Source of the DNA: Mesobacillus sp. S13
GTDB taxonomy: Bacteria; Bacillota; Bacilli; Bacillales; Cytobacillaceae
Reading direction: 5' to 3'
Length of the DNA: 64,000 bases
NCBI RefSeq assembly: GCF_020422885.1
Contig: NZ_CP084622.1
Span: 1,569,001 to 1,633,000, forward strand
A program made the translations under genes and the position numbers. The notes under the pieces were generated by a model. The model had not been told where the DNA came from. It saw only the letters and a program-made list of their open reading frames with translations, and did no database searches. Shown here piece by piece: positions 1 to 64,000 of this stretch. Within the stretch, counting starts at the first letter, position 1; every line of letters begins with the position of its first letter.

Positions 1-1978
1 CAGTAGAATATAAGTCAATATTGACATTATTATTTGAAGGCGGACCGCCAGTAGATTGTTCCTGGATGCCAATTTTCGCATCCGGTTCTATTGCTAGAAC
101 GATTTCTTCCATTTCTTTTTCAAGCTCTGAGATGAACTCTGAAACACTTACACCTTCACCAAGACTTATAAAATAGTTAGCCTGGTTCTGGCGTTTAAGC
201 CCAGTCTGGAAGTCCCGGCTGCCAATTCCAACGGTGACATCATTGATATCTTTTTGTTCTGCGAACATGTTCTCGACCTTCAAGGAAACTTCGTTCGTCT
301 TTTCCAGTGAAGTGGAGGATGGCAGTTGGAATGTTGCGACCAGCAGCTTTTGCTCTTCATTCGGAATGAACGTGAAACCAAGACCTTTGACAAGGAATCC
401 TGAACCCGCGAGCAGGGCAATGGAAAGGAAGATGACAAGAGTTTTATGGTTCAGTGACCATCTGATGGATGATGCATAGGCTCTTTGCATTGCTCCTTCT
501 TTTTCTTCCTTAGGCACCTTTTTGAATGAGAATTTAGCAAGGATTGGCACGATTGTTACAGCTACAATCAATGATGCCAGCAATGAGAATACTATCGTCA
601 GTGCAAACGGAAGGAAGAATTCCCCGGTAATGCCTCCGACAAGTCCCAATGGTAAGAATACAACAACCGTGGTTATGGTTGAGGATGTGATCGCCTTCAG
701 AATTTCTTTCGTTGAGTCCTGAATCAATTCATCTGTCATGGCTTTATTTTCTTTACGGACTCTTCGGAAAATGTTCTCAATTACTACGATGCTATCATCG
801 ACCACCCGGCCAACTGCGACAGCCATGCCGCCAAGAGTCATGATGTTCAATGAGATATCAAGCTGATTCAAAAAGATTGACGAAATCAATAACGAAAGCG
901 GAATCGATACAATGGCAATAATCGTCGCCCTGAAGTTCCTGAGGAAAATCAGTACAGCGATTGAAGCGAACAGGGCTCCGAGCAAACCTTCCTTAACAAG
1001 GGTATTGACCGATTTTTCAATTCCTTCCGCAGAATCGAACCCAATCGCGTATTCAAGCCGGTCGTCATAGCTGTTGATAACTGATAATACCTTCTCGGCA
1101 ACCTCTACCGTATTTGCATCCTGTTTTTTCGTGATGGCCATCGATAAAGATTCTTTTTTGTTATAGCGGGTAATTTCTGGCTTTTCGGTTACAACCTCAA
1201 TCGAGGCAATATCCCCCAGCTTAACTGGAGGGGCATTTGGAGCGAATTTTGACTGCAAAACCAGGTTTTCGAGTTCATTGATTTCTTCAATTTTTTCCTG
1301 GACCCTTACTGGCACCTGGATTTCATTTTCATTCAAGTTGCCAGCTGGAAAGCTGAATTTTTTTGCATTGATGCTTTCTTTAATCTCATTCAAGCTAAGG
1401 GCAAGCTGTGCAGCCTTTCCTTGATCAACTGTAATTTGAAGGATATCCTCAGTCATACCGCCAACCGAAACACTGTTTATTCCCTGAATCTTATTCAGTT
1501 CGGGAATGATCTCCTCGTTAACAAGCTGTTCTAGGTCCTGATTCCCTTTTGCAAACAGCGAAATGTTGAAGATCGGGAAGGTGCCAAATGAAAAGCGATT
1601 AACATTTGTCTCAACTGTTTCGGGGAGTCCTGCCTCCTTGATGAAGGAATTGACCTGCTGTTCAGCATCATCCAGTTCGGCATCGAAAGGGAACTCAAGA
1701 TTGATGATTGCGATGCTTTCAAATGAAGAACTCTGGATTTTCTTTAAACCTTCAATCCCTTTCAATTTAGTCTCCAGCTTCTCTGTCACTTGCTCATTGA
1801 TATCCTGAGGGGATGCTCCAGGATATATGACTTCCACAGATAGCTGAGGGAATTCTATATTCGGCAGTAAATCGACCTTCAGACGAGTGAAGGAATACAG
1901 TCCGCCGAGTATCAGCAAAAAAGAAATAATAAAAACTGCAAAAGCATTTTTCAGACTGAATCGTGTCAGAAACCCCAT
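1..1978 (-). CDS. swrC: RND-family efflux transporter, SwrC/AcrB type (3' end outside window)
   Basis: Inner-membrane resistance-nodulation-division exporter. The visible N-terminal ~659 residues start MGFLTRFSLKNAFAVF, giving a first membrane helix, followed by a large porter domain (PNIEFPQLSVEVIYPGAS) and the conserved RND helix-4 segment containing MAVAVGRVVDDSIVVIENIF with its adjacent acidic pair. Family members have about 1,050 residues, so roughly a third is missing beyond the left edge. The start ATG (1976-1978 on the complement) has a GAGG sequence upstream. In B. subtilis SwrC exports surfactin and supports swarming; that function is inferred from family only. It reads away from clpE and appears monocistronic in the visible part. 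Confidence 0.82.
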   Translation of the reverse strand, partial: MGFLTRFSLKNAFAVFIISFLLILGGLYSFTRLKVDLLPNIEFPQLSVEVIYPGASPQDINEQVTEKLETKLKGIEGLKKIQSSSFESIAIINLEFPFDAELDDAEQQVNSFIKEAGLPETVETNVNRFSFGTFPIFNISLFAKGNQDLEQLVNEEIIPELNKIQGINSVSVGGMTEDILQITVDQGKAAQLALSLNEIKESINAKKFSFPAGNLNENEIQVPVRVQEKIEEINELENLVLQSKFAPNAPPVKLGDIASIEVVTEKPEITRYNKKESLSMAITKKQDANTVEVAEKVLSVINSYDDRLEYAIGFDSAEGIEKSVNTLVKEGLLGALFASIAVLIFLRNFRATIIAIVSIPLSLLISSIFLNQLDISLNIMTLGGMAVAVGRVVDDSIVVIENIFRRVRKENKAMTDELIQDSTKEILKAITSSTITTVVVFLPLGLVGGITGEFFLPFALTIVFSLLASLIVAVTIVPILAKFSFKKVPKEEKEGAMQRAYASSIRWSLNHKTLVIFLSIALLAGSGFLVKGLGFTFIPNEEQKLLVATFQLPSSTSLEKTNEVSLKVENMFAEQKDINDVTVGIGSRDFQTGLKRQNQANYFISLGEGVSVSEFISELEKEMEEIVLAIEPDAKIGIQEQSTGGPPSNNNVNIDLYST

Positions 1979-2144
1979 TAGGTTTACCTCATTTCTAAAA
2001 AAAGTTATGCTCTTATTCTATATGTCTTCTATGTATATTTCATTTTTAAACTGTAAAAATTTAAAATAGTTTTTCGCGATGATGCGGTTGCAGGAACAGG
2101 GGGTTTTTATCGTAATTGGTGCTCTTTTCGGGGTTTTTAATTTT

Positions 2145-2182
2145 CATAGAAAAAATAAAGGTCCGGCAGCAAGCCGAACCTT
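2145..2182 (-). terminator. Intrinsic terminator of clpE
   Basis: Ten-base stem 2158-2167 with 2173-2182 (one C/A mismatch) around a 5-base loop. On the minus strand it is followed by a T-rich tract, and it lies 9 bases past the clpE stop codon. Confidence 0.8.
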
Positions 2183-2190
2183 CGAGGGAC

Positions 2191-4344
2191 TTATTTGCGT
2201 TTTATGGTGATATCATCGTTTTCGATGACTGCTTTCAATTCAGTCGCATTTGGTTCTTCAAGAATGAAGTCCGCGATGGAATCCTCAAGCTGTTCCTGAA
2301 TTGAGCGGCGCAGAGGGCGTGCACCAAAAGCAGGGTGGTATCCAAGCTCAGCAAGCTTTTCCTTTACTTCAGCTTCTACTTCAAGACGGATGTTCTGCTC
2401 TGAAAGGACATCCTTCAGTTCAGTAAGCATCAAGTTAACAATCTGAAGAAGATGTTCTTTTTCAAGTGCCTTGAACTCGATGATGCTATCGAAGCGGTTC
2501 AGGAATTCAGGCTTAAAGAAGCCCCCCAGGGAATCAAGTATACTTGATTCGTTGACAGCGGTGCTCTGGTCGAATCCTACTTTGATCGTTTTGTGCCCGA
2601 CTCCTGCGTTGCTTGTCATGATGATGACAGTGTCCTTGAAGCTTACGGTGCGGCCCTGGCTGTCTGTCAGGCGTCCGTCCTCAAGAATCTGCAGGAACAT
2701 ATGCTGTACATCTGGGTGTGCTTTCTCGATTTCATCCAGCAGAATGATGCTGTATGGGCTCCGCCTTACCTTTTCGGTCAGCTGGCCAGCCTCATCATGG
2801 CCTACATAACCTGGAGGTGAACCAATCAGCTTGGAAACGCTGTGTTTTTCCATGTATTCACTCATGTCTAGACGAACCATTGCATCTTTAGAGCCAAACA
2901 GTTCTTCTGCCAATGTTTTTGTCAATTCTGTTTTACCGACACCTGTTGGACCGACGAATAGGAAGGAGCCAATCGGACGGTTTTTAGATTTCAGACCTGC
3001 ACGGCTGCGGCGAATTGCTTTGGCTACTTTCTGTACAGCTTCCTCCTGGCCAATGACCTTACCATTAAGGTTAACAACAAGGTTTTTCATCCTAGCCTGT
3101 TCGTCCTCCTGAAGTTTGCCCACGGGAATTCCAGTCTTCTTCTCAATGATTTCCTGAATATGCTGGACTGTGACCAACGGACGTGTTGTGTTGCCGTTTT
3201 CTTTCAATGCCTTTTCAAGCTTGTTTTCCTCATCACGCAGCTTTGCAGCTTTTTCGTAGTCTTCCTGCTGCAATGCCATTTCCTTTTCCTTTGCTATTTC
3301 AGCTAAGCGGCGTTCAGCATCGTTTTTATTTGTGTAATCAGAAACAAGGTTAAGCTTTGAACCAGCTTCGTCCATTAAATCAATCGCTTTGTCAGGGAGA
3401 AAGCGGTCCTGGATGTAGCGTTGTGACAGCTGTGCGCATGCCTTGATTGTTTCTTCCGGAAAGGAAACCTGATGGAAATCTTCATACTTGGACTGAATTC
3501 CCTTCAGGATTTCGATAGCCTCGTCCACTGTTGGTTCCAGGACGTGTACTGGCTGGAAACGTCTCTCGAGCGCGGCATCCTTTTCGATTTGTCGATACTC
3601 CTTCAGTGTTGTTGCACCGACCACTTGAAGCTCACCGCGGGCTAGTGCTGGCTTCAGGATATTCCCTGCATCCATAGAGCCTTCTGCAGACCCTGCTCCA
3701 ACAAGCTGGTGGATTTCATCAATGAACAGGATGATATTCTTGCGAGCCTGTAATTCAGAAATCAGCTGTTTCATTCTTTCCTCGAATTGTCCTCGTATAC
3801 CTGTGTTCGAGACCATTGATGCGACATCCAATAAATAAACTTCTTTGTTTTTCAGTTTATTCGGTACATCGCCTTCAACAATTTTAAGAGCAAGTCCTTC
3901 CGCTATGGCTGTTTTACCTACACCAGGTTCCCCGATCAGAACTGGGTTATTTTTATTCCTTCTATTTAAAATTTCAATTACTCGTGTGACTTCTTCGTTT
4001 CTTCCGATCACCGGGTCAATCAAGCCAGTCTTCGCGATATGGGTCAAGTTTCTGCCATATTGATCAATGAAGCCATTTCCTCCGCCGGCAGTTTTTACAG
4101 CTGCAGAAGGGGTAGGATTTGGATTTTGGTTATTCATGTTACCTGAGAACTGTTTGAACATATCATTGAAAGGTGAGCCTCCAAAATCGGAAAATCCGGA
4201 CATTGGGCTGCCGAAGGAAGCACCTAATTTTTCTTTTTCTGATTGATAACAATCTTCACAGAGCATTAAATGCTTCTGATTACCGTTTAAATTGACTCTC
4301 AACTGAATATTGGCGTGTTTCTCATGGCAATTTTGGCAAAGCAT
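2191..4344 (-). CDS. clpE: ATP-dependent Clp protease ATP-binding subunit ClpE
   Basis: HSP100 unfoldase that feeds ClpP and is made during heat or protein stress. 717 residues, usual for ClpE. The N-terminal zinc finger has C3, C6, C29 and C32 (MLCQNC ... LCEDC), the mark that separates ClpE from ClpC. AAA domain 1 has Walker A GEPGVGKT near residue 139 and Walker B LFIDEIH. A UVR-type coiled segment ([17 protein letters not shown]) follows, then AAA domain 2 with GPTGVGKT and [12 protein letters not shown]. The start ATG follows GAAGGAGG. Expression should be repressed by CtsR: two heptad-repeat operators lie upstream, one inside the promoter spacer. The gene is monocistronic with its own terminator. 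Confidence 0.97.
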
Positions 4345-4403
4345 TTAAATTCCTCCTTCAAAATGAATTCTTTTTATAAAATAATCAAACATAAGCTCTT
4401 GAC

Positions 4404-4460
4404 TTTGACTATATTTGATCAATTTAACTTTATTATACTTTGACCTTTTTTGACTTTCAA
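4404..4460 (-). promoter_or_regulatory. clpE SigA promoter with two CtsR operators
   Basis: On the minus strand, -35 TTGAAA (4455-4460) and -10 TATAAT (4432-4437) are 17 bases apart. The spacer holds an exact CtsR heptad repeat: AGTCAAA-AAA-GGTCAAA at 4439-4455. A second box with one mismatch (GATCAAA-TAT-AGTCAAA, 4404-4420) lies downstream of the start region. A further half-site is at 4465-4471. The CtsR consensus RGTCAAA-NAN-RGTCAAA is established for class III heat-shock genes. Confidence 0.9.
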
Positions 4461-4571
4461 GATTTTTGACTATGGTATTTTTTAGAAATTGTTGTATTAG
4501 GTCTTGAATTAAAAAAGCTCGTCATGGTTTGTCTATCCATACATATATTGAGAAGGAGGGAGGGGAACGCT

Positions 4572-5615
4572 TTGAAGACAAATTGGGGTGCTGCCTTTCA
4601 AATCGCTGCTGTTTATGTCGGTACCGTTGTTGGAGCAGGCTTTGCGACAGGGAGGGAAATCGTCGAATTCTTTTCCCGCTTTGGACTTTTTGGATTGATT
4701 GGTGTTTTCATGGCGGGATATATTCTTACATATATGGGTGCAAAATTGATGCGAATCGCAGCGGCGATCGGTGCCCGTTCATATGAAGAAATGAATGTAC
4801 ATTTATTTGGGAAGTTTTTTGGCAGAATCATCAATGTGATGATGCTGTTTATGCTGCTTGGTGTATGTGCCGTCATGTTATCAGGCGCAGGGGCTGTTTT
4901 TGAGGAGCAGCTTGGGTTGACCAAGTCACTGGGAATCTTTGTCACGATTGCACTGTCGCTTGCTGTCATGGTTGTCGGCTTAAAGGGCGTCTTTGCAGTG
5001 AATACTTTTGTCGTGCCAATGATGATCTTGTTCAGTTTGATTTTATTTTTCCTGTCAGTTAAGCTGCCTGGATTCATCGAACAGGTTGTTTTCATTCCGT
5101 ATGCAGAGGATGGCTGGAAGGCTGTGATCGGCCCCTTTTCATATACAGCACTGAATCTGTCGCTGGCTCAGGCAGTACTAGTACCTGTAGCAGCCGAGAT
5201 GAAAGACGATAGTACGGTGAAATGGGGAGGGATCCTGGGCGGGATTGCGCTGACCTTAATTCTGCTTTCAAGCCATTTGACTTTAATCATGCTGCCTGGA
5301 TTTGAAACATTTGAGATTCCGATGGCTGTCGTCATGAAACAGCTTGCCGCTGGACTTTACTGGATTTTCGTCTTGATTGTATATGGTGAAATTTTCACTT
5401 CCGTGATTGGCAATATATTTGGACTAGAAAGACAGATCCAAAAGTATATTAAGCTGCCGAGCCTGCTCGTCGTCTCACTCCTTTTTGTCATATGTTATTT
5501 CATCAGCTTAATCGACTATGGGACGCTTCTTTCAATCCTGTATCCGGTTTTTGGTTATATCAGTTTGATATTTATTGTCTTGTTATGGATGAAACCAGTC
5601 CATGTGGACAAATAA
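4572..5615 (+). CDS. ykvI: YkvI-family multi-pass membrane transporter
   Basis: Predicted integral membrane protein of 347 residues with about ten hydrophobic helices. It starts MKTNWGAAFQIAAVYVGTVVGAGFATGREIVEFF, and the glycine-rich VGAGFATGRE unwound-helix motif is typical of APC/LeuT-fold amino-acid transporter relatives. I chose the TTG start at 4572 because a GGAGGG stretch lies just upstream; an upstream in-frame ATG at 4524 has no ribosome-binding site. In B. subtilis ykvI also sits next to clpE. Substrate unknown. Confidence 0.85.
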   Translation: MKTNWGAAFQIAAVYVGTVVGAGFATGREIVEFFSRFGLFGLIGVFMAGYILTYMGAKLMRIAAAIGARSYEEMNVHLFGKFFGRIINVMMLFMLLGVCAVMLSGAGAVFEEQLGLTKSLGIFVTIALSLAVMVVGLKGVFAVNTFVVPMMILFSLILFFLSVKLPGFIEQVVFIPYAEDGWKAVIGPFSYTALNLSLAQAVLVPVAAEMKDDSTVKWGGILGGIALTLILLSSHLTLIMLPGFETFEIPMAVVMKQLAAGLYWIFVLIVYGEIFTSVIGNIFGLERQIQKYIKLPSLLVVSLLFVICYFISLIDYGTLLSILYPVFGYISLIFIVLLWMKPVHVDK

Positions 5616-5618
5616 AGA

Positions 5619-5648
5619 AAGAAGGGAGCAGCCCCTTCTTTTTTTATT
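5619..5648 (+). terminator. Bidirectional terminator between ykvI and a lipoprotein gene
   Basis: The stem AAGAAGGG/CCCTTCTT (5619-5626 with 5633-5640) is followed by a T run on the plus strand. It also serves the convergent lipoprotein gene, which ends at 5644. Confidence 0.75.
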
Positions 5649-6300
5649 TATCTTCTTTCATAATTGTCTTGGCCATCTCCAAGAACGCGCTGCGGTGGTC
5701 AGCACCTTCTTTTGTGAACAAAGTCAGCTTTAATGGTTGTTCGTCATCTTTAATTAAATAAGTAGTTACGATATCTGATCCGCTTTGAGTTTCCCTGGCC
5801 CATGTATTGCTGAAGAATGGGTCTTCTGGTGTTTGTGCCTCTTTTACTTCAGGACCGACAGCGGCTAGCTGTGCTTTTGAATTTTCTTCGACTATTGACC
5901 ATTCTGCGTCATTGGGAAGCAATTCGATTCGCATGAATACACTGTCATCCTCAGTCCACATAAGTACATCCTTATTCGGTTCTTCTGCTGACAGTTCATA
6001 TTCAGGCAAAACATACATGGAGTAGTTTTGATTATCATTGTGTTTCAGGAAAGCAGTCTGTTCTTTTTGCTCGCCATCCAATGTATAAGCAATATTTTGC
6101 TCCATAATCCGGATCAAGCCTTCTTCATTCCCTTTTTCCTGGTCTGTCTTGTTTTGGTTATCATCATTTTTTTCTGGCGCAGCAGCCGGTTGGGCGGCAG
6201 GTGCTTTTTCCGCCGGCTTCGATTCTTCCTGAGAGCCGCAGCCTGCAATGATCATTGACGATAATCCAACTACGAATAAAGGTTTTACATATTTGTTCAT
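5644..6300 (-). CDS. Hypothetical lipoprotein
   Basis: 218 residues. A lipoprotein signal peptide ends in the lipobox IIAGC (lipidated C21), followed by a low-complexity linker rich in E, P, A, Q, K and N (residues 22-60) and a ~150-residue globular domain with alternating beta-like hydrophobics (ENIAYTLDGEQKEQTAFLKHN). It should be anchored on the outer face of the cytoplasmic membrane. No catalytic motif recognised and no family named with confidence. Convergent with ykvI, sharing a terminator. Confidence 0.8.
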   Translation of the reverse strand: MNKYVKPLFVVGLSSMIIAGCGSQEESKPAEKAPAAQPAAAPEKNDDNQNKTDQEKGNEEGLIRIMEQNIAYTLDGEQKEQTAFLKHNDNQNYSMYVLPEYELSAEEPNKDVLMWTEDDSVFMRIELLPNDAEWSIVEENSKAQLAAVGPEVKEAQTPEDPFFSNTWARETQSGSDIVTTYLIKDDEQPLKLTLFTKEGADHRSAFLEMAKTIMKEDK

Positions 6301-6427
6301 GTCTTAATTGCCCCCTGTGATTTCATATGTTGATTTCTACATTTTTAGACGGAAATGAATAACGAAAGTTACAATACTTTGTCGCATTAACAAAATATCA
6401 TGGACAGGCAGATCGGACAATAATGAA

Positions 6428-6461
6428 AATGACCCATATCCAAAAGTTGGCATGGGTCATT
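6428..6461 (-). terminator. Intrinsic terminator of CPBP protease gene
   Basis: Stem AATGACCCAT/ATGGGTCATT (6428-6437 with 6452-6461), T-rich on the minus-strand side. It begins 15 bases after the stop codon of the gene at 6477. Confidence 0.75.
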
Positions 6462-6476
6462 CTGGAGAGTTGCTCA

Positions 6477-7088
6477 TTAGTTAAGCGGCAGAAAAACAAA
6501 CAATAATAAATCAAATACGATATGCGAGACGATCACAAGCGGCATGCTCCGTTTCCATGCGTATAAAAGACTCCAAGCAAGCCCAGCAATGATTGCGGCT
6601 AAAACTAAAATGAACTCACCGGAATAGAGATGGACAGAGGCATACAATATAACTGAAAGAATAATCGACATTTTCATGCTAAAGTATTTAGCAATTCGTT
6701 TTTGGATGAACCCTCTCCAGAATATTTCTTCGCCCGGCGCTATGATTAGCACAAGGACAAGATAATGCCAGAACAAGTCAGGTGAAAATTTGCTGTACAG
6801 ACGAGATATTTGATTGGAGAAAGGCAGGTTGAGTACTTCAATCAGGAAACTTCCAAGCCAAAAAAGTCCAAACAAACCAAGTCCGGAAACAACCCCTATC
6901 GTCAAATAAGATAGGGTGGAAGCATTGTCCTCGATTTCTTCATTAATGATGGAATAACTAATCAAAACCAGCATCGAAGCTGTGAATATATACCAGAATA
7001 CGTTTTTATCCTCGAAGGTAAAAAACATAAGGAGATGAGCGATCAAAATACCAATAATCAGTTTGCGATCCGCCATCCAATTCATCAT
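6477..7088 (-). CDS. CPBP family intramembrane metalloprotease
   Basis: 203-residue multi-pass membrane protein of the CPBP (CAAX protease / bacteriocin-processing, ABI) family. The three family motifs are visible: EEIFWRG (EExxxR), a central histidine in SVHLYSG, and HIVFD (HxxxD) near the C-terminus; these residues coordinate the catalytic metal. I chose the start at 7088 (MMNWMADRK) because AAGGGG lies about 10 bases upstream; an in-frame start nine codons earlier overlaps that site. Physiological substrate unknown. Confidence 0.85.
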   Translation of the reverse strand: MMNWMADRKLIIGILIAHLLMFFTFEDKNVFWYIFTASMLVLISYSIINEEIEDNASTLSYLTIGVVSGLGLFGLFWLGSFLIEVLNLPFSNQISRLYSKFSPDLFWHYLVLVLIIAPGEEIFWRGFIQKRIAKYFSMKMSIILSVILYASVHLYSGEFILVLAAIIAGLAWSLLYAWKRSMPLVIVSHIVFDLLLFVFLPLN

Positions 7089-7214
7089 TCTATATAATCC
7101 CCTTTCCAGAAACAAAATTTATTGTACCAAATAATTCATTGAATTTGTAAGGAAATGATTTCTTTCAGATTGGGAATAGTAAGATTGAACGAAAATTTGA
7201 ATGGAGGGAAGACC

Positions 7215-7331
7215 ATGTCAGAATCAAAACGTGAGAAAGAACGTAACTGGACTGTCCGAAAGCAAGATCAACATCCACACGGAAAAGTTAAATCCTTCAA
7301 GGAACTTGCCGGTAAGGAAAATAAAGGATAA
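7215..7331 (+). CDS. Small DUF6254-like protein
   Basis: 38 codons encoding a very polar basic protein (MSESKREKERNW ... HPHGKVKSFKELAGKENKG) with no membrane segment. A GGAGGG sequence 8 bases before the ATG supports translation, and a hairpin follows the stop. The composition matches the short DUF6254 proteins common in Bacillaceae; I am moderately sure of that family name. Role unknown. Confidence 0.7.
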   Translation: MSESKREKERNWTVRKQDQHPHGKVKSFKELAGKENKG

Positions 7332-7338
7332 ATAAAAA

Positions 7339-7370
7339 AAGCAGCTCAGGCTGCTTCAGTTTCTTTTATA
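7339..7370 (+). terminator. Terminator after the small DUF6254-like gene
   Basis: AAGCAGC-tcag-GCTGCTT (7339-7356) followed by an imperfect T tract. Confidence 0.6.
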
Positions 7371-7399
7371 ATGAAGTAAAAACTATTACACTTTGAACA

Positions 7400-7705
7400 G
7401 TGTCTAGCTCCAGCGCCTAGCCAGTTTTCATCCATGAAACTGCTTCCTCGAGTATCTTGCGAGAAGCGTTAGCTTTGAGCAGCTCGAGTCGCTTGTCCAG
7501 CTCCGGCTCCTAACTCCTCGAGACGTTTCGGTCCTGCCAATGAAGTCAAAGAGCGACTTCACTGTCAGGCCCTCCAACGCTTGTCGGAGTTGGGCAGTCG
7601 CCTCCGCATTTCGTTTTCGGTCCGCCCAATGAAGTCAAAGAACGACTTCATCGGTCGGACCTTCAGCGCTTGTCGGGGCTGAGCAAGCCGCTTACGCATT
7701 TCTAG
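7400..7705. repeat. Modular hairpin repeat element, copy 1 (long)
   Basis: About 305 bases of GC-richer intergenic repeat, directly after the stop codon of ykvS on the minus strand. It contains GTGTCTAGCTCCAGCGC, two hairpins of the type GGTCC...AATGAAGTC / GACTTCA...GGCC or GGACC (7529-7574 and 7619-7662), and modules AGCGCTTGTCGGGGCTGAGC and GTCGGAGTTGGGCAGTCGCC. The same modules recur at 32314-32364, 47361-47620 and 60588-60625. No coding potential apart from accidental open frames. Confidence 0.85.
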
Positions 7706-7706
7706 A

Positions 7707-7895
7707 TTAATAAGCTGTTTCTTTAACAATTTTATAGTTTTTGTGATTGATAACAGTGCGTTGATCAAGCTCTAAATCCCGGAAATTGTTCATATATGTC
7801 AAATCAACAATTACGGAGTTTTCATTGACCTTTTCTACGACACCTTGCAATCCTTCTTTGAATTCGATTACATTTCCAACTTCGGCTTTCTTCAA
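7707..7895 (-). CDS. ykvS: YkvS family protein (DUF2187)
   Basis: 62 residues, MKKAEVGNVIEFKEGLQGVV then a KVNENSVIVDLTY core, ending YKIVKETAY. Length and pattern match the DUF2187/YkvS family, a small beta-barrel-like domain of unknown function; it is a Bacillus ykv-region gene. GAGCGAG before the ATG gives a usable ribosome-binding site. A long inverted repeat (7942-7981) lies 46 bases upstream of the start. The 3' end is abutted by repeat element copy 1 instead of its own terminator. Confidence 0.85.
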   Translation of the reverse strand: MKKAEVGNVIEFKEGLQGVVEKVNENSVIVDLTYMNNFRDLELDQRTVINHKNYKIVKETAY

Positions 7896-8200
7896 ATAAC
7901 TCGCTCCTTCGTTATATTTCGAATTACTAACATTTTGCCTTAAAATTTAGCAAGCGTAAAGGAAAATACGCACTAAATTTTAAATGTTCACGAAATTTTC
8001 AATTTATAAAAGTTAGAAAATTCAATTTATATAAACTATTATATAGAAAAGATACAATTCCATCCAGATTTAATTTAAAATGTTTTTTAATTCAATCCCT
8101 TTTAACCCATTTGAAAAACAAGGCCAGATAAATAACGCATTTGCAATTTAATGACCAGAGGATAAAATAGTTTTAGGATAAGAAATAAGAGGTGGTTCAG
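7896..8200. other. Intergenic region between ykvS and the gene at 8201
   Basis: AT-rich divergent promoter region of 305 bases. Its one clear structure is an inverted repeat at 7942-7981: outer arms TAAAATTTAG/CTAAATTTTA and inner arms GCGTA/TACGC around an A-rich loop. No coding frame is supported. Confidence 0.6.
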
Positions 8201-8395
8201 TTGGATAAGGATCAGGCTATTACAATGCTGGAAAGTTTGAAAAATAGAGAAGTAGAGGAAATCTTTGTGGCGAAACAAGACTTTATGGCATTTCGTGAAT
8301 TCCTGGTAAAAAGAGATGATTTCAAGCATTTTAGGGGAATTGCGCAAAGGGGTGGAGACGTAATCTTCACATATGTGGAAGAGGCGCGAAGTTAA
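8201..8395 (+). CDS. Conserved hypothetical protein (64 aa)
   Basis: 64 residues from a TTG start (MDKDQAITMLESLKNREVEE), preceded by AGAGGTGG 5-6 bases upstream. An in-frame GTG nine bases earlier lies inside that ribosome-binding site and is rejected. The sequence AFREFLVKRDDFKHFRGIAQRGGDVIFTY looks well conserved and cytosolic, with mixed charge and no membrane segment. I cannot name the family. It precedes the Spo0E-like gene by 91 bases. Confidence 0.7.
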   Translation: MDKDQAITMLESLKNREVEEIFVAKQDFMAFREFLVKRDDFKHFRGIAQRGGDVIFTYVEEARS

Positions 8396-8486
8396 TAGAG
8401 AAAATAATGCTTTCAACTCACATTTTACTATCCCTATTAGTGGAATAGTAGTAAAATATTAACACATACTGGTGAGGTGATGGTAA

Positions 8487-8660
8487 ATGGAAACTATGTG
8501 CCAAGATAAGCTTATGGAAGAAATCGAACACAAACGGAGAGAAATGATTTCTGCGGCTAAGGAAACAGGTTTTCTAAGCGTTCAAACCATATCAGCAAGC
8601 CAGGAGCTGGACAAACTATTAAATGTAGTACAAGGAGATCAGCTTTTACTTACAAAGTAA
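8487..8660 (+). CDS. Spo0E-like aspartyl-phosphate phosphatase
   Basis: 57 residues, a helical hairpin of the Spo0E family. The signature SQELD sits at residues 38-42, after a first helix (DKLMEEIEHKRREMISAAKETG). Family members dephosphorylate Spo0A~P and so delay sporulation, or act on related response regulators. A strong GAGGTGA lies 6 bases before the ATG, and a terminator hairpin follows at once, so it is monocistronic. The partner cannot be told from sequence. Confidence 0.87.
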   Translation: METMCQDKLMEEIEHKRREMISAAKETGFLSVQTISASQELDKLLNVVQGDQLLLTK

Positions 8661-8666
8661 AAAAAT

Positions 8667-8696
8667 TGGGGGCACTTAAAAAGTGCTCCTTTTTAT
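8667..8696 (+). terminator. Terminator of the Spo0E-like gene
   Basis: Stem GGGCACTT/AAGTGCTC with flanking wobble pairs, followed by TTTTTATTT. Confidence 0.8.
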
Positions 8697-8797
8697 TTGG
8701 ATAAAAATGGCTGAAAATTCACATTTTTACGTCCTAATGGTAAACTTCTCATAAGCATCTCCATAAAAAAGAACAGACACTTAAGGGGGAGAATTGA

Positions 8798-9742
8798 ATG
8801 GAACTGGTAAGTAAATTAGAGCAGCTAAAAATAGAAATAGGTAAAAATGTAGTAGGGCGTGAGGATGAAATAGAAATGATGTTGATTGCCCTTCTGAACA
8901 ATGGCCATATTCTTATGGAAAGTGTACCAGGCACAGGGAAGACATTGCTAGCTAAAACATTTGCAGCTGCGATTAGCAGTCAATTTTCCAGGATTCAGTT
9001 TACGCCAGATGTTTTGCCTAGTGATATTACAGGGATTCAGTTTTTTAATCCGAAACTTCAGGAATTTGAATTAAAACCAGGCCCGATTGTTACCAATATA
9101 CTTTTGGCAGATGAAATCAACCGTGCAACACCGCGAACTCAGTCAAGCTTGCTCGAGGCGATGGAGGAACACCAGGTTACCATCGACGGCCACACGATTC
9201 CTTTGAAATCTCCTTTCCTCGTGATTGCCACCCAGAATCCTGTGGAGTCACAGCAAGGGACATTCCAGCTTCCTGTCGCGCAGATGGATCGGTTCTTTAT
9301 TAAGTTATCTCTCGGTTATCCAGAAATAAATGAAGAGAGAGAAATGATCAAAAAACATAGATTTGGCACTTCAAGGAATGAAGTCAAACCGGTTATCAGT
9401 GAAGAGGATCTCAATTCTCTAAAGCAAGAAATCATGAATGTGAAGCTGACTGAGGTTGTAGAAGAGTATTTATTGCAGATCATTCGGAAAACGAGAAGCC
9501 ATTCTTCTATTGAATTAGGCATCAGTCCCCGTGGTACGCTTGCTTTAGTAAAGGCTGCTCAGGGCAGGGCTATGATAAAAGGTCGAAGCTATGTAGTGCC
9601 CAATGATGTCAAAGAGATGGCACCCTTTGTGTTAGGACACAGAATCTATTTATCAGCCGAGGCATCTTTGACAATGACTCCGGAAAAAGTAGTCGAGGAT
9701 TTGCTGGAGTCCATTCCGCTGCCGGTTGAGGTTGAGGTTTAA
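8798..9742 (+). CDS. yeaC: MoxR-family AAA+ ATPase
   Basis: 314 residues. Walker A SVPGTGKT (K48), Walker B LLADEINRA, sensor region IATQNPVESQQGTFQLPVAQMDRF and the C-terminal lid typical of MoxR (GISPRGTLALVKAAQGRA). MoxR ATPases act as chaperones that remodel VWA/DUF58-type partner complexes, often in envelope functions. The gene is first of three: its stop lies 4 bases before the next start, and the third gene overlaps the second. B. subtilis has the equivalent yeaC-yeaD-yebA operon, but at another chromosomal place. Start supported by AAGGGGGAG. Confidence 0.92.
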   Translation: MELVSKLEQLKIEIGKNVVGREDEIEMMLIALLNNGHILMESVPGTGKTLLAKTFAAAISSQFSRIQFTPDVLPSDITGIQFFNPKLQEFELKPGPIVTNILLADEINRATPRTQSSLLEAMEEHQVTIDGHTIPLKSPFLVIATQNPVESQQGTFQLPVAQMDRFFIKLSLGYPEINEEREMIKKHRFGTSRNEVKPVISEEDLNSLKQEIMNVKLTEVVEEYLLQIIRKTRSHSSIELGISPRGTLALVKAAQGRAMIKGRSYVVPNDVKEMAPFVLGHRIYLSAEASLTMTPEKVVEDLLESIPLPVEVEV

Positions 9743-9746
9743 GCAC

Positions 9747-10943
9747 ATGCAGTGGAAAAAAATCGTCATTGAAGACCGTTTTCTATCCATTTTGGCTTTT
9801 CTCGGGTTCCTATTGCTGATTGCAAGCTTTTACATAAATTCCTGGCTGATGTTTGGGGCAGGGTTGATGATCCTGTTTATTGCTGGTGGGAATACGTATT
9901 ATCTGAAGCATATTGGAAAGGGTTTGTTGTTTGATAATGAACGTAAGCGGAATCGCTTTTTTATCGGAGACAAAGGAGAATGGACTCTACAATTTCTCAA
10001 TCAAGGTCTTCCAATCATGAAAGGCAATCTCTCCATCTATTTTGATAGTGCGGTTGTCCCTTTTTCAGGAGAGTATCATATCCATTCTTCAAAGGTGGAT
10101 GTAAGCCTGCCATTTTCGGTGGGACAAAAAGAAAAAATCACTATCACTATCCCTTTTGTCGCAGAAAAGCGAGGATTATCAAAAATCAGGAAAATAGAGC
10201 TCCATATACCGCACTTCTTTGGTTTCGGAGATACGATCCTCGAGTTCACTGATGTTATCAATATGGAGGCCCTTGTCTATCCAAAAACAATTGCAGTGCA
10301 AAATATGGATAAACACAAATCAGTTAAGCCTGGTCATAATCCATCCTTTTTTTCATTGTTCGAAGACAATATGGGACCTATAGGCACACGGGATTATTTG
10401 CCAACAGACAGCTTCAACCGAATCAATTGGAAAGCAAGTGCAAGGAAAATGGTCCTGCAAACGAAGGAATATGAGCGGATCAATGAGGCGGGGGCCGTAT
10501 TGTTCGTCAATATTTCTGATGGATACTCAGTGACCAGCAAGCTTGAATTTTTGATGAGCAGTACAGCGGAAATGGCCTATTACTTTCATCGAAGAAACAT
10601 TCCCTTCTCGCTTTGCATGAATATTAGGTCTGCTGGATTCACACCGTTTACTTATCTGCCATTAGGATCTGGTAAGGACCATCTGCAAAAGCTTCTTGAT
10701 TTGCTGGCAATGGCAGATTTCCATTCACCAACGATTCCGTATGAGCAACTGCTGTTCTTTTATAAAAGGCATTTACCGATTGCACCGACCATGATCCATG
10801 CCGGTATTCGGACAGCAGGAGCAGATGCAATGATCCAGGAATGGAAAAATGCTGGTGTCCAGTTATTCGAGCTGAGATCGCATAATGAACAGGCATTACT
10901 TGAGCCGATGAATATTTTATTGAAGGATGTGGCAGGCAAATGA
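9747..10943 (+). CDS. yeaD: DUF58 domain protein (MoxR partner)
   Basis: 398 residues. Two N-terminal membrane helices (residues ~15-55), then a DUF58/VWA-like region with the diagnostic GTRDYLPTDSFNRINWKASA and VLQTKEYE. Such proteins work with the adjacent MoxR ATPase, probably on the cell surface side of the membrane. I chose ATG 9747 because GAGG lies 9 bases upstream; in-frame TTG codons at 9726 and 9732 lie inside the preceding gene and are possible alternatives. The stop overlaps the next start by 4 bases (ATGA), indicating translational coupling. Confidence 0.9.
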   Translation: MQWKKIVIEDRFLSILAFLGFLLLIASFYINSWLMFGAGLMILFIAGGNTYYLKHIGKGLLFDNERKRNRFFIGDKGEWTLQFLNQGLPIMKGNLSIYFDSAVVPFSGEYHIHSSKVDVSLPFSVGQKEKITITIPFVAEKRGLSKIRKIELHIPHFFGFGDTILEFTDVINMEALVYPKTIAVQNMDKHKSVKPGHNPSFFSLFEDNMGPIGTRDYLPTDSFNRINWKASARKMVLQTKEYERINEAGAVLFVNISDGYSVTSKLEFLMSSTAEMAYYFHRRNIPFSLCMNIRSAGFTPFTYLPLGSGKDHLQKLLDLLAMADFHSPTIPYEQLLFFYKRHLPIAPTMIHAGIRTAGADAMIQEWKNAGVQLFELRSHNEQALLEPMNILLKDVAGK

Positions 10944-12196
10944 AAAGCCGGATCTTGAATGTCTTATTCCGCTTTTATATAGAATGGACCTTTGCAAGCC
11001 TCATTCTGGTTGTATTCCATTTACTATCTTCACAACAAATGCCTTTGCTCTCAACGATGATCATGGCCGCTGCAGCTTCCATTCTTTTTAAGCTTTTATT
11101 GGAGTTGAAGCCTCAAATTGCAAAACCTTTATATTTATTGGCAGTCATGTCGCTTCTTTTCGTTGCAGGCAACTTAAGCAATCTGGAGAATTTCTATACT
11201 GGGATTATGGCTATATTTATTTTTTGGAGAGTACTTAAGTTCCATCAAGATTCAACCAGCCATTCAGAAAGTGTATGGCTTGTTCTCACCTTTCTGATCG
11301 GGTTATTTGTTTCGCCGCTTGCTTATTTTTATGGCGGGTCATATCTGATTCAAATTGCATTCCTTCTAATCTTCCAGCTGCTGTTCATATTGTCAGGACA
11401 ATTTTTTCTGAAGTGGATGGATGTAGAAGTGCACTCGAAAAAGAGATTTTTCGTCTCGTACTCTAAGCTCATTGGGGTTATTTTATTGCTTGTTTCAGTT
11501 ATCACATTCGGAAGAAATTTAATAAAAGAAATTTTCTTTTTTGTTCTTCAATTGATTGGGTGGACACTCTCCTTCTTGTTATATCCACTTTTCTCCTGGA
11601 TTGGTTCTCCTGAAATGCAGGCAAGAGCCAATAAAGCATTTTCGGGACAATTGCCGAATATGGAAAATGAATCACCTATTGAGCAATCCAAGCAAGTTTT
11701 TGACCCGAATTTTTTGGGGCCTATACTGTTCGTATTGCTAATTATCATAGGATTTTACTTTATTTATAAAAGAACAAACCTTTTTAGCAGGTCACAGGAG
11801 GAAGAAGCAGCAGAACCAGGATATGTCACCACTACCTTTGTTGATGGTGCAACAAATGGCAGTGATTTTACAAGAAGAAAGAAGACTATACCAGACAATC
11901 ATGTTAGGAAAGAAATTTTTCAGCTCGAACAATATGCCCATAAAAAGGAGTTGGGTCGGTTTAGCCATGAAGACATTAAAGAATGGTTCGATAGGCTTAG
12001 CATACAATATGACCCACGGACGATCCAGACATACGAAAAGGTCAGGTATGGAGAACAGCTGGACATTCAATCGGAGGTCTGGTTCAAGGGCGAAATAAAA
12101 AAGGTGAGAAAGCAAATCAACACAATCGAAAAGTTAAAGAAGGAAGAAAGCAAGACAGGATTGAAAGAAAACTTTAGACACTTTTTTAGACGCTAA
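10940..12196 (+). CDS. Membrane protein with C-terminal DUF4129, no transglutaminase domain
   Basis: 418 residues. About eight hydrophobic helices fill residues 10-270, and a cytosolic tail has a DUF4129 pattern (IFQLEQYAHKKELGRFSHEDIKEWFDRL ... YEKVRYGEQ). In B. subtilis the third operon gene (yebA) carries a transglutaminase-like domain between the membrane block and DUF4129; here the protein is far shorter and no Cys-His-Asp transglutaminase core is visible. Start codon overlaps the DUF58 stop. Likely a membrane partner of the MoxR/DUF58 pair; substrate unknown. Confidence 0.83.
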   Translation: MKSRILNVLFRFYIEWTFASLILVVFHLLSSQQMPLLSTMIMAAAASILFKLLLELKPQIAKPLYLLAVMSLLFVAGNLSNLENFYTGIMAIFIFWRVLKFHQDSTSHSESVWLVLTFLIGLFVSPLAYFYGGSYLIQIAFLLIFQLLFILSGQFFLKWMDVEVHSKKRFFVSYSKLIGVILLLVSVITFGRNLIKEIFFFVLQLIGWTLSFLLYPLFSWIGSPEMQARANKAFSGQLPNMENESPIEQSKQVFDPNFLGPILFVLLIIIGFYFIYKRTNLFSRSQEEEAAEPGYVTTTFVDGATNGSDFTRRKKTIPDNHVRKEIFQLEQYAHKKELGRFSHEDIKEWFDRLSIQYDPRTIQTYEKVRYGEQLDIQSEVWFKGEIKKVRKQINTIEKLKKEESKTGLKENFRHFFRR

Positions 12197-12513
12197 TCTG
12201 TTTTTGTCACAATTTCGTTAAAATGAAAACGTTTTACTGAAAAAAATGCTCTAAACCTTTAAAAATCAGGGTTTTTTCATTGTCTATCCCTATGCAAAAT
12301 GCTATTCTTTTGTGTGGGATGCCAATCCATATTTCTGAGGAAATGATTGGAAACAATATATGGTGTGAAAGAACAATACAAATGGGTAAAATACAAATAT
12401 CATTTTGGCTAGGCCTGAGTCTTGACCTTTCGCTGAATTGAACCATTTAGTTTTTGGAAAAGGCATCATGTATGGTCATCTTAATCATCTATCTAAAAGG
12501 AGAATGATATAGT
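12197..12513. other. Leader/promoter region of ptsHI
   Basis: 317 bases without a gene. It must carry the ptsH promoter, since no terminator separates the previous operon but the distance is large. A short inverted repeat CCAATC...GATTGG is at 12322-12350. The ptsH ribosome-binding site is AAAGGAG. No confident -35/-10 pair or riboswitch was recognised. Confidence 0.5.
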
Positions 12514-12780
12514 ATGGTACAAAAACAATTCAAGGTTGTTGCTGAAACAGGAATCCACGCTCGCCCTGCTACAATGCTGGTACAGGCTGCAAGCAAGTTC
12601 GATTCAGAAGTACACTTAGAATATAAAGAGAAAAAGGTTAACCTTAAGTCAATCATGGGTGTTATGTCATTAGGGATCGGCCAGGGAGCAGAAATCACAA
12701 TCATCGCTGAAGGAAGCGACGAGCAAGATGCTCTTAATACATTGGAAGAAACTTTGAAAAAAGAAGGTTTAGCTGAATAA
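12514..12780 (+). CDS. ptsH: Phosphocarrier protein HPr
   Basis: 88 residues, standard HPr. The catalytic histidine is H15 in [11 protein letters not shown], phosphorylated by Enzyme I and passed to EIIA domains of sugar permeases. The regulatory serine is S46 in [12 protein letters not shown], target of HPr kinase/phosphatase; HPr(Ser-P) is the corepressor for CcpA in catabolite repression. Ribosome-binding site AAAGGAGAATG. The stop TAA overlaps the ptsI ATG by one base (TAATG), so the two are coupled. No ptsG precedes it, unlike B. subtilis. Confidence 0.98.
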
Positions 12781-14495
12781 TGGGCTTTCTTCAAGGTATT
12801 GCAGCTTCAAATGGCATTGCGATCGCGAAAGCCTATAAGCTGGTAGAACCGGATTTTTCTTTTGAAAAAAAGACCATCGATGCGCCTGCTGAAGAAATCG
12901 CCCGTTTTCAGTCAGCACTTCAGACAGCAAAAGCTGAGCTGGAAAAAATCCGTGACCATGCTGGAACTGCTTTAGGAGCTGATAAAGCAGCCATTTTTGA
13001 TGCTCATCTTCTAGTATTAAGCGATCCAGAATTGATTTCACCCATCGAAGATAAGATCAAAACTGAAAATGTCAATGCAGAGCATGCATTAAAAGAAACG
13101 GCAGATATGTTCATTGGCATGTTCGAATCCATGGACAATGAATATATGAAAGAAAGAGCGGCAGATATCCGCGATGTAACAAAACGGGTATTAGCTCATT
13201 TGCTTGGAATCCAGATTCCTAATCCTAGCATGATTGCTGAAGAAGTTGTCATCGTGGCTGAGGACCTGACACCTTCGGATACTGCTCAATTGAATCGCCA
13301 GTTTGTCAAAGGCTTCACAACGAATATCGGTGGCCGGACTTCACACTCTGCGATCATGGCTCGTTCAATGGAAATTCCTGCAGTTGTAGGCACAAAGGCA
13401 GCAACAGAAGAAATCAACAATGGGGATATCGTCGTTGTTGACGGATTGAAGGGCGAAGTTCATTTCAATCCTACTCCTGAAGTGCTTGAAGCCTATAAGA
13501 AGATCCAGGAAGATTTCGAAAAGCAAAAAGCTGAGTGGGCTAAACTTGTCAATGAAAAGTCTGTAACGGCTGATGGCCATCATGTTGAACTTGCAGCGAA
13601 TATCGGTACACCTAAGGATTTAAAGGGTGTAGTTGAAAATGGCGGCGAGGGTGTAGGTCTTTATCGTACAGAGTTCCTTTACATGGACAGGGACCAGCTT
13701 CCTACTGAAGAGGAACAATATACAGCATATAAAGCTGTGCTTGAGGGCATGGAAGGAAAGCCGGTTGTTGTTCGTACATTGGACATCGGCGGCGACAAAG
13801 AACTTCCATACTTAAACTTGCCAAAAGAAATGAATCCTTTCCTTGGCTTCAGGGCTATTCGCCTTTGCCTTGAGGAAGTGGATATTTTCCGTACACAACT
13901 CCGCGCGCTATTGCGGGCTAGTGTCCATGGCAATCTGAAAGTGATGTTTCCTATGATCGCAACTCTGAACGAGTTCAGGGAAGCGAAAGCAATGCTTGAA
14001 GAAGAAAGAGCAAAATTGGTTAAAGAAGGCGTCGAGGTTGCTGAACACATTGAGCTCGGTATCATGGTTGAGATTCCTTCCACTGCAGTCCTTGCAGACC
14101 AGTTCGCTAAAGAAGTCGACTTCTTCAGTATCGGGACAAACGATTTGATCCAATACACAATGGCAGCGGACAGGATGAACCAGCAAGTGTCATACTTGTA
14201 CCAGCCATACAACCCATCGATTCTTCGTCTTGTGAAAATGGTCATTGATGCGGCTCATAAAGAAGGTAAGTGGGCTGGAATGTGCGGAGAAATGGCCGGA
14301 GATGAAACAGCGATTCCAATCCTGCTTGGCCTCGGCCTTGATGAGTTCTCAATGAGTGCCTCTTCCATCCTGAAAGCACGTTCATTGATCAGGAACTTAA
14401 ACAAAGCAGATATGGAAAAACTGGCTTCAAGCGTTCTCAACATGAGCACTACTGAAGAAGTGGTCGAAGCAGTAAACAAGGCTGTTTCTTTGTAA
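12780..14495 (+). CDS. ptsI: PTS Enzyme I (phosphoenolpyruvate-protein phosphotransferase)
   Basis: 571 residues, the usual length. Domains in order: HPr-binding helical domain; swivelling phosphohistidine domain with active H189 in [13 protein letters not shown]-terminal PEP-binding TIM barrel with [26 protein letters not shown] [15 protein letters not shown] and the cysteine loop [10 protein letters not shown]. It transfers phosphate from PEP to HPr in the cytosol. Translationally coupled to ptsH and followed by a strong terminator. Confidence 0.98.
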
Positions 14496-14605
14496 CATAA
14501 CTGTAATATAAAAAATGTTTTAACCCATATAGGGCGGGTATATATGAGTAAGCACTTTGGTTAGACTGAAAGTAAGCTAATCATTCTCATTTTCCCCCAG
14601 ATTTG

Positions 14606-14636
14606 GCCGGCTGTTCATCAGCCGGCATTTTTTTTG
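14606..14636 (+). terminator. Terminator of ptsHI
   Basis: Perfect 8-bp GC-rich stem GCCGGCTG/CAGCCGGC with 5-base loop, then A and a run of eight T. Confidence 0.9.
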
Positions 14637-14704
14637 TGCTTAAGAGCCTTTAAGTGAAATCTGAAAAGGATGGGAAGTACCAGGAAAGCAGTTATAGAGG
14701 GACC

Positions 14705-14880
14705 AATCTTCAGACAGGTTTGAAGGAAAAAGCAAAAAGCTGTCAAAAGAAAGGTCAACTTAAAACAGGTTTGAAGGGAAAAGCAGAAAAGCTGTCAGAA
14801 GTCAGCCCAACTTAAGACAGATTCATAAGGAAGACAGTCAGAGCTGTCAAAAGCAGCAACAATTCAGGCAAGTACTGAAG
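14705..14880. repeat. GACAG/CTGTC palindromic tandem array with ~52-bp period, array 1
   Basis: About 3.3 degenerate units. Equivalent points (GACAGG, AACAGG, GACAGA, AGGCAAG) fall at 14713, 14764, 14816 and ~14867, a spacing of 51-52 bases. Each full unit carries GACAG, an A/G-rich stretch (TTTGAAGGAAAAAGC) and CTGTC, which are inverted arms about 32 bases across, then a ~20-base spacer. It lies between the opposed terminators of convergent ptsI and ykwB. The same family returns at 46429-46560. Confidence 0.8.
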
Positions 14881-14908
14881 TCCCCACTCCGCCCCTTATG
14901 GTTATAAA

Positions 14909-14936
14909 TATAAAAAAAACTGCCAAAAACCGGCAG
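14909..14936 (-). terminator. Terminator of ykwB
   Basis: Minus-strand stem CTGCC/GGCAG followed by eight T (complement of 14912-14919). Confidence 0.8.
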
Positions 14937-14939
14937 CTT

Positions 14940-15605
14940 CTAAACTTTAAATGGATTCTTCCATTCCATCAGCATTCCATAATTCAATGACTCTTCGTCT
15001 TCCAGATAATTTGCGACTGGTTTGACCGGTGTACGGCCGCAACGCAGCAAAAAGGAAACGACTGGGTCCTTCAATTCTCCTTGCAGCACTTTTTCTGCAT
15101 ACTGGTCTATGGTCATGTCAGCAGAGTGCTGGTGGTATCCTGGCATCCGGCCGCCACCTAAAAGTCTATCAAGTCCCAGTTGGACGACTGTCTCATACAT
15201 AGATTGCATCATCCACTTTCCAAGACTAAGTTTACGGTAAGCGGGGCTTATGCAAATATCGACAATATAAAGGGTATTGCCTTCTGGATCATGATTCCGA
15301 ATGTAACCGTTATCGGTTATGTCTGCCCACGAATGGTCTTCATCGCCTTTTGCCAACTGAACAATCAAACCAGTTATGGATCCGGCGATCCGCCCTTCAA
15401 TTTCTACACAAAGTGCTCCTTCCGGAAATAATGTGATATGATTGTTCAGCTGTTCGGTATTCCACAAGAGTTCTTCTGGAAAAGGTGGAGGAAAGGCTTC
15501 CTTTTGTACCGTAATCAACTGCTCAAAATCATCTTTTGTATAACTACGGATGATTGCTTTTATTGGTTTGTTGCTGTCAAATACATAGAGCTCTTTATAA
15601 AACAT
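14940..15605 (-). CDS. ykwB: GNAT family N-acetyltransferase, YkwB-like
   Basis: 221 residues with the acetyl-CoA-binding GNAT core: beta strands around ALCVEIEGRIAGSITGLIVQL, then the motif-A region YIVDICISPAYRKLSLGKWMMQ with the R-x-x-S-x-G-K loop equivalent to Q/RxxGxG/A. The start at 15605 (MFYKELYVF) is preferred because AGAGGTG lies 6 bases upstream; an upstream in-frame ATG overlaps that site. It occupies the same place as ykwB of B. subtilis, next to ykwC. Acceptor substrate unknown. Confidence 0.85.
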   Translation of the reverse strand: MFYKELYVFDSNKPIKAIIRSYTKDDFEQLITVQKEAFPPPFPEELLWNTEQLNNHITLFPEGALCVEIEGRIAGSITGLIVQLAKGDEDHSWADITDNGYIRNHDPEGNTLYIVDICISPAYRKLSLGKWMMQSMYETVVQLGLDRLLGGGRMPGYHQHSADMTIDQYAEKVLQGELKDPVVSFLLRCGRTPVKPVANYLEDEESLNYGMLMEWKNPFKV

Positions 15606-15796
15606 AGCCGCACCTCTAAACATAGTATAGACATAGTATAGGTAGTTTTTTGGCGCAAGGTCAAATCGAACAATCAGAAGTTTTTATCTTTATCAATGTT
15701 TATCTGATAAGATAATCAAAAATCAATATTCAAGGTTTGGGGTTACTGCTGTCAGGGTACACTAATATTGCGCATAAAATGGTAGATCGCTCTGGA

Positions 15797-15830
15797 GGCC
15801 GAGAAGTTAAATTCTCGGCCTTTTGCTGTT
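15797..15830 (+). terminator. Terminator-like hairpin in the ykwC leader, no gene upstream
   Basis: Perfect 9-bp stem GGCCGAGAA/TTCTCGGCC (15797-15805, 15812-15820) with 6-base loop, then TTTTGCTGTTT. It lies between divergent ykwB and ykwC, so it terminates no annotated gene. It may be an attenuator or the end of a small RNA. Confidence 0.7.
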
Positions 15831-15878
15831 TCAAGTGTTAAAATATATCTAAAATATATAAGGGAAGAAGGAGTGCAT

Positions 15879-16760
15879 ATGCTGTCTAAGGAAGATACGG
15901 TGATTGGTTTTATTGGTACTGGAGTTATGGGAAAGAGTATGGCAGGGCATTTACTCGAGGCGGGCTATCAGCTCACTGTCTATACTAGAACGAAGGAGAA
16001 GGCAGCTGATTTGCTGGAAAAAGGAGCTGTTTGGTCAGATTCACCTCGTGCCATCGTACAGAAGGCGGATGTCATTTTTACGATTGTCGGGTATCCCTCT
16101 GATGTGGAGGAAGTTTATTTGGGTGAAGACGGACTGATCGCCAATGCAAAGCCAGGCAGTTATTTAATTGATATGACGACGTCGACTCCTTCCCTGGCAA
16201 AAAGGATTCATGAAAAGGCAAAAGATAAAGGCATTCACGCAATCGATGCCCCTGTTTCTGGAGGTGATATCGGTGCCCGTGAGGCAAGGCTCGCCATTAT
16301 GGCAGGCGGTAATAATGAGGCTTTCCTTCAGGTCGAACCTCTTCTCAATATCCTTGGAACGAATATTGTTCACCAAGGTGAGGCTGGTGCTGGGCAGCAC
16401 ACGAAGATGTGCAACCAAATTGCAATTGCCACCAATATGGTTGGTGTATGTGAAGCGATTATTTATGCGGAAAAAGCGGGTTTGGATCCGGAAACTGTAT
16501 TGAAAAGCATATCGACGGGAGCAGCAGGCAGCTGGTCTCTTTCCAATCTGGCACCTAGGATGGTTGACGGAAATTTCGAGCCAGGGTTTTACATCAAGCA
16601 CTTTATCAAGGATATGAAAATCGCCTTGGATGAAGCAATGCGGATGGATATGGAAGTGCCTGGTCTGTCGCTTGCATTATCATTATATGAACAACTTGCG
16701 GAAAAAGGCGAAGAAAACAGCGGCACACAGGCGCTGTATAAGTACTGGAAACAATCATAA
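15879..16760 (+). CDS. ykwC: NAD(P)-dependent beta-hydroxyacid dehydrogenase, YkwC
   Basis: 293 residues, 3-hydroxyisobutyrate dehydrogenase / tartronate semialdehyde reductase superfamily. N-terminal Rossmann motif GFIGTGVMGKSMAGHLL, substrate-binding DAPVSGGDIGAREARLA, and the catalytic lysine in GAGQHTKMCNQ; the C-terminal half is all-helical. The ATG at 15879 is preferred (GAAGGAG 6 bases upstream) to the in-frame GTG at 15873. Substrate is not predictable from the sequence. Confidence 0.9.
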   Translation: MLSKEDTVIGFIGTGVMGKSMAGHLLEAGYQLTVYTRTKEKAADLLEKGAVWSDSPRAIVQKADVIFTIVGYPSDVEEVYLGEDGLIANAKPGSYLIDMTTSTPSLAKRIHEKAKDKGIHAIDAPVSGGDIGAREARLAIMAGGNNEAFLQVEPLLNILGTNIVHQGEAGAGQHTKMCNQIAIATNMVGVCEAIIYAEKAGLDPETVLKSISTGAAGSWSLSNLAPRMVDGNFEPGFYIKHFIKDMKIALDEAMRMDMEVPGLSLALSLYEQLAEKGEENSGTQALYKYWKQS

Positions 16761-16822
16761 TATTTGCTAGTCATAGACCCCTGCCTTGGTAAAGATACTA
16801 AAACCTAAAGGAGGGGTAATCT

Positions 16823-16999
16823 ATGGCTAAAAGGACGAAAAAGAATGACCCGCAGCAAAAGAACAAAAAAGGGTTCGACTCTGCTGTCATCGATTCTGAA
16901 TTCTCACATGAGATTGGCAGTGCAGCGACAAATAAGATTCACAAGGATAAGGCGAAAAAAGAGAAAGCTCCAAAGAATAACGGGAAATACAAGGGGTAA
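16823..16999 (+). CDS. Small basic hydrophilic protein
   Basis: 58 codons, MAKRTKKNDPQQ then KGFDSAVIDSEFSHEIGS and a lysine-rich tail ending NGKYKG. GGAGGGG lies just before the ATG. The EFSHEI stretch between glycine/serine-rich flanks recalls the EFASE-type site of small acid-soluble spore proteins, which the GPR protease cuts, but I do not recognise a named Ssp family. Highly charged, no cysteine, probably disordered. Followed by a terminator. Confidence 0.7.
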   Translation: MAKRTKKNDPQQKNKKGFDSAVIDSEFSHEIGSAATNKIHKDKAKKEKAPKNNGKYKG

Positions 17000-17075
17000 A
17001 TATACCTTATTACTTGTACCAATCCAAAAAAGACTGCAGGCAAACACGATTTTCATCGAGTTCAACTACAGTCTG

Positions 17076-17107
17076 AGCCGTTCCAAAGCAGGAACGGCTT
17101 TCCTTTT
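17076..17107 (+). terminator. Terminator after the small basic protein gene
   Basis: Nine-bp stem AGCCGTTCC/GGAACGGCT with 6-base loop and TTCCTTTT tail. It lies just before the 3' end of convergent patA. Confidence 0.8.
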
Positions 17108-18248
17108 AGTTCAAATACTTTTCCAAACGGTCAAGTCCTTCTTTTAGCGTGTCCATTGAGTATGCGTAGGAAAGGCGGAAATATCCCTCTCCATATTCAG
17201 AAAAAGCACTCCCTGGAACGACTGCCAACTTGGCTTCATTGACCAAATTCATGCAAAAATCGAATGATGAAATATTGGATACTGGGTTTTTGACAAAAAA
17301 GTAAAATGCGCCATCAGGCTTGATTACCTCAAGACCCATTGACTGCAGTCTGTTGAAAACATAATCCCTTCTTGAAGCATACTCCTTTTTCAACGGCAAT
17401 GCGTCATCGATCCCGGTTGTCAAAGCCTCTAATGCAGCCATTTGCGAAATCGAAGTTGCACATGTCACATTGTATTGATGAACTTTCAGGATATGCTTTG
17501 CAAGATATTCAGGTGCAAAAAGCATGCCTATCCGCCATCCGGTCATTGAGTGGGATTTGGAAAGACCGTTAATGACAATTGTTTTTTCTTTCATGAACTG
17601 GGCAATGGAAATATGCTGCTGCTCGTAAACAAGCTCACTGTATATTTCATCGGCAAGTACAAAGATGTCCTTGTCCTTTAGAAGCTTGGCTATTTCTTGC
17701 AGCTCCTTCTCATTCAAACTGACTCCTGTAGGATTGGATGGATAGGGAAGGACGATACATCTTGTTTTATCAGTTATCAAACCTTCGATCAGCTCTGCAG
17801 TCATCTTGAATTGTGTATTCCTGATATCCGCATAGACTGGTTTGGCACCACATAGCTTAATGATTGGTTCATACCCCGGGTAAACAGGACCGGGGATGAT
17901 GACTTCACATCCCTCTTCAAGAATGCTCCTGAAAGTTATATCGATAGCCTCGCTCGCGCCTACTGTAATGATCGCTTCATGTTCGGCCGAATAATCTACA
18001 TTATATTTTTTTCGATAAAAATCAGCTGCCGCTTTTCTTAACTGGATCAGTCCAGCATTATGAGTGTATGTAGTGATATTCTCATCTATTGCGTTCTTGC
18101 CCGCTTCTTTGACATGTTCAGGTGTCGGAAAGTCTGGCTGGCCTATAGTCAGTGATACCATGCCCTCAACATCTGCCACCATATTAAAGAATTTCCTGAT
18201 TCCCGAAATTTCAATACTCTTTACTCTATCGTTAATTAAATGTTCCAC
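17106..18248 (-). CDS. patA: Aminotransferase A (class I/II, PLP)
   Basis: 380 residues. PLP enzyme of fold type I: INGLSKSHSMTGWRIG holds the Schiff-base lysine, PYPSNPTG is the cofactor-phosphate/Asn loop, and FVLADEIYSELVYE holds the PLP-ring aspartate. In B. subtilis PatA is an aminotransferase with a role in lysine/diaminopimelate-related metabolism. The start is GTG 18248 (MEHLIN): GGAGGG lies 9 bases upstream, and the ATG three codons earlier touches that site; the B. subtilis protein also starts MEHL. Confidence 0.93.
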   Translation of the reverse strand: MEHLINDRVKSIEISGIRKFFNMVADVEGMVSLTIGQPDFPTPEHVKEAGKNAIDENITTYTHNAGLIQLRKAAADFYRKKYNVDYSAEHEAIITVGASEAIDITFRSILEEGCEVIIPGPVYPGYEPIIKLCGAKPVYADIRNTQFKMTAELIEGLITDKTRCIVLPYPSNPTGVSLNEKELQEIAKLLKDKDIFVLADEIYSELVYEQQHISIAQFMKEKTIVINGLSKSHSMTGWRIGMLFAPEYLAKHILKVHQYNVTCATSISQMAALEALTTGIDDALPLKKEYASRRDYVFNRLQSMGLEVIKPDGAFYFFVKNPVSNISSFDFCMNLVNEAKLAVVPGSAFSEYGEGYFRLSYAYSMDTLKEGLDRLEKYLN

Positions 18249-18387
18249 TTCTTTCATCCCTCCGATTGCATATCATTATTTTACCATGATGACCTCCAAA
18301 GGTGTAAAAATCGTCGCCTTAAACAAAAAGGTAAATTCAATGAAGTGTAGAATATTATTTATGGAGTAACCAAAAGGAGTGGTTTGA

Positions 18388-18858
18388 TTGAACTTGGAAC
18401 AAATGAAAGCACATTATAAAGAATTTGATGGATGGATCCATTCACTAAAAGGACTATCGGACGCGGAGTGGAATATGCCTTTGGGAGAGGGAAAGTGGTC
18501 TGTTGCAGCGGTTGTAGCGCATTTGCTTCTTTGGGATCAATACTCATTAGAAGAAAGATTCCCTTATTTTAAAGAAGGAGCTGATCTGCCTTCCTATCCT
18601 GATTTTCAGGGTGTTAATGACCGTGCTCGTGAATATGCAGAAAATAAGGCCACAAAAGAGCAAGTTTTGGATGAACTTCTGGCAATACGAAAAGCTTATC
18701 GTGAAATGCTGGAACAAACGGACAGTGAGAAGTTGGCCGTATCCTTTAGAATCTCCAATCATCAGCTGACAATAGGGACATACTTTGAAGACTTCATCCA
18801 GCATGACCTTCATCACCAAAAGCAAGTCAATCAGGTATTAGGCAAGACACTGGTTTAA
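18388..18858 (+). CDS. DinB-like four-helix-bundle protein
   Basis: 156 residues from TTG 18388 with AAGGAG 8 bases upstream. DinB/YfiT-like putative metal-dependent hydrolase fold: the first metal histidine in KWSVAAVVAHLLLWDQ and the C-terminal HDLHHQKQ pair. Related proteins are thiol-S-transferases or unknown-function bundles. It stands alone with its own terminator. Confidence 0.8.
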   Translation: MNLEQMKAHYKEFDGWIHSLKGLSDAEWNMPLGEGKWSVAAVVAHLLLWDQYSLEERFPYFKEGADLPSYPDFQGVNDRAREYAENKATKEQVLDELLAIRKAYREMLEQTDSEKLAVSFRISNHQLTIGTYFEDFIQHDLHHQKQVNQVLGKTLV

Positions 18859-18872
18859 TATTTTGAACATGG

Positions 18873-18900
18873 CAAACCGAATTTTCGGTTTGTTTTTTTA
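18873..18900 (+). terminator. Terminator of the DinB-like gene
   Basis: Perfect 8-bp stem CAAACCGA/TCGGTTTG with loop ATTT, then seven T. Confidence 0.88.
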
Positions 18901-18973
18901 TTGAATAGTTCAGGAATATTTTGGATATGTGTGGAATTAATAGAAATACATACATAAAAAAGGGGGGGTAAAA

Positions 18974-20497
18974 ATGAAGAAGGTGATGATGTTCTTATTA
19001 GCAATAACTCTGATATCTGCATGCAGTCATACTCCAAATACTTTACAGGAAAAAAAAGAGCTAAAAGCTCATTTAGGAAAGGGACATGTAAGCAAGGAAA
19101 CATCTGTTGAGAAAAAGATAGTTGGAATACCTGAATACCCCAAGGCTGCCCAGAGAAAGATCGTAAAGGGGGGACCTGATGATTCCATTTCCAACTTTAG
19201 GCCAGATCCAATACAAAACGAAAATAAAGCTACCTACAAGCTTGATTTAACAATGGATTCCGAGGAAAAGTTTACAGTGACTGCTGAAGTGAAGGTGGAA
19301 AACATCTCAAAAGATGAGTGGAATGAAATAGTGTTTTATTTTATACCAAACGCATTCACGGAAGAAAATAAGCCTGAATCTTTGAAAAATGCTGCAGAAG
19401 TATCCATTAGCAGTATTGAACTTGATGGGGAGAAAGCCGATTATCTGTTAGACCATGATACACTGTATCTTCCTCTTGAAGAGAGCTTTAAACCAGGGGA
19501 GGAAAGATCGGTTACGGTAAGGTATACATTAACTGTACCCGAGTTTGGATTCCGTTTATCAAACAATTTTAACAATATTTATTTGGCTGAGTGGTATCCT
19601 ATGCTCGCAACCTATCACTCTGGATGGAGAAAAGAAGATTACATTGTATCAGGTGAATCTTATTTTACGGATTATAGCGATTTTAAAGTGAAATATAGCC
19701 TGCCAGAAGAATATATGGTTCTGAGTACAGCGGATAATGACCCTGCTAATCCTTCTGCCAGTGGTGAACTTGAAAGTCAAAATGTGAAAGAGTTTTACAT
19801 GGCTTTAATCAAGAATATGGAGGTAGTTCAACAAACCGCTGGAGACGTTGAAGTTAGAGTGGCAGGAGTGGCTTCTACAGAAAGCCTAAAACAGATACTG
19901 GATAAATCCGTTAATGTATTAAACTATTTTTCCGCCAAACTCTCTCCATATCCACAAAAACAGATTGATATCATAACGGACGAAGGTGGGATGGAATACC
20001 CTGGGATTGTGACAATCGGTCCATTTAATGAGGGTCATAAAGATGAAGGAAGAGGTTCACAATATTTTGCTCTTATCCATGAAATAGCACACCAATGGTT
20101 CTATGGAACTGTAAACAATGATCCGTACTATGACGTGTTTATTGATGAAGGCTTAACGAATTTTGCCACCTACCTATTTTTAATCGGACATGACAAAAAA
20201 ACACCCGAAGAGACCTTTGCATTTGCGGAACAACATGCAGCAAGAACGACCGCACTCGCTCATCTGCCTTTGCATGAATATCTAAATGGGGGCTTTATGG
20301 GAGCAAATTATGAAATTCCTCCTTTGAAGCTTTGGGAGCTTACAGGTGGGGAAAAAGAGGCATTCGACTATTTGAGTAAATATGTTGAACTTTATTCTTA
20401 TCAAGAGGTTGATACAGCTGAATGGATTCGTTTTACCAAATCTTATTTCAAACTAAATGATGATCAATTCTTTCAGGAATGGATTTCCTACGAATAG
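18974..20497 (+). CDS. Lipoprotein M1-family metallopeptidase
   Basis: 507 residues. Lipobox LISAC (C17) ends the signal peptide. An N-terminal beta-sandwich (residues ~80-290) precedes a thermolysin-like catalytic domain with H369-E370-I-A-H373 and the third zinc ligand E392 (IDEGLTNFATY). The exopeptidase motif of M1 enzymes, GAMEN, is replaced by GGMEYP (339-344), usual in this lipoprotein subgroup. It would act as a surface-tethered aminopeptidase. Preceded by GGGGGG and followed by a terminator, so monocistronic. Confidence 0.9.
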   Translation: MKKVMMFLLAITLISACSHTPNTLQEKKELKAHLGKGHVSKETSVEKKIVGIPEYPKAAQRKIVKGGPDDSISNFRPDPIQNENKATYKLDLTMDSEEKFTVTAEVKVENISKDEWNEIVFYFIPNAFTEENKPESLKNAAEVSISSIELDGEKADYLLDHDTLYLPLEESFKPGEERSVTVRYTLTVPEFGFRLSNNFNNIYLAEWYPMLATYHSGWRKEDYIVSGESYFTDYSDFKVKYSLPEEYMVLSTADNDPANPSASGELESQNVKEFYMALIKNMEVVQQTAGDVEVRVAGVASTESLKQILDKSVNVLNYFSAKLSPYPQKQIDIITDEGGMEYPGIVTIGPFNEGHKDEGRGSQYFALIHEIAHQWFYGTVNNDPYYDVFIDEGLTNFATYLFLIGHDKKTPEETFAFAEQHAARTTALAHLPLHEYLNGGFMGANYEIPPLKLWELTGGEKEAFDYLSKYVELYSYQEVDTAEWIRFTKSYFKLNDDQFFQEWISYE

Positions 20498-20516
20498 ATG
20501 AAGAACGGGCATTCAT

Positions 20517-20535
20517 ATGAGTGCCCTTTTTATTT
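20517..20535 (+). terminator. Terminator of the M1 peptidase gene
   Basis: Stem GGGCATTC/GAGTGCCC (one wobble; 3' arm 20519-20526 region) with T-rich tail that runs into the left edge of the 241-bp element. Confidence 0.75.
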
Positions 20536-20776
20536 GGCTCTGTTAAAGCACATTGTTTTTTTAATGCCCTGCTGATTGTATTGGAAGGCTCGTAGACTCG
20601 TCGAAAATGCTAACGCATTTCCTTCGTGCGTGGGCAGGCTCAAGCATGTAATTCAAAGTCCTGCGGGATGCGCAAGTCATGGGGAGACCCCGGAGAAAGC
20701 GCCGAGGAGGCTCGCCGACTTCCCGCGGAAAGCGAAGCGTCTGGAACGAAAATCAACAGCCGAGTTTAACAGAGCC
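20536..20776. mobile_element. 241-bp MITE-like element with perfect 12-bp terminal inverted repeats
   Basis: The ends are GGCTCTGTTAAA (20536-20547) and TTTAACAGAGCC (20765-20776), exact inverse complements. The interior is GC-rich and has the familiar Bacillus repeat texture (CTGCGGGATG, GGAGACCCCG, GCGCCGAGGAGGCTCGCCGA, CCGCGGAAAGCGAAGCGTCT). Both flanks read TTTATTT, a possible 7-bp target duplication. No transposase frame; a 79-codon open frame inside is accidental. Likely non-autonomous. It sits between a terminator and cheV. Confidence 0.78.
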
Positions 20777-20854
20777 TTTATTTTAGCTAAACAGTTCATT
20801 TTCAACAGCCGATAATAGGTATATGGTACTTATTTTATATAGTGAAGGAAGAGC

Positions 20855-21760
20855 ATGATGAGTGATAGCAGTATTTTATTAGAATCAGGCACGAATGAAC
20901 TTGAAATCGTCGAATTTGGCATTGGCCAGAATAAATTTGCGATAAATGTCATGAAAGTAAAAGAAATTCTCAACCCTGTACAGGTAGTGGTGATTCCGAA
21001 CGCCCATCCGTATGTGGAAGGAATCATGGAGTTAAGGGGCGAAGTGCTGCCAGTCATCAATGTCGCAGCGGCGTTAGGACTTCAGGAATCGACGAATCCG
21101 CAGCAGGATAAGTTCATCGTTGCAGAATTCAATCAGCAGAAGACAGTTTTCCATGTCCATACGGTTTCACAAATCCACCGCATCTCCTGGACTCAAATAG
21201 AAAAGCCGTCAGACATGTATCAGGGGCAAGAGAGCCAAATAATCGGAGTAATCAAGCTTGGTGGAGATATGGTCCTATTTCTGGACTTTGAAAAAATCCT
21301 TCTTGAAATCAATCCTGAGTCTGGAATCAAGGTGAGCGATGTCAAAAAACTTGGTCCGAGAGAACGCTCTTTGAAGAGAATCGTGATTGCGGAAGATTCA
21401 GCCATGTTAAGGAAAATGCTGCACGACACTTTAACTGAAGCGGGTTTCCAGTACCTGGAATTCTTTGAAAACGGCCAGGATGCGATAACCTATCTTGAAC
21501 ACCTTGCGGAGAATGATGAAGTATTTTCAGAGGCCGTACAGCTTGTCATCACAGATATAGAGATGCCGCAGATGGACGGACATCATCTGACAAAGAGGAT
21601 CAAAGAGCATCGTATCCTTGAAAAACTGCCCGTCATTATTTTTTCATCTCTTATCACAAATGAATTGCGCCACAAGGGCAGCGTTGTGGGTGCCGATGCC
21701 CAAATTAGCAAGCCAGAGATTAGTGAACTGGTCCTGAAGATTGATGAGTTGATTTTATAG
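20855..21760 (+). CDS. cheV: Chemotaxis protein CheV (CheW-receiver fusion)
   Basis: 301 residues. CheW-like coupling domain (residues ~15-155; VVVIPNAHPYVEGIMELRGEVLPVIN) joined to a response-regulator receiver domain (residues ~170-300; phospho-acceptor D in LVITDIEMPQMDG, K in KPEISELVLK). It links receptors to CheA and helps adaptation. Two adjacent ATGs (20855, 20858) follow GAAGGAAGAG; the second better matches known CheV N-termini. Its promoter region now contains the 241-bp element. Confidence 0.95.
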   Translation: MMSDSSILLESGTNELEIVEFGIGQNKFAINVMKVKEILNPVQVVVIPNAHPYVEGIMELRGEVLPVINVAAALGLQESTNPQQDKFIVAEFNQQKTVFHVHTVSQIHRISWTQIEKPSDMYQGQESQIIGVIKLGGDMVLFLDFEKILLEINPESGIKVSDVKKLGPRERSLKRIVIAEDSAMLRKMLHDTLTEAGFQYLEFFENGQDAITYLEHLAENDEVFSEAVQLVITDIEMPQMDGHHLTKRIKEHRILEKLPVIIFSSLITNELRHKGSVVGADAQISKPEISELVLKIDELIL

Positions 21761-21772
21761 ACTGAATAACAA

Positions 21773-21801
21773 AAAAGAAAGCTGGTTTCCAGCTTTCTTT
21801 T
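21773..21801. terminator. Bidirectional terminator between cheV and ykyB
   Basis: Perfect 13-bp stem AAAAGAAAGCTGG/CCAGCTTTCTTTT, which also covers the first base pair of the ykyB stop codon. Confidence 0.88.
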
Positions 21802-22270
21802 AAGGGTAACGCTCTCCAAGCTTTTTGAATACTGGTTTGGCATATTTCCTCGTCTTGCCGGCTGCATCGGACTCGGTGGAATCCTTCAAGCCTGTGTAGG
21901 TTGACAATAACCTTTTTGCACTGGTCAATGAAATGGAAGCACGTGGATTCCTCACTGACTGATCAAGCTTTCCTAAATGAGGGAGCTGCTCGAAATCCTG
22001 TTTAGTCGGCGGGATATGGAAGGTATATTGACCGCAAACAACTAGGACGTCTGATTGCTGCTGGCTGTTTCTTGGGTTGTTGGAAAAGTGAAGGCCGGTT
22101 TTTTTAGCTTTTCCTTCTTGAAGCATCTTTTTAATCGCATCATGTTTTAACTGATATAAAAATTTTGGGTTTGGAGCAGTCTTGGCATGACGATTCACAG
22201 TGAAGATTGCTTGTGAGAGGTTCTCAATCGTTGGACGGAGTTGGGGGATCTTGTTCCTTTCGTTATACAA
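21800..22270 (-). CDS. ykyB: YkyB family protein
   Basis: 156 residues. Central blocks TVNRHAKTAPNPKFLY, GLHFSNNPRNSQQQSDVLVV and IPPTKQDFEQLPHLGKLDQS match YkyB of B. subtilis, of unknown function. Start is TTG 22270 with AAAGGAG 9 bases upstream. Cytosolic, basic. Convergent with cheV, as in B. subtilis. Confidence 0.9.
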   Translation of the reverse strand: MYNERNKIPQLRPTIENLSQAIFTVNRHAKTAPNPKFLYQLKHDAIKKMLQEGKAKKTGLHFSNNPRNSQQQSDVLVVCGQYTFHIPPTKQDFEQLPHLGKLDQSVRNPRASISLTSAKRLLSTYTGLKDSTESDAAGKTRKYAKPVFKKLGERYP

Positions 22271-22383
22271 TGGTTTAGGCTCCTTTCATTTTTAAAGCAA
22301 TGTTTTTACAAGGCTTTTAATCGCCTAATACCATTATACCCTTTATTTAGCTGATTGAGAAATAGTAGCCTTCGGATGGAGAA

Positions 22384-22881
22384 CTATCGTGTGATCGTTA
22401 CTCTGGTTCCATTCGGTACTTGCCTTGCCAACTCTAGTACATCCTTATTATGCATGCGAATACATCCCTTCGAAACGGCCTTGCCAATCGATGCGGGATT
22501 GTTTGTACCATGTATGCCATAACCGAGCTTCGATAATGACAGCCACATGACGCCGTATGGGCCGCCGGGATTAGGTTCCCTGTTCACAATCACAAATTCA
22601 CCAACAGGAGTTTGCGTCAGCATTTTTCCAATGCCGACCGGATAAGTTTTCACTTGTCTGCCGGAACGATAAAGTGTAAGCCTCTTACCGCTCAATGATA
22701 CCGAGATTGAGAAAGGGATTGAAGCAGGGTCAGGGAGTCCCGGAATCAGGATTCGTTGGCCAGGATAGATCAGTGCGGGATTTGTAATACTGGGGTTAGC
22801 TCCAAGTATTTGCTGAAATGGTCTGCGATAGTTGGCGGCAATCACTGCGAGCGTTTCGCCTCTTTTAACAATATGATACAT
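22384..22881 (-). CDS. ykuD: L,D-transpeptidase with LysM domain, YkuD
   Basis: 165 residues. N-terminal LysM (residues 2-47, [17 protein letters not shown]) binds peptidoglycan; the YkuD domain follows with the catalytic set H124 (YGIHGTNNP), C140 and R142 (SKGCIRMHN). It makes 3-3 cross-links in peptidoglycan; the B. subtilis enzyme is sporulation-associated. No signal peptide, as in its homologue. Start preceded by GAGGAGG. Confidence 0.95.
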
Positions 22882-23083
22882 AGAATCTCCTCCTCTATGC
22901 AGTCTATGCTGAATAATAGGAGAGGGCTCCTCGCGGCTGTGAAATGTCGTTTTTTAGCGAAACATTGTAAATTTTTAAAAAATAGTATCGTTTTTCCTTA
23001 TTTTAAAAGGTAAAATGGGAATATAAAACTAGTTCCAAGTCATGAGCCAGGTACTATTGTACTTCTGGAATGAGGATGGTTAG

Positions 23084-25201
23084 ATGAATCAGATCAAGCA
23101 ATCAAGAATAACTAAACGAAGGAGCAAACCTGCTTCCGAAAAAATAGAACAGATGATTTCAGATATCATTTTTAAACATGTGAAGGACCTTGTTTTTATT
23201 ATGAAGGTCGAACCTGGTAACCAATTCCGTTATTTATTTGCCAATGAGAACGGGCTGCTCCACGCCGGGATGGCTCCTCATGATATTGGCAGGACGATGG
23301 ATGAAGTTTTGCCTCAGAACCATCTGCAACCCTTGAAGAAACAATACATGAAGACGGTTAAAGAGGGAGTAGAGGTTGTTTTCCACGATGAGGTAGGTTT
23401 GGAGAACGATAGGCTGGTTTTTGCCGAGACACTTTTGACCCCGATTAAAGCTGCAGACGGGGAAGTTCAATATGTTGCAGCGATCACAAGGGATATGACA
23501 GAGATTTTCAGGGAAAAGAATAGATTGATTGATAGTGAGCAACGGTATCGCTCACTTATTGACCATAATCTGGATGCTGTCTTTTCTGTTGATTTAAATG
23601 GGAAGATTCTTGATGTCAACCCGGCAGCACATTTATTGACAGGCTATACTGTCAAACAGCTTAAGTCTAAAAAAATCGGAAGCTTGATATGTGAAAGTGA
23701 TTTGCAGACTTTTAAGGATGTCATATCCGATACAAAATCGGGTAATTCAAAGGAATCGCTTGATTGCCGGTTTATGCACCGAAAAGGTAAATTCCTGACG
23801 GTCCACCTGAAGACAATTCCCATCGTGATCCATTCCGAAATAAAGGGTATGTACATCATCATTCGTGATCTTTCCGAGCAGGCGAAAAGCACGGAACTGA
23901 TTAAGTACATGGCATTCCATGATCAGCTGACAGGTTTGCGCAACAGGCGTGCGCTTTTGGATCAACTGGATCGTCTGGTTAAGAATGTAGAGATGCAAAA
24001 AGCTGAATTTGCCCTTCTGTTTCTGGATATAGACCGTTTCAAGTACTTGAATGATACGCTGGGACATCTTGTTGGTGACCAGATCTTGAAGCAAGTAGCT
24101 GATCGGTTAATCGATATCCAAAAAGAAAACTGTACGGTTTACAGACAGGGCGGCGATGAATTTATCATTGTCCTTGATAAAACAGGCAGGCATGGTGCTG
24201 GAGAGTTTGCTCAAAAAGTATTATTAAGATTCAATGAATCTTTTTATTTCAATTCCCAGGAGTATTACATTACACCGAGTATTGGAATCAGCCTTTTTCC
24301 GAATGATGGTAAGGATGCAGAATCACTGATTAAGCATGCTGATGAAGCCTTGTATAGTGTCAAAGAAAAAGGAAAGGCCCACTATCAATTTTATCGGTCG
24401 GATATGCAGTCAACCGGGGTGAATATCATAGCACTCGAAGCTCATTTGCGAAAGGCAATCGAACGTGATGAACTGGAACTCTATTATCAGCCGCAAATCA
24501 ATTTAGTTACGAATGAAATATCAAGCTTTGAAGCATTGCTGCGTTGGAACAACAATGAGTTAGGCTTTATTTCACCGGCCGAATTCATCCCGCTCGCAGA
24601 GGATACGGGTTTGATTATCCCGATAGGGAACTGGGTCATTGAAGAGGCATGCCGACAAATCAGGGAGTGGACGGAGAAAGCGGGAAAGCCAATCAGGGTT
24701 GCTATCAATATTTCTCCTAAGCAATTCATGCAGCTCGATTTAGTAAGGATCATCAAGAGTTCGATCGAGAAGCATCATATTGATCCATCTCTCTTGGAAA
24801 TTGAAATTACCGAAGGCGCCATGCAGGATACAAAAGAAACGATCCCGATCCTGAAGCGGTTGAAGGAGCTGGGGATTAAAATATCGGTAGATGACTTTGG
24901 TACTGGCTATTCATCTCTTAGTTATCTGAAACAGTTCCCGATTGATGTACTAAAAATTGATCAAAGCTTCATAAGGGATATCAAGTACAATGGAAAGGAT
25001 GCCGCGATCATCACGACGATCATCCACCTGGGCAACAGTTTAGGCATGGAAGTGATTGCGGAAGGGGTCGAGGAGCAGAGTCAGGTTGACTTCCTAATAA
25101 ATGCAGATTGTGAAAAGGCACAGGGGTTCTTTTTCGCCAGACCATTGAAAGCTCTAGAAGCAGAGGAAAAGATCATCTTGAAATCAAAAACAAGCAGCTG
25201 A
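23084..25201 (+). CDS. PAS-PAS-GGDEF-EAL cyclic-di-GMP protein
   Basis: 705 residues. Two PAS-type sensor segments (~residues 15-145 and 155-275), a GGDEF domain with intact RQGGDEF, then an EAL domain with [41 protein letters not shown] and AEGVEEQ all present. Both synthesis and hydrolysis of c-di-GMP are possible; no RxxD inhibitory site lies before GGDEF. No membrane helix, so a cytosolic sensor. Its stop codon is immediately adjacent to that of convergent ykuE, inside a shared palindrome. Confidence 0.93.
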
Positions 25202-25220
25202 TCAGCTGCTTGTTTTTTCG
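25186..25220. terminator. Bidirectional terminator formed by two abutting gene ends
   Basis: Perfect palindrome from 25186 to 25217 centred between the two stop codons (TGA at 25199-25201, TCA at 25202-25204): a 13-bp stem with loop GATC and T runs on both strands. Confidence 0.9.
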
Positions 25221-26095
25221 CTTTTAAAGGTAAAAACGGCAAGTTCAGGCTGAGATAAGAACCTGAACGGTAGCCTGGTCGTTCCAAGTCCGCGATTCAC
25301 GTATAGAGTGAGAGAGCTTTGGGGGCCTGTTGTATAAAAGCCTTCCACATATTTTTCTGCAAAAGGCGGAGTGACCAGCGGGCCGTAAAAAGGGATTTGA
25401 ATCTGGCCGCCATGGCTATGACCGCTTAGCTGCAATTGAATCGGGAAATGTGCAGCTTCTTCTGCTTTGTCAGGGGCATGCGATAAAAGAATCGTATACG
25501 AGTTTTTGGGAATATTGGCCAGGGCCGACTTCAAATCAGGTTTGCCGAGCATGGCATCATCGATACCGGCAATCCATAACGAACTGCCATCAAGAAGCTT
25601 GATGTTGGCTGAATGGTTAAGTAATAAAGTGAATCCTGATTGTTCCATTATTTGTTTATAAAGATTGGACCCATATCCCCCGTGGTCATGGTTACCGTAT
25701 ACGGCAAACTTCCCCATAGGAGCTTTCAAGCTGTTCAACATGGAAATAATCTTGGTTTTTTCAGTGAAGTGTCGCGGGTCATCAAGTAAATCCCCTGTGA
25801 AAACAATCAAATCAGGGCCAAGCTTATTAATTTTGGTCATCAATTGCTGCAGCTGTTCCATTGTATACTGAAACCCTATATGAGTATCGCTGAATTGAAC
25901 AAGCTTAATGCCATCAAACCCGGACGGCAATGCGGCATTTTTTATAGTATGGCGTGTAATATCAAGCATGCGGGGTTCTACTTCACGAGCATAAAAATAG
26001 CCACCTGTGCCAAGACCTGCAGCCGTTAATACCGTTCCAACGGCCCTTTTGATAAAAGTCCTCCGAGTGATTTGTTCAGACATGAAAAATACCAA
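25202..26095 (-). CDS. ykuE: Tat-exported metallophosphoesterase YkuE
   Basis: 297 residues. Twin-arginine signal (TRRTFIKRAVG then hydrophobic TVLTAAGLGTGGYFY); the B. subtilis homologue is an established Tat substrate bound to the cell wall. Calcineurin-like phosphoesterase motifs: FSDTHIG (DxH), FTGDLLD (GDxxD), YGNHDHGG (GNHD) and SGHSHGGQ (GHxH). TTG 26095 has GGAG 5 bases upstream; ATG 26083 (MSEQITRR) is an alternative but its spacing is long. Shares a terminator palindrome with the GGDEF-EAL gene. Confidence 0.93.
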   Translation of the reverse strand: MVFFMSEQITRRTFIKRAVGTVLTAAGLGTGGYFYAREVEPRMLDITRHTIKNAALPSGFDGIKLVQFSDTHIGFQYTMEQLQQLMTKINKLGPDLIVFTGDLLDDPRHFTEKTKIISMLNSLKAPMGKFAVYGNHDHGGYGSNLYKQIMEQSGFTLLLNHSANIKLLDGSSLWIAGIDDAMLGKPDLKSALANIPKNSYTILLSHAPDKAEEAAHFPIQLQLSGHSHGGQIQIPFYGPLVTPPFAEKYVEGFYTTGPQSSLTLYVNRGLGTTRLPFRFLSQPELAVFTFKSEKTSS

Positions 26096-26264
26096 CCTAT
26101 CTCCGAATTTTCTCTACTATACTAGCAAACATACCTGGAAAATAGAAGTACCATTTTAGGGAAGTGTCTTTAATGATGATATTAGAGTGTTTTCAATTTA
26201 TGACATAAGGGAAGAGAAAGGAAAGATACGAGTCTTTTATAGCTAAGCGGAAATCGAGGTGTGA

Positions 26265-26492
26265 TTGTTGGTCGATTATGATACTAGGATGGAAATGATC
26301 TTTATTCCCGCAAAAAATGGATATATTAAGGTGTTTGTTTACGGATTTAACCATTTAGGAACATCGGGAAATGCAGTAGCCGTGTTTAATGGCGTAAGTG
26401 CAAACGCTAAAGGATTCCACAAGAAAAGGACCATCGTCCATTCCCTTTCAAACCTTCACAGAGTGCTTGTGAAAAAGAGGAGGGAAAACTAA
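26265..26492 (+). CDS. Hypothetical protein (75 aa)
   Basis: 75 residues from tandem TTG codons (26265 or 26268) preceded by GAGGTG. Beta-rich first half (MEMIFIPAKNGYIKVFVYGFN) and basic C-terminus (GFHKKRTIVHSLSNLHRVLVKKRREN). No membrane segment; no family recognised. Isolated between the divergent ykuE and the convergent C39-like gene. Confidence 0.58.
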   Translation: MLVDYDTRMEMIFIPAKNGYIKVFVYGFNHLGTSGNAVAVFNGVSANAKGFHKKRTIVHSLSNLHRVLVKKRREN

Positions 26493-26544
26493 GAGGACAG
26501 GATAATACCATTGTGCATGAAGGTTTACTTTATAATATATGAAA

Positions 26545-26580
26545 AAACAAAGACAAGGCCGGAATGATATCCAGCCTTAT
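26545..26580 (-). terminator. Terminator of the C39-like lipoprotein gene
   Basis: Minus-strand stem AAGGC-GG/CC-GCCTT (26555-26562 with 26571-26578, one mismatch) followed by GTCTTTGTTTTTTC. Confidence 0.65.
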
Positions 26581-26587
26581 CATTTCA

Positions 26588-27373
26588 TTATCGGTAACTG
26601 ACTGCTCTTGACTGCATCACTTTCCAGGTTTCAATAAAGTTTTTTTTGTTTACTGGGACCTGTTTTCGACCGGATAGGGGGTCATTCAGGTAGACTGTGG
26701 TTTCATTGAAACCAACCAGGACAACCGCATGCAAGTCCAGTGGCGTCTTGATTACCTCATTGCCATGTGTCCATGATTCCCAGCGATCTGGCAGCCTGTA
26801 GTCACCAGTAGTCCACACAACGACAGGATAACCAGAGGAAACATGGTCAAGAACATGTTCGAAGTCTTTTCCGGTCAAGTTTACTGCTCTTCCTGGTAAA
26901 TAACGATCGATTAAATCAACCATTGGTTTATCGAAGACTGCATAGCCGGCTCTTTTTCCTGTCATATCTCCAACGAAACCTTCAGCTGGATTGCCCCAGC
27001 TCAATATATCTCCACTTGCTGATCTTTTTAAAGGATCAAGATCTTTTTGTATTTCCGTGTAAAGTTTCATTTTATCCGTTTCAGCTCCGGCATATTTAAG
27101 CATCATTGCCAGGCTGGTCACTTCACATCCATACTTCAGTTCTGGATTTTGTTTTATCAAGGGTACGTTCAATAACGCATTGGTTTTTCTTTGTTGCTGT
27201 TTGTCTTGTTTCTGAATAGGGTTTGGGACCGCCATTTCCTGAATTGTCTCAGGACTTTCCATCATAATGGGATCATTTTTGCTATGTTGAGTCCGCAATA
27301 CCTTTTCGGCGGGCGAGCCGTGACTGCATCCAAGCAATGGAAGAAGAATGCCGATGAAAAGCCACTTCTTCAT
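26588..27373 (-). CDS. C39-like papain-fold lipoprotein peptidase
   Basis: 261 residues. Lipobox LLGC (C16). The C-terminal domain (residues ~70-260) matches the C39_2 peptidase pattern: nucleophile Cys in YGCEVTSLAMMLKYAG, His in DLHAVVLVGFN and Asp in YLNDPLSG. Related domains cleave double-glycine leaders or act as surface proteases; with no ABC transporter fused or adjacent, the substrate is unknown. Start preceded by AAGGATGATG. Confidence 0.83.
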   Translation of the reverse strand: MKKWLFIGILLPLLGCSHGSPAEKVLRTQHSKNDPIMMESPETIQEMAVPNPIQKQDKQQQRKTNALLNVPLIKQNPELKYGCEVTSLAMMLKYAGAETDKMKLYTEIQKDLDPLKRSASGDILSWGNPAEGFVGDMTGKRAGYAVFDKPMVDLIDRYLPGRAVNLTGKDFEHVLDHVSSGYPVVVWTTGDYRLPDRWESWTHGNEVIKTPLDLHAVVLVGFNETTVYLNDPLSGRKQVPVNKKNFIETWKVMQSRAVSYR

Positions 27374-27571
27374 GTCATCATCCTTCCATAAGCTTATATA
27401 TATTTTTAGTCGAAAGGCGGATTTTATAACATGAGGAAAATGGAAACAGTATAACTGAGGGAATACTCATATTATGGTAAAATCGTTCATATCAAATTAA
27501 TGATAAGAAATTAAATATAAACAATGGTAAGAAACACATTTTGAAGATGTTGGGGGAGGTTTCAGTTAGAA

Positions 27572-28780
27572 TTGGATGCTCTTGATATTTTAACCGACCT
27601 AGAACATGTCGTCCCATTTTTTCAGCCAATCTTCAATGCGGAGGAGCATAAAGTCATTGGATATGAAATTTTAGGCCGTTTTATTAGCGGAGATGATGAA
27701 ATTAGTCTGGGATCTTTTTTTCAGGATGATACTGTTCCTGAAGAGTACCGAATTGAAGTAGAAAACATTGTTTTTTCCAAAGCGATGGAAACTGCTTCCC
27801 GTTCGGGTGACAAGGATCTTCTTTGGTTTGTGAACAAAGATGCTGGTTTATTGATGATGGATGATGGAGAGGGGTTCTTGCAATTGCTCCTTTCATTTCA
27901 TGAACAGGGGATAAGACCTGACCAAATCGTTCTTGAAATATCTGACCGGAATGTCCAGAGCACTATAGAGCATCTCATCAATTATTACAAATCTTTTGGG
28001 ATAAAAATTGCGATGGCACAAGTTGGCAGCGAAGGCAGTTACTTTGAGCGAATAGCTGGTATAGAACCTGAAATCCTCAAAATTGATATGTCCTCGCTAA
28101 GGTCTAATAATACAGGCCCTGCTTATCTTGACGTCCTTCACTCTTTATCCATCCTTGCCCGCAAAATTGGCGCGACGCTCCTGTTTGAAAACATTGAAAC
28201 TCCATATCAGCTGCAGTTTGCCTGGAAAAACGGAGGCAGGTTCTATCAAGGATTTTATCTGAGAAAACCTCAGAGTAGCTTGGTGGAAAAGGATGTTCTT
28301 AAGGAAAAAATAAAGTCAGAAATACATGGGTTTATTTTATCCGAGAAGAAACGGCTTCACTCATTTTTTGATTTACGAATCGAATTGAACACCAAGTTCC
28401 AGGAACTGATCAGCCGCAATAAAAAAGGGCAGAATCCAAGTGAGTTCCTGATGTCTCTTGGTACCAGCCTCGATGGAATTGCATTCAGAATGTATATATG
28501 TGATGAAGACGGATTCCAGTTATCACCTAACCTTTATAAAACAGGTGGAGAATGGGTGCTCCAGCCAATATACATGAATAAGAACTGGAGCTGGAGACCC
28601 TATTTTCTTGAGAACATCATAAGGATGAGAACAGGGAAAAAGGGAATCCTGTCAGACCGATACAGTGATATTGAAACAGGTGAGGTAATACGGACGTTTT
28701 CGCTTCCATTGAATGGAGAAGAATTTTTATTTGTGGATTTAAGTGCATCTTTTCTTAATGAACGGGAAGGGTTATTTTGA
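27572..28780 (+). CDS. ykuI: YkuI-like degenerate EAL c-di-GMP receptor
   Basis: 402 residues. EAL-fold domain (residues ~10-250) joined to the YkuI C-terminal PAS-like domain (~260-402, with NWSWRPYFLENIIRMR and YSDIETGEVIRTFS). E32 of the EAL signature survives as YEILGR, E122 in LEISDRN and K170 in ILKID are kept, but the segment normally DDFG is AQVG (149-152), so the metal-binding aspartates are lost. It should bind rather than hydrolyse c-di-GMP. TTG start; GGGGGAGG is 12 bases away, a long spacing. Confidence 0.9.
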   Translation: MDALDILTDLEHVVPFFQPIFNAEEHKVIGYEILGRFISGDDEISLGSFFQDDTVPEEYRIEVENIVFSKAMETASRSGDKDLLWFVNKDAGLLMMDDGEGFLQLLLSFHEQGIRPDQIVLEISDRNVQSTIEHLINYYKSFGIKIAMAQVGSEGSYFERIAGIEPEILKIDMSSLRSNNTGPAYLDVLHSLSILARKIGATLLFENIETPYQLQFAWKNGGRFYQGFYLRKPQSSLVEKDVLKEKIKSEIHGFILSEKKRLHSFFDLRIELNTKFQELISRNKKGQNPSEFLMSLGTSLDGIAFRMYICDEDGFQLSPNLYKTGGEWVLQPIYMNKNWSWRPYFLENIIRMRTGKKGILSDRYSDIETGEVIRTFSLPLNGEEFLFVDLSASFLNEREGLF

Positions 28781-28855
28781 CATACAGGACAGCGCATAGC
28801 CTATTTCAAAAATGTGCAATTTATATATACAGCCTTCTATAAAGGGGGATTTAAT

Positions 28856-29101
28856 ATGAGTATATATACAACAATGCTCTTATTGGCAGGGGCAGGGGTT
28901 CTGGTTGCAGGCCTTTTCTATACTTGGTCTTTCGGTAAAGGACAGAAAAGGGCTCATGGCAATCTAGATTCACAGGCCCCAGAGGCTGTCCAGGAGCATG
29001 CTTATATCCGCAACCCGATTTTTTTAACCTATATAATCGTCATTTCCATCGCCCTGTTGTTCGTCGTTTATTATGCCGTGACCACAGGAACCGGATATTA
29101 A
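28856..29101 (+). CDS. Two-helix small membrane protein
   Basis: 81 residues from ATG 28856, with AAGGGGG 6 bases upstream. Helix 1 covers TTMLLLAGAGVLVAGLFYTW, helix 2 FLTYIIVISIALLFVVYYAV, joined by a polar loop with GKGQKRAHGNLDSQAPEA. No family recognised. It follows ykuI by 75 bases and could be co-transcribed with it; a hairpin follows the stop. Confidence 0.75.
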   Translation: MSIYTTMLLLAGAGVLVAGLFYTWSFGKGQKRAHGNLDSQAPEAVQEHAYIRNPIFLTYIIVISIALLFVVYYAVTTGTGY

Positions 29102-29128
29102 CCTCCACAGCGGGGGTTATTTTTTTTG
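29099..29128 (+). terminator. Terminator after the two-helix membrane protein gene
   Basis: AACCTC-cacagcg-GGGGTT with wobble, followed by ATTTTTTTT; overlaps the stop codon. Confidence 0.75.
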
Positions 29129-29315
29129 TGAAGTTCCTGATAATACTACAATTTTTTTAACTTTTGCGTTAGTTCGAGCCAGATGAGGGTAAATTGATAA
29201 TGTTCATCAGATTTTGTGTCAGATGCTGAAGTTATTTTACGAATGAATTTCGTAATCAAATAGGGTAAATGTTGGTAAAATTGTATTTACTAGTCATCAT
29301 GGAGGAGGGGAGAAA

Positions 29316-29981
29316 ATGGACAAGCGGTTAAAGCTATTATTTTTGTTATCCTTTTTGTTAATCTTGCCTGCCAATGCGTATGCCAATTCGGATTTGGATG
29401 GAAGAAAAGACGTCTTTGCATTCCTCGAAAAAGCTTTTGATTCACAAGTATCCTTAAGTGAGAAGGCCAGGACGATGGAGGAAATTGAAGCAGTATTAGA
29501 TCCTTATTTTACAGAAGACTACAAGTCGCGGTTCATTGATGAAAATGTGGTAGGACAGGAAAATGAATACCTGACGTATGGAACAGATTTCGCACCTTAT
29601 TACATTCCATTTTACGCTTTTTCAGCAAAGACAAAGGTAGTGGAAATGGAGAATGAAATTTATGTAGTCGAATTTTTTCCTGGCAATGCGGAGGGACCCG
29701 TAAGCTACGATGATCATTATGAAGGGTTGAAGCTTGTAATAAGTGACGGCAGCTGGAAGGTAGCAGATTACCTCTATGATGAAGTTCCTCAGGAAGTAAT
29801 CGACAAAGCGTACCCGGAAAAAGCAAAGGAACTGAAACAGCCTGCAGAAGCTGACAATGCAGACGAGGAAATGATTGGGGAAATCGTATTCGGACCCAAT
29901 TTCTCGATGCTGAAGACATTCATGGAGTTAGGCGTTATTTTCAGGAATGAAAACAGGACAATATTGTTCGGATTATTATAG
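29316..29981 (+). CDS. Secreted DUF3993-like protein
   Basis: 221 residues. Sec signal peptide (KLLFLLSFLLILPANAYAN, cleavage after AYA), no lipobox. The mature part contains FLEKAFDSQVSLSEKARTMEEI, PYFTEDYKSRFIDENV and VYVVEFFPGNAEGP-like strands, resembling the DUF3993 family (moderate certainty). Strong GGAGGAGGGGAG before the ATG. Function unknown. Confidence 0.78.
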   Translation: MDKRLKLLFLLSFLLILPANAYANSDLDGRKDVFAFLEKAFDSQVSLSEKARTMEEIEAVLDPYFTEDYKSRFIDENVVGQENEYLTYGTDFAPYYIPFYAFSAKTKVVEMENEIYVVEFFPGNAEGPVSYDDHYEGLKLVISDGSWKVADYLYDEVPQEVIDKAYPEKAKELKQPAEADNADEEMIGEIVFGPNFSMLKTFMELGVIFRNENRTILFGLL

Positions 29982-29982
29982 A

Positions 29983-30022
29983 GAAAAGCGTGAAATCTGC
30001 TTAGATTTCACGCTTTTTTTGA
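29983..30022 (+). terminator. Terminator of the DUF3993-like gene (shared)
   Basis: Perfect 12-13 bp stem AAGCGTGAAATC/GATTTCACGCTT then a T run; it also serves the convergent glutaredoxin gene, ending at 30026. Confidence 0.9.
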
Positions 30023-30025
30023 GGC

Positions 30026-30265
30026 CTAATCCTGGATATCCAAAGCTTTTTTCAACCTTTCCAGGTCAAACCCTGTGATTACTTCATCTCCGATAATGAT
30101 GGTTGGTGTCGAATAGGAGTTGTAAGTTTGTGTGAGCTCCTGCTTGCTTTTGTCATTAATGCTGATGTTTTTCTCTGTGTAGGGAAAACCGAATTCCTTT
30201 AAGAACATTTTTATGATTTGGCAAGGTGGGCAGTCGTTCTGGGTGTAAACAATGATGTCGTTCAT
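30026..30265 (-). CDS. Glutaredoxin-family thiol-disulfide protein
   Basis: 79 residues. Thioredoxin fold with active site CPPC in YTQNDCPPCQIIKM and the cis-proline segment STPTIIIGDEVITGF. Probably reduces protein disulfides or mixed thiols in the cytosol. Its ribosome-binding site GGAGGAAC lies within the last codons of the upstream MBL-fold gene, 1 base apart, so the two form a coupled operon. Confidence 0.9.
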   Translation of the reverse strand: MNDIIVYTQNDCPPCQIIKMFLKEFGFPYTEKNISINDKSKQELTQTYNSYSTPTIIIGDEVITGFDLERLKKALDIQD

Positions 30266-30266
30266 T

Positions 30267-31229
30267 TTACTTAGTTCCTCCGGTATTTTTGTTCAAATAA
30301 TGGGCAAGCCCCATGGCACTGACATTGACATCAAGATATAGCAGTTCATAGATTGGATGCTTGTCAGGCAACCCACGCTGGGACAGGTGGGTTTTAATTT
30401 TATCATATAGCCTCTGCGTAATCTGCTCAACTTGCTTTTGCGGATGCTTTTCTTCCATGACAACATTTTTGGCTTCTTCTATGAAAACTTCAAGCCAACT
30501 TTCCACTTGCCTGAATGCCTCAGCTGGATTTTCGGACATGCCATAATGTCCGAAATAAATCCTTTCTAGTTCAAGTGCTTCAAAGGTGCTGATGGATTGC
30601 AGCATCTTTTCAGGATCAAACTGGTTAGGTGAAGTCGTAGGCAGGTAGAATTCGATGCCTTCACGGTCAAGCTGCGGATAGAAGATGCCGGCGGTGTCAC
30701 CAGAGAAGATTCCGTTAGAAAGCGGGTGATAGATACTGAAGTGGTGGTTGGCATGACCTGGAGTGTCCAAGAACTTCAGGGTAAGCTTCTCGCTTAACTT
30801 TAGTGTTTCACCATCATCTTTAATCATCAGGCGATCTTCGGGAATGGCAACGATTGGGTCAAAAAGTTCCGAAAATTTTTCCCCATAAACAGCTTTAGCT
30901 CCCATAATCAATCTTGAAGGGTCAGCCAAATGCCTAGCTCCCTTGGGGTGTACGATAACCTTTGCATTCGGGCAATGCTGTACCATCAGGCCGGCACCGC
31001 CTGCATGGTCGAGGTGTATATGTGTCACGATGATGTAGGAAATTTCACCAGGTGATATCCCCAGTGCTTGTAAGCCTTCAAGGATGTGGGGAATGGACGG
31101 GCTTGCTGAAGTTTCGATAAGCGTCACCTTATCCTCTGTTAATACGTATGTACCGGTGCGTTCTGGCATACTTAGATCAAAATCATCGATTAGAAAGACA
31201 TTTTCGGTTAGCTGCATAGGTTTTTTCAA
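30267..31229 (-). CDS. MBL-fold metallo-hydrolase
   Basis: 320 residues. Metallo-beta-lactamase fold with THIHLDHAGG (HxHxDH), later metal ligands in DTPGHANHH and FSGDTAG, and the C-terminal YFGHYG. Similar to glyoxalase II-like hydrolases. TTG start at 31229 with GGAGTG upstream. Coupled to the glutaredoxin gene, which hints at a thiol-related substrate; this is inference only. Confidence 0.87.
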   Translation of the reverse strand: MKKPMQLTENVFLIDDFDLSMPERTGTYVLTEDKVTLIETSASPSIPHILEGLQALGISPGEISYIIVTHIHLDHAGGAGLMVQHCPNAKVIVHPKGARHLADPSRLIMGAKAVYGEKFSELFDPIVAIPEDRLMIKDDGETLKLSEKLTLKFLDTPGHANHHFSIYHPLSNGIFSGDTAGIFYPQLDREGIEFYLPTTSPNQFDPEKMLQSISTFEALELERIYFGHYGMSENPAEAFRQVESWLEVFIEEAKNVVMEEKHPQKQVEQITQRLYDKIKTHLSQRGLPDKHPIYELLYLDVNVSAMGLAHYLNKNTGGTK

Positions 31230-31414
31230 AAAATCACTCCAATTCTCAAAGCTTTTACTTGTACATCGTCTGACATTATTTTATTCTGTTAATATTGACA
31301 TGTAAAGAATTGTGTATAGAAAATTCTGAAATCATTTTACATGGATATAAATAGGCCAATTGCAAAATCTATTTATAAGTTATTGGTTTTTGTTTTGAAA
31401 GGAGAGGGAGCATA

Positions 31415-31651
31415 ATGTCACAGCTTCAGGGAATAGTCACTCGTTTGAAGAATCTGCAAGAGCAGTCCAATGGAGGAGAACCTGCTCAACGCTTTTTCGA
31501 AGTGAATGGAGAGCGTAAATGCCAGGTTACATACCATCCAAAAACGGAAACATACGAATTGGAAGTATACACTGACAAGGAAAAGCCTAAGAAATACCAA
31601 TTCGACAATATTGATATGATTACCATCGAGATTTTTGATCTTATTCAGTAA
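31415..31651 (+). CDS. ykuJ: YkuJ family protein
   Basis: 78 residues, MSQLQGIVTRLKNLQEQS then RFFEVNGERKC and YQFDNIDMITIEIFDLIQ, matching YkuJ of B. subtilis, a small alpha-beta protein of unknown role. GGAGAGGGAG before the ATG. Followed by a terminator. Confidence 0.92.
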   Translation: MSQLQGIVTRLKNLQEQSNGGEPAQRFFEVNGERKCQVTYHPKTETYELEVYTDKEKPKKYQFDNIDMITIEIFDLIQ

Positions 31652-31665
31652 TCCATCATGACAAT

Positions 31666-31692
31666 GGGACCCATTTGTGGTCCCTTTTTATA
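31666..31692 (+). terminator. Terminator of ykuJ
   Basis: GGGACC-catttgt-GGTCCC then TTTTTATAT. Confidence 0.85.
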
Positions 31693-31789
31693 TCCTCGCT
31701 TATTAGCAGTAAACTAAATAAAAGCCTCTTCATCCATTTTGTGATAAAATGGTAAGGAAAGAAGAAATCCATTTTAGGGAGTTTTCGCC

Positions 31790-32236
31790 ATGATTAGTCT
31801 TTACAGCGGTGAGTTTTTGGAAGTGTCAATTAAAGACCTGATGATTCCTTCTGAACGTGTAGCCCATGTCCAAGTTGGCAATAGCCTGGAGCATGCACTG
31901 CTTGTTCTAACGAAAAGCGGGTACACTGCGATTCCCGTCCTAGATCCTCATTATCGTCTAATGGGTTTAATCAGTACACCAATCATAATGGATTCCATTC
32001 TCGGCCTTGAAAGAATCGAGTTTGAGCAGCTTGAGAGGAAACGAGTAGAAGAAGCCATGAATACGAAAATACCCAGAATCAACATCCACTCAACTCTTAT
32101 ATCCTCATTAGACCTTCTTGTTGATCACCCCTTTCTCTGCATAGAAGATGACTCAGGTATATTTGAGGGTATCCTGACAAGACGGACTGTATTGCTGAAA
32201 TTGAGCAAACAAGTTAAAAGGTATAATAAGAAATAG
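31790..32236 (+). CDS. ykuL: CBS-domain-pair protein YkuL
   Basis: 148 residues, two CBS domains (KDLMIPSERVAHVQVG ... SGYTAIPVLD and VEEAMNTKIPRINIHSTL ... EDDSGIFEGILTRRTVL) with no attached catalytic domain. Such stand-alone Bateman modules bind adenine nucleotides, including c-di-AMP in some Firmicutes (DarB/YkuL type). It may regulate a partner such as Rel. The ATG follows GGGAG. Confidence 0.9.
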   Translation: MISLYSGEFLEVSIKDLMIPSERVAHVQVGNSLEHALLVLTKSGYTAIPVLDPHYRLMGLISTPIIMDSILGLERIEFEQLERKRVEEAMNTKIPRINIHSTLISSLDLLVDHPFLCIEDDSGIFEGILTRRTVLLKLSKQVKRYNKK

Positions 32237-32245
32237 AGTAAACGG

Positions 32246-32277
32246 CAGCTCCCGGATGCGGGGGCTGAATTTTTTAC
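32246..32277 (+). terminator. Terminator of ykuL
   Basis: Nine-bp stem CAGCTCCCG/CGGGGGCTG (one wobble), loop GATG, tail AATTTTTTAC. Confidence 0.8.
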
Positions 32278-32313
32278 TTTATAAGAAAGAATAACTCCAA
32301 TACTTTGATTACT

Positions 32314-32364
32314 GGCCAGCTCCAGCTCTTGTCTGGGCTGAGCAAGGCGCTTGCGCTTTTCTTT
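32314..32364. repeat. Modular hairpin repeat element, copy 2 (short)
   Basis: The module CCAGCTCCAGCTCTTGTCTG, then GCTGAGCAAGGCGCTTGCGC and TTTTCTTTT, ends directly at the ribosome-binding site (AGAGGTG) of the MFS gene. Same family as 7400-7705 and 47361-47620. Its arms (AGCTCTTG/CAAGGCGCT) can pair. Confidence 0.8.
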
Positions 32365-32377
32365 TAGAGGTGTGTAA

Positions 32378-33883
32378 ATGGGACAAGCTGAACAAAAAAT
32401 GAACAAAACGGAAACAAAACGCTCTTTTGTACTGGCTACTGTCATGCTTGCCATGTTTATGGGAGCTGTGGAAGGCACAATTGTTTCTACCGCCATGCCG
32501 GCAATCGTCGGGGATTTAGGCGGGTTTGCCTTATATAGCTGGGTCTTCTCTGCCTATTTGTTAATGAACGCAGTTACAGTTCTGATCTATGGTAAATTAT
32601 CGGATTTATTTGGAAGGAAACCAATTTTAACATTCGGTATTATCATCTTTTTGATCGGTTCGATTTTATCCGGTACAGCAGAAACGATGGAAATGCTGAT
32701 CCTCTACCGGTTCATACAGGGGTTTGGAGCAGGTGCAGTCATGCCGATTGCTACAACCATTGTGGGAGATATCTATTCAAAACAAGAACGTGCGAAGGTA
32801 CAGGGGTATCTCTCCAGTGTATGGGGCATATCAGCTGTATCGGGACCTGCGTTAGGAGGCTTGCTAGTGGAATATGCAAGCTGGCGCTATGTCTTCTGGA
32901 TCAATGTCCCACTTGGCATCCTGGCAATCGCAGGCCTTTGGCTTTATCTGCATGAAGATATCGAGAAAAAGAAGCATAAGATTGATTATCCAGGAGCAGT
33001 TCTCCTTACTGTAGCCATTAGTTCGCTGATGATTGTCCTGGTTGAAGCGGGTGCGAATTGGCCGTGGACATCTCCTAAAACTATAGGTCTGATCAGCCTT
33101 AGTGCCCTGACCTTGATCCTCTTTATCCTTCAGGAGAAAAGGGCGGAAGAACCGATGATGCCATTTAATATATGGCGGGAACGATCGATATTCATTGCCA
33201 ATATGACTTCTCTGACAACGGGTGTCATGCTGATTGGTATTTCTAGCTTTTTACCTGCTTTCGTCCAGGGAGTCATGGAGAGGTCACCGATTGTGGCTGG
33301 GTTCACCTTGACGGCGATGTCGATAGGATGGCCGATCGCATCGGCTGCCAGCGGGCGTCTGCTTTTGAGTATCGGCTATCGCAAGACTTCCTTATTTGGC
33401 GGTGCAGCATTGATACTAGGAAGTATTTTATTTGTCACCCTGAAACCTGAAGCTGGACCTTTATGGGCAGCGGCAGGATCGTTTTTTATCGGTGTCGGGA
33501 TGGGTCTTACTAGTACGGCATTCATTGTTTCAATCCAAAGTACTGTTGCCTGGCAGCAAAGAGGGATTGCGACCGCAGCCAATATGTTCATGAGAAACCT
33601 GGGCAACACAGTGGGAGCTGCCTTGCTTGGAGGCGTCCTGAATAGCAGCATCTTAAGCTACATGAAAACCAATGGAGCACAAGGTCAGGATCTCTCAATT
33701 GATGCAGCGAATGTCCTGCTCAATGAATCAGAGCGGATGAAACTTCCGGTGGAATTAAAGACAATTCTTCAGGATGCATTGACAACTGCCCTTCATTCGG
33801 TTTACATTGTCGTATTCATTTTTGCAATCGTCAGTTTGCTGTTCATCCTATTCTTGCCAAAAAAAGAAGAAACTGCAGAGTGA
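32378..33883 (+). CDS. MFS drug exporter, DHA2 (14-helix) family
   Basis: 501 residues with about 14 hydrophobic helices. Motif A GKLSDLFGRKP in loop 2-3 and the antiporter motif C region (GISAVSGPALGGLLVE) mark a proton-driven multidrug exporter of the EmrB/QacA group. It sits between ykuL and ccpC, where B. subtilis has no such gene, so it is an accessory insertion. The repeat element immediately upstream takes the place of an ordinary leader. Confidence 0.92.
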   Translation: MGQAEQKMNKTETKRSFVLATVMLAMFMGAVEGTIVSTAMPAIVGDLGGFALYSWVFSAYLLMNAVTVLIYGKLSDLFGRKPILTFGIIIFLIGSILSGTAETMEMLILYRFIQGFGAGAVMPIATTIVGDIYSKQERAKVQGYLSSVWGISAVSGPALGGLLVEYASWRYVFWINVPLGILAIAGLWLYLHEDIEKKKHKIDYPGAVLLTVAISSLMIVLVEAGANWPWTSPKTIGLISLSALTLILFILQEKRAEEPMMPFNIWRERSIFIANMTSLTTGVMLIGISSFLPAFVQGVMERSPIVAGFTLTAMSIGWPIASAASGRLLLSIGYRKTSLFGGAALILGSILFVTLKPEAGPLWAAAGSFFIGVGMGLTSTAFIVSIQSTVAWQQRGIATAANMFMRNLGNTVGAALLGGVLNSSILSYMKTNGAQGQDLSIDAANVLLNESERMKLPVELKTILQDALTTALHSVYIVVFIFAIVSLLFILFLPKKEETAE

Positions 33884-33898
33884 TCTGCAGTTTTTCTT
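33871..33898 (+). terminator. Terminator of the MFS gene
   Basis: Stem AACTGCAGA/TCTGCAGTT with the TGA stop in its loop and a TTTTTC tail. Confidence 0.87.
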
Positions 33899-34025
33899 AT
33901 GGTTTCTTTGGTGAATTCTATGTGTTCGAAAAACAATCAGCTAATGTGAAGACAGTCCTTATATATAATGTAATTGGCAAGAATTTCATTTATAATATAA
34001 GAAATACTTATGAAGAGGTCAAGTT

Positions 34026-34919
34026 ATGTCGTCTATTTCAGAATTCCACCTGTTATCAGTGCTAGCGCAGGAAATGAATATGCGCAAAGCTGCTGAGAGG
34101 TTATTTGTATCACAGCCCGCTTTGTCGCAAAGGCTGCAGTCAATCGAGAAAGATTGGGGTACGAAGCTATTCCTCCGCTCCCAGAAAGGATTGACATTGA
34201 CGCCTGCAGGAGAGGTTGTCATCCAATTTGTCAACGACACTATTACCAGGGAAGAAAAAGCACGGGAATCCATCCATGCATTAAATTCAGAGGTCTATGG
34301 AACCCTTAAGATAGCAGTTGCCTCTATTGTTGGACAAAATTGGCTGCCGCAGGTCCTGAAGAAATACGTAAACCGTTACCCACAGGCAAAAATATCACTT
34401 GTGACTGGCTGGAGCAGTGAAATTTCAAAGGCACTTTATGAAGATCAAGTTCACATCGGGATCATCAGGGGCACTCCAGACTGGAAGGGAGTCAAAATCC
34501 ACTTATTCAAGGACAGCCTGTATTTGGTCGATACGGATATAACGAGTCCTGAACAAGTATTGGATACAGACAGGCCGTTTATCCAGTTTAAAAGTGATTC
34601 GAATTACTACCAGGAGATACAGGATTGGTGGTTAAGGCAATTCCAGACAGCGCCAAAGAGAACAATCATTGTTGACCAGATTGAAACCTGTAAACAAATG
34701 ACCTTCAACGGCATTGGCTATGCGATTCTTCCGGCAATAACCCTGAATGGGGCGGAAAAAGACATTTTTAAAGTTCCGCTTCATGACGAAAATAATGAAC
34801 CTTTGGGAAGGGATACCTGGCTTCTGGGGTATGAATCTGCCTTCCGTTTGAAGCAAGTCCAGGCCTTCATTGATATCGTCAAAGAACATATAGTTGAAAC
34901 GAAAGAATCGGATAAATAG
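34026..34919 (+). CDS. ccpC: LysR-type regulator CcpC
   Basis: 297 residues. N-terminal winged helix with AAERLFVSQPALSQRLQSIE and the LysR substrate-binding domain (KIAVASIVGQNWLPQVLKKY, DQIETCKQMTFNGIGYAILP). This is CcpC, which represses TCA-branch genes citB and citZ and responds to citrate in B. subtilis; the long blocks NMRKAAERLFVSQPALSQRL and GRDTWLLGYE agree with that protein, and the position beside dapH is the same. No target gene lies in the window. Confidence 0.93.
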   Translation: MSSISEFHLLSVLAQEMNMRKAAERLFVSQPALSQRLQSIEKDWGTKLFLRSQKGLTLTPAGEVVIQFVNDTITREEKARESIHALNSEVYGTLKIAVASIVGQNWLPQVLKKYVNRYPQAKISLVTGWSSEISKALYEDQVHIGIIRGTPDWKGVKIHLFKDSLYLVDTDITSPEQVLDTDRPFIQFKSDSNYYQEIQDWWLRQFQTAPKRTIIVDQIETCKQMTFNGIGYAILPAITLNGAEKDIFKVPLHDENNEPLGRDTWLLGYESAFRLKQVQAFIDIVKEHIVETKESDK

Positions 34920-35065
34920 TTTTTCTTGTTTTAAAAACTTTTGTTTGTTAAAGTAATTTTTAGAAAAGGCCGTTTTTTCGTGTCGTTGCTTTAGCTGATA
35001 GTTATTAATTAGGGCAACGCCTAAGCGGAATGAGGCAAATCATACATATTTGGAGGTAAAGCACT

Positions 35066-35776
35066 ATGAAGATGATGGATGCAAACGAGATTATTTCGTT
35101 TATTCAAAATAGCAAAAAAGCAACACCGGTAAAAGTATATATTAAAGGTGATCTTGAAGGAATCGACTTTGGCGAGAATGCCAAGACGTTCTTCACAGGC
35201 AACACTGGCGTTATTTTCGGTGAGTGGGCTGAAATCAATCCGGCAATCGAAGCGAACCAGGCTAAAATTGAAGATTATGTCGTAGAAAATGACCGTAGAA
35301 ATTCAGCTATTCCATTGTTGGACATGAAGAATATCAAGGCTCGCATTGAACCAGGTGCAATCATCAGGGATCAGGTTGAAATCGGCGACAATGCGGTTAT
35401 CATGATGGGTGCATCAATTAATATCGGTGCTGTAGTAGGAGAAGGTACGATGATCGACATGAACGTTGTACTGGGCGGACGTGCAACAGTCGGCAAGAAC
35501 TGCCACATTGGTGCAGGTTCTGTACTTGCTGGTGTCATTGAGCCACCTTCAGCTAAGCCAGTCGTTATTGAAGATGATGTAGTCATCGGCGCAAATGCTG
35601 TTGTCCTTGAGGGTGTAACAGTAGGTAAGGGTGCGGTAGTCGCTGCAGGCGCAATTGTAATCGACGATGTGCCTCCTTACACAGTTGTAGCTGGAACACC
35701 AGCACGCGTCATTAAAGAAATTGACGAGAAAACGAAATCAAAAACTGAAATCAAGCAGGAGCTTCGCCAGCTTTAA
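35066..35776 (+). CDS. dapH: Tetrahydrodipicolinate N-acetyltransferase
   Basis: 236 residues. N-terminal DapH domain ([19 protein letters not shown]) and a left-handed beta-helix of hexapeptide repeats ([20 protein letters not shown] ... [20 protein letters not shown]). It acetylates tetrahydrodipicolinate in the acetylated branch of diaminopimelate/lysine synthesis, also a supplier of cell-wall diaminopimelate. GGAGG 9 bases before the ATG. First gene of the dapH-dapL pair. Confidence 0.96.
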
Positions 35777-35835
35777 TAGGGAGAATGAAAGCGTGGATAT
35801 TGGTCCGCGCTTTCTTTAGTAAGGGAGAGAACGTG

Positions 35836-36960
35836 ATGGATATTAATACTTTCATTAAAATTAGAAGAGATTTGCATCAAATTCCTGAATTGGGGTTCAA
35901 GGAGTTCAAAACGCAGTCTTATCTCCTTGATTATTTAAGCACACTTCCGCAAGAGCGCTTGGAAATTAAGACATGGAAGACCGGGATTTTTGTCAGGGTT
36001 AAGGGAATGAATCCCAATAAGACAATTGGTTACAGAGCAGACATCGACGGACTTCCAATTACTGAAACAACCGGATTGGCATTCCAATCTCTCCATGATG
36101 GACAAATGCATGCATGTGGACATGACTTTCATATGACGATAGCTCTTGGATTGATTTCTCATTTCGTTGCTCACCCGATTGATGACCATTTGCTGTTCAT
36201 TTTCCAGCCTGCAGAGGAAGGGCCAGGTGGTGCCGAGCCAATGCTTAAGACTGAGGTCATGCAGGAATGGAAGCCTGATATGATCATAGCCCTGCATATT
36301 GCTCCTGAATATCCGGTAGGGACGATTGCAACACGAGAAGGCCTTCTTTTCGCCAATACATCCGAATTGTTTATTGACCTTGAGGGAAAAGGCGGGCATG
36401 CGGCTTATCCACATCAGACGAATGATATGGTCGTCGCAGCATGTGCTCTTGTGAATCAGCTTCAGTCTGTTGTTTCTAGAAATGTTGATCCACTCGATAG
36501 TGCTGTCATTACGATTGGCAAAATCACTGGAGGCACCGTGCAAAACATCATCGCAGAAACATCAAGGCTTGAAGGAACGATTCGCACACTGTCTGTTGAA
36601 TCTATGGCTAGAGTGAAAGAAAGAATCGAGGCACTGGTCAAGGGAGTTGAAGTCGGCTATCAATGCAGGACGTCGATCGACTATGGAGCCATGTACCATC
36701 AAGTCTATAATAATGAAGAATTAGCACGTGACTTTATCGCATTTGCCGAGAAAAAAGAGAATATCGACGTGATTGTTTGTAACGAAGCAATGACGGGAGA
36801 AGATTTCGGCTATATGCTTAAAGAAATTCCAGGGTTCATGTTCTGGCTCGGTGTCAATTCGGACCATGGACTTCATCATGCAAAGCTGGATCCGGATGAG
36901 GATGCTATTAAGACTGCAATTAACCTGCTTACTACTTATATTGAGTATAAAAGTAATTAA
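35836..36960 (+). CDS. dapL: N-acetyldiaminopimelate deacetylase
   Basis: 374 residues, M20-family metallohydrolase. Motifs [10 protein letters not shown] (metal ligands), [10 protein letters not shown] (catalytic Glu) and [10 protein letters not shown]. It removes the acetyl group from N-acetyl-LL-diaminopimelate after the DapH and transaminase steps. ATG 35836 has GGGAGAG upstream; an in-frame start 17 codons earlier has none. 59 bases after dapH with no terminator, so an operon. Confidence 0.96.
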
Positions 36961-37029
36961 AATCACTGAGTTTGTCATTCCGTTTTTAATGGACGATGAA
37001 AATGACATTCTGGTAAAGAGGTGTTCGAT

Positions 37030-37473
37030 ATGAGATTGCGCCAGCCTATGCCTGAAATTTCTGGAGCCACTCAATGGGTAAATGGCGAGTTTACTAGAGG
37101 ACAGCTGGTTGGTGAAAAACCGACACTGATCCATTTCTGGTCAATCAGCTGTCACCTATGCAAGGTAGCAATGCCATCGGTGAATGAACTTCGTGACAAG
37201 TATAAAGGCCAATTGAATGTCATGTCGGTCCATATGCCCCGGTCAGAAAAAGACAAGAATATGGAAGAAATCAAACAGGTTGCAGAAGAACATCAGATTA
37301 CCCAGCCGATCTTCGTTGATGATGACCTTGAATTAACTGAAGCCTTTGAAAACCAATATGTCCCTGCTTATTATCTCTTTGACAGAAACGGCCTGTTAAG
37401 GCATTTCCAGGCGGGCGGCAGCGGGCTGAAGATGCTGGAAAAGCGTGTGATCCGGGTTCTCGAAGAAGAATAG
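37030..37473 (+). CDS. ykuV: Thioredoxin-fold thiol-disulfide oxidoreductase YkuV
   Basis: 147 residues, TlpA/ResA-like. Active site WSISCHLCK (CxxC), and cis-proline region YVPAYYLFD. Unlike ResA and StoA it has no signal peptide or membrane anchor, as in B. subtilis YkuV, so it is probably cytosolic. ATG 37030 follows AGAGGTG; start MRLRQPMPE matches the known protein. No terminator follows: the palindromic array begins 25 bases after the stop. Confidence 0.93.
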   Translation: MRLRQPMPEISGATQWVNGEFTRGQLVGEKPTLIHFWSISCHLCKVAMPSVNELRDKYKGQLNVMSVHMPRSEKDKNMEEIKQVAEEHQITQPIFVDDDLELTEAFENQYVPAYYLFDRNGLLRHFQAGGSGLKMLEKRVIRVLEEE

Positions 37474-37497
37474 AGTAGAATATTCTATAAGGGTTTA

Positions 37498-37923
37498 CTA
37501 ACGGACATTTTTCTTCATAAAGATTCCGATTTTGTCCGTTAGTGCTCTTCTAACGGACACTTTTCTTCATAAGGGATACCAAGTTTGTCCGTTAAAGCTC
37601 TTCTAACGGACACTTTTCTTCATAAGGATACCAAGTTTGTCCGTTAGAGCTCTTCTAACGGACACTTTTCTTCATAAGGATTGTAGTTTTGTCCGATAGA
37701 GCACTTCTAACGGACATTCATCTTCAAAAGGATTGCAAATATGTCCGTTAGAGCTCTTCTAACGGACACTTTTCTTCACAAGGATTGTAGTTTTGTCCGA
37801 TAGAGCACTTCTAACGGACATTTATCTTCATAAGGATTGTAGTTTTGTCCGATAGAGCACTTCTAACGGACATTCATCTTGCAAATTTGTCCGTTAGAGT
37901 TTTTCTAACGGATATTTGTTTGC
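37498..37923. repeat. Eight-unit palindromic tandem array, 52-bp period (CTAACGGACA family)
   Basis: Units start at 37498, 37550, 37603, 37655, 37707, 37759, 37811 and 37863, with a ninth partial at 37905: lengths 52, 53, 52, 52, 52, 52, 52, 42. Each has CTAACGGACA, a conserved TTTTCTTCATAAGGAT stretch, and TGTCCGTTAG, a 10-bp inverted pair; across unit borders the arms form a compact hairpin with loop AGCTCTT. Two subtypes exist (GTTAGAGCTC and GATAGAGCAC). The spacers are conserved, so this is not a CRISPR. No coding frame runs through it. Confidence 0.95.
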
Positions 37924-38182
37924 TTAAAATCTGATTTCTTCCATTTCACACCTCCGCATTCTCCTCGTATCAGTTAATATCAGATAATTCCTATATACAA
38001 AAAAATAAAAAAATTCTAACAAAGTACTGGAAAAATATTTCGAAAGTCGATATATTAATGTATACGTGCATTTTGTTTTTACTAAGCTTTTCCATAACTT
38101 TTCGTTTAACGGGGACATTGCTGCTGTTACGAAGAAAGAAAAACACCTAAAGAATCTCTAATTTTCCAAAGGGGGGAAATGA
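37924..38182. other. Promoter region of the yknUV operon
   Basis: 259 bases between the palindromic array and the ABC exporter gene. AT-rich; contains a ribosome-binding site AAAGGGGGG just before 38183. A 64-codon minus-strand open frame is not supported by a ribosome-binding site or composition. No operator recognised. Confidence 0.5.
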
Positions 38183-39931
38183 ATGGAGACATTCAAAAAA
38201 TTGAAGGAGTATTATTGGCCTTTTAAAAATTACTTTATATGGTCAATATTATTTATGTTGGTCGTAACCGCGATCACAGTAGTATATCCGATGATCTTGC
38301 AGCTTACCATCGATGAAGCCGTCATCGGGGGCCGCTATGAGTTGATTCCGCTTCTGGCTGCCGGTTTTGTGGCATCCATGGCCGTGAAAGGAATCTGTAC
38401 GTACATTTATCAGTATACAGGCGACTTGTTCGGAATCCATTCCGTCTATAAGCTAAGAAACTCTCTTTATGAAAAGCTTCAGTTTCTTTCCTTTCGATAC
38501 TATGACAATGCGAAGACCGGAGATTTAATGTCGAGGCTTACTGCTGATGTGGAAGGCTTCCGCTTTTTCCTAAGCTTTGGCTTCTCAGAATTGATCCGTT
38601 TTGTCCTTTTGATTGGTATTAGTTTTTCAGTTATGTTCTATTATTCTATCTCATTGACTTTTGTGACTCTGGCAACACTGCCATTCCTGGCGGTTGTTGT
38701 CTATAAATTTGACCGGGCAGTCCACCCGGCATTCAGGGGAATTCGCAAATCTTTCGGTAAGCTGAATACTAAAGTCCAGGAGAATATCAGCGGAATCAAC
38801 ACGGTAAAATCTCTTTCCCGTGAAGATTATGAGATTGGCAGATTCAATGCATCTAATGGAAATTACAAAGACCAATATTTATTCACATCAGAAATTTGGG
38901 CTAAATACTTCCCGTTAATGGAGTTTTTGGGAAATCTAAGTGTCGTCCTGCTGTTAGGATATGGCGGTTTCCTGGTCATGAATGACTCTTTGCTTCCAGG
39001 GGAGCTGGTAGCTTTCTACAGCCTTGTTTGGTACATCATGTGGCCAATCATGAACCTGGGATTCGTTGTGAACTTATTCTCCCAATCTAAAGCATCAGGA
39101 GAAAGACTTTTGGAAATTCTTGAAGCAGATGAGGAGATTGAAGAGAAACGTGAAGCCCTTCAGATTGAAAAGCTTACAGGAGATGTAGAGTTCAATAATG
39201 TAACCCTCCGTTATGGAGAGGACGAAAATGAAGCTTTATATGATATCAACTTTAGAGCACGACCTGGGCAGACTATTGGTTTGATCGGTTCGACAGGTTC
39301 AGGAAAAACAAGCATTACCCAGCTGATGACAAGGTTTTATGAGCCGGTCGATGGTCAGGTCCTGATCGATGGCCGGGATATAAAGGATTATTCTATTCGT
39401 TCGCTTCGCAGCAATATAGGAATTGTTCTTCAGGAATCTTTCCTTTTTTCTTCTTCAATCAAAGCCAATATCTCTTATGGCAATCCAGATGCTACGATGG
39501 AGGAAATCATTGCCGCTGCAAAAAGGGCTCAGGCACATAGTTTTATCATGGAGCTTCCTGATGGCTACGACACGATCCTTGGAGAAAGAGGAATGGGTCT
39601 GTCTGGAGGCCAAAAGCAAAGAATTGCGATTGCAAGGGCGATTTGTGTCAATCCAAGCATTTTGATTCTTGATGATGCCACAAGTGCAGTAGATATGGAA
39701 ACTGAATTCAAGATTCAACAAGCGCTGCTGGAAGTCATGAAGGGACGAACGACCTTCATCATCGCACACCGTATTTCTTCCCTAAAGCATGCAGATGAGA
39801 TTCTTGTTCTTGAAAACGGGTCCATTGCTGAGCGAGGAACCCATGAACATTTGATCAAAAATGGCGGAACCTATCAAAAAATCTATGATATCCAGTTTAA
39901 AGACCGCCAAAAGGTATCGCAAACTGGCTGA
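38183..39931 (+). CDS. yknU: ABC exporter half-transporter, degenerate-site subunit (YknU-like)
   Basis: 582 residues. Six-helix exporter domain (~residues 15-310) and a nucleotide-binding domain with Walker A GSTGSGKTS, signature LSGGQKQR, Walker B LILDDATSAVD and H-loop IIAHRIS. The residue after the Walker B aspartate is Asp instead of the catalytic Glu, so its own ATP site is degenerate. It pairs with the next gene as a heterodimer. Size, order and site asymmetry fit B. subtilis YknU/YknV; substrate unknown. Confidence 0.9.
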   Translation: METFKKLKEYYWPFKNYFIWSILFMLVVTAITVVYPMILQLTIDEAVIGGRYELIPLLAAGFVASMAVKGICTYIYQYTGDLFGIHSVYKLRNSLYEKLQFLSFRYYDNAKTGDLMSRLTADVEGFRFFLSFGFSELIRFVLLIGISFSVMFYYSISLTFVTLATLPFLAVVVYKFDRAVHPAFRGIRKSFGKLNTKVQENISGINTVKSLSREDYEIGRFNASNGNYKDQYLFTSEIWAKYFPLMEFLGNLSVVLLLGYGGFLVMNDSLLPGELVAFYSLVWYIMWPIMNLGFVVNLFSQSKASGERLLEILEADEEIEEKREALQIEKLTGDVEFNNVTLRYGEDENEALYDINFRARPGQTIGLIGSTGSGKTSITQLMTRFYEPVDGQVLIDGRDIKDYSIRSLRSNIGIVLQESFLFSSSIKANISYGNPDATMEEIIAAAKRAQAHSFIMELPDGYDTILGERGMGLSGGQKQRIAIARAICVNPSILILDDATSAVDMETEFKIQQALLEVMKGRTTFIIAHRISSLKHADEILVLENGSIAERGTHEHLIKNGGTYQKIYDIQFKDRQKVSQTG

Positions 39932-40016
39932 AATAATAAAAACTAACAAATGATTGATATCTGTTCGCCGTTTTGGTCATCGCACCAGTTATCTACAATG
40001 TACAGGGGGGAAGGTT

Positions 40017-41834
40017 TTGAGCAAGAATAAAAACTCTCAGGTTTTAAAAAGGTTCCATTATTCTACTGACCAAGTTATTGATAAGCCTTTTAACTGGAAA
40101 CAAATGTCAAGACTTTTTGGATATATGCTTCCATATAAGAAGACACTTGTGCCGCTATCTATTGCCATGGTACTAATCACGACAGCAGTAAGGCTGGCGA
40201 TCCCAATTTTGATTGGGATTTACACGCTTGACAGAGCTGTAAAAAACAAAGACGCCACAATGCTTTTCTGGCTGGTCGCACTCATAGCAGGACTTTATTC
40301 AGCTTCCTATTTCGCAAATATTTTCAGAATTCGCTGGATGAATCAATTAGGCCAGAATGTCATCTATGATTTGCGCAAGCATTTGTTTACACATGTGCAA
40401 AATCTATCGCATCGCTTTTTTGACCAGCGTTCAGCTGGATCCATACTCGTAAGAATCATGAATGACATTAATTCACTGCAAGAATTGTTCACTAACGGTG
40501 TCATCAATTTATTGATGGATATCGTTTTACTAGTCGGTATCTTCTTTATCTTGTTCTCGCTAAGTCCACAGCTTACACTGGCAATCATGATCATCTTACC
40601 AATCATGTTCTTGATTTCAACAAAGCTGAGGAAAAACATCCGACGCTCCTGGCAGGATGTGCGTATGAAGCAATCCAAGTTGAATTCTCACTTGAATGAA
40701 AGCATCCAGGGAATCAGGGTTACACAATCTTTTACTCAGGAAAAAGAAAACATGGCTTTTTTTGATGGAGTCAATAATGAGACCTTCCAGAGCTGGAAGG
40801 CAGCTTCACAGAAAAACGCGATGTTCCGTCCGATGGTTGAACTGACCAATGCTCTTGGAACAGCGGTCTTGATTTGGTATGGAGCAAGCTTGATCCAAAA
40901 TGGAACGATCTCAATAGGGGTATTCGTCTCATTTGCATTTTATCTAGGCATGTTCTGGGAACCAATTTCAAGGCTTGGCCAGGTGTATAACCAGTTATTG
41001 ATGGGGATGGCTTCATCGGAACGGATCTTTGAGTTCCTTGATGAAAAACCAATTGTTTCTGAATCAGATCAAGCTATCGATCTAGAGGATATGCGAGGAG
41101 AAATTAAATTTGATAAAGTGGTCTTTTCCTATGATGACAAGCGGACTGCTCTAAAAGGAATCAGCTTGGATATGAAGGCTGGCCAAACGGTTGCCCTCGT
41201 TGGTCATACAGGTTCCGGGAAGACGACGATCGCTAATTTGATCAGCAGGTTTTATGACCCCACTTCAGGGAGAGTATTGGTTGACGGCCATGACCTAAAA
41301 GAAGTTTCAATAGGCAGCCTCAGGAAACATATCAGCATAGTGCTGCAGGATACGTTTATTTTTTCTGGAACGATTTATGATAATATTCTCTTTGGCAGAC
41401 CGGATGCCACAGAGCAAGAAGTAAAAGCTGCCGCCGAAGCTGTAGGGGCGTCAGAATTCATCAAGAAGCTTCCTAATGGCTATCAAACAGAAGTAGAAGA
41501 GAGGGGAAATATCCTTTCAGTCGGAGAAAGGCAGCTCCTTTCCTTCGCAAGGGCGTTGCTCGCCAATCCAAGAATCCTGATCATGGATGAAGCGACAGCC
41601 AGCATTGATACTGAAACAGAAGTGAAAATCCAAAAGGCACTGAAGACGCTGTTGAACGGCAGAACGGCGATCATCATTGCCCACAGACTTTCGACCATCA
41701 GAGAAGCGGATAATATCTTCGTGTTAGAGAATGGCCTAATCATTGAACGAGGCAATCATGATCAATTGATGGAGCTTCAGGGAGAATATCATGACCTTGT
41801 TAAAGCACAATTCAATATGCTTGATGCAGTATAG
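40017..41834 (+). CDS. yknV: ABC exporter half-transporter, catalytic-site subunit (YknV-like)
   Basis: 605 residues, exporter membrane domain (~40-345) and nucleotide-binding domain with GHTGSGKTT, Walker B LIMDEATASID with the catalytic Glu, and a degenerate signature LSVGERQL. With the canonical LSGGQ of the partner this makes one competent and one degenerate ATP site. TTG 40017 with GGGGGGAAGG upstream is preferred to an in-frame ATG 63 bases earlier. 85 bases after yknU with no terminator between them; a terminator follows. Confidence 0.9.
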   Translation: MSKNKNSQVLKRFHYSTDQVIDKPFNWKQMSRLFGYMLPYKKTLVPLSIAMVLITTAVRLAIPILIGIYTLDRAVKNKDATMLFWLVALIAGLYSASYFANIFRIRWMNQLGQNVIYDLRKHLFTHVQNLSHRFFDQRSAGSILVRIMNDINSLQELFTNGVINLLMDIVLLVGIFFILFSLSPQLTLAIMIILPIMFLISTKLRKNIRRSWQDVRMKQSKLNSHLNESIQGIRVTQSFTQEKENMAFFDGVNNETFQSWKAASQKNAMFRPMVELTNALGTAVLIWYGASLIQNGTISIGVFVSFAFYLGMFWEPISRLGQVYNQLLMGMASSERIFEFLDEKPIVSESDQAIDLEDMRGEIKFDKVVFSYDDKRTALKGISLDMKAGQTVALVGHTGSGKTTIANLISRFYDPTSGRVLVDGHDLKEVSIGSLRKHISIVLQDTFIFSGTIYDNILFGRPDATEQEVKAAAEAVGASEFIKKLPNGYQTEVEERGNILSVGERQLLSFARALLANPRILIMDEATASIDTETEVKIQKALKTLLNGRTAIIIAHRLSTIREADNIFVLENGLIIERGNHDQLMELQGEYHDLVKAQFNMLDAV

Positions 41835-41863
41835 AAAGCCTTCTTTATGAAGGCTTTTTTTTG
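41835..41863 (+). terminator. Terminator of yknUV
   Basis: AAAGCCTTC-tttat-GAAGGCTTT, then a run of T; begins next to the stop codon. Confidence 0.9.
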
Positions 41864-41958
41864 TATCTGACGAAAAATTGAATTCTCGTCATTCTGTAAC
41901 TTTTTAACAGATTTACCGTCATATTGATAAATAGACGTGCTTTAAGGGGGCCTTTTCA

Positions 41959-42912
41959 TTGTTTAAAAAAATTGGTTTTATGCTTATTCTGTTTGTACTT
42001 TTGCTTGCAGGATGCAGCGGGGGCATGTCACAGGATGATAGTAGCAAGATGAGTTCTGAAGGTGATATGAATTCTTCTGCTGACATGGAAAATGCAAGTG
42101 ATGACATTGCTTTTTCAGAAAGTGAAGAGGATAACGCCGTTGCTGGAGAAAAATCAAAAGCAGAGCAAAAGGCCGACCTTGAGGCAAATGAGAGTGCTGA
42201 CCAGCGGATGGTCATCTATAATGCTGAAATGGATATCAGAGTGGAGAACTTTGAAAAAGCACGTAATTTACTTGAGCAGAAAGCAAAAGCCTATAAGGGG
42301 TATATTGTACAGTCTGATTCCAATCGTTTTGATGGAGAACAGCAAAGCGGTACGATGACGTTCAGGATTCCTCAGGAGCATTTTAATGCCTTCTTGAATG
42401 ATGCTGAGGGTTTATCTGTTCAGGTTAATCATCGCGCTGTAAGTGGTCAGGACGTTACTGAGGAGTATGTAGACCTTGAATCACGTCTGAAATCGAAGAA
42501 GGCAGTAGAAGCAAGGTTGCTGGACTTCATGCAGCAGGCACAGAAAACCGAGGATCTTTTGAAAATTTCATCTGACCTGGCAGATGTCCAGGAACAGATT
42601 GAACAAATCGCTGGCAGGAAGAAATTTCTCGAAAACCAGACTGCACTTTCAACTGTGACCATTACCCTGCAAGAAAATGAAGTGACTGTACCAAAAATAG
42701 AAAATGACAGCCTGAACACCTGGCAGAAAATCAAAAAGCAGTTCGCAGATAATATCAATATCTTGCTGTCAGCTGGCTCATGGATCATTGTATTCCTAAT
42801 TGGAAACTTTCCAATCCTCTTAATAGTAGGAGCAGTAGTGGCTGGAGGCATATATTTTTTAAGAAAAAAAGCTTCTCGAGGGCAAAATAATAATGTGGAT
42901 TCCAATAGCTAA
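41959..42912 (+). CDS. DUF4349 lipoprotein
   Basis: 317 residues. Lipobox LLAGC (C19), an acidic Ser/Asp-rich linker (residues 20-80), the DUF4349 core (MVIYNAEMDIRVENFEKARN ... GTMTFRIPQEHFNAFL ... VDLESRLKSKKAVEARLLDFM, a likely coiled coil) and a C-terminal membrane helix (IIVFLIGNFPILLIVGAVVAG) with a basic tail. So it is anchored at both ends, facing outward. TTG start with AAGGGGG upstream. Function unknown. Confidence 0.87.
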   Translation: MFKKIGFMLILFVLLLAGCSGGMSQDDSSKMSSEGDMNSSADMENASDDIAFSESEEDNAVAGEKSKAEQKADLEANESADQRMVIYNAEMDIRVENFEKARNLLEQKAKAYKGYIVQSDSNRFDGEQQSGTMTFRIPQEHFNAFLNDAEGLSVQVNHRAVSGQDVTEEYVDLESRLKSKKAVEARLLDFMQQAQKTEDLLKISSDLADVQEQIEQIAGRKKFLENQTALSTVTITLQENEVTVPKIENDSLNTWQKIKKQFADNINILLSAGSWIIVFLIGNFPILLIVGAVVAGGIYFLRKKASRGQNNNVDSNS

Positions 42913-42966
42913 GAAAAAAGGTGCTGGCTATTGAGGAGACAATGAAGAGCCATTAGATAGCAAATA

Positions 42967-43000
42967 AAAGCCGTTGCGACACGATCGCAACGGCTTTTCT
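42967..43000. terminator. Bidirectional terminator between DUF4349 gene and rnjA
   Basis: Perfect 11-bp stem AGCCGTTGCGA/TCGCAACGGCT with T/A tracts on both sides. Confidence 0.9.
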
Positions 43001-43001
43001 A

Positions 43002-44669
43002 TTAAACCTCCATAATGATCGGCAGGATCATTGGGCGGCGTTTGGTTTTTTCATAAAGGAAAGGTGCAAGTGTATCAGTGATTTCGTTTTTAATTTCTGA
43101 CCACTGAGTTGTTTTTCTTTCCATTACTTTATTTAAGTGCTTATTGATCAGGCTTTGTGCATCGTTGATCAGGTCGCCAGATTCTCTCATATAGACAAAT
43201 CCGCGCGAAATCAGGTCAGGACCCGCAGCAATCTTAAATTCCTTCATATTGATGCTTACGACGACGACGACAAGGCCTTCCTCGGAAAGGATTCGTCGGT
43301 CGCGAAGAACAATGTTCCCGATGTCGCCAACACCACTTCCATCAATATATACATTTCCGGAAGGGATTTTACCGGCAACACTTACTTCATTGTCGCCAAG
43401 AGCAAGGACTTCGCCGTTATCCATGATGAAACAGTTTTCTTCAGGCACTCCACAATCGGTAGCTAGTTTTGTGTGCATTTTCTGCATACGGTACTCACCA
43501 TGGATTGGCATGAAGTATTTCGGTTTGATCAAGCGAAGCATTAATTTCTGCTCTTCTTGACCACCGTGTCCGGAAGTGTGGATATCATTTAGGGAACCGT
43601 GGATGACATCGGCACCTGCTCGGGACAGCATATTGATCGTCCTGTTAACACTTATTGTATTCCCTGGAATAGGTGAAGATGAGAACACTACTGTATCGCC
43701 AGGCTGAATCTGGATTTGTCGATGCGTTCCGTTCGCGATTCTTGATAATGCAGCCATTGGCTCGCCCTGGCTTCCAGTACAAAGTATTGTCACCTGGTTG
43801 GCAGGAAGTCTGTTAATTTGCTGAGCTTCAATGAATGTATCCTTCGGCGCAGTAATATACCCTAGTTCTTGTCCGATATTGATTGCTGATTCCATGCTTC
43901 GGCCAAAAACAGCGACTTTTCTTCCATTTGCAACTGCAGCTTCGACAACCTGCTGCAAGCGATGAATATTGGAAGCGAAAGTAGCAAAAATAATCCGTCC
44001 ATCCACTTTTCGGAAGATATCATGAATGCTATCGCCAACACGGCGTTCAGACATTGTAAAGTGCGGTACTTCCGCATTCGTGCTGTCTGATAGTAAGCAG
44101 AGGACGCCCTCTTTGCCGATTTCCGCCATTTTAGTCAGATTAGCAGGTTCACCAACTGGTGTGAAATCAAACTTGAAATCACCGGTGTGGACGATTTGCC
44201 CAGGAGGCGTTTTCACAACGACACCATATGAATCAGGAATACTGTGAGTTGTCCTGAAGAAAGTGACCGAAGTTTTGCGGAATTTAATGATGTCTTCTTC
44301 CTTGATTTCGATTAGTTTCGCCTTTCGCAATAGACCGTGCTCTTCTAGCTTGTTTTTGATCAAGCCTAACGCAAGCTTCCCGCCATAAATGGGTACGTTG
44401 ATTTCCCTCAGCAAATAGGGGATGCCGCCAATATGGTCTTCATGGCCATGTGTAATGAAAAGTCCTTTGATTTTATCTTCATTTTTAACAAGGTACGAAT
44501 AGTCAGGAATAACGTAATCAATCCCAAGTAATTCATCCTCTGGGAATTTGATTCCGGCATCAATCAAGATGATTTCATCCTGGAACTGCACTCCGTATGT
44601 GTTTTTACCGATTTCGCCTAAACCACCAAGCGCAAATACGGCCGTTTGGTCATTTTTAACAAATTTCAT
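43002..44669 (-). CDS. rnjA: Ribonuclease J1
   Basis: 555 residues. Metallo-beta-lactamase/beta-CASP nuclease: [10 protein letters not shown], later HTGDFKFD and the beta-CASP region with [12 protein letters not shown] and SGHGGQEEQ, then a C-terminal domain with RGFVYMRES. RNase J1 is the main 5'-3' exonuclease of mRNA turnover and rRNA maturation in Firmicutes and works with RNase Y. It lies 3 bases after rpoY, the conserved two-gene operon. Confidence 0.97.
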
Positions 44670-44672
44670 AAA

Positions 44673-44885
44673 TTATTCGATCTCCAATACTTCAAAGTCT
44701 TCTTTTTGTTTTTCGTACTCAAAATAATTACCCTCAACTGCCTCGACATATTCAATATTATATTGGCGATCAGCTATTTTTGTCCGTACATCTCTTTCAG
44801 AGTCACCTTTTACATAAATTGTTTGTGTTTTTTCGCGAACTGGTACTTGCTTGTTGGATTCCTGGAAGTAAACTTTAAAAATCAT
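44673..44885 (-). CDS. rpoY: RNA polymerase epsilon subunit
   Basis: 70 residues, MIFKVYFQESNKQVPVREKTQ then YVKGDSERDVRTKIADRQYNIEYVEAVEGNYFEYEK. This is RpoY (formerly YkzG, DUF1447), a small accessory subunit of RNA polymerase in Firmicutes, always next to rnjA. AAGGAGAGAG before the ATG. The promoter should lie in the AT-rich region up to 45159. Confidence 0.95.
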   Translation of the reverse strand: MIFKVYFQESNKQVPVREKTQTIYVKGDSERDVRTKIADRQYNIEYVEAVEGNYFEYEKQKEDFEVLEIE

Positions 44886-45159
44886 GAAAAATCTCTCTCC
44901 TTAAATTAACTTTTTCTATTGTATAGGCAATTTTCGATGAAACATTTTGCAGATTACGCAATTCCCGACCTGGGATATACAAAAGGAAGACGTACTAATT
45001 TGCAGGTAAAGCATAACTCTGTCAAAACAATAAACGAATTTAGCCATATATAAAAATTAACAATGTTACCATTGTTATTATCAATCGTGCCATGTTTTCC
45101 GCTATTAACCAATTTACAATAAGGAAGGAGCCCTTCGCAAGTTTGAAGGGCTCAAAAAG
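44886..45159. other. Intergenic region upstream of rpoY
   Basis: 274 bases. It holds two hairpins: AACAATG-ttac-CATTGTT (45057-45075 area), whose minus-strand reading is followed by a T-rich stretch, and GAGCCCTTC/GAAGGGCTC at 45128-45152, directly after the micro-ORF stop. Either could end the micro-ORF transcript. The rpoY promoter must also be here. Confidence 0.5.
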
Positions 45160-45231
45160 TTAAGCGATTGTTTTTTTTCGAAGCAAATCTTTCCACTGTT
45201 TTAAAAGCTTCTTTCTTAGCTTCTTTAACAT
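45160..45231 (-). CDS. 23-residue basic amphipathic micro-protein (candidate)
   Basis: ATG to TAA in 24 codons. The peptide begins MLKKLRKKLLKQWKDLL and ends RKKTIA: ten Lys/Arg against one Asp, with L2, L5, L9, L10, W13, L16 and L17 on one face of a helix. The ribosome-binding site AAGGAGATGATCC, 4 bases before the ATG, differs at one base from the perfect anti-16S sequence. A hairpin follows the stop. Too short for normal gene callers. It resembles membrane-active peptides, but no family is recognised. Confidence 0.62.
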   Translation of the reverse strand: MLKKLRKKLLKQWKDLLRKKTIA

Positions 45232-45584
45232 AGTGGATCATCTCCTTAATTCCTATTTTAAACTATCCTTGTCCAAAGTAAAGTAAACAAGGAAAAGTTT
45301 AGCAAAGATTATTTTTCAAAATCCTATCTTTTTGTTTATATTATATGATGAAATAGCAAATTTTTTCATGGTTATTGATGGAATGACATAAATTGTCATT
45401 GTTTAGACACAGATTTGGATTTCTTATTTCTGTACACGCACATGTGAATTTGATAGACTACCCATTTACATAATAATTTTAAAAGGTCTTTTGTACATTT
45501 GCTTTGTCGGGAAGAACTAAGTGTATGAACGAGCCTTGAATAATGATGTAATTTGCTTTCTAAAAAGCTTCAAAGGAGAAGATC
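45232..45584. other. Intergenic region between the micro-ORF and ykrA
   Basis: 353 AT-rich bases carrying divergent promoters. The clearest site is AATGACA-taaat-TGTCATT (45382-45400), a 19-base palindrome with 7-bp arms like a regulator operator. A TTGATA with AATAAT 16 bases on is a weak candidate ykrA promoter. Ribosome-binding site of ykrA: AAAGGAGAAG. Confidence 0.5.
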
Positions 45585-46355
45585 ATGAGCAAAATCGTAT
45601 TTTTCGATATCGACGGCACACTATTGGACCATGATAAAAACCTGCCAGCCTCTACAAAAGAGGCCATTGAGAAATTAAAAGAAAATGGGGTTTTCGTAGC
45701 TATTGCAACGGGGAGAGCTCCATTTATGTTCGAATACTTGAGGAAAGAGCTGGATATTGACTCTTTTGTAAGCTTTAACGGACAATATGTCGTCTTTGAA
45801 GGGGAGCCGATTTACGAGAACCCTTTAAACAATGGAAAGATAGAAGAACTTTATTTGGAAGCAGCTGATAAGGGCCATCCAGTCGTTTTCATGAATCATA
45901 TGACGATGAAATCATCAGTGAAGCAGCATGACTACATCGAGACAAGCCTCGGGGGGCTGAAGTTTGCCCATCCGGAACATGATGATCGTTTTTATGTAGA
46001 CCGCGACCTCTATCAAACTTTATTGTTCTGTGAAGAAGGACAGGAAGAATATTACCGTGAAGCATATCCTGAATTCACTTTGATTAGATGGCATCCTTAT
46101 TCTGTCGATATCCTGCCTGCGGGAGGGTCAAAAGCGGAAGGAATTAAAAAGATGGTTGACCGATTAGGTTTCAAGCATGAAGATGTCTATGCTTTTGGAG
46201 ATGGGCTGAATGACCTTGAAATGCTGAAGACAGTCGCGAATGGCGTGGCCATGGGTAATGCCGTTCCTGAATTAAAAGAACTAGCGGATATGGTTACGAA
46301 GGATGTAGATGACGACGGAATTTGGCACGGATTGAAAGAACTGAAATTGATTTAG
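45585..46355 (+). CDS. ykrA: HAD superfamily (Cof-type) phosphatase YkrA
   Basis: 256 residues. HAD motif I FFDIDGTLLDHDK, motif II AIATGR, type IIB (Cof) cap in the middle, motif III lysine in GGSKAEGIKKM and motif IV FGDGLNDLEML. Cof-type enzymes dephosphorylate sugar phosphates or flavin/pyridoxal phosphates; the exact substrate is unknown. Same place as ykrA in B. subtilis. Confidence 0.92.
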   Translation: MSKIVFFDIDGTLLDHDKNLPASTKEAIEKLKENGVFVAIATGRAPFMFEYLRKELDIDSFVSFNGQYVVFEGEPIYENPLNNGKIEELYLEAADKGHPVVFMNHMTMKSSVKQHDYIETSLGGLKFAHPEHDDRFYVDRDLYQTLLFCEEGQEEYYREAYPEFTLIRWHPYSVDILPAGGSKAEGIKKMVDRLGFKHEDVYAFGDGLNDLEMLKTVANGVAMGNAVPELKELADMVTKDVDDDGIWHGLKELKLI

Positions 46356-46428
46356 TTCAGGGTTGATTTTTAAATTGATCGGGCTTCTTGTAGAACACCG
46401 GAGGATTGTGTGTAGTGTTTGTAATTGT

Positions 46429-46560
46429 GACAGGTTGAATGGGAAAACCGGAAAAGTTGTCAAGATAAAGCCGGAATTATGACAGTTTCAGACCATCAAG
46501 CGAAAAGCTGTCAAGAAACTGTGGTTATTATGACAGGGTGGAAGGAATGGAATCTGTCTG
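46429..46560. repeat. GACAG/CTGTC palindromic tandem array with ~52-bp period, array 2
   Basis: GACAG motifs at 46429, 46481 and 46532 are 52 and 51 bases apart. Units 1 and 2 carry GACAG, a G/A-rich stretch (e.g. GTTGAATGGGAAAACC) and (C/T)TGTCAAGA about 32 bases on; unit 3 is shortened, with CTGTC at 46554. The spacers share CCGGAATTAT-like ends. Same family as 14705-14880, and again between convergent genes (ykrA, def). Confidence 0.8.
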
Positions 46561-46615
46561 AAATGAGTTCCGGTTAATTTCAACCACCCAATCATACGCA
46601 GTCAGTTTAAGTCAC

Positions 46616-46650
46616 AAAAAAGCCGAATTCGCTCAGAATTCGGCTTTTTT
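46616..46650. terminator. Bidirectional terminator between ykrA and def
   Basis: Perfect stem AAAAAGCCGAATTC/GAATTCGGCTTTTTT around loop GCTCA, T runs on both strands. Confidence 0.92.
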
Positions 46651-46669
46651 AGCTATTCATCAGATCAGC

Positions 46670-47224
46670 TTATCTTTCCACTGGTTTTGCATCAGGAACA
46701 TCAGCAAATGGATCTTGTTTGTTAATATGATCGTAAAACATGATGCCATTCAGATGGTCGATTTCATGCTGGAATACAATCGCAGGCAGCCCTTTTAGGC
46801 GCAGCTTGACTTCTTTTCCTTCAAGGTCAACCCCTTTTACTGTCACCCTTGCGTATCTTGGCACATACCCAGGAATGGACTCATCAACAGATAGGCATCC
46901 TTCACCGGCTGCAAGGTAGGAACGCTCCACCGAATGACTGATGATTTTCGGGTTATAAAGGGCATAGCTGATCAAGTTATCCTTTTCATCGGTAACATGA
47001 ACTGCAACCATTCTTTTCGATACATTTATTTGTGGAGCCGCAAGGCCGATACCAGGTCGAAGTCCATGTTTTGGGGCAATTTCAGGATCCTGGCTGTTTT
47101 TAACATATTCAATCAGGCTTTCAAGCACTGCCTTATCTTCCTGAGAAGGAGGCATTGGAACTTCTTCCGCGACTTTCCGGAGCACGGGATGACCATCACG
47201 GACGATATCATTCATCGTCAACAT
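46670..47224 (-). CDS. def: Peptide deformylase
   Basis: 184 residues, type II deformylase. Motifs [16 protein letters not shown] (metal Cys) and QHEIDHLNG (HExxH). It removes the formyl group from nascent proteins. The start at 47224 is chosen because AGAGGTG is 6 bases upstream; an in-frame GTG three codons earlier is part of that site. The 184-residue length equals B. subtilis DefB (YkrB). Confidence 0.96.
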
Positions 47225-47294
47225 AAACTTCACCTCTAGTATGTAATAATGTTAGTCTAACAAATGCCCACTAAAAAGTTAACTAGAAAAATCC

Positions 47295-47330
47295 AAAAGA
47301 GAGAGGTGTGCAACCTCTCTCTTTTAAATT
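47295..47330 (-). terminator. Terminator separated from the yjcZ-like gene by a repeat
   Basis: Perfect 13-bp stem AAAAGAGAGAGGT/ACCTCTCTCTTTT with 5-base loop. On the minus strand it lies downstream of the yjcZ-like gene, with repeat copy 3 in between; nothing else upstream would need it. Confidence 0.78.
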
Positions 47331-47360
47331 TTATTAGGAAGCTTTTTAACACTTAGATTA

Positions 47361-47620
47361 GTGTCCAGCTCCAGCGCTTGTCGGAGTTGGGCAGTCGCCT
47401 CCGCTTTTCGAATTGTCTAGTGTCGCCTCCTAGAACCTCCGAAACTTCAACTCCGCCGACAGAAGCAAAAAGCGCTTCTTTGTCGGAGTCTCCAGTTTCT
47501 GCGTTTCTGGACAGTCGGCTATACTTTTCGATTTTGGTCCTGCCAATGAAGTCAAAGGACGACTTCACTGTCAGACCCTCCAGCGCTTGTCGGGACTGAC
47601 CAAGGCGCTTGCGCTTTTCT
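47361..47620. repeat. Modular hairpin repeat element, copy 3 (long)
   Basis: 260 bases with the same modules as copy 1: GTGTCCAGCTCCAGCGCTTG, TTGTCGGAGTTGGGCAGTCG, the hairpin GGTCCTGCCAATGAAGTC ... GACTTCACTGTCAGACC (47536-47577), and AGCGCTTGTCGGGACTGACC followed by AAGGCGCTTGCGCTTTTCT. It ends 2 bases from the stop codon of the minus-strand yjcZ-like gene. Confidence 0.85.
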
Positions 47621-47622
47621 AA

Positions 47623-47748
47623 TTAAAACTTCCAGCAGGCGCAGCCAACAATGATCAGAAGGATGAACAACACTACAATCAAAGCGAATCCATTGCCATA
47701 GCCTGCTCCTGCAACTGGATAACCGCAACCATATCCGTATCCGTACAT
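47623..47748 (-). CDS. YjcZ-type sporulation micro-protein
   Basis: 41 codons: [20 protein letters not shown], then a single hydrophobic helix [19 protein letters not shown] and KF. The glycine/tyrosine-rich head with one C-terminal membrane helix is typical of the YjcZ family, small proteins made during sporulation in Bacillus. GAGGAGG 6 bases before the ATG. Its terminator lies ~290 bases on, beyond repeat copy 3. Confidence 0.88.
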
Positions 47749-47994
47749 CAGGAAACCTCCTCGAATGTGTTTTTCGCCCGTAAATCGGTCGATTGCTATA
47801 GCCTATGCAAAAGAAAAATTAAGGTATAGGCTCAAGCCTAAAGCATAAACAGCCGGAGGTATGTATATATATAGTGAGAGGACAAGCATTTGCCACTTCA
47901 ACTCCGAGCATTTTACCTGCAAAATTTCATATCTGTTGTCAAATCTCGTCGTAATCGCTATAGTAAAATTGGTATCAATGAGGAGGTTATTAAT

Positions 47995-48666
47995 TTGTCC
48001 ATATTCAAAAAAATAAGTTTAGCTATTATTATGATGGCTGGAGTTTTCAGTCTAGCAGGGTGTCTGGACAAGCAATCACCGGAGGAAAAAATGTTTGAAG
48101 CACTCGAGAAGGTTGTTTCAATCGAAAAAGGGTTTGAAGACCAGCAGGATCCTCTTGTAGAGCTGGAAAAGAAAGAAAAAGAAATTTACGAGCAGATCAT
48201 TTCATTAGGAATGAAAGAATACGATCAAATTGTCAAGCTGGCAGATGAGGCATTGGCTATAGCTGACAAACGTGATGAACATATTGAGAAGGAAAAAGAA
48301 AGTATAGATGAATCTGAAAAAGAATTTGGGAATGTCGAAGGAATCATAGATGAGATTGAAGAGGCTGACCTTAAGAAGCAGGCAACTGAACTGCAGGCGA
48401 CTATGAAGGAAAGATATGCAATCCATGAGAAGCTTTATAAGAACTACAAACAAGGCCTTCAATATGACAAGGAGCTTTATGAAATGCTCAAAGATAAAGA
48501 ATTAAGCTTTGAAAAACTCGAAGAACAAATCAATAAAGTGAATGAAGTGTATGAGACGGTCTTAAATAACAATCAAGAATTCAATGATAAGACTGACCAG
48601 TATAATAAAGAAAAAATGGATTTTTACAAAAATGCTGGAATTGAAGTAAGTTCCGAAAAAGAATGA
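47995..48666 (+). CDS. ykyA: YkyA-family cell-wall-associated lipoprotein
   Basis: 223 residues. Lipobox SLAGC (C23), then an almost wholly charged helical protein (coiled coil; KKEKEIYEQIISLGMKEYDQIV, EKEKESIDESEKEFGNVEG). YkyA proteins are described as putative cell-wall-binding lipoproteins. TTG 47995 is chosen because AGGAGG is 8 bases upstream; an in-frame start 35 codons earlier has no such site and would bury the signal peptide. Same position, before pdhA, as in B. subtilis. Confidence 0.9.
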   Translation: MSIFKKISLAIIMMAGVFSLAGCLDKQSPEEKMFEALEKVVSIEKGFEDQQDPLVELEKKEKEIYEQIISLGMKEYDQIVKLADEALAIADKRDEHIEKEKESIDESEKEFGNVEGIIDEIEEADLKKQATELQATMKERYAIHEKLYKNYKQGLQYDKELYEMLKDKELSFEKLEEQINKVNEVYETVLNNNQEFNDKTDQYNKEKMDFYKNAGIEVSSEKE

Positions 48667-48674
48667 TAGAGGAC

Positions 48675-48702
48675 AGCCGCTTTTACCTAAAGCGGCTTTT
48701 TG
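48675..48702 (+). terminator. Terminator of ykyA
   Basis: AGCCGCTTT/AAAGCGGCT 9-bp stem followed by TTTTG. Confidence 0.88.
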
Positions 48703-50373
<1,671 letters not shown>

Positions 50374-50376
50374 GCC

Positions 50377-51354
50377 ATGGCTCAAATGACAATGATTCAA
50401 GCAATTACAGACGCTCTTCGCGTTGAAATGAAGAACGATCCAAACGTACTAGTATTCGGGGAAGACGTTGGCGTAAACGGCGGTGTATTCCGTGCGACTG
50501 AAGGTCTGCAAAATGAATTCGGTGAAGACCGTGTATTCGATACACCACTAGCAGAATCCGGTATCGGCGGATTGGCAATCGGTCTTGCGCTGCAAGGTTA
50601 CCGTCCAGTTCCTGAAATCCAATTCTTCGGCTTTGTCTTTGAAGTTATGGATTCCATTGCAGGACAAATGGCTCGTATGCGTTACCGTTCAGGCGGCCGC
50701 TACAGCTCACCAGTAACAATTCGCTCGCCATTCGGGGGAGGCGTACATACTCCAGAGATGCACGCTGACAGCCTTGAAGGAATGGTTGCACAACAGCCTG
50801 GCTTAAAAGTCGTTATCCCTTCAACTCCTTATGACGCAAAAGGATTGTTGATCTCATCAATTCGTGATAATGATCCAGTCATTTTCCTTGAGCACATGAA
50901 GCTGTACCGCTCTTTCCGTCAGGAAGTACCTGAAGAAGAGTACACAATTCCACTAGGAAAAGCAGATGTCAAGCGTGAAGGTAAAGACCTGTCAATCATC
51001 ACTTATGGTGCAATGGTCCACGAATCACTAAAGGCAGCGGAAGAGCTTGAAAAAGAAGGATTCTCTGTAGAAGTAATCGACTTAAGAACAGTAATGCCTT
51101 TTGATATTGAAACGATCATCGCTTCTGTTGAAAAAACAGGAAGAGCGATTGTCGTACAGGAAGCTCAAAAACAAGCTGGTATGGCTGGACAGATTGTTGC
51201 AGAAATCAACGACCGTGCAATCCTTAGCCTTGAGGCACCAGTCTTGCGTGTAGCAGCTCCTGATACAGTATTTGCATTCTCTCAAGCTGAATCTGTTTGG
51301 CTGCCTAACTACAAAGACGTAATTGAAACAGCTAAAAAAGTACTTACATTCTAA
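50377..51354 (+). CDS. pdhB: Pyruvate dehydrogenase E1 beta
   Basis: 325 residues, transketolase-like beta subunit ([39 protein letters not shown]) with C-terminal domain [14 protein letters not shown]. Starts 3 bases after pdhA; GGAGTCGAAG is its ribosome-binding site. Confidence 0.97.
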
Positions 51355-51403
51355 ATAGACACTGAAATTAATTTGGTTTAAAAACTTAGGAGGGTGAATT
51401 CCA

Positions 51404-52774
51404 TTGGCATTCCAATTTAAGCTGCCAGACATCGGTGAAGGTATTCACGAAGGTGAAATAGTCAAGTGGTTCGTAAAACCTGGCGATAAAGTTCAGGAAG
51501 ACGACGTACTTTGCGAAGTTCAAAATGATAAAGCAGTAGTAGAAATTCCTTCGCCAGTTGCTGGTACAGTCGAAGAAGTATTAGTAGATGAAGGAACTGT
51601 AGCGACAGTAGGACAGGTTCTGGTTACGTTTGATGCTCCAGGCTACGAGCACCTTAAGTTCAAAGGTGAAGATGAAGATACACCAGCTGAGCAGCCTAAA
51701 CAAGAAAAGACTGAAGCACAGGTTCAATCTACATTAGAGTCAGGACAAAAAGTTGAGAAGGAAGCAACAGAAGCTCCTGCTGCTGAGGGCTCGACTGGTG
51801 CTGGCGCAGCGGCTGCCCCGCAAGCTGAGGTTGACCCTAACCGCCGTATCGTTGCAATGCCATCTGTCCGAAAATATGCTCGTGAAAAGGGCGTAGACAT
51901 CCGCCAGGTTCCTGGATCAGGAAAGAATGGCCGTATCGTGAAGGCAGATATTGAAAGCTTCCTAAGTGGAGGAGCACCAGCAGCTGCAACAACACAGGCA
52001 GACCAAGCTGAGGCACCTCAAGCTGAAGAGGCACCAAAGGCTGCTGCTGCACAGGCAATTCCAGAAGGGCAATACCCTGAGACACGCGAGAAAATGAGCG
52101 GAATCAGGAAAGCAATCGCTAAGGCTATGGTTAACTCCAAGCATACAGCGCCACACGTTACTTTAATGGACGAAGTGGACGTAGCGAAGCTAGTTGCACA
52201 CCGAAAGAAGTTCAAGGAAGTTGCTGCAGAGAAAGGAATCAAGCTTACATTCCTTCCTTATGTGGTAAAAGCATTAACAAGCGCATTGCGTGAATATCCA
52301 GCATTGAACACATCATTAGATGATGCGACAAGCGAAATCGTTCACAAGCACTACTATAATATTGGTATTGCAGCAGATACAGATAAAGGCTTGCTTGTTC
52401 CGGTCGTTAAGGACGCTGACCGCAAATCTGTATTCTCAATCTCTAATGAAATTAATGAACTAGCTGGAAAAGCTCGTGATGGCAAGTTAGCCCCAGATGA
52501 AATGAAAGGTGCTTCTTGCACGATCACGAATATTGGTTCTGCTGGCGGACAATGGTTCACTCCAGTTATAAACCATCCAGAAGTTGCGATCCTTGGAATC
52601 GGCCGCATTGCTGAAAAGCCTGTGGTAAAGAATGGAGAAATCGTTGCTGCTCCTGTACTAGCGCTTTCCCTAAGCTTCGATCATCGCATGATTGACGGCG
52701 CTACAGCACAGCACGCTTTAAATCACATCAAGCGCCTGTTGAACGATCCAGAACTATTGTTAATGGAGGGGTAA
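51404..52774 (+). CDS. pdhC: Pyruvate dehydrogenase E2 (dihydrolipoyl acetyltransferase)
   Basis: 456 residues. One lipoyl domain with lipoylated K43 in [12 protein letters not shown], an Ala/Glu-rich hinge, the peripheral-subunit-binding domain (~145-180; [20 protein letters not shown]), a second Ala-rich hinge and the acetyltransferase core with [11 protein letters not shown]. It forms the 60-subunit core in Bacillus. TTG start after AGGAGGGTGA. Confidence 0.97.
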
Positions 52775-52777
52775 TAA

Positions 52778-54187
52778 ATGGTAGTAGGAGATTTTCCAAT
52801 CGAAACTGATACTCTTGTCATTGGTGCCGGCCCTGGCGGATATGTGGCAGCGATTCGCGCTGCCCAGCTGGGCCAAAAAGTAACAATCGTAGAAAAAGCA
52901 ACACTTGGCGGAGTGTGCCTGAATGTAGGATGTATTCCTTCAAAAGCTTTGATTTCTGCAGGCCATAGATACGAAAATGCTTTGCATTCTGAAGATATGG
53001 GTATCAAAGCTGAAAATGTAACGCTTGATTTCTCTAAAGTCCAGGAGTTCAAGGCTGGAGTGGTCAAGAAACTCACTGGCGGTGTTGAAGGCTTGTTGAA
53101 AGGCAACAAAATCGATATCGTTAGAGGCGAAGCATATTTCGTTGATTCCAATACGATCCGTGTCATGGATGAAAATTCAGCACAGACATATACTTTCAAA
53201 AATGCAATCATCGCAACTGGATCTCGTCCAATCGAGATTCCTGCATTTAAGTACTCAAAGCGTGTGCTTGATTCTACTGGAGCGCTTAACCTTCAGGAAC
53301 TTCCAGGAAGCATCGTCGTTATTGGCGGAGGATACATTGGAACTGAGCTGGGCGGAGCATACGCTAGCTTTGGAACTAAGGTAACAATCCTTGAAGGTGC
53401 GGACGAAATCCTTAATGGTTTCGAAAAGCAAATGTCAGCTCTAGTCAAACGCAACCTGAAGAAGAAGGGTGCCGAGATCATTACTAAGGCCCTTGCTAAA
53501 GGCGTTGAAGAAACTGACACTGGCGTAACGGTTTCATACGAAGCAAACGGAGAAGAAAAGAAAATTGAAGCAGATTATGTGTTTGTCATGGTAGGAAGAA
53601 AGCCTAACACTGACGAACTAGGCCTTGAGCAGGTTGGCATCGAGATGTCTGACCGTGGCGTCATTAAAATCGACAAACAGTGCCGCACAAATGTAAGCAA
53701 TATCTACGCAATTGGTGACATCGTCGAAGGACCGCCACTAGCACATAAAGCTTCTTACGAAGGTAAAATTGCTGCTGAAGCTATCGCTGGACATCCTTCA
53801 GAAATCGACTACCTGGCTATTCCGGCAGTCGTATTCTCTGATCCAGAACTAGCATCAGTTGGCTATTCTGAAAAGGAAGCGAAAGATGCTGGCATCGATA
53901 TTACAGCAGCTAAATTCCCATTTGCTGCAAATGGCCGTGCACTATCGCTTAACCAGACAGACGGCTTCCTGAAGCTGATCACACGTAAGGAAGACGATAT
54001 TGTCATCGGTGCACAAATCGCTGGACCGAATGCTTCTGACATGATCGCAGAGCTTGGTCTTGCAATTGAAGCAGGCATGACTGCTGAAGACCTAGCAATG
54101 ACAATCCACGCTCACCCAACTCTTGGTGAGATTACAATGGAAGCTGCAGAAGTAGCGTTAGGAAATCCAATCCATATTGTTAAATAA
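52778..54187 (+). CDS. pdhD: Dihydrolipoamide dehydrogenase E3
   Basis: 469 residues. FAD motif [17 protein letters not shown], redox disulfide C47/C52 in [16 protein letters not shown]-binding [18 protein letters not shown], and the catalytic His in IHAHPTLGE. Re-oxidises lipoamide on E2 with NAD. Three bases after pdhC. A strong terminator closes the operon. Confidence 0.97.
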
Positions 54188-54218
54188 TATGAAAAGCTCT
54201 TTCTGATTTGAAATAAAG

Positions 54219-54250
54219 AAATCCTTTCCGTAATCGGAAAGGATTTTTTT
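54219..54250. terminator. Bidirectional terminator after pdhD
   Basis: ATCCTTTCC-gtaatc-GGAAAGGAT, T run on the plus strand and A-rich on the other side; faces the convergent slp-like gene. Confidence 0.9.
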
Positions 54251-54627
54251 TATTCATTATTCAGTACGGCTGATAATGGTTCGATAATCTGATCCTTTGT
54301 TACATGGCCATTCACGTTAGCGATGACCTCGTCATGGTGGACAATTAAGATGGCAGGAAACTGCTTTACTTTAAAAAGGTCATAATATTTATTCGCGTTC
54401 GCTGCGGGTATGACAACAATATCATCAAATGCAGCAGGGTATTCTTTTTTCAATTCTATAATTGCGTCATAGTAGGAAGCTTCGTGTTTATAGTTTTCAT
54501 CATCAGAAAAGAAAACGACTTGTTTTATATCTCCATTAAGCTCCAATTGATCTGAATTATTGACTGGGTTGCATGATGCCGTAAGAAATAGGAATGTTGC
54601 GACAAAAACAAAAGACAAACTTTTCAT
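54250..54627 (-). CDS. slp: Small lipoprotein, Slp-like, thioredoxin-like fold
   Basis: 125 residues. Lipobox LTASC (C19). The mature part (KQVVFFSDDENYKHEASYY ... IVVIPAANANKYYDLFKVKQFPAILIVHHDEV) has the strand-helix order and cis-proline (FPAIL) of a thioredoxin fold but no CxxC. The position between pdhD and speA is that of slp, the small peptidoglycan-associated lipoprotein of B. subtilis; the name rests mainly on position. Confidence 0.7.
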   Translation of the reverse strand: MKSLSFVFVATFLFLTASCNPVNNSDQLELNGDIKQVVFFSDDENYKHEASYYDAIIELKKEYPAAFDDIVVIPAANANKYYDLFKVKQFPAILIVHHDEVIANVNGHVTKDQIIEPLSAVLNNE

Positions 54628-54782
54628 TTATCTTTGCCTCACTTTTTTCGGAATGATTTTTCACCACTTGTAACTGTTTGTCCATATTCTATCACAGCAA
54701 TTTCCAAAAGAATGGAATGTTATTGATTTGTTACATAATTGAAAAATATCCTCTTCATCCAGACATATACTAGTAAAAAGAG

Positions 54783-55088
54783 ATGAATGTTTATCCTATC
54801 GCGACTGGGGAAAAAGATAATTTAGACATGGTGGTGGAGAGTTTGAAGGTGTATGCAGTGTTGCTGCTTCAATTCATGATCTGGAGTGGATTTACCTTAA
54901 TCGAATGGCTATCCAAACACGATCATCCAATTTATAATGGTATTATGTTCTTTGTATTTTTCTATTTAGCCATAATCATAGGCAATCAAATAATGAAATC
55001 GACGAGAAAGACCTTTTTCATAACGCTATTGAGCCTTGTTATTTATGTATCGATTCATATGACAATGTCTTTTATTTCTTCCATTTGA
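54783..55088 (+). CDS. Small three-helix membrane protein
   Basis: 101 residues, three hydrophobic helices (VYAVLLLQFMIWSGFTLIEW, GIMFFVFFYLAIIIGNQIM, FFITLLSLVIYVSIHMTMSF). The ATG has only a weak AAAGAG upstream; a start further in is possible. No family recognised. Lies between the slp-like gene and the deacetylase. Confidence 0.7.
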   Translation: MNVYPIATGEKDNLDMVVESLKVYAVLLLQFMIWSGFTLIEWLSKHDHPIYNGIMFFVFFYLAIIIGNQIMKSTRKTFFITLLSLVIYVSIHMTMSFISSI

Positions 55089-55160
55089 ATTTCCTGAAAT
55101 ACCGAGAACCTAATCACATAAGCCATCAGCCTTGTCATTACACAGCAGGAGGGGAAAGAC

Positions 55161-56033
55161 GTGAAAAAAAATCTAGCATTAGCAATAGCAGCTGCGATTA
55201 CTTTAGCAGGATGCGGGGACACGCAAGAATCACAGAAGGCAACAGGCACTAGTCAAGAAAAACATGAGACAGTCAAGGAAGAGGGAAAAGCTTCAGAAGT
55301 GAAGACAGAAACAGAAGTTGAGGAAGTAACAAAAGAATCACCTGAAGAAGAGGCAAAGAGCGAAGAAGTGGTACAGGCATCACCGCAGTACATAATGAAA
55401 GGCGATTTTTCCATCCAAAATATTTCCAACCCTGATGAAAAGGTCGTTCTATTGACAATAGATGATGCACCTGACAAAAATGCTCTTGAAATGGCCAAAA
55501 CGTTAAAAGGATTGAATGTAAAAGCCATCTTTTTTGTGAATGGACACTTCCTTGATACTCCGGAAGAAGGGGAGATCCTGAAACAGATTCATCAAATGGG
55601 CTTTCCGATTGGGAATCATACATACAATCATAAATCATTAAGAGACTTAACAGAAGAACAGCAAAGGAAAGAGATTGTTGATCTGAATGACAGGGTGGAA
55701 GAACTCATTGGCGAAAGGCCGCAATTTTTCAGGGCTCCGTTCGGAATGAATACGGACTATAGCAAGCAACTGGCTGCAGATGAAAAAATGCTGCTGATGA
55801 ACTGGACCTATGGATATGATTGGGAAAAGGATTATCAATCAAAGGACGCTCTTGCGGATATTATGGTAAATACGCCATTGCTTCGGAATGGGGCGAATTT
55901 GCTGATGCATGACCGCGATTGGACGAGCGCAGCGCTGGGCGATATCGTAAAAGGCCTGCAAGACAAAGGATATAAAATCGTTGATCCTGAACTCATTGAA
56001 ACTCCAGCAAATAAAGAAACGGCTGCCCAGTAG
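55161..56033 (+). CDS. Lipoprotein polysaccharide deacetylase (NodB domain)
   Basis: 290 residues. Lipobox TLAGC (C18), an acidic Glu/Lys/Thr-rich linker (20-80), then a NodB/CE4 domain: LLTIDDAPDKN (motif 1, metal Asp), GNHTYNHKSL (motif 2, HxxxH), FRAPFGMN (motif 3) and LLMHDRD (motif 5 His). Probably deacetylates peptidoglycan or wall sugars at the membrane surface. GTG start with AGGAGGGG upstream. Confidence 0.9.
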   Translation: MKKNLALAIAAAITLAGCGDTQESQKATGTSQEKHETVKEEGKASEVKTETEVEEVTKESPEEEAKSEEVVQASPQYIMKGDFSIQNISNPDEKVVLLTIDDAPDKNALEMAKTLKGLNVKAIFFVNGHFLDTPEEGEILKQIHQMGFPIGNHTYNHKSLRDLTEEQQRKEIVDLNDRVEELIGERPQFFRAPFGMNTDYSKQLAADEKMLLMNWTYGYDWEKDYQSKDALADIMVNTPLLRNGANLLMHDRDWTSAALGDIVKGLQDKGYKIVDPELIETPANKETAAQ

Positions 56034-56047
56034 CAGCCGTTTCTTAT
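56017..56047 (+). terminator. Terminator of the deacetylase gene
   Basis: AAACGGCTGC-ccagta-GCAGCCGTTT; the TAG stop lies at the loop/3' arm border. Confidence 0.85.
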
Positions 56048-56119
56048 GTCTAAACAGTCTATTTCATTAAATCTTAACTTTTATTCGGAATCATGCAAGT
56101 GTACGAGAAGGATCATTCG

Positions 56120-56554
56120 CTATTTTCGAGGATAGAAATACATAACTCTACCATTGAATAAATGAAGCTCACCTTGAAGTTTTTTACCGATGAATTTGCT
56201 GAATTCATTTGCTTTTCCCTTGTCACCTGCAGTTGCTGTCGGAGGCAGGGTTATTTGTATGTATGATTGCTCGCGTTCGGTCCCGTCTTCCTCGAAAACC
56301 GCCTCTGTGTCAACACCAATCAGAATCGCATTATAACGGTCCTGTGATGATTCCAGGTAGAACCATTTGCCTTTGCCATCTTCTTTTTCCTTCAATTCAT
56401 AAGGAAATGCGGAATTTTCATAATTCCAATCAACCTGATCGCCAGTTTTAGCGGTAATTTCCTTATAGTAATGAAATAAATTCTTTAATTCTTCTGTGGA
56501 AATGGCTTGCTGAGATGATGATGGAACAAGTTTGATATAAGCATTACTAGACAT
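56120..56554 (-). CDS. DUF1885-like protein
   Basis: 144 residues, cytosolic. N-terminus SNAYIKLVPSSSQQAISTEELKNLFHYYKEITAKTG and the later YIQITLPPTATAGDKGKANEF agree with the DUF1885 family of Bacillus/Geobacillus (structure known, function not). AAGGGGA before the ATG. No terminator clearly seen. Confidence 0.8.
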   Translation of the reverse strand: MSSNAYIKLVPSSSQQAISTEELKNLFHYYKEITAKTGDQVDWNYENSAFPYELKEKEDGKGKWFYLESSQDRYNAILIGVDTEAVFEEDGTEREQSYIQITLPPTATAGDKGKANEFSKFIGKKLQGELHLFNGRVMYFYPRK

Positions 56555-56714
56555 CGTCCAATCCCCTTTTCCTATCTATTCTTCCTCATTTTATCACTCC
56601 TGAAAAAGCGTTGACAATAGAATAAAAGCTTTTTAGCTTTTAAGGCACTTGCCTTTTTTTCAAAAATAAATTATAATAATATTCTAAATATTTAATTAAA
56701 AAAGGAGGAGGCAT

Positions 56715-57014
56715 ATGGAACTATTCGATAAGCTTTATGATGAGCACGAAAAGGTTCACGTCAGGTTTGTGGGGTTCACTACTTATGATACTCGTTATGA
56801 CTTTGGAATCGTATATACCAATATGTTTTTCGGGAAACCACTTGTAGTTTGCATGCAGACGGGGCGTTCAGCACTCCTCGACCCTAAGGACATTGAAGAC
56901 GTAGAATATTTGCAGAAAGCATTCCATATTACTGAAGTCCGGCAGGCTGAGGACCTTGCATTATTTTTCAATGAAGAATTGCCAACAGCGCCATTCCAGA
57001 CTCAGTACGAATAA
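56715..57014 (+). CDS. DUF3055-like protein
   Basis: 99 residues, MELFDKLYDEHEKVHVRFVGF then TRYDFGIVYTNMFFGKPLVV and MQTGRSALLDPKDIED. Matches the DUF3055 family found in spore-forming Bacillaceae. Strong AAAGGAGGAGG before the ATG. Function unknown. Confidence 0.82.
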   Translation: MELFDKLYDEHEKVHVRFVGFTTYDTRYDFGIVYTNMFFGKPLVVCMQTGRSALLDPKDIEDVEYLQKAFHITEVRQAEDLALFFNEELPTAPFQTQYE

Positions 57015-57027
57015 GCAGAGACGAGAG

Positions 57028-57062
57028 CAGGCCAACAGAGGCCTGTTTTTAGTTTTTTTTAT
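57028..57062 (+). terminator. Terminator of the DUF3055-like gene
   Basis: CAGGCC-aacaga-GGCCTG, then TTTTTAGTTTTTTTT. Confidence 0.87.
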
Positions 57063-57216
57063 ACAGAAATCCAGATGAATAGTGTCATACTAATTGTTTT
57101 ATGAACATATATAATGGGTACATATAATAAAAATTACCATACAAAAAAATAAAAGTGTTATACAGTTTAGGCTTGAAATCTTAATAGTGTTATATTATTA
57201 TATAATTAGATATTGA

Positions 57217-57230
57217 TGAAGCGCTTTCAA
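57217..57230. promoter_or_regulatory. cre-like sequence at the SR1 promoter
   Basis: TGAAGCGCTTTCA (around 57216-57229) between the -10-like TATAAT and the SR1P start. The right half fits the CcpA cre consensus exactly and the left half is one base short. Location fits repression by CcpA-HPr(Ser-P), but the SR1 gene is mainly CcpN-controlled in B. subtilis. Confidence 0.5.
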
Positions 57231-57258
57231 AATTCAAAACGAAAAGGAGTTTGAAAAG

Positions 57259-57381
57259 ATGGGCACAATCGTTTGTCAAACTTGCAATGCTACAATTGAC
57301 CATTTCGAAGATGAGAAAGTAACGGTTTTATATTCAAAAAAGTGCAACTGCTGCGATCATGAAGGAGCAGAGGAAAGATAA
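57259..57381 (+). CDS. SR1P, small GapA-binding protein
   Basis: 40 residues, MGTIVCQTCNATIDHFEDEK then VTVLYSKKCNCCDH. The two cysteine clusters (C6, C9 and C29, C31, C32) suggest a zinc knuckle. SR1P of B. subtilis binds glyceraldehyde-3-phosphate dehydrogenase GapA and promotes its partnership with RNase J1, whose gene is also in this window. AAAAGGAG 8 bases before the ATG; terminator 13 bases after the stop. Confidence 0.9.
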   Translation: MGTIVCQTCNATIDHFEDEKVTVLYSKKCNCCDHEGAEER

Positions 57382-57393
57382 GAATAGATAAAA

Positions 57394-57420
57394 GGGCATG
57401 CCTGCTGCATGCCCTTTTTT
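57394..57420 (+). terminator. Terminator of SR1/SR1P
   Basis: Perfect 8-bp GGGCATGC/GCATGCCC stem (11 with A-T pairs) and a T run. Confidence 0.93.
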
Positions 57421-57461
57421 GTCTATTCTTTTTACATCGTTTCGTCTTGACTGGCTTGATG

Positions 57462-58931
57462 TTATCGTATTGCTTTATGTTCCTTGATTACCCTGAAAGA
57501 TTTAAGCTCATCATCCTCTGGTCCTTGTACTGGAAGGCCGGCTTCCATATTTGTTTTGATATATAAAAGGTTTTCTTGAGTGATGATTTCTCCTGGAATG
57601 AAAATTGGAATTCCAGGCGGATAAACCATGACGAACTCTGCAATGATCCGTCCTTCTGATTCCTCGACAGGAATAACCTCTGTATCCGCATAAAATGCAT
57701 CTCTAGGTGTCAATGCCAGCAAAGGAATATCAGGAAGCATGACTTCGGCATGGACTTTTTCGGCTAAATGGTGGAATTCACTAGAAAGTTCACGTAATGC
57801 CTGAACAAGTATTTCTGCTTCCTTTTGGGTGTCACCTGGTGTAATGATACACAGGATATTGTACAAATCAGAGAGTTCCACTTCGATATTGTATTTTTCG
57901 CGAAGCCATTTCTCGACTTCATAACCTGTAATATTAAGATCCTTGATGCTGATGAGTACTTTTGTCGGGTCAAAATCAAAAGTGGCATTAGTTCCAAGCA
58001 GGTCTTCACCAGGACAGTAGAGATGTTCGATCTCATTTACCTGTCCACGAATCCATTGCGCCAGCTTGATGGTCCTGTCAATGATGTCCCTTCCTTCAAT
58101 TGCAAGCCTTCTCCTCGCCGTATCCAATGAAGCGAGCAACAGATATGAGGTAGAAGTGGTCGTCAGCATGCTGATGATCGATTGGACGCGTTTGGCTGAA
58201 ACAAGGCCTTCTTTTACATTGAGTATGGAGCTTTGAGTCATTGATCCGCCAAGCTTATGAACGCTGGTGGCTGCCATATCGGCTCCAGCTTGCATGGCTG
58301 AAAGCGGGAGGTCCTCATGGAAATGGATATGGACACCGTGTGCCTCATCCACTAATACCGGAACATCATATGAATGGGCGATCTCGACGATTTTCTTTAG
58401 GTCAGCTGCAAAACCAAAATACGTTGGATTAATGACGAGCAGACCTTTCGCGTCAGGGTGCTGCTCAAGTGCTTTTTCAACAGCATCGGTTGATATACCG
58501 TGGGAAATACCTAGTTTTTTGTCAATCTCCGGATGGATGAAAATAGGGATGGCACCGGAAAAAACAATTGCGGACATGATTGATTTGTGCACGTTCCGTG
58601 GAACGATGATTTTATCCCCAGGTCCGCAGACAGTCATGATCATAGTCATGATGGCACCGCTTGTCCCCTGAACTGAAAAGAAAGTATGGTCTGCACCGAA
58701 AGCATCAGCCGCCAACTCCTGGGCCTGCTTGATTATTCCTTTAGGGGAATGGAGATCGTCGAGCGGACCGATATTGATCAAGTCAATTGACAGGGCATTA
58801 TCGCCAATGAATTCTCGGAACTCAGGATCGATTCCGCTGCCTTTCTTATGTCCAGGTATATGAAATTGGATTGGGTTCTTTTCTGCGTGCTTCAACAGGC
58901 TAGTGAATAGTGGTGTTTCGTTTTGTGACAA
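57462..58931 (-). CDS. speA: Arginine decarboxylase (Orn/Lys/Arg decarboxylase family)
   Basis: 489 residues. Fold-type-I PLP decarboxylase: Schiff-base lysine in TSVHKLGGSMTQSS, PLP Asp in VLVDEAHGVHIHFH, and TSGAIMTMIMTVCGPGDKI for the phosphate. The C-terminal decarboxylase domain has VYPPGIPIFIPGE. In B. subtilis SpeA makes agmatine from arginine as the first step of polyamine synthesis. Its neighbours slp/SR1 on one side and yktA on the other match that genome. Confidence 0.93.
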   Translation of the reverse strand: MSQNETPLFTSLLKHAEKNPIQFHIPGHKKGSGIDPEFREFIGDNALSIDLINIGPLDDLHSPKGIIKQAQELAADAFGADHTFFSVQGTSGAIMTMIMTVCGPGDKIIVPRNVHKSIMSAIVFSGAIPIFIHPEIDKKLGISHGISTDAVEKALEQHPDAKGLLVINPTYFGFAADLKKIVEIAHSYDVPVLVDEAHGVHIHFHEDLPLSAMQAGADMAATSVHKLGGSMTQSSILNVKEGLVSAKRVQSIISMLTTTSTSYLLLASLDTARRRLAIEGRDIIDRTIKLAQWIRGQVNEIEHLYCPGEDLLGTNATFDFDPTKVLISIKDLNITGYEVEKWLREKYNIEVELSDLYNILCIITPGDTQKEAEILVQALRELSSEFHHLAEKVHAEVMLPDIPLLALTPRDAFYADTEVIPVEESEGRIIAEFVMVYPPGIPIFIPGEIITQENLLYIKTNMEAGLPVQGPEDDELKSFRVIKEHKAIR

Positions 58932-59152
58932 TTGATGATCACACCTCTTTAACGTATTGGATTCCCTTTTTATAGGTTATGATTATGGTTCCTTTTTTAA
59001 AAAAATAAAACAAATGCATTATAGCACTAATCAGGGTGTTTGCAAAGAATTTCAAAATAACCAGAAAAACGGCAATCCTGCTTCAAGAAAACAGGAAATA
59101 TGGCTTCTTTAATAGAAGTATTAAAGATACAAGAATGTGAAGGAGAGGGAAT

Positions 59153-60112
59153 ATGAACTGGAAAACAGATGTAACGACCCTATTAGGTATACAATACCCT
59201 ATTATCCAGGGAGGACTCGCGTATCTTGCATATTCTGAGCTTGCTGCTGCGGTATCGAATGCAGGAGGACTCGGCCAGATCACGGCGATGTCACTCCCTG
59301 ACCCTGATGCGCTGAGAACGGAGATACATAAAGTAAGGAAACTGACTGATAAGCCATTTGGTGTTAATTTTGCCATCGGCCAGCATGGAAGGCCATTTTC
59401 CCATTACCTGGATGTAGCGATTGAAGAAGATGTTCCCGTCATATCAATGACAGGTGGCAATCCGGCACCTATCTTTGAACAGCTAAAAGGAACTTCTATT
59501 AAAAAATTGGTTCTGGTGGCAGCGAAGAGGCAAGCCCAAAAAGCAGAAGAGCTGGGAGCAGACGCAGTTATGGTTGTCGGACAGGAAGGAGGCGGCCATC
59601 TCGGGAAAAGTGATATAGGCACGATGGTGCTTATACCTGCAGTTGTCGATGCAGTCAAAATACCAGTCATTGCTTCTGGTGGAATTGGAGATGGCCGTGG
59701 CTTGATGGCAGCATTAAGCCTGGGGGCCCATGGGATTGAAATGGGGACCCGTTTCATCGCGACAAAAGAGTGCGTTCATGCGAATGAACTGTACAAGCAA
59801 AAGCTAGTGGAGGGCAGTGAAAACGATACGACTGTTATAAAAAGAACATTAGGTATGCCAGCAAGAGCGATTGCCAACCCATTGACTGAAAGAATCCTTG
59901 AAATCGAGAAGCAAGGCGGAGGCTATGAAGATCTAAAAGAATTGATAAGCGGGACTGCAAACCGAAAGTATATTTATGATGGTGATGATGAACATGGCTT
60001 TGGCTGGGCTGGCCAGGTGATGGGATTAATAAAAGACTCTCCTACAGTAGCTCAGTTATTTGCCAGGATTATTGACGAGGCTGAGGAAATCAGAACAGAC
60101 TGGAGCAAGTAA
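59153..60112 (+). CDS. Nitronate monooxygenase-family flavoprotein
   Basis: 319 residues, TIM-barrel FMN enzyme. N-terminal YPIIQGGLAYLAYSELAAAV, FMN-phosphate region EGGGHLG and IPVIASGGIGDGRGLMAAL, MGTRF. The family includes nitronate monooxygenase (2-nitropropane dioxygenase) and FabK-type enoyl-ACP reductase; I favour the former, but the two cannot be separated by eye. GGAGAGGG before the ATG. Inserted between speA and yktA. Confidence 0.85.
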   Translation: MNWKTDVTTLLGIQYPIIQGGLAYLAYSELAAAVSNAGGLGQITAMSLPDPDALRTEIHKVRKLTDKPFGVNFAIGQHGRPFSHYLDVAIEEDVPVISMTGGNPAPIFEQLKGTSIKKLVLVAAKRQAQKAEELGADAVMVVGQEGGGHLGKSDIGTMVLIPAVVDAVKIPVIASGGIGDGRGLMAALSLGAHGIEMGTRFIATKECVHANELYKQKLVEGSENDTTVIKRTLGMPARAIANPLTERILEIEKQGGGYEDLKELISGTANRKYIYDGDDEHGFGWAGQVMGLIKDSPTVAQLFARIIDEAEEIRTDWSK

Positions 60113-60223
60113 CACTATGCTTTGCTTGCGCTGCCTGATAAATAACGATACAATCGATTAACAGAAAAGGGATAACCGGGAAAGGCTGATCCCTCAGACA
60201 GCATAAAAAGCAGGTGAAATAAA

Positions 60224-60514
60224 GTGGAATACCAATATCCGATTGACTATACCTGGTCGACTGATGAAATTGTCGATGTCATCCATTTTTACGAATGCAT
60301 CGAAAAAGCTTATGAAAAAGGAATTGACCGTGACTTGCTGCTTCAGGCGTACAGACGATTTAAAGAAGTCGTCCCGGGAAAAGCTCAGGAAAAAACTCTC
60401 TTCAATGAATTCGAAGAAGTTAGTGGTTATGTCCCTTACCAGGCAGTAAAAGAAATCAAACAAACCGGTAGCGGTGAAAAGATTAAAGTCGTTCCGAAAA
60501 GGCCAAAAAGATAA
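60224..60514 (+). CDS. yktA: UPF0223 protein YktA
   Basis: 96 residues, MEYQYPIDYTWSTDEIVDVI then a helical core (HFYECIEKAYEKGIDRDLLLQAYRRFKEVVPGKAQEK) and basic tail. Matches UPF0223/YktA, a helical protein of unknown function. GTG start with AGGTGA upstream. Confidence 0.92.
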   Translation: MEYQYPIDYTWSTDEIVDVIHFYECIEKAYEKGIDRDLLLQAYRRFKEVVPGKAQEKTLFNEFEEVSGYVPYQAVKEIKQTGSGEKIKVVPKRPKR

Positions 60515-60524
60515 TAGAATGAAC

Positions 60525-60562
60525 AAAGAAAGAGCCCGTGCAAAATGGGCTCTTTCTTTTTG
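60525..60562 (+). terminator. Terminator of yktA
   Basis: AAAGAAAGAGCCC/GGGCTCTTTCTTT, a 13-bp stem followed by TTTGT. Confidence 0.9.
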
Positions 60563-60587
60563 TCTAAAACTGATTCGCATCTCCTTG

Positions 60588-60625
60588 AGACTCTTGTCGG
60601 AAATGGGCAGTCGCCTACTCATTTC
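60588..60625. repeat. Modular hairpin repeat element, copy 4 (fragment)
   Basis: GACTCTTGTCGGAAATGGGC then AGTCGCCTACTCATTTC, a 38-base piece equal to the right-hand module of copies 1 and 3. Its end is 5 bases from the stop codon of minus-strand yktB. Confidence 0.72.
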
Positions 60626-60630
60626 ATGGT

Positions 60631-61251
60631 TTATGCCAATCTATATAGGGGTAATGTTTCTTTAAATACAAACTCAATTTTCGAAAGCATTTCATCACTG
60701 TTTAACTTGACGGCTTCCTCACGAGGGATGTTCAGACCGCAAAGGATTTCAGCTTTTTTCACAGTTTGAAGTCGCTTGAACATGGAAAGAAGTTCTTCCT
60801 TCGAGAGTTCACTGTGAAGAGTGGCTTCTGGTTTCATATGGTCGATTGACCAATAGAAATCCTTAGGTGTGCTGGTGTAGATGGAATCGATGTTCTCTTC
60901 CAGTTTCTTACCGATGTTTTCCTTATCAGGTGCTTCGTAAATGACAGCAAACCAGATAAAGACATGGGTCTCCCACAAACCAATCTGGAAATGGGGCAGC
61001 ATCTTATAGCCTCTTGGATTGCTGGCAAATGCCACCCAAGTATCCTTTGGCGGATTTTTCGTCCTCCTGGCATGTTTGGCTACATGGTAATGCATCTCAT
61101 CGCCGGCAATGTTTGAGAGGGTTGGAGCGAAGTGCTGGCCTAGTTCTTCCAGTTTAGGTCGAATCTGGGACTTTAAAGCATCCATTCGTTCATCAAGGCC
61201 GTCTATTTTAAAAACATCGAAATCTGCTTGTTCAAAACCTGAAAATGACAA
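60631..61251 (-). CDS. yktB: UPF0637 protein YktB (DUF1054)
   Basis: 206 residues. [43 protein letters not shown] and [21 protein letters not shown] match YktB. Cytosolic, unknown function. GGAGG before the ATG. Faces yktA, with a fragment of the hairpin repeat at its 3' end. Confidence 0.93.
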
Positions 61252-61421
61252 TATAAAAACCTCCTACTACTTTGTCAAATATTGTAGCAAAATCTTTATA
61301 AAAAAAGAAGCGACAGGCATTTTCCGAGAACCATGGGTATACGCACATATTTGTACCATAGACGATTGGAGATTCATACAATAAATAAAAAAACAGAAAT
61401 TTAATAGAGGAGTGTAAATGA

Positions 61422-61616
61422 ATGAAACAACTTATAAATTCAACAAGGAAAAGAAATGGTGAGCTCCAAAGAACTGCTGTACTGCGTTTGGAAATGGATT
61501 ATGAATTAGCCACTCTTTTTGATGCAATGTCAGAATCTGATAAATCAAAAATGAAAGAATGCAAACAGAAACTTGAACGGATTCGACAAGAATTACTAAG
61601 ATTAAAAGCTCTGTAA
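61422..61616 (+). CDS. ykzI: Small helical protein, YkzI-like
   Basis: 64 residues, basic N-terminus (MKQLINSTRKRNGELQR) then a long helix rich in Leu, Lys and Glu (ELATLFDAMSESDKSKMKECKQKLERIRQELLRLKAL), probably a coiled coil. GAGGAGTG upstream of the ATG. The name rests on its place between yktB and yktC, where B. subtilis has ykzI, and on size. Confidence 0.72.
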   Translation: MKQLINSTRKRNGELQRTAVLRLEMDYELATLFDAMSESDKSKMKECKQKLERIRQELLRLKAL

Positions 61617-61688
61617 TACAATGTTCCATGAGAGAAGCAGATAAATTATGATGATTGAACTGGAAAACTGCAGAAAACGAGACACTTG

Positions 61689-61725
61689 ACGAACTCCTGT
61701 AAAACTGATGGAGTTCGTTTCTTAT
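61689..61725 (+). terminator. Terminator of the ykzI-like gene
   Basis: ACGAACTCC/GGAGTTCGT (9-bp stem, 12-base loop) followed by TTTCTTATG. Confidence 0.7.
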
Positions 61726-61908
61726 GTAATGGATGTAGAAAATCAGGCAATATGCGTAGATGCTGGAGTAACATCCTGGTTATTTTGTATGTTATATAGT
61801 TGCCAGGGGGAATCCTATTACTTGATGATGTTGAACATAATCCGATAAGCTAAAATAGATTCCAAAAGCTTGTATGATCTTAAAAATAAGTGAACGGGGG
61901 AAAGCTGT

Positions 61909-62712
61909 ATGGAATATAATCTGAAGGAAATCGATACATACGCTAAGAGCTGGATCAAAGAAGCTGGTGAAAATATCAGGGCTTCTTTTCCTAAAACTTT
62001 AAATGTGACATCAAAATCAAATCCCAATGACCTGGTTACGGATATTGATAAAGCGACAGAGCAATATTTTATCGAAAAGATAAAAGGTACCTACCCTGAC
62101 CATCGCATCATGGGTGAGGAAGGGTATGGGGACGAAGTAAAGTCCTTATCAGGAGTAGTCTGGATTATAGACCCTATTGATGGAACCATGAATTTTGTTC
62201 ATCAACAGCGAAATTTCGCCATTTCCATTGGCATTTATATTGATGGTGAAGGAATGATCGGACTTATTTATGATGTGGTCCATGATGAACTCTATCACTG
62301 TATAAAAGGGAATGGAGTTTATTTAAACGAAAAATCGATTCCTAAACTAACTGAAGCCAAGGTCAATGAAGCGATCATCGCTCTCAACGCTACCTGGGTT
62401 GCACCTAATAAACGAATCAATCACGAATTGCTCATCCCCCTTGTAAAGGATGTGAGGGGAACACGTTCCTATGGTTCTGCGGCCATGGAAATGGTGTATG
62501 TTGCAACGGGCAGAATAGATGCTTATTTGACGCCAAGGCTTGCACCATGGGACATTGCAGCCGGTATCATCATGATTAAGGAACTTGGTGGAGAAGCCAC
62601 GGATCTTAGAGGGAGCGAACTCGATTTGCTTCAACAGAGCTCTCTGTTTGTCTCAAAGCCAGGCCTTCACAAAGAAATCCTTGAAAATTACCTAAAGGAT
62701 GGAAAATGGTGA
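61909..62712 (+). CDS. suhB: Inositol monophosphatase family protein (SuhB/YktC)
   Basis: 267 residues. Mg-dependent sugar-phosphatase motifs: TDIDKATEQ, GEEGYGDE, WIIDPIDGTMNFVHQ and APWDIAAGIIMIKELGGEATD. Dephosphorylates inositol-1-phosphate or related compounds (in some species fructose-1,6-bisphosphate or NADP). GAACGGGGGAAAG gives the ribosome-binding site. The next gene overlaps its end by 7 bases. Confidence 0.95.
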   Translation: MEYNLKEIDTYAKSWIKEAGENIRASFPKTLNVTSKSNPNDLVTDIDKATEQYFIEKIKGTYPDHRIMGEEGYGDEVKSLSGVVWIIDPIDGTMNFVHQQRNFAISIGIYIDGEGMIGLIYDVVHDELYHCIKGNGVYLNEKSIPKLTEAKVNEAIIALNATWVAPNKRINHELLIPLVKDVRGTRSYGSAAMEMVYVATGRIDAYLTPRLAPWDIAAGIIMIKELGGEATDLRGSELDLLQQSSLFVSKPGLHKEILENYLKDGKW

Positions 62713-63167
62713 ATTTAACTTTTCGGCGATTTGAAAATGGGGATTTAGATTTTTTTCAAGAATTAGTATCATCTAGTTCAAAATGGAGAAAAAATGAATT
62801 GGGGAACTTGACTTTAGAAGAGTACCTGGAAGAATATGAAGAATTTCCTGGTCAATGGAGGATCTGGGAAAAGCCAGCAAGCCCTGTAGCAATGTCATAT
62901 CACCTAGAGGCGGCTCCTTCCAACAAAAAACCGTGGCTTGGCACAATATTAGTGAAGGCAGAGGAAAGGCGACGGGGAATCGCATCTGAAATCCTGAACC
63001 AGCTTGTAGAGGAGTCCATGGTGAATGGAAACCGGGCGATCTTTGCCGCTGTCCCAATCGATGAATATGAGTGGTCCAACTTCCTTACAGATTGCGGGTT
63101 TGAACAATTCAAAACAGAAGAAAACAAGGGCGAAACATTTTTGATCATGGTCCGCCCTCTTGAATGA
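62706..63167 (+). CDS. GNAT family N-acetyltransferase
   Basis: 153 residues with a GNAT core: WLGTILVKAEERRRGIASEILNQL-type acetyl-CoA loop (ERRRGIA = RxxGxA) and the final NFLTDCGFEQF. Overlaps suhB by 7 bases, so the two are coupled. ykzC of B. subtilis, also a GNAT, has this place. Acceptor unknown. Confidence 0.87.
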   Translation: MVNLTFRRFENGDLDFFQELVSSSSKWRKNELGNLTLEEYLEEYEEFPGQWRIWEKPASPVAMSYHLEAAPSNKKPWLGTILVKAEERRRGIASEILNQLVEESMVNGNRAIFAAVPIDEYEWSNFLTDCGFEQFKTEENKGETFLIMVRPLE

Positions 63168-63194
63168 CCGGCTGGGAATCCAGGCGGTTTTTTT
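63167..63194 (+). terminator. Terminator of suhB and the GNAT gene
   Basis: ACCG-CTGG/CCAG-CGGT with a central mismatch and a run of seven T; faces convergent ylaF. Confidence 0.77.
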
Positions 63195-63201
63195 ATTCAA
63201 T

Positions 63202-63402
63202 TTAAAGTTCTCCTGCTTCTCTCATCTTCTTTTTTTTCTTAAAACCGAATCCCATAACGAAAACTAGGGCGACGATACACGCGAGAGTACCGAGAATGCT
63301 TCTTTCCCCGATTGCGATTCCAATACCGATCATGCATGAAGCGGCTGCAAATGCGAAAAATAATAATGGCCATTTTATCTGCTTCAAGTTGTTTCCCTCC
63401 AT
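63202..63402 (-). CDS. ylaF: YlaF-like small membrane protein
   Basis: 66 residues, two hydrophobic helices (WPLLFFAFAAASCMIGIGIA and LGTLACIVALVFVMGFGF) and a lysine-rich C-terminus (KKKKKMREAGEL). Position divergent to typA and size agree with YlaF. GGAGGG before the ATG. Function unknown. Confidence 0.8.
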   Translation of the reverse strand: MEGNNLKQIKWPLLFFAFAAASCMIGIGIAIGERSILGTLACIVALVFVMGFGFKKKKKMREAGEL

Positions 63403-63541
63403 TCGACAATTGGTGCAAATAAATAATATATTTAATTGTACATTAAAATGCTTTTAGGTTTCTACTCTTATTGTGTTATAATATGTAAGTTGTGTAAAAA
63501 GCCAATAGATAAATTACGATATTAAAGGCAGGGTGACTTTT

Positions 63542-64000
63542 TTGAAATTAAGAGAAGATATTAGAAATATTGCGATCATTGCCCACGTTGACCACGGTAA
63601 AACGACATTGGTCGACCAGCTACTGAAGCAATCAGGTACATTCCGTATCAATGAGCATGTGGAAGAGCGCGCGATGGATTCAAATGATTTGGAAAGAGAA
63701 CGAGGAATTACCATCCTCGCGAAAAATACAGCGATTTCTTATAAGGATACACGCATTAACATTCTTGATACTCCTGGGCACGCTGATTTTGGCGGCGAAG
63801 TTGAGCGTATCATGAAAATGGTTGACGGCGTCTTGCTTGTTGTCGATGCTTATGAAGGCTGCATGCCGCAAACACGCTTTGTTTTGAAAAAGGCACTTGA
63901 ACAGCATTTGACACCAATCGTGGTCGTGAACAAGATTGACCGTGATTTTGCTCGTCCTGCTGAAGTTGTAGATGAAGTCCTTGACTTGTTCATCGAACTT
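63542..64000 (+). CDS. typA: Ribosome-associated GTPase TypA/BipA (3' end outside window)
   Basis: The first 153 residues of a ~612-residue translational GTPase. G1 [10 protein letters not shown]2/switch I RERGITI, G3 [14 protein letters not shown] and G4 NKID are all present. BipA binds ribosomes and aids 50S assembly in cold or stress. TTG start ([13 protein letters not shown]) with AGGGTGA upstream. Confidence 0.96.

Follow-up and report, generated by a model that had tools for sequence, protein, structure and literature searches.

Helical phasing, dyad-centred A/T placement and replication-linked strand bias in 52-bp palindromic arrays of Mesobacillus

Introduction

Bacterial genomes carry several kinds of repeated palindrome. 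In sopC-type centromere arrays, every tandem unit spans close to a whole number of helical turns and contains a protein-bound inverted repeat. REP and BIME elements, which go with a RAYT transposase, are dispersed intergenic palindromes whose tandem copies are alike within a site. The STAR elements of staphylococci are described as a short motif with spacers of 40–44 bp, giving repeats of about 50 nt in which the spacers are specific to locus and lineage (PMC3532100). The closest described class comes from Bacillus, for which Subirana and Messeguer (2021; PMC8161180) reported "52-nt tandem repeats of constant size and variable sequence". Among their 4029 tandem repeats in 176 Bacillus genomes, 1886 have units of 51–53 nt. 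B. selenatarsenatis is named among the species, with repeats common to B. boroniphilus and B. subterraneus. These authors give no obvious explanation for the number 52 and link a second, 20–21-nt size to two helical turns; the functions that they propose are a protein polymerising on DNA, nucleoid stabilisation or a small RNA. A-tract periodicity is also known for bacterial genomes at large (PMC3940949).

Here we describe an array of this kind behind a ykuV-like gene of Mesobacillus sp. S13. It lies in a 64,000-nucleotide stretch of the genome, which we call the window. A previous reading of the sequence alone (the sequence-only reading) had named no element of this type; that view is overtaken by the class described in PMC8161180. 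As the class is already in print, the array is a member of a known, unexplained kind.

Results

The ykuV-like ORF stops at 37473, and the array begins 24 bp further on (Table 1). Its eight units start at 37498, 37550, 37603, 37655, 37707, 37759, 37811 and 37863 and measure, in order, 52, 53, 52, 52, 52, 52, 52 and 42 bp. This confirms the sequence-only reading of eight units, seven of them 52–53 bp long. The last unit is 10 bp short, about one helical turn, and is followed by a further degenerate arm ending near 37914. Identity at lag 52 was 0.78, against a maximum of 0.353 across 2000 mononucleotide shuffles, and TRF called 7.2 copies of a 52-bp period (score 510) together with a higher-order period of 156 bp. 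The arms CTAACGGACA/TGTCCGTTAG have a gap of 7 bases over unit borders and about 25 bases inside a unit; this layout, like the unit subtypes GTTAG..GCTC and GATAG..GCAC, is as first described. At gathering scores the only Rfam match in the window was the SR1 small RNA (57206–57420, 81.3 bits), away from the array. The window also holds two copies of an 89-bp direct repeat (7526–7702), similar to one in a sister species (L237 6937–7111), and the unit of its second, family D array recurs in similar form in 9.3 copies at a Cytobacillus locus (L062).

Table 1. Features of the window associated with 52-bp arrays and their flanks.
Feature	Position	Strand	Basis or remark
52-bp array, family A, units 1–8	37498..37904	+	TRF, lag identity, reading of units
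Degenerate terminal arm CTAACGGATA, closing the last border palindrome	37905..37914	+	
Example border palindrome TGTCCGTTAG-7-CTAACGGACA, then CTTTTC	37533..37559	+	Terminator-like in a simple scan
ykuV-like ORF (name from the sequence-only reading)	37021..37473	+	No intrinsic terminator found between stop codon and array
Leader of downstream ABC-transporter-like ORF	37960..38182	+	Parts conserved by eye, array-free species included
Second 52-bp array, about two units, family D, GACAG/CTGTC arms	14714..14820	+	

The array shares with the published class a unit of 52 ± 1, a noncoding nature, several families per genome, and a signal and its reverse in one unit. PMC8161180 defines its repeats by at least four copies, at least 60% of them of the same length ±1 nt, and seven of the eight units here are 52–53 bp long. 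The description there also includes the presence, within a genome, of several families equal in length but unlike in sequence, which we found, and a short signal with its reverse in the same unit, which we found as well. Mean palindrome scores were 8.42 in our units (5.03 in shuffles) and 7.04 in the published ones (4.42 in shuffles). The published repeats do not code for protein; the array in the window was flagged as nonORF and 52 is not a multiple of three, and a crude stop-to-stop test flagged as ORF two of the 11 arrays (L214 and L221) in the genome sample described next.

Forty-two arrays of 52 or 53 bp, built on several unrelated palindromes, were present in the stretches read from the same genome. 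A 464-kb sample unselected for the pattern (the window and 20 further stretches, each 20 kb long, which were roughly evenly spaced with some shifted off fetched loci) contained 11 arrays of 52 bp; by extrapolation, a genome may hold on the order of 100. Other periods of at least 40 bp outside ORF-flagged stretches of the sample were 45, 42 and 89 bp, plus 156-bp readings of 52-bp arrays; further periods occur within its ORF-flagged stretches. Arrays of 21 (and 42) bp at L217 12194–12295 and L234 16465–16561 resemble the second published size class, of two helical turns. In the whole genome (4,806,131 bases) the arm CTAACGGACA has 35 forward and 17 reverse copies, against 9 and 16 for a reversed control, and the copies cluster at 52-bp steps. 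A two-unit query gave 122 matches at E up to 10. TRF found an array of 52 or 53 bp (or 104/106) in 24 of the 29 stretches fetched around these matches, and none at that cut in the other five (L003, L009, L016, L019 and L029).

By eye, family A follows the plan CTATCGGACA-25-TGTCCGATAG-7 and family B, with a 53-bp unit, the plan CATAAGGGTAC-15-GTACCCTTATG-16; additional families have other arms, and membership was assigned by regular expressions. Across loci L001–L131 and the window, the gap was 7 in 532 of the 551 family A hairpins. Unit lengths scattered around 52, or arrays confined to one genome, would have spoken against the sequence-only reading, and neither was seen: 379 of the 423 neighbour distances below 400 bp in the same set were exactly 52.0, and 412 fell within 51–53. 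A tally of 213 loci that allowed periods of 30–80 gave, for units with GGACA/TGTCC-type arms (all counted there as family A), 164 at 52, three at 51, two at 53 and one at 34; B-type units stood at 53 in 24 cases and at 52 in one, and 9 of the 22 remaining units at 52. As most of these loci had been fetched by the A pattern, the tally measures consistency, not frequency. One array survey kept only periods of 51–53 with at least three copies; the other tallies made no such preselection, and in them, too, families with different arms have the same period. The 52-bp period is thus more general than the sequence-only reading had supposed.

The family A hairpin occurs in 17 of 21 genomes of the genus, where a control pattern had no match, and the family B hairpin in 16 of 193 genomes of the family, all within this genus (one of 25 genera). 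Among the stretches listed (80 of 101), named genomes with arrays at 52-bp steps belong to Mesobacillus, Bacillus sp. ISL strains, Pseudoneobacillus, Cytobacillus and Oceanobacillus; single matches in further taxa of the same list may be due to chance. Contigs titled Chryseobacterium sp. ISL-80 (L031, L034, L035 and others of JAGGQZ) also carry 52-bp arrays. Their label looks wrong, and the flanks of L031 align with the ykuV region of this genus.

We read by eye 21 ykuV-like loci from 20 genomes. Fourteen have an A array 3' of the gene, two a B array preceded by an A-like hairpin, and three an intrinsic terminator instead of an array; the other two are diverged copies without an array. The promoter-proximal stretch 5' of the ABC gene appears conserved in array-free genomes as well. 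At orthologous sites, different species have different families at 52–53 bp: I or A at L201 1951–2480 versus L008, L154 and L183, G or B at L235 versus L246, and B or A at L141/L142 versus L132. These cases were taken from the sites listed, and "no array" at such a site often means below the TRF cut rather than an empty site. Two B arrays (L015 1469–2927 and L024 4691–6151) are each interrupted by a probable insertion sequence, which has a 391-aa ORF and the same visible ends at both loci.

A period of 10.4 bp is the fifth harmonic of the 52-bp unit, and we examined it in AA/TT steps. It was the strongest of ten AA/TT periods in the window array (16.9; next 6.1). In the thinned families it ranked first of 24 harmonics in A, B, C, D, G and the unsorted group (six of eight groups), second in E and fourth in I, the last two with two units each; family J, a single unit, was left out. 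Over the 26 thinned units of all families the harmonic was 2.85 versus 1.32 in dinucleotide shuffles (z 6.5, 0 of 300). Off-array 52-mers gave 1.47 (1634 noncoding) and 1.27 (3726 coding), and none of 20,000 samples of 26 noncoding 52-mers reached 2.85. The 27 published consensuses behaved alike (3.06 versus 1.50 in shuffles; z 6.1, 0 of 300), with full independence not assured because they include oceanisediminis, a name also found among our loci. The proposal of the sequence-only reading that 52 bp stands for five helical turns is therefore supported by the window array, by most family groups and by consensuses from other species.

The A/T steps also keep a set distance from the dyad. With distances taken from the centre of the shorter-gap palindrome, the published units have AA/TT peaks at 14–15 and 25 bp and almost no AA/TT at 10–12 and 19–23 bp; our units have a clear peak at 13–16 bp and a weak one at 25. 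The mean profile of 131 A arrays peaks at 13–17 and 25–26 bp, and the window array at 14–15 and 25 bp, with further steps at 6 bp and, off the pattern, at 20–21 bp. Relative to the short-gap dyad, AA/TT was in antiphase in all but one of the qualifying units of each set (12 of 13 published, 11 of 12 of ours), compared with 275 of 550 shuffled ones. Units qualified with a palindrome score of at least 6 and a gap difference of at least 6, as did 13 of the 27 published and 12 of our 26 thinned units; at a score of at least 8 the counts were 8/9 and 10/10. A first version of the test took 18 of the 27 published units, picked without a formal rule, and near-equal gaps gave ambiguous signs. A palindrome, by its symmetry, already drives the phase towards either 0 or 180 degrees; the finding is that 180 is taken so consistently.

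A wedge model predicts that three units together bend by a net 103 degrees, versus 72 in shuffles (higher in 20 of 26 units, p 0.0016), so that the predicted bend exceeds that of shuffles modestly. It falls to 24 when 5 bp are removed from each unit and to 17 when 5 bp are added, a loss that follows from phase alone.

The purine-rich strand of the arrays is the leading strand in 67 of 77 cases: 33 of 38 in this genome and 14/14, 6/8, 4/4, 10/12 and 0/1 in five sister genomes, whose arrays are partly orthologous and so not independent. Mean purine excess on the leading strand was 0.119 in arrays versus 0.029 in whole loci. For 68 arrays with both called genes within 700 bp (gene calls by our own script), purines lay on the leading strand in 27 of 33 with both neighbours leading, 10 of 12 with both lagging, 13 of 15 between convergent and 8 of 8 between divergent genes. 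Because the bias holds in every class, it follows replication and not local gene direction. In the sample-only set the count was 7 of 10. The window array is an exception, with purines on the lagging strand (0.44), and there are four more in this genome. An earlier count of 39 of 44 included two rows of 45- and 60-bp repeats.

The origin was assumed to lie near base 0, since the first half has positive and the second half negative GC skew, the sign changing between 2.33 and 2.57 Mb in this genome; the skew was near zero at L024 and –0.003 at L004, and one locus at 4.66 Mb (in G003) was assigned to the first replichore by local skew. We defined polarity by purine content because loop orientation (AGNNCTT, by eye) contradicts spacer polarity in L008, L022 and L023. 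The polar motif GAGAAGGG, which we take to be the SpoIIIE signal, has three copies in the arrays, in only 2 of the 77. AGCGG, presumably Chi, occurs in them 18 times on the leading and six times on the lagging strand.

Discussion

We give an even chance to the reading that the array is one of many 52-bp satellites acting as double-stranded DNA, each a row of dyad sites on one helix face. Each unit is five helical turns long and carries a dyad; its A/T runs lie some 15 and 25 bp to both sides of the short-gap dyad, so that every unit presents the same groove pattern on the same helix face. In the cell the DNA could then bend in phase and offer equivalent sites in a row, where a dyad-reading protein, most likely a nucleoid-associated one, might assemble. 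Such a protein may read shape and half-sites rather than one sequence, which would let the sequence drift while the length stays; the occurrence of different families at one orthologous site fits this view. In most arrays the purine-rich strand runs with replication, which makes them oriented parts of the chromosome. Length, phasing, A/T placement and strand bias are properties of the repeats; from these we infer a bound-protein array, as the sequence-only reading did. A bolder version, in which unrelated sequences converge on one groove pattern as a shape-coded chromosomal scaffold for a nucleoid protein yet to be discovered, with the purine strand marking replication direction, is tentative, and we put its chances clearly below even. 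Three genomes without any array at the ykuV site count against a DNA scaffold, as do the lower ranks of the 10.4-bp harmonic in families E and I, the modest excess in predicted bend, the 7 of 10 polarity count of the sample-only set and the deviations of the window array in strand and at 20–21 bp.

Phasing, dyad placement and polarity favour a scaffold at the level of DNA over one of RNA. PMC8161180 discusses a role as small RNAs or sponges, which transcribed hairpin ladders would fill; this seems very improbable to us. In its favour, the window array has a strong predicted fold (z –7.9, 0 of 100 shuffles), but a palindromic array would yield this in any case; PMC8625621 does report RNA-seq reads from B. 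coagulans satellites. Against an RNA function, the variable arm position is not kept paired: it is Watson-Crick paired in 231 of 547 border hairpins, where about 55% is expected from base counts, and in 108 of 286 within-unit pairs, with pairing the majority state in 48 of 115 arrays. The hairpin ladder of the sequence-only reading thus finds no support in the pairing. Both arms differ together between subfamilies (CTATCGGACA/TGTCCGATAG versus ATGACGGACA/TGTCCGTCAT), so dyad symmetry as such is kept. Nor is 10.4-bp AA/TT phasing a requirement of RNA, and the polarity tracks replication instead of gene direction. Selfish or neutral satellites are an unlikely explanation with more in its favour. 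Here birth by slippage or a recombinase, and homogenisation, would need helical phasing, and mechanism rather than function would set the length. Units alike within and unlike between arrays, copy numbers that differ among species, the 156-bp higher-order period and an intergenic position in all gene arrangements are consistent with it; a strict length with unrelated arms, A/T runs placed relative to the dyad and a replication-linked bias would need an extra cause. A search of viral contigs with the family A hairpin pattern and of plasmids with a 107-base two-unit query (E 1e-5) also gave no match, which argues against a phage or plasmid origin.

Less likely than selfish satellites, though more likely than an RNA function, is that the arrays are transcription terminators in the pyrimidine-sense direction, by a hairpin and U run or by Rho-type C/U-rich tracts. 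The array would then replace the terminator of ykuV and, elsewhere, stop transcription that opposes replication. A hairpin with a CTTTTC tail is present in the array (terminator-like by prediction only), and the four terminator-like sites in 36900–38300 all lie within the array on the + strand (shuffle mean 1.1). The three array-free ykuV orthologues have an intrinsic terminator directly after the stop codon, and most array-bearing ones have none by eye. A terminator was lacking at 20 of the 31 gene ends that meet an array in pyrimidine sense, against 16 of the 44 that meet one in purine sense (Fisher p 0.02), but in this genome alone a hand tally gave 8/14 versus 8/21 (p 0.32), many of the counts are orthologues, and terminator and gene calls came from crude scripts. 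Moreover, G012 and the two genomes with B arrays retain a terminator-like hairpin before the array. Termination also leaves two features without a cause, the fixed 52 bp and the A/T runs that lie upstream and at 25 bp. We keep a terminator role, foremost at ykuV, and a length set by mechanism alone as less likely readings; if the former holds, these would be repeats that take over the 3' end of a gene.

Other known systems fit less well. The STAR motif T(G/A/T)TGTTG(G/T)GGCCC(C/A) is absent from the window array by direct reading; STAR has a different, GC-rich 14-bp motif, and the loci described in PMC3532100 carry one to seven motifs. A CRISPR array would have unique spacers between its repeats, but the units here are 87% alike including the spacers. 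REP and BIME elements resemble the 52-bp arrays as dispersed intergenic palindromes with tandem copies alike at each site, but the one Y1 transposase match of the genome (L030 1294–1902; RAYT-like, score 72.2, under the NCBIfam RAYT cut-off of 80) is flanked by other, TTCGACAAATTTCGGGYGGTGACAGGCACC-like repeats, which speaks against mobilisation by a RAYT. The likeness to sopC extends to tandem units, nearly integral helical turns and an inverted repeat in each unit; sopC is one plasmid locus with a known partner, whereas here there are many chromosomal arrays with no known partner. The arrays thus stand closest to the 52-nt class of PMC8161180, in whose main text searches by term found no mention of leading strand, palindromes, curvature, phase or orientation. 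Literature searches found no account of phasing, dyad placement or replication polarity for the class, some of which an earlier J Bacteriol paper may cover. To this known class the present analysis adds helical phasing, dyad placement and replication polarity. The common helix-phased, dyad-centred layout, with a strand bias tied to replication, turns the published puzzle of length into a hypothesis about DNA structure, and the layout around the dyad gives a rule by which to seek the partner protein.
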